DNA of 22,107 nucleotides from a virus, in IMG/VR virus record IMGVR_UViG_3300032331_000248, positions 1 through 22,107 of that record; one strand, 5' to 3'. Numbering within the stretch: the stretch's first letter is position 1; the number at the start of each line of letters is the position of its first letter. Shown here in pieces: positions 1 through 22,107 of the stretch. The notes under the pieces were generated by a model. It was not told the DNA's origin and did no database searches. It worked only from the letters and a program-made list of their open reading frames with translations. The position numbers and the translations under genes were made by a program.

Positions 1-159
1 AACGCAAAACGAGTAGCGGCAGACCGAGCAGCGAAATCTGCAAGGGCTAATGCGGTTTCGGTAAAGAGTTCCACACCAGGAATGGCTACCAAGAACAATG
101 CTCAAGACAGGCGCAGTTTATTGGCAGAGCAATTTGACCAAATAGCTGCACGACTTTAA
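1..159 (+). CDS. C-terminal end of a putative capsid scaffolding protein (partial)
   Basis: An open frame runs in from the left edge and stops with TAA at 157-159, giving the last 52 residues of a protein. The piece is rich in Ala, Arg, Lys and Ser, begins in an Ala/Arg/Lys helix-like stretch (NAKRVAADRAAKSARA), passes through a Val-Ser-Val-Lys linker with Pro-Gly, and ends in a charged helix (DRRSLLAEQFDQIAARL). A short basic and helical C-terminus directly before the major capsid gene is typical of phage scaffolding proteins, whose C-terminal helices bind the coat protein during prohead assembly. The assignment rests mainly on position and composition. Another head-assembly protein is possible because the body of the gene lies outside the window. 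Confidence 0.55.
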   Translation, partial: NAKRVAADRAAKSARANAVSVKSSTPGMATKNNAQDRRSLLAEQFDQIAARL

Positions 160-178
160 TTGATATAGGAGAATTATT

Positions 179-1180
179 ATGGCATTTGCCAATTCCAGTA
201 TCAGCGACATCATTGCGACCAACATTCAAAGCCGTACTGGTGAGTTAGCTGATAACGTCACAAACAACAACGCCCTTTTGCGTAGACTCAAAGACCGTGG
301 AAATGTGAAGACATTTTCTGGCGGTAATGTGATCTTGCAAGAGATTATGTACAACGACAGCACCACAAATAACACGAATTCATATTCTGGTTACGAAGTG
401 TTGAACGTGTCACAAAACAGCCCAATTAGTTCTGCTCAATTTAGCATTACTCAATATGCCGCTGCCGTGTCCATCTCTGGCTTGGAAATGATCCAGAACT
501 CGGGCAAAGAAGCTATTATTGACTTGCTCGATGGCCGCATGATGGTTGCCGAAGCTCAATTGGCTAACCGCATTGGCGCTGACATCTACACCGATGGCAC
601 GGGCAATAGCGGTAAAAACATCACGGGCTTGGGCGCAGCGGTTCCCGATGCACCCTCAACGGGTACTTATGGTGGCATTAACCGTGCTAACTATAGCTTT
701 TGGCGTTCAACCAAGTATTCTGGCGTGACCGATGGCGGCTCTGCTGTTTCTGCCTCAAACATCCAATCTTATATGGATTCTTTGGCCGTTCAGTTGATTC
801 GTGGTACAGACAAGCCCGATTTGATCGTTGCCGACAGTAACTACTACCGTTTGTATTTGCAATCTATGCAATCAATCCAACGTGTTACCGATGGTGGCAA
901 TTCCACTCAAGGCGCGGGTTTCGCTTCCTTGAAATACTATGGCGCGGGCATGGCATCCGATGTTGTGCTTGATGGTGGTATCGGTTCAAACGCTACCGCA
1001 AACCATATGTGGTTCTTGAACACCAAATATTTGATGTTCCGTCCCCACGTTGACCGTAACTTTGTGCCGATTGGTGGCGAGCGTCAAGCCGTCAACCAAG
1101 ACGCAATCGTTAAGTTGATCGGTTGGGCGGGTAACTTAACTAGCTCAGGCCCACAGTTCTGTGGCGTTCTGATTGCTTAA
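179..1180 (+). CDS. Major capsid protein
   Basis: The 333-residue product is read as the phage major head protein, expected to adopt the HK97 fold and form the icosahedral shell. Evidence is its length, its place right after a scaffold-like gene, a strong ribosome site (AGGAG at 167-171, eight bases before the ATG) and its composition. An N-terminal helix (residues 5-40) is followed by a Thr/Asn/Ser-rich segment (about 55-100), a central helix with IGADIYTDGTG (about 131-141), and a beta-rich C-terminal half with TKYLMFRPHVDRNFVPIGG near residues 283-301. There is no N-terminal propeptide like that of HK97 gp5, which fits a separate scaffold. Codon choice is strongly biased to well-used codons, as expected for the most abundant virion protein. 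The family call is from recollection of similar podovirus capsid proteins; no search was possible. Confidence 0.85.
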   Translation: MAFANSSISDIIATNIQSRTGELADNVTNNNALLRRLKDRGNVKTFSGGNVILQEIMYNDSTTNNTNSYSGYEVLNVSQNSPISSAQFSITQYAAAVSISGLEMIQNSGKEAIIDLLDGRMMVAEAQLANRIGADIYTDGTGNSGKNITGLGAAVPDAPSTGTYGGINRANYSFWRSTKYSGVTDGGSAVSASNIQSYMDSLAVQLIRGTDKPDLIVADSNYYRLYLQSMQSIQRVTDGGNSTQGAGFASLKYYGAGMASDVVLDGGIGSNATANHMWFLNTKYLMFRPHVDRNFVPIGGERQAVNQDAIVKLIGWAGNLTSSGPQFCGVLIA

Positions 1181-1194
1181 AGGAGTATGTAATC

Positions 1195-1491
1195 ATGGCA
1201 TATACAATCACCCCCCTCATTGGTATTGACTTTAATAACATTGTTAACACCAACACAAACAGCGCAGGAACGGCTATTCCTACATTTGGCCCTTTGGGTG
1301 CTGAAGTGTTTGGCTCTGACGGTATGATTTATGTTTTGGCTCAAGCCAACGCATCTATTCCCGCGTCAACAGCCGTTTGCACCGTCAATGCAACCACATT
1401 CTTGGTGACAGCTTCAGGTGGCTCATATAGCTCGCCCGCAGTTGCCCTAGTCTCTGGTGACACTGCATGGTTCTCTAAAGCATCTGTGTAA
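1195..1491 (+). CDS. Putative capsid decoration or head-stabilising protein
   Basis: This is a 98-residue, almost uncharged protein rich in Ala, Thr, Ser, Val and Asn, with alternating hydrophobic residues that suggest an all-beta fold. It starts 14 bases after the capsid gene behind AAGGAG, and a strong terminator follows its stop codon. It is therefore made from the same short transcript as the capsid protein, at similar stoichiometry. Small beta-rich proteins in this position often cement the capsid lattice or form head fibres. I recognise no specific motif, and the function is inferred from size, position and co-transcription with the coat gene. Confidence 0.5.
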   Translation: MAYTITPLIGIDFNNIVNTNTNSAGTAIPTFGPLGAEVFGSDGMIYVLAQANASIPASTAVCTVNATTFLVTASGGSYSSPAVALVSGDTAWFSKASV

Positions 1492-1495
1492 AAAT

Positions 1496-1526
1496 AAAAG
1501 GGGCGGCATAAAAACCGCCTCTTTTT
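1496..1526 (+). terminator. Intrinsic terminator after the capsid/decoration genes
   Basis: An 11-bp stem pairs 1496-1506 (AAAAGGGGCGG) with 1515-1525 (CCGCCTCTTTT), with one G-T pair, around an 8-base loop, and the 3' arm ends in five T. It begins four bases after the stop of the 98-residue gene. The 5' arm is A-rich, so the hairpin could also terminate minus-strand transcription. It probably works as a partial terminator that raises coat and decoration output above the downstream connector genes, as the terminator after gene 10 does in T7. Confidence 0.85.
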
Positions 1527-1541
1527 AATTAAGGAACTAAA

Positions 1542-1904
1542 ATGGCTATTCCATCAAGAATTCTTGGCGCGGGTAACTCGCCTTTGTCAACGGTTTCCAT
1601 TGCGGGCGATGGCGCGGTTGCCATTGTTGCAACGGGTTCAACTGCCGCTGATGCAAAATTGTTGTCTGCGGTGTTCAACACAATCACAACTTCATCCGCT
1701 TCTACGGGCGTTAAATTGCCTCCTACAGAAGCGGGCGCAATGGTTGGTATTCGTAATGATTCGGGTCAAACAATTACCGTTTACCCTTACAATACAAGTT
1801 CAACAATCAATGCAGCAGCCTCATCTGTTACATTGGCAACTGCAAAGAGCATGATTCTTTTTGCACCAAGCGCAACAACTTGGGCATCCGTCACTTCAGC
1901 TTAA
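1542..1904 (+). CDS. Hypothetical beta-rich virion protein
   Basis: The 120-residue product is low in charge and rich in Ala, Ser, Thr and Val. Its middle reads like a beta-sandwich (GVKLPPTEAGAMVGIRND, then QTITVYPYN), and it ends with hydrophobic strands and a Trp. AAGGAA lies eight bases before the ATG, and the gene is the first after the terminator at 1496-1526. The pattern of strands separated by Thr/Ser-rich turns resembles the C-terminal half of the fibre protein at 11448-12503, so it may be a head-fibre, decoration or tail-associated beta domain. I do not recognise a named family. Confidence 0.5.
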   Translation: MAIPSRILGAGNSPLSTVSIAGDGAVAIVATGSTAADAKLLSAVFNTITTSSASTGVKLPPTEAGAMVGIRNDSGQTITVYPYNTSSTINAAASSVTLATAKSMILFAPSATTWASVTSA

Positions 1905-1922
1905 TCCCCACAGGATAAAAAA

Positions 1923-2453
1923 ATGGCACTAGATTCCGATATTGCAAACGCAGATACACATCTGCACGTTGAGTTTTATACATTTGACAAAGCACCCTAT
2001 AAAGACATTCCGTTTGTGCGAATTATGGTTCCAGGCGATAAGTACAACATCATCGAACAACCCGTTCGTGATGACCATAAAGAGCGCTTTCCCCGTCAAT
2101 GGTTGCACTATCAAATGCAAAACTCAGAAGGTGGGCCTGTAATTGGCACAACTTTGCAAAATTGGCATCTAGACCGCCCTGAGGAATTTACAGACAGTCA
2201 AATGGCTGAACTGCAAATTCTAAAGTTTCAAACCGTTGAGCAAGTTGCTACGGCAAGTGATGCTCAATTGCAGCGCGTAGGCATGGGCGCTGTTGGACTG
2301 CGTGAAAAGGCAAGAGCATATCTCCTTAGACGCAATCAAAGTGAAAGTTCATTTGAATTAGAGCAAACCCGTTCTGAATTGAAAGAATTACAAGAGCAAA
2401 TGAAAGCCTTGTTGTCTGAAAAAACAAGAGGCCGCCCTAAAAAAGAGGTGTAA
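1923..2453 (+). CDS. Hypothetical connector-region protein with helix-hairpin-helix-like segment and AT-hook-like tail
   Basis: The 176-residue protein has a beta-rich N-terminal half (1-85) containing a conserved-looking patch, PFVRIMVPGDK, near residues 30-40. A helical segment at about 95-135 has a helix-hairpin-helix-like pattern (VEQVATASDAQLQRVG then a Gly-rich turn and a basic helix). A charged coiled coil follows (143-166), and the tail RGRPKK (169-174) resembles an AT-hook core. It lies between the capsid block and the adaptor gene, where podoviruses encode head-completion or structural proteins of unknown role. The tail and hairpin suggest possible contact with packaged DNA, which is inference. 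AGGA sits nine bases before the ATG. The next gene's ribosome site (GAGGTG) lies in its last codons. Confidence 0.55.
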   Translation: MALDSDIANADTHLHVEFYTFDKAPYKDIPFVRIMVPGDKYNIIEQPVRDDHKERFPRQWLHYQMQNSEGGPVIGTTLQNWHLDRPEEFTDSQMAELQILKFQTVEQVATASDAQLQRVGMGAVGLREKARAYLLRRNQSESSFELEQTRSELKELQEQMKALLSEKTRGRPKKEV

Positions 2454-2456
2454 ATT

Positions 2457-3368
2457 ATGTCTAGCACTATGCTCCAGTTAGTGCAGCAAGTTACCAATGA
2501 ATTAGGCGTGACAACACCGACAAGTGTTGCTGGAAATACTAATCAAGACGTTATCCAAATTCTTGCGTTAATGAACGCAAGTGGATACGAATTCTTGCGC
2601 AAACATCCTTGGCGAACGCTTACCAAGCAAAAGCAGTTCTACACCGAATATTTAACCACTACGGGCACATGGAGCGATAATGGAACATCCATTACGGGAA
2701 TTCCATCTACAACGGGTCTAGATAGCACTTACATGGTGGTTGGTACGGGTATCGACCAAAACACCTTTATTGAAACGGTTGACTCGGGCACTTCCGTCAC
2801 CATCAATAGAAGAACAACCGAGGCACAAACTAGCGCAACCGTGTACTTCCAAAAGATGAAGTATGCGTTTCCAAGCGACTATGAGGCAATCATCCCAAGG
2901 ACAATGTGGGATAAAGACAAGCATTGGGAAATGCTCGGCCCCGAAGATGCCCAACAATGGGAGTGGTTGCTTTCTGGTTACATTGCAACAGGCCCGAGGA
3001 TTCGGTGGCGTTTGTTTAGCAAGTATTTTCAAATATGGCCTGGCTTCTCCAACGCTGAGTTCTTGGGCTACGAGTACCGTTCAAACGCTTGGGCAAATAG
3101 CTCTACGGATATTCCCAAAACATCGTTCACCGTTGACTCCGATACTTGCATTTACCCCGACCGTTTAATGGTTCTTGCAACCAAGCTCAAATACTTTGAG
3201 GCTAAAGGTTTTGATACAACGGCCATGTATCGCAACTATTTGGAAGAAATGGAAGCGGCTATTGCTTTGGATATGTCTGCGGCTAATTTGTCGTTTGCAC
3301 CAAGGCCAGGAACAATTTTAGTGGGATACGACAATATCCCTGATAGCGGATATGGGGCTTCACCGTAA
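2457..3368 (+). CDS. Head-tail adaptor protein (P22 gp4 / SU10 adaptor-like)
   Basis: This 303-residue protein most likely forms the adaptor ring that attaches to the portal and receives the nozzle. The N-terminal helices (1-60) contain the typical pattern of an ordered small domain ending in EFLRKHPWRTLTK. The C-terminal part (about 133-270) has KYAFPSDYEAIIPRTMWD, a Trp-rich middle and a long helix containing the arginine-tyrosine stretch near 255-270. An apparent beta-domain insertion occupies about 70-132 (GTSITGIPSTTGL, MVVGTGIDQNTFIETVDSG, SVTINRRTT). I know this motif as a mobile Ig-like module in phage structural genes. The neighbour starts at a TAATG overlap and encodes the nozzle, the expected partner, which strengthens the call. 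Family membership is recalled, not searched. Confidence 0.7.
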   Translation: MSSTMLQLVQQVTNELGVTTPTSVAGNTNQDVIQILALMNASGYEFLRKHPWRTLTKQKQFYTEYLTTTGTWSDNGTSITGIPSTTGLDSTYMVVGTGIDQNTFIETVDSGTSVTINRRTTEAQTSATVYFQKMKYAFPSDYEAIIPRTMWDKDKHWEMLGPEDAQQWEWLLSGYIATGPRIRWRLFSKYFQIWPGFSNAEFLGYEYRSNAWANSSTDIPKTSFTVDSDTCIYPDRLMVLATKLKYFEAKGFDTTAMYRNYLEEMEAAIALDMSAANLSFAPRPGTILVGYDNIPDSGYGASP

Positions 3369-4912
3369 TGCCAAAAATTGCCCAAAGGACTGCCGCTAAC
3401 GTAGCGAGTATTCCCGCGCCCGTTGGGGGTTGGAATGTTCGTGATTCGTTGGCAAATATGTCACCAACCGATGCGGTGACGATGACCAACTTTTTTCCAA
3501 CGGTTTCAAGTGTAAACTTGCGCGGTGGATACACTAAGTGGTCAACGGGGATTTCGGGGCAAGTTGAAACGCTAATGGCGTATGAGACGGGTTCTGTAAG
3601 CAAGTTGTTTGGCATTGCCAATGGCTCAATCTACAACTGCACAACCCAAGGCGCGGTTGGCGCTGCTGAAGTAACGGGGCTAACAAATAGCCGTTTTGAG
3701 CATATCAACGTCACGACAGCGGGGGGGAGTTTCCTCTATGCTTGCAATGGCGTAAATGACCCGTTGCTTTACAACGGCACAACTTGGGCAAGCATTAACG
3801 GCTCAAGTTCACCTATTGCGATCACGGGTGTAACCACAAACAAATTCAACAACGTCACATTGTTCAAAAACCGTGTGTGGTTTATTGAGAAAGAAAGTCT
3901 AAAAGCGTGGTATTTGCCAACTAACTCGGTTGGCGGTGCGGCCGAGGTTTTAGATTTAAGTTCCATTGCCAAAATGGGCGGTTACATTGTTTCTCTTAGT
4001 GCATGGACAATTGACGCGGGTTATGGCGTAGACGACAACCTTGTGTTTGTAACGTCCCAAGGCGAAATTATTGTCTACCGAGGCACTGACCCCTCATCCG
4101 CAAGCACTTGGGCTTTAGCGGGCGTTTGGAAGCTCGGAGCGCCCGTTTCTAGGCGTTGTTTATATAAATACGGTGGCGACTTATTGGTTTTAAGTTTAGA
4201 TGGCTTGTTGCCATTGGCCTCGGCTTTGCAATCAAGCCGACTTGACCCAAGGGTTAACTTATCCGACAAGATTCAAGGCGCTATCACCGAGGCAACAACG
4301 GCCTACCAAAATTCATTTGGTTGGGCTATGCTTTATCACGCCAAAAACAATGCTTTGTGGATCAACGTCCCCGTTGGTGTTAACGCACAAGAACAATTTG
4401 TGATGAACACCATCACAAAATCATGGACAAAGTTCACGGGATGGGCGGCCAATTGTTGGGAGACATTTGACGACAATCCTTACTTTGGCGGCAATGGATA
4501 TGTTGGCTTGGCTTGGAATGGCTACACCGATGACATCAATGACATCAATGCGGTTGCTTTGCAAGCGTTTAACTATTACGAAAGCCGTGGTGTAAAGAAA
4601 TACTTTACAAGGGCAAGACCATCAATCTTTACGGATGGCTCTCCCGCCATTGTGGTTGGTATCAATGTCGACTTTGATTTATCGGACACAACGGGAAGTT
4701 TGAATTTTAGCCCAACAACTTATGGGTTTTGGGATACATCCGTTTGGGACACGGGATTGTGGGCGGGCAATACCATCATCACAAACAATTGGCAAGGCGT
4801 CACGGGTATTGGATATTGTGCGGGTATTCAACTAAAATCTGCCTCACAAGGCTTGCAAATTGAGTGGGCCTCAACCGATGTGGTATTCCAACAAGGATGG
4901 GCCGGCATATGA
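3368..4912 (+). CDS. Tail nozzle/hub protein (P22 gp10 or T7 gp12-like beta-propeller)
   Basis: The 514-residue product is interpreted as the tubular tail nozzle that extends from the adaptor and carries the fibres. It opens with APVGGWNVRDSLANM and a segment with FFPTVSSVNLRGG, the characteristic N-terminus of this family (a glycine-rich start, then a proline-containing strand). It continues with repeated blade-like strands: FLYACNGVNDPLLYNGTTW (114-132), VTLFKNRVWFIEKESLKAWY (159-178), NLVFVTSQGEIIVYRGTDP (222-240) and GDLLVLSLDGLLPLA (270-284). These suit a beta-propeller core, followed by a C-terminal beta domain. Translation is coupled at both ends (TAATG before, ATGA after). The length matches nozzle proteins of about 470-800 residues. 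Confidence 0.75.
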   Translation: MPKIAQRTAANVASIPAPVGGWNVRDSLANMSPTDAVTMTNFFPTVSSVNLRGGYTKWSTGISGQVETLMAYETGSVSKLFGIANGSIYNCTTQGAVGAAEVTGLTNSRFEHINVTTAGGSFLYACNGVNDPLLYNGTTWASINGSSSPIAITGVTTNKFNNVTLFKNRVWFIEKESLKAWYLPTNSVGGAAEVLDLSSIAKMGGYIVSLSAWTIDAGYGVDDNLVFVTSQGEIIVYRGTDPSSASTWALAGVWKLGAPVSRRCLYKYGGDLLVLSLDGLLPLASALQSSRLDPRVNLSDKIQGAITEATTAYQNSFGWAMLYHAKNNALWINVPVGVNAQEQFVMNTITKSWTKFTGWAANCWETFDDNPYFGGNGYVGLAWNGYTDDINDINAVALQAFNYYESRGVKKYFTRARPSIFTDGSPAIVVGINVDFDLSDTTGSLNFSPTTYGFWDTSVWDTGLWAGNTIITNNWQGVTGIGYCAGIQLKSASQGLQIEWASTDVVFQQGWAGI

Positions 4913-5346
4913 ACGCAAAGATGGAAAAGTTTGCAGATGTTTCAGCCGAGGCGGTGGTGCTTATTGGCAAACATTGGACGGAACTTTACGGCAATGCTAA
5001 CCTAAAGAGCGATTTAGGCGGCATGATTGAGCTAGAAAGAACGGGCAACTTTGCATACTTTACATTGCGCACCGAATCGGGTGATTTGGCGGGTCATGCG
5101 GGATTCATGGTGTTTAGATCGCCTTTTTATGGCGCGATGCAAGCGCTAGACGTTTTTTACTATTTATTGCCCGAGCATCGGGGCGGTCTTGGAATTTGCA
5201 AACTACTCAAGTTAGCGGGGCAAATGCTCAAAATCAATGGTGTTAGCCAAATCATGATTAGCCACAAGAAAAATCAAGATTTGAGCGTGTTGCTTCAAAG
5301 AGCAAACTATGAGCCATCTGGCGAAACATACGAATTTAAGGAATAA
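4909..5346 (+). CDS. GNAT-family N-acetyltransferase
   Basis: The 145-residue protein has the acetyl-CoA binding signature RGGLG at residues 91-95 after the strand ALDVFYYLLPEH, followed by the helix ICKLLKLAGQML, as in motif A of the GNAT fold. A later strand, SQIMISH, and the C-terminal segment NYEPSGETYEF complete the pattern. It should transfer an acetyl group from acetyl-CoA to an amine; the substrate is unknown. I chose the ATG at 4909, which overlaps the nozzle stop as ATGA, over an in-frame GTG at 4864 that would add 15 residues from another frame of the nozzle gene. GNAT genes among podovirus virion genes are recurrent and might modify a virion or host protein, which is inference. 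Confidence 0.8.
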   Translation: MNAKMEKFADVSAEAVVLIGKHWTELYGNANLKSDLGGMIELERTGNFAYFTLRTESGDLAGHAGFMVFRSPFYGAMQALDVFYYLLPEHRGGLGICKLLKLAGQMLKINGVSQIMISHKKNQDLSVLLQRANYEPSGETYEFKE

Positions 5347-5348
5347 AC

Positions 5349-7805
5349 ATGGCTTTCTTATGCCCCCAACCATCCGCGCCCGCAACGCCCGATTACGCAG
5401 CGGCCGCTACCGCCCAAGGCGTAGCAAATAAAGAAACTGCGCTTCAACAAGGTTATTTGAATAACCCCAACGTAAGTGGCCCGTTGGGTGGTCAAACCGT
5501 TACGTTTGATCCTGTTACGGGTCAACCAACAATTAAACAAAACTTGACCCCAACGGGTCAAAGCACGTTGGAAGCACAACAACGGGTTCAACAAGGAATG
5601 GCAAACCTTGGTGAGCAAGGTCTTGCAAGCGCATCAAAGATTATTGGAAAGCCGTTTGAGTACACGGGGCCAGGCGGGATTTTCTCTTTAGCCGATTCTG
5701 GAAAAGTAACGGCTGCGCCCGATCTTACAAAAATGGGTCAAGCACAAGGCTCAATGTTTGGTTTTGGTGGAACGGCCGCAGGCATAGGCCCATATGGTAC
5801 GGCCTCTGGTGGTGTCACAAGTGGTCAAGCACTAGGCTCTGTGACCAATCCACAAGCTACCGCCAACTTCCAAGGTGGTCAAGCAATGGGCGGGGTAACT
5901 GGCCCAAATTTGCAACAAAGCTATAGCGGTTATGGAACTGTCCAAGGCGCACCCGATTTGGGTAGTTATGGCTCGGCTTCCTCGATTGGCGCGGATGCTT
6001 ATGGATTAGCCAAGGGCGATGTTGCGGCAAACCAATACGGTTTAGCGGGCGGCATCAACCCGTCTCAATATGGATTGGCACAAGGCGGTGTTCAAGGCGT
6101 CAATTTGCAACAATCATTAAATAACATTGGCCCAATCAATCAAAACTTAAACGCTAATAATTATCTTTCTACCAACCAATTAGATTTGCGCAATGTTGCC
6201 CAAATGCCCGTCAATGCGGGCACTACGGGACAAGCGGCAATCATGTCTCGCCTTGCGCCTCAATTGGAACGCCAACAAAAACTAACTGCTCAAAGTTTGG
6301 CAAACCAAGGCTTAGTGGCGGGTGGTGAGGCATATACAAATGCAATGCGAGATCAAGCTCAACAACAAAATGATTTGTTGACCCAAGCGGCTTTGCAAGG
6401 CATTAGCTTGGACACTGCCGCAAATCAACAAGGCTTTAATCAAGCCGTGGCATCGGGTCAATTTGGCAATCTTGGACAACAACAAAACTTTGCTAATGCT
6501 TTGGCGGCTCAACAAGCCCAAAATGCGGCTCAAGGTCAAGGTTTTAACCAACAATTGCAATCGGGTCAATTTGGTAATCAAGCTCAATTGGCAAGTTTTG
6601 GTGTTAATTTGCAAAACCAACAAGCGCAAAATCAAGCAATTGCTCAGAATTACGGTCAAGGTTTAAGTGCGCAACAATTGGCAAATCAATCGGTTGCTCA
6701 AAACTTTGGTCAAGGAATTACGGCTCAAAATGCCGCTAATCAAGCCGTATCACAAAACTTTGGTCAAGGCATGGCGGCATCTAATGCGGCAAATGCGGCA
6801 GTGCAACAAAATCAAAGTGCGGCATTGCAACAACAAGCGGCCGCAAACCAAGCACAAGCCCAACAATACGCACAAGCGCAAGCTAATGCTCAATTTGCCA
6901 ATCAAGCCCAATTGTCGGGATTTGGTGCAAACTTGCAAAATCAGCAAGCTCAAAACCAAGCTATTGCGCAAAATTATGGTCAAGGCATGGGTACGCAAGC
7001 GGCTCAAAACCAAGCGGCTGCGCAAAACTTTGGTCAAAACGTGACCAATCAGCAACTTGGAAATCAGGCAACGCAGCAGAATTTCAACAATGCGTTGGCT
7101 ACGCAACAAGCGCAAAACCAAGCCATTGGACAAAACTTCTCTCAACAATTAGCGGGCACGCAATTGAGCAACCAAGCGATTGGTCAGAATTACCAACAGA
7201 ATTTGCAATCACAACAGGCAATCAACCAAGCGCTTGCACAAAACCAAGCCGTTGCCGCACAACAACAACAATTGGCTAATGCCGCACAACTTCAGCAGTA
7301 CAACCAAAATCTTACTAGTGCGCAGTTTGGTAATAGTGCGGCTACGCAAGAGCTACAAAAACAACTTGCATTGCGCAATCAACCTTTGAATGAAATCACG
7401 GGCTTGATGAGTGGCTCTCAGTTGCAGATGCCTCAGTTCCAAGGTTACAACCCAACCAACATTGCCCCCGCCCCCATATTTGCGGGCGCTCAAGCACAAG
7501 GCGCGGCCGATATGCAAAGATATGGCATCCAACAATCGGGTGCTAATGCTACAACGGGTGGATTGTTTGGCCTTGCGGGTGCGGCAGCGATGGCGCCAGT
7601 TGGCACGTTCTCTGACCGCAGATTGAAATCAAACATTGAGCGAATTGGCACTCATAAACTTGGCATCGGTTTGTATGAATATGACATCTTTGGAGGTCGT
7701 CAACAAGGTGTGATGGCAGATGAGGCCGAGAAAGTCATGCCACAAGCCGTTTCGATGCACCCAAGCGGTTACAAAATGGTCAACTATGGTTTATTGAACG
7801 GGTAA
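5349..7805 (+). CDS. Large Gln/Ala/Gly-rich virion protein with 18-residue repeats and C-terminal S74 chaperone domain
   Basis: The 818-residue protein has four parts. Residues 1-110 are mixed and include the strand GGQTVTFDPVTGQPTI. About 115-300 is Gly-rich with YG repeats. About 356-661 holds seventeen 18-residue repeats rich in Asn, Gln and Ala. The C-terminus, from Ser755, starts SDRRLKSNIERIG and contains YEYDIFGG and QGVMADEAEKVMPQAV, the hallmarks of the peptidase S74 intramolecular chaperone. In known S74 proteins the Ser and the Lys five residues later act in self-cleavage before that Ser; both are present here (Ser755, Lys760). The released tail would be only 64 residues, shorter than the roughly 100-150 of classical domains. 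S74 domains assist trimerisation of fibres, so this may be a long trimeric fibre, but its place next to two putative ejection proteins leaves an internal protein possible. AAGGAA precedes the ATG. Confidence 0.75.
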   Translation: MAFLCPQPSAPATPDYAAAATAQGVANKETALQQGYLNNPNVSGPLGGQTVTFDPVTGQPTIKQNLTPTGQSTLEAQQRVQQGMANLGEQGLASASKIIGKPFEYTGPGGIFSLADSGKVTAAPDLTKMGQAQGSMFGFGGTAAGIGPYGTASGGVTSGQALGSVTNPQATANFQGGQAMGGVTGPNLQQSYSGYGTVQGAPDLGSYGSASSIGADAYGLAKGDVAANQYGLAGGINPSQYGLAQGGVQGVNLQQSLNNIGPINQNLNANNYLSTNQLDLRNVAQMPVNAGTTGQAAIMSRLAPQLERQQKLTAQSLANQGLVAGGEAYTNAMRDQAQQQNDLLTQAALQGISLDTAANQQGFNQAVASGQFGNLGQQQNFANALAAQQAQNAAQGQGFNQQLQSGQFGNQAQLASFGVNLQNQQAQNQAIAQNYGQGLSAQQLANQSVAQNFGQGITAQNAANQAVSQNFGQGMAASNAANAAVQQNQSAALQQQAAANQAQAQQYAQAQANAQFANQAQLSGFGANLQNQQAQNQAIAQNYGQGMGTQAAQNQAAAQNFGQNVTNQQLGNQATQQNFNNALATQQAQNQAIGQNFSQQLAGTQLSNQAIGQNYQQNLQSQQAINQALAQNQAVAAQQQQLANAAQLQQYNQNLTSAQFGNSAATQELQKQLALRNQPLNEITGLMSGSQLQMPQFQGYNPTNIAPAPIFAGAQAQGAADMQRYGIQQSGANATTGGLFGLAGAAAMAPVGTFSDRRLKSNIERIGTHKLGIGLYEYDIFGGRQQGVMADEAEKVMPQAVSMHPSGYKMVNYGLLNG
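6414..7331 (+). repeat. Seventeen tandem 54-base (18-residue) coding repeats
   Basis: Residues 356-661 of the S74-tailed protein divide without gaps into 17 units of 18 residues, with an aromatic residue (F or Y) at unit position 8 in 15 of 17. The approximate consensus is NQAxxQNFxQxLxxQxAx. Flanking units on both sides are degenerate. Units at 6576-6683 and 6900-7007 are near-identical in protein, offset by exactly six units (324 bases), but differ at many synonymous sites. Protein-level selection is therefore likely, not recent DNA duplication. Eighteen residues make exactly five turns of an alpha-helix, so the aromatic residue would fall on one face. Confidence 0.85.
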
Positions 7806-7809
7806 AAAC

Positions 7810-9399
7810 ATGGCTAATCAATACGAACAATTTAGCGTTGCCAATCCTTATCAGTTGCAACAACAAGAGTTGGATAGACGGCAAAAAATGGCCGAGATTC
7901 TCCAACAACAAGCATTTGAGCCCGTTCAAGCGGGATCATACCAAGGCATCCAAGCCCCGATTAGCCCCGTTCAAGGTTTGGCTAAAGTGCTTCAAATGTA
8001 CTTGGCAAACAAGACTCAAGAAGGCTTGAAATCGGAACAAAAAGCCTTGGGTGAGCAATACCGTGCGGATACTTCTGCGGATATTCAGCGATTGATTAAA
8101 GGCTTGCAAGGCCAAGCGGCCACTCCCGAGATGAAGCAAGAGCCAACGGCAAGGGACTTTGAAGATAATCCAAACCTTGCGCCAACATTTGCTCAGATGC
8201 AACCTGACCAACAAAGAGCGATGACCATGCCCGCTATGCCCGCAAAGGCTGCGGGTGCGATTGATCCATCGTTGATTGGGGAGTTCAAAACGCCTGGTAT
8301 GCAACAACAAGCCTTGTCCATGTACATGGGTCAACTTGCACCTAAAGCGCCTATAGTGCTTAAAGAAGGTGAAATTGCATACAACCCAACAACATACGCG
8401 GAAATGTTTAAAGGTGGTGCAAAGTCTCCTTTTGGCAATGTTAACCCCGCCTCATTTACGCCCGATAGCCTGAAAGCGTTTAGTGCGGATGGCGGTAAGG
8501 ATTTCTCCTTATTAGTTCCCGCAGTTGGCGCGGATACCCAAGCAAGACTGAAGCAAGAGGCAGAACAAAATGCAGCAAGATTGAAACAAGAACGTGAAAT
8601 CTCTGATCGTGCATTTAATGGTTTGAGTGCAAATCAAAAGGCTTCTCTTGCTAATGATGCGGCAAGGATTGGAATTAGTGCGGCTGATCTTTTCTTTAAC
8701 ACGGGAATGAAAGCGGGCGGTGCGCCAAACATAGCTCAAGCAACTGCACAGCCTATGGCTCAACCCGTTGCACAACCTATGGCTCAACCACTTGCACAAC
8801 CCGTTAATCAGCCCGTTGCGCAAGCGCCTATGCCTATGCAACCTAGACCCGCGCCTGTAGCGCCTAATTTAGCCTTGGCAGCGGCCTTGTCACCAAAAGC
8901 ACAACAAGAGTTGCAAGTTAATCAGTTAAAAGAACAACAGGCAGCGGCTCAAGCATTGCCACAAGTGATGCAACAAGGTCAAACTTTGATTAGCACAATT
9001 GACCAAATGATTGGTGTAAAAGGTGCGGATGGCAAAGTTCTCATTCCCGAACACAAGGGCTTAAAAGACGTTGTTGGCACAACCATTCCGTTTGAATACA
9101 AGCCATTCCAAGGCGGCACGCAAGGCGCAGACTTCAAGGCCATGTATGACCAAGTTAAAGGTGGCGCTTTCCTTGAGGCCGTTCAACGTATGAAAGGTTC
9201 TGGCGCAATTTCCGAGATCGAGGGAACTAAAGCCACGGCCGCATTAACGGAAGCCTCAACCGCACAATCTCCCGATGCGTTTAGAAGCGCAATGTCCAAG
9301 TTTAGGGATGCAATTAAAACGGGCATGGGCAATGCGGCAACTAAAGCGGGCAAAGGTCAAATTCCAACTTACAATCCCGCAACAGGAAGGGTTGAGTAA
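7810..9399 (+). CDS. Putative internal virion (ejection) protein with Ala-Gln-Pro hinge
   Basis: The 529-residue protein is rich in Gln, Ala, Met and Pro. Its N-terminus (1-100) is helical and Gln-rich. A charged coiled coil occurs near 244-270 (RLKQEAEQNAARLKQEREI). A Pro/Gln hinge of six four-residue units spans 313-336. The C-terminal domain (about 380-515) includes FKAMYDQVKGGAFLEAVQRMKG and ISEIEGTKATAALTEAS, which I recognise as a recurring block in phage structural proteins of unknown function. Together with the next gene it sits between virion proteins and fibres, where podoviruses encode proteins ejected into the host ahead of the DNA. No enzyme motif is seen. The start has only a weak ribosome site (GAACGGG), but the spacing from the preceding stop is four bases. 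Confidence 0.6.
   Translation: MANQYEQFSVANPYQLQQQELDRRQKMAEILQQQAFEPVQAGSYQGIQAPISPVQGLAKVLQMYLANKTQEGLKSEQKALGEQYRADTSADIQRLIKGLQGQAATPEMKQEPTARDFEDNPNLAPTFAQMQPDQQRAMTMPAMPAKAAGAIDPSLIGEFKTPGMQQQALSMYMGQLAPKAPIVLKEGEIAYNPTTYAEMFKGGAKSPFGNVNPASFTPDSLKAFSADGGKDFSLLVPAVGADTQARLKQEAEQNAARLKQEREISDRAFNGLSANQKASLANDAARIGISAADLFFNTGMKAGGAPNIAQATAQPMAQPVAQPMAQPLAQPVNQPVAQAPMPMQPRPAPVAPNLALAAALSPKAQQELQVNQLKEQQAAAQALPQVMQQGQTLISTIDQMIGVKGADGKVLIPEHKGLKDVVGTTIPFEYKPFQGGTQGADFKAMYDQVKGGAFLEAVQRMKGSGAISEIEGTKATAALTEASTAQSPDAFRSAMSKFRDAIKTGMGNAATKAGKGQIPTYNPATGRVE
8746..8817 (+). repeat. Six 12-base units encoding an Ala-Gln-Pro hinge
   Basis: Six consecutive 12-base units encode AQPM, AQPV, AQPM, AQPL, AQPV and NQPV. 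The first and third units differ by one base (GCACAGCCTATG, GCACAACCTATG), which is consistent with slippage or small duplications. A Pro every fourth residue prevents helix formation and should give an extended flexible linker between the coiled coil and the C-terminal domain of the surrounding protein. Confidence 0.8.
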
Positions 9400-11438
9400 T
9401 GTCCGAAGCATTTAAAACCGTAGAAATCCCAAATTTTGGGCCTGTTAACTTTCCCCTCACGATGTCGGATGACCAAGTTAATGCGGCCATCTTTAAGATC
9501 ACGCAAAGCCCGACATCTCAACCCGCAGTAGATAAAACGGTTGAATCCCCCGCTATGGTGCAAGGCCGCCAAGCCGACTTGTCCATGCCAAGCAAAATGG
9601 GTTTGGCAGCGGCTCAAGGTCTAACCTTTAACTTTGCACCAAAGATTGCGGGTGCGGGTGCTGCGGGGATGGACATCTTGCAACGTGGCTTTGATTCCAC
9701 TCCAACCGAAACTTACGCAAACACCCGTGATTACATCAAAGGCGTAAATGAGCAATTTAGGGAAACCAACCCCAAAACGGCATTTGCAAGCGAGGTAGTT
9801 GGTGGTTTACCACTTTTGCTCACACCTTTGGGAATGACAAGTAAGGCGAAGCAAACCGCAGAGGCGTTGTCAGCGGCCGAGAAAATGGCAATGGCCGCAA
9901 GAATGGCGGGCACGCAAGGCACGATTTCGGCCGTTGGTGCATCCGACATCAACCCCGTCACTAACCCTACAGAATACACTCAAGATATTGCCAAAAAAGC
10001 GGCAATTGCTGCCGCCTCTGGTGGTGTTTTATCGGGTGGTGGACAAGCCGTTTATAACGTGGGTAGCAATGTTGCACAACGCTACATCCCCGAAAGTGCC
10101 AAAGATGCGGCACGAATCAAACTTGCTCAAGCCTTACAACGTGGCTCAAGTGCGGATGGCTCAAACACCGTGTTAAGCCGTGTTGAGCGTGAAATGGGGT
10201 TAAACCCTAATGCAAGCATTGCACAAGCGGGTGGCCCGAGTGCGTTGGCTCAATTGGATGTGTTGGCATCGATGCCAGGCCAAGCAAAAACGCTTGTAGA
10301 GCGAAGAATTCGTGAACAACAAACATTTAGACCCGAGCGCCTTGCAAATGCCGCTGACGAGGCTCTAGGCACTCAAGGTAAGGGTTTCACGGCCACATTG
10401 GACGCATTGACTGCGGTTAAACAGGCCACATCTGCGCCTTTATACAAAAAACTTGAAAACGTATCTTTAAAGATTGACGATGAGTTGCAATCTTTGATTC
10501 AAGCCTCAAGGTCTGCGCATGGCAAAGCCGAGTTGTTGACCGAATTAAATAGAAAATTGCCACTTGATATATCCAAGCTAAAAGCGGGCGATGATGTCCC
10601 TCTTAATGCTTTAGACCTTGTTAAACAATCACTTTATGACATGGGCGAATCGGCCCGTGGCGAGTTTGGCAAAGCGACAAACACAAGCCGAGCATACGAT
10701 GATTTGCGAGTGGCATTGACAAAGAAACTTGAAGCCTTATCCCCTGCTGATAAAAATGGTTCAATTTACCGTCAAGCCTTGGACGCTTACGCTGGCCCAT
10801 CACAACTAGGCAATGCCGTTGTCAAGGGTAGAACGGCCATGAAGCAAGACGATATTGCTTTATCCGACTTGATGGGCAATATGTCGCCAAGCGAGTTAGA
10901 GGCTTTTCGCATAGGTGCGTTGCAGTCTTTGAAAGACAAAGTTGGCACGGAAGCGGGTCAAACGTCTTTATTGAAGATGTGGAAAGAACCCGCCACAAGC
11001 AATAGGCTTAAAGAGATATTTGGTGACAACTATCAAAAGTTTGCCCAAGAAGTTGCCAAAGAAGCTAGATTGAAGCCTTTAGAGCAAGTTGGTAGAGGCT
11101 CGGGCACGTTTTCTAGAATGGCGGGCGCGGAAGATTTAGGCGTCATGCCAACCACAATGGCTGCGGGCAAAGCGGTGGCAAGTGCGGCCACGGGTAGCCC
11201 AATGGCGGCTGCGGGCGAGGCGGTAAATGTTAAAAATAGGATTGGTCAAGTAATCAACCAAATGCCTGAGACAACACGCAATGAACTAGCTAAAATGTTG
11301 TTATTGCGTGGCCCAACGGGGCAATTAGAAGTAGAGAACACAGCGGCTTTGATTCGTGCTTTAAACCAACGATCAACGCAATTGCAAACGGGTGGTGGCT
11401 CAATAATTGGGCAAAATCTTGACCAATACGGCAGATAA
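9399..11438 (+). CDS. Putative internal virion (ejection) protein
   Basis: The 679-residue product has no enzymatic motif that I recognise. A short N-terminal domain (1-45, ending in MSDDQVNAAIFKIT) is followed by an Ala/Gly-rich hydrophobic helix region (about 66-95). A second hydrophobic stretch lies at about 125-135 (GGLPLLLTPLG), with Ala-rich helices to 230 that include GGVLSGGGQ. A long mainly helical region with many charged residues (235-560) and an Ala/Met-rich C-terminal part complete it. Gly/Ala-rich possibly membrane-active helices in a large helical virion-region protein are common in ejection proteins that form a channel across the host envelope. The start ATG overlaps the previous stop (TAATG), suggesting coupled translation and equal amounts of the two proteins. 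The role is inferred from position and composition. Confidence 0.55.
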   Translation: MSEAFKTVEIPNFGPVNFPLTMSDDQVNAAIFKITQSPTSQPAVDKTVESPAMVQGRQADLSMPSKMGLAAAQGLTFNFAPKIAGAGAAGMDILQRGFDSTPTETYANTRDYIKGVNEQFRETNPKTAFASEVVGGLPLLLTPLGMTSKAKQTAEALSAAEKMAMAARMAGTQGTISAVGASDINPVTNPTEYTQDIAKKAAIAAASGGVLSGGGQAVYNVGSNVAQRYIPESAKDAARIKLAQALQRGSSADGSNTVLSRVEREMGLNPNASIAQAGGPSALAQLDVLASMPGQAKTLVERRIREQQTFRPERLANAADEALGTQGKGFTATLDALTAVKQATSAPLYKKLENVSLKIDDELQSLIQASRSAHGKAELLTELNRKLPLDISKLKAGDDVPLNALDLVKQSLYDMGESARGEFGKATNTSRAYDDLRVALTKKLEALSPADKNGSIYRQALDAYAGPSQLGNAVVKGRTAMKQDDIALSDLMGNMSPSELEAFRIGALQSLKDKVGTEAGQTSLLKMWKEPATSNRLKEIFGDNYQKFAQEVAKEARLKPLEQVGRGSGTFSRMAGAEDLGVMPTTMAAGKAVASAATGSPMAAAGEAVNVKNRIGQVINQMPETTRNELAKMLLLRGPTGQLEVENTAALIRALNQRSTQLQTGGGSIIGQNLDQYGR

Positions 11439-11447
11439 GGATACAAA

Positions 11448-12503
11448 ATGAGTTACAACGGTTCAGGCACGTTCAATATCAACACAGCGGGTCAACCCGT
11501 TGTTACGGGCACGGTCATCTCAAGCACGGCATTTAACTTGCTGACTTCCGACCTAGCCACTGGTTTATCTACCGCAATGACCAAAGATGGTCAAACCACG
11601 GCAACGGCAAACATCCCGATGGGGACGTTTAAGTTCACGGGTTTGGGCGCGGGCACTAATGCAACCGATTCGGCTCAATACGGCCAATTGCAAGCGGGTG
11701 CTACCACTATTGCAACCGTTACGGGCACGGACACATTGACGGGTTCTTTAACCCCCGCCATTGCCGCTTATGCAGCGGGTAATTTGTTCTCATTTGTTGC
11801 GGCCAATACCAATACGGGCGCGGCCACAATTAACCTAAATAGTTTGGGTGCTAAAAGCATTACAAAACAAGGCACAACCGCTTTGGCTGCGGGTGATATT
11901 TTAAGTGGTCAAGTTCATCTAATTGAATACGATGGAACACGTTTCCAATTGCTTAATCCTACTGTTGTAAACGGTATTGTTTCCCCCGCTAATGGTGGAA
12001 CGGGCATAGCAAATAATGCGGCAATGACGGTCACGGGTTCGGGCAACTTTGCATATACAAGGACTTTGACGGGAACAACAAACGTCACCTTTCCTACAAC
12101 GGGAACATTGGCAACATTAGCGGGTTCGGAGACTTTCACCAATAAGACGTTGACAACGCCAACGCTTACAAACCCAACCGTTACAAACTACGTTGAAACG
12201 CCTTATTCGGCTAATAGCTCAACCGCCATTACTTTGGCTTTGACAAATGGCACGGTTCAAATCATTACCTTGACGGGCAATGCAACGATTACCATGCCAA
12301 CGGCCACAAGCGGCAAGTCTTTCATCATGTTTTTAAAGCAAGATGCAACGGGTTCACGCACGGTAACTTGGTCAACGGTTAAATGGGCGGGCGGTGTTGC
12401 CCCTGCTATTACATCTACTGCTAGTAGGCAAGATATTCTTAGTTTTTTTGCTGATGGCACAAACTGGTATGGTGTAGTTGTTGCACAGAATTACACACCA
12501 TAA
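11448..12503 (+). CDS. Tail fibre protein, N-terminal/collar type
   Basis: The 351-residue protein is dominated by Thr, Ala, Gly, Asn and Ser in strand-turn patterns. Residues about 178-250 contain SPANGGTGIANNAAMTVTG, then a Thr-rich tract ending in PTTGTLATLAGSETFTNKTL, a module I recognise from many proteobacterial phage tail fibres. The C-terminal domain (about 255-350) has ITLTGNATITMPTATSGKS, MFLKQDATGSRTVTW and FFADGTNWYGVV, a beta domain often ending phage fibres. It probably attaches the receptor-binding fibre in the next gene to the tail. AAGGA lies seven bases before the ATG. Thr-Gly pairs are written almost only as ACG-GGN, as in the upstream genes and unlike the next gene. Confidence 0.75.
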   Translation: MSYNGSGTFNINTAGQPVVTGTVISSTAFNLLTSDLATGLSTAMTKDGQTTATANIPMGTFKFTGLGAGTNATDSAQYGQLQAGATTIATVTGTDTLTGSLTPAIAAYAAGNLFSFVAANTNTGAATINLNSLGAKSITKQGTTALAAGDILSGQVHLIEYDGTRFQLLNPTVVNGIVSPANGGTGIANNAAMTVTGSGNFAYTRTLTGTTNVTFPTTGTLATLAGSETFTNKTLTTPTLTNPTVTNYVETPYSANSSTAITLALTNGTVQIITLTGNATITMPTATSGKSFIMFLKQDATGSRTVTWSTVKWAGGVAPAITSTASRQDILSFFADGTNWYGVVVAQNYTP

Positions 12504-12513
12504 GGATTGATAA

Positions 12514-14910
12514 ATGTTTGCAGCATCTAAAACGGCTTCTTCTAGCGGCTATCAAATCTCACGCAGTTTGCGCTTTAATAGCGCTGACACTACATACCTA
12601 AATCGTACTCCTGCAAGTGCGGGGAATCGTCAAATATGGACTTGGAGTGCGTGGGTTAAAAGAAGCGGTGTGGGGGCTGACCAAGCAATATTTTTTGCGG
12701 GAACTTCTGGCAACAACAACACAATTAGATTTAATACTGATGAAACAATGTATGTGTTTCGTTATGACGGCTCTATTACTTGGGGGTTAAGCACCACTCA
12801 AGTATTTCGTGACTTTTCTGCTTGGTATCACATTGTTGTTGCGTATGATTCAACACAAGCCACATCAACAAATCGTGTCAAATTGTATGTAAATGGTACG
12901 CAAGTAACAGCATTTACTTCTTCTACATACCCATCATTAAATTTAAATTCTGATGTAAACAATACTGTTGACCACAGAATTGGAAATAACAGTGGATCAA
13001 ATTACTTTAATGGATATGAGACTGAAACATATCTCATCGATGGTCAAGCCCTAACCCCATCATCCTTTGGTGAAACCAACACACAAACAGGCGTATGGCA
13101 ACCTAAAGCCTACTCAGGCTCATACGGCACTAATGGCTTTAAATTAAATTTTGAAAATAATTCAAATACTACTGCTGCAACACTTGGAGCTGATTCATCA
13201 GGCAACGGCAACAACTGGACACCTAATAACTTTAGCGTAACTGCGGGTGCGGGGAATGATTCTCTTGTTGATTCACCAACATCGTATGGTGGTGATAGTG
13301 GTGCGGGTGGTGAGGTTCGTGGTAATTACTGCACTTGGAATCCTCTTTCGGTTTATGGTTCAAGTTCGGTTAATGGAAATCTTGATACAACAGTAACAGG
13401 CTCTGGTTTTGGTGGAAATCCTGTTGCGCTTGGTTCAATTGGAGTAAGTTCAGGTAAATGGTATTGGGAAATTACACCTATAACTGGTGCTGGTTTTATG
13501 ATTGGCATTTCTGATAATGCTGGCCCTTACAACGCTAGGTCTTATGGAAGTGCTTATGGTTGGGGATATTATTTTTCTAATGGAAATAAATATAACAATG
13601 GCACAAATTCCGCATATGGTGCGACATATACGCAGAATGATGTAATTGGCGTTGCCTTGGATATGGATGCGGGAACCCTGACTTTTTATAAGAATGGCAC
13701 AAGTCAAGGTGTTGCATATTCTGGATTAAATACAGGTCGGACAGTTACAGCAATGGTGTCTGATGGTTCGGGTTCAGTAAACCAAATCTATTACGCCAAC
13801 TTCGGTCAACGCCCATTTGCCTACACAGCCCCAAGTGGCTTCAAAGCACTTTGCACACAGAACTTGCCAACGCCTACCATTGGTGCGACTACGGCTACGC
13901 AAGCGGGTAAGTTTTTTAATCCTGTTTTGTACACGGGAAATGGCACAGGGCAATCAATAACAGGCGTGGGATTTCAACCTGATTGGGTTTGGATTAAAGG
14001 TAGAAGCGGGTCAACAGACCATGCTTGGTATGATGCCGTTCGTGGTGTTCAAAAGCAAATTGAAAGTAATAATACAGGCGCAGAAACAACTGAATCAACT
14101 GGACTTACTGCTTTTGGCTCTGACGGGTTTACTACGGGTCTTTTACTTCAACTTAACACTATTAGTGCAACCTATGTCGCATGGAATTGGATAGCAAGTG
14201 GTTCAACCGTATCCAACACAGCAGGCGTTATTACTTCAACAGTAAGCGCAAACACTACAAGTGGATTTAGTGTGCTGACCTATTCAGGTGGAAATTTAAC
14301 AAGTGCAACTATTGGTCATGGTTTAGGTGTTGCACCATCTATGGTAATTGTAAAAAGAAGAAATGCAGTAGACGATTGGCGTACCTACCATGTTTCTGTT
14401 GGTGCAACAAAATACATGGATTTAAATACAACGGCTGCTGCCGCAACCGCAACTGTTGTGTGGAATGACACTGCCCCAACTAGCACTGTTTTTACAGTTG
14501 GTAATTCTGCTTCTGTTAACGCAAGTGGTGGAACTTATGTCGCTTATTGCTTTGCAGAAGTAGCAGGGTATAGCAAGTTTGGCTCTTACACAGGCAATGG
14601 TTCTACTGACGGGCCTTTTGTGTTCACAGGATTTAGACCTGCGTTTGTATTGGTTAAAAATTCTAGTACTACTGGAAAATGGGTTCTTATGGATACAAGC
14701 CGTGGACTGTATAACGTCATGTCAGGCACAAATGCGTTGTATCCAAATCTTTCAGATGCAGAAGGCACAGACTCTGCAAACAGGGAAATGGATTTCTTGT
14801 CCAACGGATTTAAACTTCGTTGCACAGGCGGTGATGCCAATGGCTCGGGCAACACCATCATCTACATGGCCTTTGCTTCTAGCCCGTTTAAATTCTCCCT
14901 TGCACGATAG
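12514..14910 (+). CDS. Receptor-binding tail fibre/adhesin with LamG-like, SPRY-like and repeated beta domains
   Basis: The 798-residue protein is a mosaic of carbohydrate- or protein-binding beta domains. Residues about 15-190 form a LamG/concanavalin-like sandwich (SLRFNSADTTYLN, WTWSAWVKRS, WYHIVVAYDS, VKLYVNGTQV, RIGNNSGSNYFNG). Residues about 310-432 look like a SPRY domain (GKWYWEITPITGAGFMIGIS, DVIGVALDMDAGTLTFYKNG). The C-terminal 330 residues hold three related repeats near 470-563, 585-683 and 688-789, each with a YTGN or YSGG start, a G(F/V)xP core followed by a strand such as WVWIKGR or FVLVKNS, and an aromatic/Ala end. The last two domain types co-occur in adhesins of marine and freshwater phages. 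Codon context differs from neighbours (ACA-GG used for Thr-Gly), suggesting acquisition of a host-range gene. AAGGA precedes the ATG. Confidence 0.8.
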   Translation: MFAASKTASSSGYQISRSLRFNSADTTYLNRTPASAGNRQIWTWSAWVKRSGVGADQAIFFAGTSGNNNTIRFNTDETMYVFRYDGSITWGLSTTQVFRDFSAWYHIVVAYDSTQATSTNRVKLYVNGTQVTAFTSSTYPSLNLNSDVNNTVDHRIGNNSGSNYFNGYETETYLIDGQALTPSSFGETNTQTGVWQPKAYSGSYGTNGFKLNFENNSNTTAATLGADSSGNGNNWTPNNFSVTAGAGNDSLVDSPTSYGGDSGAGGEVRGNYCTWNPLSVYGSSSVNGNLDTTVTGSGFGGNPVALGSIGVSSGKWYWEITPITGAGFMIGISDNAGPYNARSYGSAYGWGYYFSNGNKYNNGTNSAYGATYTQNDVIGVALDMDAGTLTFYKNGTSQGVAYSGLNTGRTVTAMVSDGSGSVNQIYYANFGQRPFAYTAPSGFKALCTQNLPTPTIGATTATQAGKFFNPVLYTGNGTGQSITGVGFQPDWVWIKGRSGSTDHAWYDAVRGVQKQIESNNTGAETTESTGLTAFGSDGFTTGLLLQLNTISATYVAWNWIASGSTVSNTAGVITSTVSANTTSGFSVLTYSGGNLTSATIGHGLGVAPSMVIVKRRNAVDDWRTYHVSVGATKYMDLNTTAAAATATVVWNDTAPTSTVFTVGNSASVNASGGTYVAYCFAEVAGYSKFGSYTGNGSTDGPFVFTGFRPAFVLVKNSSTTGKWVLMDTSRGLYNVMSGTNALYPNLSDAEGTDSANREMDFLSNGFKLRCTGGDANGSGNTIIYMAFASSPFKFSLAR

Positions 14911-14918
14911 GACTCAAT

Positions 14919-15416
14919 ATGTACGCACTCATTGAAAACAACGTAGTCACCAAAGTTGGTGATCTAGCAATTCTTTTCCCCGACACATCAAGCCCTAACG
15001 CTTCATTTGCTCAAGAGCAAGGCGCATTGGAAGTGGTTGAAGGTGAGCAAAAAGACCAACGCTTCTATTGGGTGACTTTCTCCCATTATGAAGTCAATGG
15101 CTCGGTTGTCACTCGCACCTACACCAACACGCCAAAGGCTTTGGAGGATGTGACCAATGAAGATGCAAGCGTGACTCAAGGTCTAAAGTCACAATGGATT
15201 GCTCAAAACAAAGCAAACGCCAACTCACTATTGGCAAGCACCGATTGGATGGTCATTCGCAAGGCCGAGCGTGATGTGGCTATTCCTAGCGATGTGGTAA
15301 CGGCCAGGGCAGCCATCATTGCTGACTGTACGGCTAAAGAGGCCGCCATTACCGCTGCCACAACAATTGAAGAACTTATAGCCGTTGTTGCCCCCGTCAC
15401 AATTGGTCAACTATAA
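14919..15416 (+). CDS. Tail fibre assembly chaperone-like protein
   Basis: The 165-residue protein follows the fibre gene by eight bases with AGGA before its ATG. The N-terminal part (1-75) reads as a small beta domain (MYALIENNVVTKVGDLAILFPDTS). The C-terminal part has ANSLLASTDWMVIRKAERD followed by a Val-rich helix and repeated Ala-rich turns. The LLxxTDWxxxRxxE pattern is characteristic of the phage tail assembly chaperone domain found in many tail-fibre assembly proteins. Position right after the adhesin is the usual one. It should bind the C-terminal end of a fibre to promote folding or trimerisation. The domain family is recalled, not searched. Confidence 0.75.
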   Translation: MYALIENNVVTKVGDLAILFPDTSSPNASFAQEQGALEVVEGEQKDQRFYWVTFSHYEVNGSVVTRTYTNTPKALEDVTNEDASVTQGLKSQWIAQNKANANSLLASTDWMVIRKAERDVAIPSDVVTARAAIIADCTAKEAAITAATTIEELIAVVAPVTIGQL

Positions 15417-15436
15417 GTTTATTTTGAAGTTTTAAT

Positions 15437-15640
15437 ATGTCTGACATTGATTTGGTCAAATATGGGGTTCTTTGGCAAAAAGTTGAATCAATGGAAGCCA
15501 AGATTGACAAGATGGAATCCCAACTTGATACTCTTATTGAGTTAGCCAACAAAGGCCGTGGCGGTTTTTGGATGGGTATGGCATTAGTTTCGGGCATATC
15601 CTCAATTTTTGGTTACATTTCACACTACTGGTCAAAATGA
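15437..15640 (+). CDS. Small coiled-coil membrane protein, XhlA/holin-accessory-like
   Basis: The 67-residue protein has an amphipathic coiled coil (about 12-38: VLWQKVESMEAKIDKMESQL) followed by a Gly/Arg turn and one membrane helix (about 43-62: GFWMGMALVSGISSIFGYIS). This layout matches the hemolysin XhlA family, which acts with holins to permeabilise the inner membrane. It is the first gene of a cassette of six overlapping genes that ends with the endolysin. The ribosome site is weak (GAAG). The next gene starts inside its stop (ATGA). Confidence 0.65.
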   Translation: MSDIDLVKYGVLWQKVESMEAKIDKMESQLDTLIELANKGRGGFWMGMALVSGISSIFGYISHYWSK

Positions 15641-15777
15641 AATGGGCGATTGCGATTGTTTTATTACTCTCGCAAGCCTCATCAACCGAGTATCGATGTG
15701 TTAAGTGGGCATGGACGGGTGATGTTTACAACCGCAAGGTTTTCTGCCTAAAGTGGGAAAAGGTTGAGAGAAAATGA
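15637..15777 (+). CDS. Small exported protein in the lysis cassette
   Basis: The 46-residue product begins with a short positively charged end and a hydrophobic core (MKWAIAIVLLLSQASSTE) that looks like a Sec signal peptide cleavable near Ala-Ser-Ser. A small basic domain with two Cys (residues 21 and 37) follows, which could form a disulphide in the periplasm. The ATG overlaps the previous stop as ATGA and its own stop overlaps the next ATG, so it is embedded in the lysis operon. There is no lipobox Cys after the signal, so it is not a typical Rz1 spanin. Function unknown; a periplasmic lysis accessory is plausible. Confidence 0.6.
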   Translation: MKWAIAIVLLLSQASSTEYRCVKWAWTGDVYNRKVFCLKWEKVERK

Positions 15778-16268
15778 TAGACCCCTTAATTGCTTTAGAA
15801 GGGCTACAACAAGCCATCGGACTTGTCAAAAAGGCAAGTAAAGTTGCTAACGATCTAGCGGGCTTAACCCCCATGATCGCTAAGATGTTTGACGCCAAAA
15901 GCGTGGCTACCCGATCTATGGTTGAGGCCAAGCGCTCGGGCAACAAATCTAACCTTGGCGTTGCTTTACAAATCGAAATGGCTTTGGACGAGGCCAAGCG
16001 GTTTGAGGCCGAATTGATGCTGCTTTTCCAAGCCACTGGCCGTGCGGACGTGTGGCAAAAGATCAAAGAGCGCCAACAACACATGGATGTTGAGGATGCT
16101 CATTTAGCACGCCAAGCCAAAGCGGATGAAAAAAAACGCAAAGAAGAAGAACAAGAACAATTAGCTTGGGCGTTTGGGATTGTGATTATTGTTATGTTGT
16201 TGGGCGCGGTTGGTTGGGGAATCTCTGAGATTTCTGAAATGTGCGCCCGATCAAGGTGCGGGCGGTGA
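15774..16268 (+). CDS. C-terminally anchored membrane protein in the lysis cassette
   Basis: The 164-residue protein is helical and charged for its first 128 residues, with a Lys/Glu-rich coiled-coil stretch at about 115-128 (KADEKKRKEEEQEQ). It ends in one membrane helix (about 130-150: LAWAFGIVIIVMLLGAVGWGI) and a short tail with two Cys. It starts at an ATGA overlap with the small exported protein and ends at a GTGA overlap with a 49-residue membrane protein. This is the organisation of a tail-anchored cytoplasmic protein. I know similar genes near endolysins in uncultured phages but no assigned function. A role in holin timing or membrane fusion at lysis is speculation. Confidence 0.6.
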   Translation: MIDPLIALEGLQQAIGLVKKASKVANDLAGLTPMIAKMFDAKSVATRSMVEAKRSGNKSNLGVALQIEMALDEAKRFEAELMLLFQATGRADVWQKIKERQQHMDVEDAHLARQAKADEKKRKEEEQEQLAWAFGIVIIVMLLGAVGWGISEISEMCARSRCGR

Positions 16269-16414
16269 ATGAGTATCAAAAACAGTTTGACCAATTCCTC
16301 AAAGTTTTTGTCAGGCTGTGTATTGTGATATGGGTGCTAGGCTTGCTAAAGCACATTCCCGATGCCATTGCGGATAAGATCGTTAATAAACTACTTGGAA
16401 TGATTGGACTTTAA
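16265..16414 (+). CDS. 49-residue single-pass membrane protein (GTG start)
   Basis: A short frame starts with GTG at 16265, overlapping the previous stop as GTGA, and ends with TAA sharing its last base with the next ATG (TAATG). AAGG at 16253-16256 lies eight bases before the GTG. The product has a charged N-terminus (residues 2-12), a membrane helix (about 12-29: LKVFVRLCIVIWVLGLLK) and an amphipathic C-terminal helix. Overlaps at both ends and good codon use argue for a real gene despite the size and GTG start. It resembles small holins or holin partners by topology only. Confidence 0.65.
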   Translation: MNEYQKQFDQFLKVFVRLCIVIWVLGLLKHIPDAIADKIVNKLLGMIGL

Positions 16415-16917
16415 TGCTTTCTCTATTTTCTACCCTTGGTGGTTTGCTTATTTCGGGCTTACCCAAACTATTGGAATTTTTCCAAAACAAAGCTGACCAA
16501 CGGCATGAACTTGCTTTGGCTAGGGTTCAAGTGGAACTTCAGCTACAGATGATGGCTCAAGGCTTTGCTGCCCAAGAGCGCATGGAGGAAATCCGCACAG
16601 ATCAGATTTCTATGCAAACAGAAGCTCAGATGACTGAGGCGGCTTTAGCACACGATGAAAAGGTTTTGGAAAAGGCTTCTCAATGGGTTGCCAATTATGT
16701 GGGGACGGTAAGACCCACAATTACCTACATCTTTGTTTTTGAGTTATGTGCCATCAATGCTTGGATTGCTTACTATATTTACTCAAGGCCAAGCCTGATA
16801 ACTAGCATTGATGATTTGATTCGCTTGTCGGACATTATTTTTTCTACGGACGAAATGGCCATGTTGGGCGGGATTATTGGGTTCTGGTTTGGCTCACGGG
16901 GATGGTCTAAGAAATGA
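16414..16917 (+). CDS. 3TM-type holin
   Basis: The 167-residue product has an N-terminal hydrophobic segment (about 5-22), a charged Gln/Glu-rich helix (25-95), then VGTVRPTITYIFVFE leading into a membrane helix (about 104-124), and a last helix with GGIIGFWFGSRGWSKK at the C-terminus. The Arg-Pro before the second segment and the FWFGSRGW end are the pattern of the 3TM holin family first described in gene transfer agents. The protein should oligomerise in the inner membrane and release the endolysin. The endolysin ATG overlaps its stop (ATGA), which fits. Confidence 0.8.
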   Translation: MLSLFSTLGGLLISGLPKLLEFFQNKADQRHELALARVQVELQLQMMAQGFAAQERMEEIRTDQISMQTEAQMTEAALAHDEKVLEKASQWVANYVGTVRPTITYIFVFELCAINAWIAYYIYSRPSLITSIDDLIRLSDIIFSTDEMAMLGGIIGFWFGSRGWSKK

Positions 16918-17417
16918 AAGTTAGCAAGGCGGGTGAGGACTTGATGCACTTCTTTGAGGGCTACAGGAACAAGCCTTATCGGTGCAGTGCCGCCATTTGG
17001 ACGGTGGGTTGGGGGCACGCTATGTACGCTGACCAACTTAACCTACCAAACGTCCGCAAAGAGGGTTACACGGGGCTTTTAAGGTCTGACTACCAACTAA
17101 AAGAAGGTGACAATCGTGCCTGGTCAAAAAAGGAACTGGTTGAATTATTCAAGGTGGACATCAATTCTTTTGAACGTGGTGTTTTACGACTTTCTCCTAA
17201 TCTTGCTAGTCATCAAAGCAAATTCGACTCTGTTGTCTCTTTTGCGTACAACGCAGGGTTAGGGAATTACCAACGGTCAACCATTCGCATGAAGGTCAAC
17301 CGTGGTGATTGGGAGGGCGCTGCTGAAGCCTTTATGAGTTGGACTAAAGCGGGCGGTAAAGAAGTGGCGGGCTTGGTTAAGCGTAGAAAAGCCGAGAAAG
17401 CCCTATTTCTTAGCTGA
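16914..17417 (+). CDS. Endolysin, GH24 lysozyme
   Basis: The 167-residue enzyme should cleave the beta-1,4 bond between MurNAc and GlcNAc in host peptidoglycan. The catalytic pattern is visible: Glu15 in HFFEGYRNKPY, Cys24 nine residues later and Thr30 (IWTVGWGH), i.e. the E-8-D/C-5-T motif of T4/P22/P21-type lysozymes, here in the less common Cys version. Downstream is FDSVVSFAYNAGLGNY (about 104-119) and a C-terminal helix with GLVKRRKAEKALF (about 153-165), both typical of the family. There is no signal or SAR anchor at the N-terminus, so release depends on the holin encoded upstream. The gene closes the late operon. Its last 15 bases overlap the convergent minus-strand gene. Confidence 0.92.
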   Translation: MKVSKAGEDLMHFFEGYRNKPYRCSAAIWTVGWGHAMYADQLNLPNVRKEGYTGLLRSDYQLKEGDNRAWSKKELVELFKVDINSFERGVLRLSPNLASHQSKFDSVVSFAYNAGLGNYQRSTIRMKVNRGDWEGAAEAFMSWTKAGGKEVAGLVKRRKAEKALFLS

Positions 17418-17597
17418 TTTGATAAAACACCCAAAGCTATCAATGGTGTCCTTTTCAAAAGGAAGCACCACAAGGCGTTTTTGGTAGTCATCTAGGGCAT
17501 CGTTCCAACCCGCATCGTAAGCCGCACACACAGCGTCTATGGCGGCTTCCTGAGCGCCTGTAATGCGTAAAAGGTTAACTAGATCGTCTTTGGTCAT
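17403..17597 (-). CDS. Small hypothetical protein at the end of the early operon
   Basis: The 64-residue protein has a helical, acidic N-terminal half (MTKDDLVNLLRITGAQEAAI) with AAYDAGWNDALDDYQKR in the middle. The YDAGWNDAL pattern recurs in many small phage early proteins of unknown function. Its stop codon lies inside the endolysin gene on the other strand (15-base tail-to-tail overlap). No terminator is visible between the two convergent operons. The ribosome site is weak (GGAAT, ten bases before ATG). Confidence 0.6.
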   Translation of the reverse strand: MTKDDLVNLLRITGAQEAAIDAVCAAYDAGWNDALDDYQKRLVVLPFEKDTIDSFGCFIKSAKK

Positions 17598-17629
17598 TTG
17601 GGCAATTCCGTCCTTGGTTGCAGTTGCCG

Positions 17630-17815
17630 TTACAAGGCGGGCACGATTTGCCTTTGATGCCGCCCCGTGGTTCTAAGAATCCAACAAGTTTGGCAAATCC
17701 ATTTGTGACCCATGTCAATGCCGCCTTCAGGTGGTTTGGTTTCATAGCATTTATTACAAGTTTTTAGTTTGTGTACTGGCTGATTGCCGCCTAGTCCGAT
17801 TGGATACATTGCCAT
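17630..17815 (-). CDS. Small zinc-ribbon protein
   Basis: The 61-residue product contains two CxxC knuckles, Cys20-Cys23 (CNKC) and Cys41-Cys44 (CQTC), separated by 17 residues, which should bind one zinc ion in a ribbon fold. It is basic overall. The start overlaps the end of the winged-helix gene by 25 bases. A second in-frame ATG two codons later (17809) has better spacing from GAGA and may be the real start. Such small zinc ribbons in early operons often contact DNA or a host protein; the target is unknown. Confidence 0.6.
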   Translation of the reverse strand: MAMYPIGLGGNQPVHKLKTCNKCYETKPPEGGIDMGHKWICQTCWILRTTGRHQRQIVPAL

Positions 17816-18117
17816 TCTCTTTCATTTCGCCCCGAATTGGATTTCACGGTGTTGCCCGTCAATTCTATTAAACCGATGATTTTCATTTCGTTTAGACGTC
17901 TAGCCACTTGATTAGAATCAAGCATTGTCAAGGCCGAAATGCCGTCTTTGCCAAGTGGCCCGTAAAACTTGAGGCAATCAAAAATAACTTGGTGGTGTTG
18001 AGGCGCAGCGTCTTTAATCGACTCCGCTGCCTCAAACGATGTTAAGGGATCATTCGCACGAACTCTAGGGAATTCGGGCATGGCAAAAATGCGTTTAAAT
18101 GTTTCTTTATAGTCCAT
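17791..18117 (-). CDS. Winged-helix DNA-binding protein
   Basis: The 108-residue protein has a leader with VRANDPLTSFEAAESI (residues 19-34) and a winged-helix region from about 40 to 104: HHQVIFDCLKFYG, GKDGISALTMLDSNQVARRLNEMKIIGLIEL, then a beta wing ending REWQCI. The recognition helix is most likely SNQVARRLNEMK. This combination (NDPxTSxEAA plus wHTH) recurs in small proteins of many proteobacterial phages, usually annotated as hypothetical or MarR-like. It may regulate the early operon. AAGGAAAC precedes the ATG. The 70 bases upstream, back to the SSB-like gene, hold only the ribosome site. Confidence 0.65.
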   Translation of the reverse strand: MDYKETFKRIFAMPEFPRVRANDPLTSFEAAESIKDAAPQHHQVIFDCLKFYGPLGKDGISALTMLDSNQVARRLNEMKIIGLIELTGNTVKSNSGRNEREWQCIQSD

Positions 18118-18187
18118 GATGTTTCCTTATTGGGTGGGGTACTAACCATTCGTCCGCAAGCAAAATTGCATGGCTTTCCCCCGTTAA

Positions 18188-18424
18188 TCAAAAATCGATG
18201 TCATCGTCCTTTGGCAATCCTTTGTAATCATCTTTGGGCTTTGGGGTGTTGAGATATGCCCAACCGTTCCAACCGCCATCCATAAGAGGCACACTGTCTA
18301 ATTTGAGCATTGGCCCGTTTTTAGTCTCAATGACCGATCCAATGATTTGATAGCGGGATTTTTCCACACCATCTTTGTTTTTGTATTTCCCATTGACAAC
18401 GGAAATTTCGTAAATTTTAGACAT
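18188..18424 (-). CDS. Mini single-stranded-DNA-binding-like protein with SSB-type acidic tail
   Basis: The 78-residue protein starts with strands typical of an OB-like barrel (MSKIYEISVVNGKYKNKDG, EKSRYQIIGSVIETKNGPML, KLDSVPL), has an aromatic patch GGWNGWAYLN (50-59) and ends in an acidic tail, KDDDIDF. The last six residues match the bacterial SSB C-terminal tip (DDDIPF in E. coli) at five of six positions. That tip docks SSB partners such as RecO, ExoI and PriA. The body is less than half the size of a usual SSB. It overlaps the exonuclease gene by eight bases and belongs to the same recombination module. The family is recalled from phages, where homologues often end in DIPF or DVPF. Activity itself is inferred. 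Confidence 0.65.
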   Translation of the reverse strand: MSKIYEISVVNGKYKNKDGVEKSRYQIIGSVIETKNGPMLKLDSVPLMDGGWNGWAYLNTPKPKDDYKGLPKDDDIDF

Positions 18425-19049
18425 TTTTGACTTTCATAAGTTTGTTAATTTTGTCGTCCAACTCGGCAAGGAATTGGACAATTTCGCCCTCTATTAGCCT
18501 GATAAACACATTGTCCCGTGGGACACGTTTAACAAACAATTGAAGCTCTTGGGGTAGGCGGTTATCGAAGCTGACGAAATCACACCATTGCCGCCCCGTA
18601 CAAGCCATTTGAAATTGCATCTGGGTGTTGTACTTGCCTGGTACTGCCTGACTAAGCAAAGTCTCAATGTGCGTGGCAGTGTTGGGGCATTTGATCTCTA
18701 ATAAGCCATCATCCCCCACAAGCCCATCGGGGGACGCACCCGCCATTTCAATCGTTGGGTGAGGGACAAACCCCACTTCATCGACTAACACGTTTTGGGC
18801 GACTTCATACGATATACGGGCAAGCGGCTCGGTTTCCGTTCCATGTTGCATTGCGGCATTATTGAAACTTTCTCCTTTTTCACCCGTTAGGCGTTCGCAC
18901 ACCAATTGAGCCATGTAGTTGTCACGGGTTGCGCTATAGCCCGTCTTGGTCTTGGCAATCACATCGGCCACACGGGATGCGGTGACTTTACCAATTCGTG
19001 CCTCAAACCATTGGTCAGACCCTTGGGATATTTCATGCAAATCGATCAT
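18417..19049 (-). CDS. YqaJ/lambda-type recombination exonuclease
   Basis: The 210-residue nuclease of the PD-(D/E)xK fold should degrade the 5' strand of DNA ends to create 3' single strands for annealing. Visible motifs: GKVTASR (20-26), AMQHGTETEP (66-75) with conserved glutamates, the catalytic SPDGL (Asp108) and LEIKCP (Glu118, Lys120), and QMQFQM (143-148). The start at 19049 (MIDLHEISQG) is chosen because AAAGGAAC lies just before it and the family begins here. An upstream in-frame start at 19109 would add 20 residues that belong to another reading frame of the HNH gene. It works with the Sak-type protein at 20352-20906 and the SSB-like protein downstream. Confidence 0.9.
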   Translation of the reverse strand: MIDLHEISQGSDQWFEARIGKVTASRVADVIAKTKTGYSATRDNYMAQLVCERLTGEKGESFNNAAMQHGTETEPLARISYEVAQNVLVDEVGFVPHPTIEMAGASPDGLVGDDGLLEIKCPNTATHIETLLSQAVPGKYNTQMQFQMACTGRQWCDFVSFDNRLPQELQLFVKRVPRDNVFIRLIEGEIVQFLAELDDKINKLMKVKNV

Positions 19050-19512
19050 ATAGTTCCTTTCTTTTAACTTGGTACACATTGCTTGCTTGTTCTGGAGTAT
19101 CAAATGCACCTAAATGTATTTGTTTTCCGTAAAATGAAATTCTTGCTGAAAACCTACCAGAACAATTTACACGCACACCCATTGGCAAATTGATTGTTCT
19201 TTTTCTGGTTTTATGATTCCAACTGTTTTCAGTTATTGTTGCTTTTCTTAAATTTTCAGGTCTGTCATCTAATGAATTGCCATTGATGTGATCTAGACAA
19301 GGTTTAGGCCATTCACCGTGTGTTAAAAAATACACAAGGTGACCACGTTTATATTTTTTCTTATTTAATTGAATAACCCAATAATGTTTGTTGCCTCTAC
19401 TTTTTTGACTAGAGCCAGCTTCTTTGTTTAACAAATCAGGGTGTTTTTTGGGTGGATTTATCCAATAAAATTGACCTGTTGATTTTTCAAAACGTAAGTA
19501 ATTTTCAATCAT
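19033..19512 (-). CDS. HNH endonuclease with AP2-like DNA-binding domain
   Basis: The 159-residue protein has an N-terminal domain with FYWINPPKK, the HNH core YKRGHLVYFLTHG (54-66), LDHINGNSLDDRPENLR (73-89: Asp74-His75, Asn87), and a C-terminal AP2-like domain (112-155: MGVRVNCSGRFSARISFYGK then HLGAFDTPEQAS). This pairing is typical of free-standing phage homing endonucleases. The gene is clearly richer in A and T than its neighbours, a sign of separate origin. Its ends are well adapted: ATG overlaps the preceding stop (ATGA) and its last codons carry the exonuclease ribosome site and start. It may mobilise itself between phages by cutting relatives that lack it. Confidence 0.88.
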   Translation of the reverse strand: MIENYLRFEKSTGQFYWINPPKKHPDLLNKEAGSSQKSRGNKHYWVIQLNKKKYKRGHLVYFLTHGEWPKPCLDHINGNSLDDRPENLRKATITENSWNHKTRKRTINLPMGVRVNCSGRFSARISFYGKQIHLGAFDTPEQASNVYQVKRKELYDRFA

Positions 19513-19712
19513 GTGTTTTTCTCCTTGAGTTTTGCTTCAATAGCTTTAACCAAATCTTTAAAGTTGCCACCTTCTTCCCAATCAATCTCATCCTCATCCG
19601 TCAGCCCTACCCACTCACGCTCAGGCAACGGATGCCCTGCTTGTTTGTAGGCTTCATCACGCCACAGTTGTGCTCGTTTCCTGTGGTACTCACAGTTTGG
19701 GCAGTCAGTCAT
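19509..19712 (-). CDS. Small early protein with CxxC start and WVGLTDE motif
   Basis: The 67-residue protein begins MTDCPNCEYHRKRAQLW with one CxxC pair, then contains EWVGLTDEDEIDW (33-45) and ends in EAKLKEKNT. The WVGLTDE block and the C-terminal octapeptide are shared with the larger protein at 19933-20322, at both protein and DNA level, so the two genes share a duplicated or recombined module. The codons for the Lys-Glu tail (AAG GAG) form the ribosome site of the next gene. Function unknown. Confidence 0.6.
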   Translation of the reverse strand: MTDCPNCEYHRKRAQLWRDEAYKQAGHPLPEREWVGLTDEDEIDWEEGGNFKDLVKAIEAKLKEKNT

Positions 19713-19936
19713 GCTTGTCCCCTTGCTCGGATGTTGTGTGCAACCAAAGCAGAAAAGTTATGTTCTAAGTCTTGTCCAACATATTGGTCTGCAATCTTTG
19801 CACACGCCTCACGTTCATGTTGTGCGACTAGCTTGGCAAAGCGTTCGATAAATTCTGGTGGAATTTTCACATTGGGTATGTGTTCACAGCTTTTATACGC
19901 CCGTCTAGCTATCTGAATGATTTCATCATTTGTCAT
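19709..19936 (-). CDS. Small early protein of a widespread phage family (EREACAKI motif)
   Basis: The 75-residue product has MTNDEIIQIARRAY at the start, FIERFAKLVAQHEREACAKIAD in the middle (29-50) and ends in AHNIRARGQA. The pattern EIxxxAREA ... FAxLVxxxEREACAKIC ... AAxIRARG is very common in small proteins from phages of Proteobacteria and has no known function. Starts and stops overlap neighbours as ATGA on both sides. AAGGAGAA from the upstream gene's last codons serves as its ribosome site. Confidence 0.65.
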   Translation of the reverse strand: MTNDEIIQIARRAYKSCEHIPNVKIPPEFIERFAKLVAQHEREACAKIADQYVGQDLEHNFSALVAHNIRARGQA

Positions 19937-20322
19937 GTGTTCTTCTCCTTGAGTTTGGCTTCAATGTAGGCCACGATTTCAGATGGGTTGACCCAACCAA
20001 TCTCTTCTTCCCTGTTGTCGTGCCAAGTATCAAACGCTTTAATTTCCTCATCCGTCAGCCCTACCCATGTGCGCTGTGGTGGGGTGGTGTAGAGCGGGTA
20101 GAGAGTGCCTTCGTCATACGCATCATCAGGCGGTTCAAACAAGTCCAAGCAAGTGTGCGCATGATTGACTTCATACATCCACGCCACAGGCTCATCCTTC
20201 GCTTCTAATGCGGTTTTAATAGCGTCAATAGCAATTTGCCATTCCGCTTGGCAACCACAACAATCGGGGGGAGTAGGGCCAAGCGCATCCAACGCCAATT
20301 TAATTACTTCATTTTTGGTCAT
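19933..20322 (-). CDS. Early protein with PLYTTPPQRxWVGLTDEE motif
   Basis: The 129-residue protein starts MTKNEVIKLALDALG, has a CCGCQAEWQIAIDAIKTALEA segment (21-42 region) and the signature TLYPLYTTPPQRTWVGLTDEE (about 73-93), then ends EAKLKEKNT. Proteins with a YPLYTxPP block followed by LTDEEI are abundant in phages of Proteobacteria; their function is unknown. Start choice: two adjacent ATG codons at 20325 and 20322 follow AGGA by three and six bases, so 20322 is favoured. A longer in-frame start at 20403 lies inside the Sak gene and is unlikely. It shares two DNA blocks with the gene at 19509-19712. Confidence 0.6.
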   Translation of the reverse strand: MTKNEVIKLALDALGPTPPDCCGCQAEWQIAIDAIKTALEAKDEPVAWMYEVNHAHTCLDLFEPPDDAYDEGTLYPLYTTPPQRTWVGLTDEEIKAFDTWHDNREEEIGWVNPSEIVAYIEAKLKEKNT

Positions 20323-20351
20323 CATTTTTCCTATTTCACGTTTACGCCACA

Positions 20352-20906
20352 TTAAAGTTTTGCCTTGGCTTTGTCCTTGGCGGCTATCACTTTCATTTGC
20401 CAAGCCTTGTCACCATCACAAGCTGAATAAGCCACTTTGTAAGCTAACTTGAGTTCATCTTGTGTAGTGGCTGCTTCTATGGCTTTGAATAGCTCTGTCA
20501 TGCTCTCATCGTCAATGGTTGACTCGGGTTCAGCACCGTCAGGCAAATCCTCACCCGCATAGATGTACAACCCAAGGCCATGCAAGCTAAGTGCTTTAGT
20601 CATGCAACGCATGATGGCGGTATTGACTTGGAAAGCATCGGGGCTTTGGATGGCCTTGTTGCGGTGATCCATCACGGGCAATTGACAAGTCATTGGCTTG
20701 TCAAACATAACAACCGTAACCCACACCATTGCCGTGCCGTTTATGTCCATAAAGCATTTATCGCCAAACGTATTGACCGCAAAAGTAGCTTTTGGATCGG
20801 CTTTGAGTGCCTCGGCCCATGCCCAAGCCCATGATAGGTAGGTTAGGTTGGCTTTTTTCTCTGTATGCTCATTGACATTGAGTTTGAGTAATTCTTGGAC
20901 GTTCAT
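20352..20906 (-). CDS. Sak-type single-strand annealing protein (DUF1071)
   Basis: The 184-residue protein should bind single-stranded DNA and anneal complementary strands, as Rad52-like phage recombinases do. It has the family's opening LTYLSWAWAWAEALKADP (21-38), a central beta region with GTAMVWVTVVMFDKPM, then SPDAFQVNTAIMRCMTKAL (88-106) and HGLGLYIYAGEDLP (108-121). A helical C-terminus (130-184) with many charges may contact partners. It is in the same operon as the YqaJ exonuclease and the SSB-like protein, giving a complete phage recombination set, though separated from the exonuclease by four small genes. AAGGAAGA in the upstream gene's last codons gives its ribosome site, with an ATGA overlap. 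Confidence 0.88.
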   Translation of the reverse strand: MNVQELLKLNVNEHTEKKANLTYLSWAWAWAEALKADPKATFAVNTFGDKCFMDINGTAMVWVTVVMFDKPMTCQLPVMDHRNKAIQSPDAFQVNTAIMRCMTKALSLHGLGLYIYAGEDLPDGAEPESTIDDESMTELFKAIEAATTQDELKLAYKVAYSACDGDKAWQMKVIAAKDKAKAKL

Positions 20907-21088
20907 GCTTCTTCCTTTAAATAAGCCGTGAGGCGTTTAATTCGGTCTGAGTGGTAGTCACCCATGCGCTTTGCATATTCTTGGGCGCTAAGTGCCTCTA
21001 ATAGCTTGCGTTGTGCCATTTCAAGTTCTTTGGCCGCCAACTCTTTGGCCGATGGCAAACGTAAATAGTCTTTTATTTGTTCAATCAT
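20903..21088 (-). CDS. Small coiled-coil protein
   Basis: The 61-residue product is almost entirely helical and charged (MIEQIKDYLRLPSAKELAAK, then heptad-like leucines to KRLTAYLKEEA). The start at 21088 follows GGAGAGG by three bases and shares a base with the stop of the 30-residue upstream gene (TAATG). A longer in-frame start at 21148 would overlap that gene completely and is rejected. It directly precedes the Sak gene with an ATGA overlap. Function unknown. Confidence 0.6.
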   Translation of the reverse strand: MIEQIKDYLRLPSAKELAAKELEMAQRKLLEALSAQEYAKRMGDYHSDRIKRLTAYLKEEA

Positions 21089-21180
21089 TAGCCTCTCCAA
21101 GCTAACATTACGCCAATACCGCCAAAGATGATGACAGCCAGTGTCCACTCAATGAGTGTTTGAATAATCTTAGATTTCAT
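21088..21180 (-). CDS. Tiny single-pass membrane protein (30 residues)
   Basis: ATG at 21180 to TAA at 21088 encodes 30 residues with three positive/polar residues at the N-terminus, then a continuous hydrophobic helix (about 5-27: IIQTLIEWTLAVIIFGGIGV and onward) and a final Arg-Gly. It overlaps the upstream gene by 11 bases and the downstream start by one, and it exactly fills the space between them. Without it the operon would have a gap found nowhere else nearby. The ribosome site is only GAAAGAAA. A small inner-membrane protein, perhaps acting on a host membrane target, is the best reading. Confidence 0.6.
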   Translation of the reverse strand: MKSKIIQTLIEWTLAVIIFGGIGVMLAWRG

Positions 21181-21442
21181 TTTTTTCTTTCAGCATACGA
21201 GCGTGGTGAATCTTAGTTTCAGACATGATGTGTTGAAATTCGGCTAAAGGCAGATCACAAGAAATGTTGTCACCTTTTAAGTTAAAAACAAACACATCGT
21301 AGATTTCCGCTGAGTTGTGGTCATGCGGCATATTGATTTCTGCGGGGTAGTAGTCATAGCCAACTTTGACATTCTCAAGCGTTGTGCCATTGTCATAAGA
21401 CACAACGTCATCAAAGTAATAATGGAGTTTGAATTCAGTCAT
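21170..21442 (-). CDS. Hypothetical acidic early protein
   Basis: The 90-residue protein is acidic and rich in Tyr and Asp (MTEFKLHYYFDDVVSYD, VKVGYDYYPAEINMPHDHN), with a C-terminal basic helix ending MLKEKNEI. I recognise no family. ATG at 21442 has AAGGA seven bases upstream and is preferred over an in-frame TTG at 21448. The acidic composition resembles small host-takeover or DNA-mimic proteins, but that is only a compositional remark. Confidence 0.55.
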   Translation of the reverse strand: MTEFKLHYYFDDVVSYDNGTTLENVKVGYDYYPAEINMPHDHNSAEIYDVFVFNLKGDNISCDLPLAEFQHIMSETKIHHARMLKEKNEI

Positions 21443-21451
21443 GGTCAATCC

Positions 21452-21655
21452 TTAAATGGTTGCCAAACGCATTGCACGTTCTGTTGCTTCTGTCCAATTA
21501 GCAACCCATTTAAAAGACAAAGTACCCTCAATTTCACGGGCAGTAAATTCACCTTGATACCCTATTGCAAAGGTAAAAGTGCGTTGTTTGTTGTCTCTAG
21601 TGATCTTGACCCATTTGCCATTAGTGCGAATGGTTTTCTCTGTAAAACGTGTCAT
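21452..21655 (-). CDS. First gene of the early leftward operon, hypothetical
   Basis: The 67-residue protein is basic (MTRFTEKTIRTNGKWVKITR), with alternating hydrophobics in the middle (FTFAIGYQGEFTA) and a C-terminal helix (WTEATERAMRLATI), so a small beta-alpha fold is likely. AGGAG lies five bases before the ATG at 21655. An in-frame start at 21814 would run through the promoter region and is rejected. It is the gene closest to the leftward promoter and may be expressed first after infection. It has no helix-turn-helix, so it is not the CI-type repressor that usually sits opposite Cro. Confidence 0.6.
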   Translation of the reverse strand: MTRFTEKTIRTNGKWVKITRDNKQRTFTFAIGYQGEFTAREIEGTLSFKWVANWTEATERAMRLATI

Positions 21656-21701
21656 ATTGACTCCTAAAAAGACCCCGTGCGATTTGCTAGGGCATGGCGT
21701 G

Positions 21702-21729
21702 ATTGTATAGCAATCTAAACACACAACAA
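21702..21729 (-). promoter_or_regulatory. Leftward early promoter
   Basis: Read on the minus strand, TTGTTG (21729-21724) and TACAAT (21707-21702) are separated by 16 bases, giving a sigma70-like promoter about 45 bases upstream of the first early gene. An alternative -10, TATACA (21709-21704), shares the core ATTGCTATAC with the rightward promoter. Confidence 0.6.
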
Positions 21730-21795
21730 GACTTTTATAAAAATATTTGCAAATGTTGCTTTTTTGCAAATGCGTATATGTAAATATTGCTATAC
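21705..21795. repeat. Inverted 10-bp element covering both divergent -10 regions
   Basis: GTATAGCAAT at 21705-21714 is the exact reverse complement of ATTGCTATAC at 21786-21795. Each copy contains the -10 region of one of the two divergent promoters, so a single protein could bind both in mirror orientation, or the copies simply reflect a shared promoter core. Confidence 0.6.
21745..21771. promoter_or_regulatory. Candidate operator pair between the divergent promoters
   Basis: A perfect 10-bp palindrome, ATTTGCAAAT (21745-21754), is followed 17 bases later by a near copy, TTTTGCAAAT (21762-21771). Tandem palindromes between divergent promoters and next to a Cro-like gene are a natural binding site for that protein. 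Base composition here is very A/T-rich, so a chance palindrome is not excluded. Confidence 0.45.
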
Positions 21796-21796
21796 T
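21791..21796 (+). promoter_or_regulatory. Rightward -10 element placing the start of transcription at the Cro-like ATG
   Basis: TATACT is followed by exactly six bases and then the ATG at 21803, so transcription would begin at or next to the A of the start codon, giving a leaderless mRNA. There is no Shine-Dalgarno sequence. No good -35 lies at 16-18 bases (TTGCAA at 21764-21769 is 21 bases away), so the promoter may need an activator or be weak. Confidence 0.5.
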
Positions 21797-21802
21797 TGAC
21801 AA

Positions 21803-21955
21803 ATGGACAAACAAAAAGCTATCACCCTTGCAGGCTCACAGAGTGAGCTAGCTCGAATATTAGGAATAACTAGGGCTGCGGTGCATCAATGGAAAACCAT
21901 TCCAAATGGGCGGCTTTATCAATTGATGGTGTTGCGGCCTAATTGGTTTGTATAG
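21803..21955 (+). CDS. Cro-like (YdaS-type) helix-turn-helix regulator
   Basis: The 50-residue protein consists almost only of a helix-turn-helix: SQSELARILGITRAAVHQW (12-30) followed by KTIPNGRLYQLMVLRPNWF. The pattern Q-x-x-L-A-x-x-L-G-[IV]-T-x-x-A-V-x-x-W with IP after it is that of lambdoid Cro/YdaS proteins, which bind operators as dimers and repress early promoters. It lies opposite the leftward promoter and next to the palindromes at 21745-21771. No ribosome site is visible, and the -10 geometry suggests leaderless translation. No CI-like gene is found opposite, which is unusual. Confidence 0.8.
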   Translation: MDKQKAITLAGSQSELARILGITRAAVHQWKTIPNGRLYQLMVLRPNWFV

Positions 21956-21956
21956 T
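21951..21956 (+). promoter_or_regulatory. Possible -10 element in front of the leader frame / C4-like RNA
   Basis: TATAGT is followed by six bases and the ATG at 21963, the same spacing as at the Cro-like gene. It would give a short transcript starting at 21963. The hexamer contains the Cro stop codon TAG, so part of the match is constrained by coding, and no good -35 is seen. Transcription could instead come from the promoter at 21791. Confidence 0.35.
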
Positions 21957-21962
21957 AAGATT

Positions 21963-22088
21963 ATGGAAACACTTGGCGGTGTTAAATGTAGTAGGGTTAC
22001 ACATGAAGTCTGCTGGTTACTACGCCAGTCCGCCAACATCCGCAAGGGTGAGACTTCAGGTGTAGCCCTTTTTTTTGGGCTTTTATGA
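21963..22088 (+). CDS. 41-codon leader frame spanning the C4-like RNA
   Basis: ATG at 21963 opens a 41-residue frame (starting METLGGVKCSRVTHEV, ending in hydrophobic ALFFGLL) that stops with TGA at 22086-22088, overlapping the next ATG as ATGA. The frame runs across both antisense target boxes, the whole C4-like RNA and both terminator hairpins. In P1, C4 RNA represses translation of a short frame (icd) to which antirepressor expression is coupled; this frame could play that part. There is no strong ribosome site (only TAAGA). The peptide itself may have no function, and the frame could be a chance product of the RNA sequence. Confidence 0.4.
   Translation: METLGGVKCSRVTHEVCWLLRQSANIRKGETSGVALFFGLL
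21973..21993 (+). promoter_or_regulatory. C4 RNA target boxes
   Basis: TTGGCGG (21973-21979) is perfectly complementary to CCGCCAA (22030-22036) in the C4-like RNA. TGTAGTA (21987-21993) is complementary to TACTACG (22018-22024) with one G-U pair. The order is reversed between target and antisense, as required for a single antiparallel duplex. The boxes cover codons 4-11 of the leader frame, within the ribosome footprint at initiation. The last target base is also the first base of the antisense stem. Confidence 0.65.
21993..22069 (+). ncRNA. c4: C4-type antisense RNA
   Basis: A 19-bp stem with one mismatch pairs 21993-22011 with 22051-22069 and encloses two hairpins: 22013-22028 (CTGG/CCAG, loop TTACTACG) and 22037-22050 (CATCC/GGGTG closed by the GNRA loop GCAA). 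A single-stranded linker at 22029-22036 separates them. The stem followed by two such hairpins, GAAGTCTG and GAGACTTC in the long stem, TACTACG in the first loop and CCGC before the second hairpin all match what I know of the phage P1/P7 C4 RNA family. Eight T after the stem provide a 3' end. C4 RNA acts by pairing two short boxes with an mRNA and blocking translation; both complementary boxes are present upstream. Confidence 0.72.
22051..22084 (+). terminator. Terminators at the 3' end of the C4-like RNA
   Basis: The 3' arm of the long stem is followed by eight T (22069-22076), an intrinsic terminator. A second hairpin pairs AGCCC (22064-22068) with GGGCT (22077-22081) around the T run and is followed by TTT. 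The two hairpins share bases and cannot form together. Both lie inside the leader frame, so ribosomes could prevent either from forming. Confidence 0.7.
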
Positions 22089-22107
22089 AAATTAAAAACT
22101 GGACAAA
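22085..22107 (+). CDS. Start of the next gene (partial), possibly a replication protein
   Basis: ATG at 22085 overlaps the leader stop as ATGA and starts a frame reading MKIKNWT before the window ends. The opening MKIxNWxK is one I recall from a family of phage replication-associated proteins located just after Cro in several proteobacterial phages. Seven residues are too few for a firm call. In P1-type systems the gene after C4/icd is an antirepressor, so that is the alternative. No separate ribosome site is visible, and coupling to the leader frame is likely. Confidence 0.4.

Follow-up and report, generated by a model that had tools for sequence, protein, structure and literature searches.

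A podophage virion protein with two length-matched repeat arrays: a proposed antiparallel hairpin and a possible variable-length ejection tube

The phages phiGT1 and Mx8 belong to a P22-like lineage in which internal virion proteins are encoded downstream of tubeB (PMC10386132). In the T7 group, the gp14 proteins are 181–240 aa in length with little variation, and most of them carry 4–5 predicted TM helices (PMC8954989). The ejected gp14 of T7 forms a two-helix antiparallel hairpin; the channel that it builds is hexameric and prolongs the nozzle, and loops of gp6.7 fill the clefts between neighbouring gp14 (PMC11784390).

The window analyzed here is a stretch of 22,107 nucleotides from an IMG/VR virus record (IMGVR_UViG_3300032331_000248), which carries a gene for a protein of 818 aa that matches phrog_6121 ('virion structural protein', E=7e-45), as do 56 of the 56 relatives scanned. 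The homologues of the same family from the isolates Mx8 (p54), phiGT1 (phiGT1_17) and RHph_I3_18 (EVC14_014) share the core, the gene order and the S74 end with the window, but they are 326–342 aa long and contain neither of its two repeat arrays. Relatives that are nearly devoid of an 18-residue array are devoid of the upstream array as well, every array-bearing relative is a metagenomic contig, and the arrays appear to have expanded in particular lineages among the uncultivated IMG/VR relatives. No relative was found in the genome contigs scanned with one family member (L062), hence there is no prophage or host link. No description of the paired-array protein was found in the open-licence literature, the coverage of which is incomplete.

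Gene order, domains and the S74 module

The features of the locus are as follows, with the evidence for each in brackets.

2457-3368, + strand: adaptor-like tail protein in the tubeA position (phrog_6013 tail protein; synteny with Mx8 and phiGT1)
3368-4912, + strand: nozzle-like tail protein of the tubeB / P22 gp10 type (phrog_5107; matches to 'tubular tail B' of Mx8 and phiGT1)
4864-5346, + strand: GNAT-fold gene in place of P22 gene 14 / T7 gene 13 (phrog_1249 acetyltransferase; annotation of phiGT1_16)
5349-7805, + strand: whole gene of the array protein, 818 aa virion structural protein of the phrog_6121 family, in the T7 gp14 / P22 gp7 position (ORF; phrog_6121 match)
5349-5612, + strand: N-terminal domain, aa 1-88, helix / beta hairpin / helix (AlphaFold2 pLDDT mostly 70-80; invariant columns in 69 relatives)
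5613-6206, + strand: upstream (N) array region, aa 89-286, Gly/Tyr-rich units and linkers (anchored lengths in 136 relatives; matched indels)
6207-6413, + strand: fixed 69-residue core, aa 287-355, predicted helix-turn-helix, mirror point of both arrays (anchor spacing; AlphaFold2)
6414-7331, + strand: C array, seventeen 18-residue Q/A/N units with an aromatic residue at position 8 (periodicity; predicted helix)
7332-7376, + strand: last, incomplete unit of 15 residues, aa 662-676, where the C-array helix ends (constant remainder of 15 modulo 18 in relatives)
7377-7610, + strand: conserved C-terminal region of the mature form (NQPLNEI...GAQA...), with a Gly/Ala-rich hydrophobic stretch at its end (invariant columns; relatives lacking S74 end here)
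7611-7802, + strand: Peptidase_S74 / ICA autocleavage module, predicted cut before Ser755, dyad Ser755-Lys760 (PF13884; motif in relatives)
7810-9399, + strand: putative ejection protein in place of P22 gp20 / T7 gp15, here p529 (phrog_2534 'released from the phage upon host infection', also matched by P22 gp20)
9399-11438, + strand: putative ejection protein in place of P22 gp16 / T7 gp16 (position; phrog_5880 of unknown function)

The order of tubeA, tubeB, the GNAT gene, the array protein and the ejection genes is shared with phiGT1 and Mx8, and the same order is observed in P22 (14, 7, 20, 16) and T7 (12, 13, 14, 15, 16). This places the array protein of these short-tailed aquatic phages at the first-ejected (T7 gp14 / P22 gp7) position of Mx8-like podophages, from which a variable-length ejection tube or stalk might be deduced. 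The family and the gene order thus bear out the virion or ejection-type protein that had been proposed in the sequence-only reading, and we regard the array protein as probably an ejection protein. Like T7 gp14 and P22 gp7, it is encoded after the GNAT/gp13-14 gene and ahead of the gp15/gp20 gene, whereas a profile comparison (hhalign) with P22 gp7 and T7 gp14 revealed no detectable homology, with probabilities of 0.2% and 0.1%. The size and the set of TM helices of gp14-like proteins were not found either, as the protein has 818 aa and, judged by eye, one Gly/Ala-rich hydrophobic stretch near aa 737-754, and the lengths across the family range from about 300 to 1311 aa. A match to phrog_4287 ('DNA ejection protein') was first counted as support and then discounted, since it vanishes in the members without S74 and is therefore largely S74-driven. 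Among the neighbouring genes, the nozzle-like one matches phrog_5107, which bears the name 'amidase'; its phiGT1 homologue is annotated as tubular tail B / P22 gp10-like, so the amidase label is probably wrong. The p529 gene contains at 8740-8850 a short repeat of the AQPMAQPVAQP type, with a match to Pfam PT below the cut-off.

The S74 tail noticed earlier proved to be a genuine domain, as Pfam PF13884 (Peptidase_S74) matches aa 755-801 with 23 bits, above the curated cut-off of 22. The window holds a Ser-Lys dyad (S755/K760) with the same spacing as the MyRF dyad S587/K592 (PMC8326128), and S-D-x-R-L-K is maintained in 102 of the 102 relatives having the motif. The Peptidase_S74 / ICA domains of endoNF and MyRF thus resemble the module in the S-D-x-R/K-L-K motif and in the equal spacing of the dyad, but the module in this family is short (~65 aa), and about a quarter of the members lack it. 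The motif search missed S74 in 43 relatives, three of which (L121, L124 and L039) still end S74-like, leaving ~40 relatives without it. Proteins lacking S74 stop ~40 residues past the conserved block and the predicted cut lies ~37 residues past it, suggesting that the mature proteins probably end alike. The conserved dyad predicts self-cleavage, and judging from the sequences S74 is probably an optional assembly module that is cut off afterwards. The earlier suggestion that the long helices are held together by an S74 trimerisation chaperone therefore finds no support in that form, given the members without S74, the predicted self-cleavage and the ends of these members near the cut.

The two arrays and their paired lengths

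Five IMG/VR scans, combined with HMM anchors on three conserved blocks, yielded 161 non-identical family members, some of which are overlapping contigs or near-identical phages. The C array (aa 356-661, nt 6414-7331) consists of exactly 17 units of 18 residues with zero indels, as had been claimed from the sequence alone. With a profile built from the relatives, each of the 17 units received a positive score (7 to 36 bits), whereas the units on either side scored strongly negative; the borders given earlier are thus exact. The self-identity at lags of 18–90 has a mean of 0.41, against a maximum of 0.23 over 5000 composition-preserving shuffles and a composition expectation of 0.18, and the repeats are diverged, with neighbouring units ~43% identical. 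The aromatic residue at position 8, which was said to be kept throughout, is present in 15 of the 17 units, with Gln in its place in the two that lie at aa 482 and 626, while the near-absence of charge was confirmed by an array harboring no D, E, K or R. No proline was found in the 26,415 residues of the C arrays of the relatives. A heptad coiled-coil stripe was looked for via the hydrophobic moment, which is 4.7 at 100 degrees vs 17.7 at 80 degrees (4.5 residues), the highest among the angles tested. The hydrophobic positions lie on two faces, with 4, 8 and 12 on one and 17 (with Ala3) on the other. Of the long helix or coiled coil envisaged earlier, the helix is retained on the strength of the 18-residue phase, the lack of Pro and AlphaFold2, but the simple coiled-coil stripe is not, owing to the low moment at 100 degrees.

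The distance from the core to the NQPLNEI block is 15 modulo 18 in 151 of the 161 relatives and ranges from 33 to 627 residues, with unit numbers from about 1 to 34; the expectation that repeat number varies by multiples of 54 bases among relatives was thus satisfied in these 151. Ten relatives are off-phase, of which four (L145, L250, L252 and L253) are weakly anchored and were not counted. The six well-anchored ones (L106, L115, L118, L141, L142 and L123) may stand for three lineages and deviate by 7 or 14 residues; since such offsets preserve the alpha-helical phase, they were taken as support for the helix. A higher-order repeat of about four 18-residue units (72 residues) was seen in L052, L057 and L181, suggesting block duplication. 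In the distant relatives L250 and L253, longer charged units of ~25 residues, such as GMSQDEITRLGTDLKSRASAFGEK, stand in place of the C array; they equal 7+18, so that the helical phase would be kept too.

The feature judged most informative, a length-matched array upstream of the core, had not been mentioned in the sequence-only reading. This second array occupies aa about 120-286 and its units are mostly of 9 or 12 residues, e.g., YGLAxGGVxxxQ. The core between the two arrays is a single 69-position block in the 161 relatives, with 48 aa between its two anchors in 63 of the 63 relatives parsed with independent patterns. Across 136 relatives, the length of the N array follows that of the C array with a slope of 0.575 and r=0.98. 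When phylogeny was taken into account by independent contrasts, with a tree inferred from the conserved blocks, r was 0.87 and 81 of 82 informative contrasts had the same sign; the tree is rough because it was built from only ~133 aligned positions, yet the differences between sister pairs alone (C/N, in aa: 18/12, 36/18, 54/36, 90/54 and 108/66) still give the pattern. After the removal of eight points lying >20 aa off, 128 of the 136 relatives fall on one line over the whole range of unit numbers (r 0.9988, residual SD 3.9 aa), though this is a post hoc selection and the unselected r (0.98) is the fair figure. Each of the eight outliers (L062, L066, L076, L152, L167, L174, L177 and L205) appears to have one non-repeat loop in the upstream array, and these inserted loops are about 25-80 residues long and often charged. 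One relative with a C array short for its upstream region (L023) was excluded from the length statistics, being truncated by the contig end. The lengths of the neighbouring proteins showed no positive correlation with array length, giving no sign of a wider tape-measure system.

Mirror-matched indels and the proposed hairpin

In alignments of close relatives, the indels of the two arrays pair one to one at mirror distances from the core, at a ratio of one upstream unit per 18-residue unit. For 33 disjoint pairs with a single indel per arm, the fractional distances from the core are correlated with r of 0.97, and the mean mismatch is 0.037 for antiparallel vs 0.278 for parallel order; the mirror order has a permutation p of 5e-5, and a subset of 15 pairs with small indels has r of 0.98. 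Within repeats, gaps can be placed only to within about one unit, an error that should contribute noise but not create order. The window protein and L038 differ by four paired changes in the same order, of 84, 18, 9 and 18 aa in the N array and 126, 36, 18 and 36 aa in the C array, that is, 12, 9, 9 and 9 upstream residues per 18-residue unit. L036 and L035, from one metagenome, differ by insertions of 36 bp and 54 bp located 0.87 kb apart, with 95% identity elsewhere. Close pairs with differing arrays change both arms in the same direction in 2346 of 2423 cases, although these pairs are not independent. Loose cases were L058/L045 (11 aa for 36) and the loop-bearing L177/L205. Assembly collapse of the repeats is possible, yet it would not produce matched pairs. 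In the window (5613-6206) and its main clade, the upstream units of paired insertions have 12 residues nearer the core and 9 residues, with mostly two units added at a time, farther away; the type of unit seems tied to position.

In SMC and MukB, two distant segments pair antiparallel around a central turn, with paired positions at mirror distances, an arm pairing reportedly described by Melby in 1998 (cited in PMC5526789). The array protein shows the corresponding pattern, its arm indels being paired at mirror distances from the hinge. The resemblance is an analogy only, as SMC arms are two helices with ATPase heads, whereas the array protein has no ATPase, one of its arms is a short-unit Gly-rich array and its unit number varies ~30-fold.

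The periodicity, the paired lengths, the one-to-one unit ratio and the mirrored order of the indels are seen directly, and it is very probable that the arms are paired and antiparallel. By arithmetic, the recurrent smallest upstream unit of 9 aa spanning 27 Å gives 3.0 Å per residue, near that of a fully extended chain, and this value and the mirror order fit an extended chain running antiparallel along the helix with the core as the turn. From the N-terminal base domain the chain would first run in extended form through the Gly/Tyr-rich 9- or 12-residue units and turn at the invariant 69-residue helix-turn-helix core. Its way back would be one unbroken alpha helix, in which each 18-residue unit measures 27 Å. 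Every upstream unit would dock in register, and in antiparallel orientation, on a single helix unit, so that the arms would gain or lose length only by whole matched units. We infer that the helix, whether the chain's own or a neighbour's, and the extended chain are in physical contact, on the basis of length genetics and not of a seen structure. The AlphaFold2 monomer of the window protein has helices at 294-319 and from 327 onward around the core, the latter as 327-518 and 527-688 (helix pLDDT about 41-82), while the upstream array in the monomers is unstructured, with pLDDT <50 and without confident packing. A Foldseek search with the low-confidence model of L058 gave relatives annotated only as 'intramolecular chaperone' proteins, and sequence searches of the PDB turned up nothing of use for the protein, a profile of its family, the nozzle-like neighbour or p529.

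If the protein were instead a permanent tail needle or fibre, its long Gln-rich helices would form a parallel trimer put together by the S74 chaperone; the conserved dyad and the tail-fibre label that databases attach to S74 matches would suit such a structure. S74 domains classically trimerise fibres. We nevertheless consider a needle or fibre unlikely, as about a quarter of the relatives are without S74, the array gene comes after the GNAT/gp14 gene while the needle gene of P22 comes before it, and the matched upstream array is not accounted for by such a structure itself. The 18-residue array could also be a beta solenoid in which each unit makes one turn, or a Q/N-rich assembly of the prion type, to which the Q/N/G-rich composition, the hydrophobic positions 3/4, 8, 12 and 17 and a moment that, among the angles tested, is highest at 80 degrees and low at 100 would conform. 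Such a fold has very little probability in view of the Ala/Gln-rich arrays wholly lacking Pro and the helix given by AlphaFold2; moreover, the offsets of 7 or 14 residues are explained by helix phase, and the match of 9 aa per 27 Å requires the rise of a helix.

The paired lengths might be ascribed to flexible, unpaired spacers, with both arrays scaling with the same outside dimension, e.g., an envelope layer, and the low-complexity Q/N/G composition and the low AlphaFold2 confidence in the upstream array would agree with this. Spacers, however, would match only in total, whereas single indels match in size and in mirror order, including the four ordered events between the window and L038, and together with the strict 18-residue phase this makes spacers quite improbable. 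Podophage genes are known to be mosaic (PMC10386132), and a recombinational swap of the gene centre that spans the core would carry both arrays along together without any constraint between them. For this mutational co-variation to explain the data, cuts at matched heights would be required every time; the shared direction of change in nearly all close pairs, dependent as these are, and the gain of single matched units between L035 and L036, from one sample and with genes 95% identical, also speak against it, so that we give it hardly any weight.

A possible ejection tube and its meaning

With the paired antiparallel arms as the preferred reading, the oligomerised array protein would act as the first-ejected protein, in the role of T7 gp14 / P22 gp7, with S74 helping assembly and then being cut off. 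After ejection, the hairpins would form a tube or stalk continuing the nozzle, the length of which would be set by the number of units, with a rod of ~46 nm in the window and of 0 to ~95 nm in the relatives. A straight rod of 46-95 nm exceeds or nearly fills a podovirus capsid, and therefore the arms would need bent or unfolded storage. The hairpin that T7 gp14 adopts on ejection (PMC11784390) resembles the fold proposed here, and the upstream chain could, by analogy, fill clefts of the gp6.7 type in cis. A length-setting tube may be put forward tentatively. Taken as a whole, a two-armed hairpin in a first-ejected protein that forms a variable-length tube or stalk is, on balance, the explanation that we favour. 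It is conceivable, with less assurance, that helix and extended chain of one polypeptide, zipped around a fixed turn via paired modules of 18 and 9/12 residues, make a new architecture, an ejectable tube that evolves in length by matched module pairs and gives a short-tailed phage a tail of host-specific length only at infection.

The indel record amounts to a natural mutagenesis experiment, revealing the pairing partners, the direction and the ratio that structure prediction did not resolve. The modular rod of two matched repeat types would be usable for protein design. If the role is true, the array protein would offer a direct way into the question of how phages with short tails span envelopes that differ in thickness, since about 0 to 34 length units occur within a single phage family.

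Follow-up and report, generated by a model that had tools for sequence, protein, structure and literature searches.

The window, the whole 22,107-nucleotide stretch of viral DNA that was analysed, carries on its minus strand the small open reading frame at 18188–18424 reported by the first-pass annotation; its length of 78 residues and its ending in DDDIDF were both confirmed, the C-terminus of the translated product reading KDDDIDF. The gene lies downstream of, and on the same strand as, that for a Sak single-strand annealing protein (SSAP), and the stop codon of an exonuclease gene (18417–18419) falls within its start, giving an overlap of 8 nt. The relevant features, all on the minus strand, are as follows.

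18188..18424, minus strand: gene for the 78-residue protein with a tip like that of single-stranded DNA-binding proteins (SSBs); ATG at 18422–18424, TGA at 18188–18190, the span including the stop codon.
18242..18424, minus strand: body, residues 1–61, with strands predicted by AlphaFold2 at residues 3–15, 21–34, 37–42 and 57–59.
18209..18241, minus strand: short linker, residues 62–72 (KPKDDYKGLPK), delimited from alignments.
18191..18208, minus strand: acidic C-terminal tip DDDIDF with penultimate Asp, six residues of the translated ORF.
18417..19109, minus strand: YqaJ / lambda-type exonuclease (PF09588, 3e-28; TIGR03033, 5.1e-21; phrog_149, 1.9e-49).
19033..19512, minus strand: HNH endonuclease (PF13392, 1.7e-8), between Sak and exonuclease, a neighbour outside the function proposed below.
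20352..20906, minus strand: Sak SSAP (PF06378, 4.6e-43).

The distance between Sak and the small gene differs among relatives, as if HNH-like genes come and go. Two further minus-strand ORFs of the window, at 19509–19712 and 19933–20403, have in common a C-terminal segment ending AKLKEKNT (BLASTP E 2e-9), perhaps, to judge by that likeness, through local duplication of a domain without known function.

A scan of viral contigs undertaken from the window protein yielded 410 related stretches, the best 80 of which, by likeness to the window, are termed the near loci; equivalent scans from three relatives yielded 30, 26 and at least 80 loci, while a pattern search of viral contigs with the relative from MW202512 returned no confirmed relative, and bacterial and archaeal genomes, when scanned, gave two loci, both in Xenophilus. 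With the exclusion of loci in which the contig ended before the reading frame did, the scan loci together with four named phages provided 219 members with a stop codon, corresponding to 142 distinct proteins, of which 140 were counted after L081 and L117 were set aside. Hosts named in the matching phage records include Pseudomonas, Bordetella, Shewanella, Sulfitobacter, Methylophilaceae and Microcystis. Among 49 aligned members Y14, K22 and G29 are invariant, M1, G12, G19, G37, P46, G51, G54, P61 and F78 are kept in at least 90%, and R24 and Y25 are the majority residues in the family. The tail that follows the body varies from 12 to 78 residues (median 22; 140 proteins) and in many of the longer relatives includes a Q-rich linker ahead of the tip, as in SSB, a feature near-absent in the window's own clade (77–80 residues). 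Net charge is positive for the body in 125 of 140 proteins and negative for the tail in 133 of 140. Values of pN/pS calculated from 43 distinct DNA sequences of 49 members with 78 codons were lowest in the body (0.138) and linker (0.144), higher in the tip (0.201) and highest in its last four codons (0.306); taken with the synonymous codon variation, these values indicate that the tip is under purifying selection, looser than that acting on the body.

The resemblance of the tail to that of SSB, which the first-pass annotation had staked on its conservation in relatives, extends throughout the family. An acidic tail with terminal Phe occurs in every one of the near loci (80/80; best 80 of 410), and Phe is the last residue of 128 of the 140 distinct proteins, Tyr and Leu of one each, with at least two acidic residues among the last eight in 125 of the 128 that end in Phe. 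The near-locus tips (best 80 of 410) comprise IDF (47), IPF (21), LEF (4), MDF (3), APF (3) and LPF (2), a distribution biased in favour of the tip found in the window, since PKDDDIDF was among the six patterns searched and loci were retained according to their similarity to the window. The remaining 10 of the 140 members (L084, L090–L094, L097, L100, L108 and L113) carry an IPF-, LPF- or VPF-type tip followed by 7–12 extra residues, so that Phe is not terminal; these residues may be a newly acquired tail or the outcome of a frameshift or of stop-codon loss.

The tip of the 78-residue protein is not due to chance. A filter demanding terminal Phe with at least three acidic residues in the five before it, strict enough to miss the SSB of phage HK620 (NDYPPF), was passed by 2 of 306 mechanically called ORFs of at least 60 residues from the window, the MEP301 record and HK620 bases 1–38000, namely the window's 78-residue ORF and MEP301 gp50, which is annotated as ssDNA-binding. 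Applied to 2492 ORFs of the near loci (best 80 of 410), the same filter was passed by 76 family ORFs and 4 others. When the SSB profile phrog_44 was run over 25 phage records, both of its two matches (W03 11152–11298, E 5e-7; G057 48549–48656, E 2e-4) overlapped the C-terminus of a family member, at profile positions 187–235 and 191–235 and extending slightly beyond its stop.

A different 96-residue protein, ending LEDDLPF and annotated as ssDNA binding, is encoded by Methylophilales phage MEP301 (L234 32075–32365, minus strand) between RusA and the terminase small subunit; it has no Pfam match. Small phage proteins with SSB tips may occur in several families.

With respect to the body, the first-pass annotation had considered it too small for a standard OB-fold SSB and had proposed structure prediction. 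The size argument holds at the level of sequence, in that neither the window protein nor any of the 49 members contains a PF00436 domain, and it fits the AlphaFold2 models, which predict four strands, where a canonical OB barrel has five, both for the window protein (mean pLDDT 83.0, pTM 0.60) and for a 99-residue relative (pLDDT 77.8, pTM 0.52); oligomers of the body might still build an OB-like barrel. A PDB fold search with Foldseek gave no match at E ≤ 0.001 for either model, and VIA-align against the PDB no convincing match (best Z 2.1 and 4.1), while five matches at E ≤ 0.001 in BFVD were all to small phage proteins without a named function. Pfam yielded no family at E ≤ 1 for the window protein and no match at E ≤ 0.01 for any of the 49 members, PF05037 (DUF669) matched neither, and NCBIfam, PHROGs and PDB sequences gave nothing significant for the body. 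Marginal matches of single members to NCBIfam SSB profiles (E 0.0055 and 0.009) extended to the C-terminal ends of those two profiles, and a single member matched phrog_44 (E 0.0003). PHROG 18187 was matched by 37 of the 49 aligned members at E ≤ 0.001, the window protein alone giving E 0.015. Alignment of the family by hhalign gave matches of only 9 and 10 columns to one canonical SSB, and a probability of 0.3 to the HK620 SSB. Nothing in the Pfam, PDB sequence and PDB fold searches links the body to a known ssDNA-binding domain; its fold is left unassigned, which does not prove it new.

A YqaJ exonuclease like that of the window lies directly upstream in all 80 near loci (best 80 of 410), some of these genes being cut by the locus end. 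Across the 219 loci, 207 have an ORF of at least 90 residues close upstream or overlapping, with an overlap of exactly 8 nt in 80 of the 207, nearly all of them in the near clade. The RecE-like exonuclease phrog_434 is matched by 23 of 44 representative upstream ORFs; the matches of others are to annealases of the Erf, RecT or Bet kind, to RusA or to a helicase. In named records the family gene follows Bet plus exonuclease in one, ERF plus YqaJ in another, and a helicase in a third, there standing one gene ahead of a CHC2 zinc-finger (primase-type) gene, and elsewhere it is found between Rad52 or ERF and NinB. The gene annotated as a diguanylate cyclase in Methylophilaceae phage P19250A (L229 3361–4014) matches the YqaJ exonuclease family (PF09588, 9.6e-20) and precedes a family member ending DLPF.

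The strongest evidence for an SSB role is that the family gene alternates with canonical SSBs in one genomic slot. In phage MW202710, whose Sak is 69% identical to that of the window over 158 of 184 residues and whose exonuclease bears only a distant likeness to the exonuclease of the window (E 0.026), that exonuclease gene is followed by a 128-residue PF00436 SSB (1.5e-25) ending DDDIPF. The slot was sampled, over 1.2 kb downstream, in MW202710 and 24 viral loci found by means of the MW202710 exonuclease rather than the small gene. Eight of the 25 contained the family gene, 10 a canonical PF00436 SSB (485 nt away in L250), seven neither and none both; the probability of 0.006 for zero overlap ignores the relatedness of the loci, which include near-copies and one (L238) from the same contig as a family member (L182). 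The SSB ORFs of L251 and L252 match the family HMM at 7e-5, probably via linker and tail. Of the seven loci with neither gene, three of which have less than 400 nt downstream, four carry a pentapeptide-repeat gene, a fifth has RdgC immediately after the exonuclease, and the last two are L253, which is cut short, and L259; a RdgC-like ORF lies further on in two of the four pentapeptide-repeat loci, the contig end cutting the other two. In L240–L244 the SSB slot is occupied either by a pentapeptide-repeat gene, with RdgC beyond it where the contig reaches, or by RdgC directly; Pfam matches were obtained for L244 (RdgC, PF04381, 1.7e-77) and L240 (pentapeptide repeats, PF00805, 6.7e-27), the others being judged by likeness. 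PF00436 is also absent from all 44 virus records bearing the family gene (19 + 25, PS-1 being in both), a result of little weight because many of these are fragments and because one canonical SSB matched only 1565 of 50,697 phage records.

On these sequence and positional grounds, the 78-residue protein is probably (at about 0.7) the phage's own minimal SSB, the third member of a module comprising exonuclease, Sak and SSB; its binding of ssDNA, its oligomerisation and the partner of its tip are what we infer from such evidence. Phage DNA ends would first be resected by the YqaJ exonuclease, and the strand thereby exposed would be coated by the small β-sheet body, probably as an oligomer, via conserved aromatic and basic residues, candidates being the invariant Y14 and K22 and the majority residues R24 and Y25. 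With the body on DNA, the acidic tip ending in Phe would be freed to dock Sak, and perhaps the exonuclease too, so that coated strands could be annealed in the course of recombination and concatemer formation. The functional label is not wholly new, since public records already call distant relatives SSB: 5 of 16 label them ‘single-stranded DNA-binding protein’, as does MW202512, the evidence behind the label not being visible. A search of mainly open-access literature turned up no publication that describes the family, how it alternates with SSB or how its tip varies.

The same arrangement could be produced by an adaptor that does not bind ssDNA, the body docking the exonuclease or annealase and the tip tethering it to an SSB-tip pocket elsewhere, so coupling resection to annealing. 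The 8-nt overlap with the exonuclease stop and the lack of any recognised DNA-binding fold in the body would both suit such a protein, but it is an unlikely reading given that in some loci an annealase, RusA or helicase gene, not an exonuclease, precedes the family gene, and that the family gene alternates with true SSBs in one slot.

The first-pass annotation had singled out the penultimate Asp as a change from the usual Pro. The change is real and far from singular: 94 of 133 C-terminal family tips have penultimate Pro, the other 39 having Asp, Ala, Glu, Gly, Ser, Thr, His or Asn, so that the window's Asp is a recurrent variant (the 133 include L169, L170 and L175, ending DVPF, and omit 10 rows with internal tips). 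Parsimony required at least 18 switches between Pro and non-Pro, 6 of them forced by well-supported branches, on a poorly resolved tree (64 columns; 6 starred among its 105 inner branches). Pro and non-Pro tips are also found on identical bodies, in three sets. Origin of the window's DIDF by deletion from DIDLPF, seen in L036 and L039, was a further conjecture, for which the tree is too poorly resolved. All 10 canonical SSBs in the phage slot end PF, and DDDIPF is the ending of all 29 readable SSBs from 30 genomes of one bacterial family, the remaining one being cut by a contig end. As a cause of the change, the type of Sak encoded upstream was rejected (Fisher p 0.54): for the 61 near loci with at least 1500 nt upstream, those with and without a full-length Sak match numbered 14 vs 4 for Pro tips and 29 vs 14 for non-Pro tips. 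Pro versus non-Pro does not therefore track Sak type, and no partner of the change was found.

Two reports indicate what this Pro does in Escherichia coli: in SSB113 (P176S) binding of YbcN is removed or weakened while lambda Orf is still bound (PMC4118853), and the Pro-to-Ser change is described as disrupting interactions between SSB and its partners (PMC10018359). As the family tip freely loses Pro, we infer that phage partners are likelier readers of it than the host set is. Given that Pro is repeatedly lost whereas Phe and the acidic character persist, the Asp most likely reflects tuning to phage partners.

The same observations tell against the decoy that the first-pass annotation had suggested beside a mini-SSB, read here as a protein that would fill the SSB-tip pockets of host ExoI, RecO, PriA and HolC and thereby disable repair or replication in the host. 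The tip does look like the bacterial one ending DDDIPF, but the examined members sit in recombination or replication modules, the Pro whose change in SSB113 affects YbcN and other partners is frequently lost, and the same slot is taken by canonical SSBs that bear tips of their own; a decoy is accordingly very improbable, and between the two suggestions it is the mini-SSB that the retained tip, the exonuclease and annealase neighbours and the alternating canonical SSB support. That the protein is a degrading descendant of a canonical OB-fold SSB from which half the domain has been lost, as its SSB-like tip and the linker of its relatives might suggest, is scarcely credible for a body under purifying selection that has no Pfam match in any of 49 members and aligns with a canonical SSB over so few columns.

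A bolder extension of the minimal-SSB reading can be offered only tentatively, and is rather doubtful: that many phage recombination modules have exchanged the OB-fold SSB for a distinct minimal ssDNA-binding fold, four-stranded and not of the OB type, with a phage-private tip, constant in Phe and acidity but free to lose Pro, that recruits the annealase while partly avoiding host readers of the tip. SSB tips are the hub through which ssDNA summons repair and recombination proteins, and the many natural variants recorded here offer a ready test of which residues are read by annealases and which by host proteins. Were the protein an SSB, its 78 residues would be unusually small for a natural one and could provide a compact genome-editing partner for Sak- or Bet-type annealases, and a function would be given to a family without a Pfam model.

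Among known systems, PHROG 18187, which has no assigned function, is matched by most aligned members (37/49), though the window protein itself gives only E 0.015. The tail of gp2.5 ends in Phe. According to PMC5686142, T7-type phage SSBs (gp2.5; Enc34 ORF6, DUF2815) have an acidic C-terminal tail, as does the 78-residue protein; by way of contrast, their bodies are OB-folds, with 179 modelled residues in Enc34 ORF6, and no similarity of sequence or structure to the 78-residue protein was found. Another parallel is the SSB of HK620 (HkaK, of the DUF669 / N4 gp45 type), likewise encoded by a phage gene beside an annealase gene and with an acidic tip, whose last six residues (NDYPPF), according to PMC5928155, are required for recruiting Sak4 to coated ssDNA and for most of the stimulation of Sak4; it differs in having 195 residues as against 78 and in showing no detectable sequence relation. 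In staphylococcal phages, as PMC5499656 describes, Sak works with its cognate Ssb. The 78-residue protein would suit the scheme of these two precedents, with a far smaller body that shows no relation to theirs. Relative to canonical PF00436 SSBs such as the 80alpha Ssb beside Sak and the MW202710 SSB, the 78-residue protein has no PF00436 domain, a body of about half the size, a short linker and Asp in place of Pro, yet it resembles them in its acidic tip ending in Phe, its genetic position and its presumed job with Sak.
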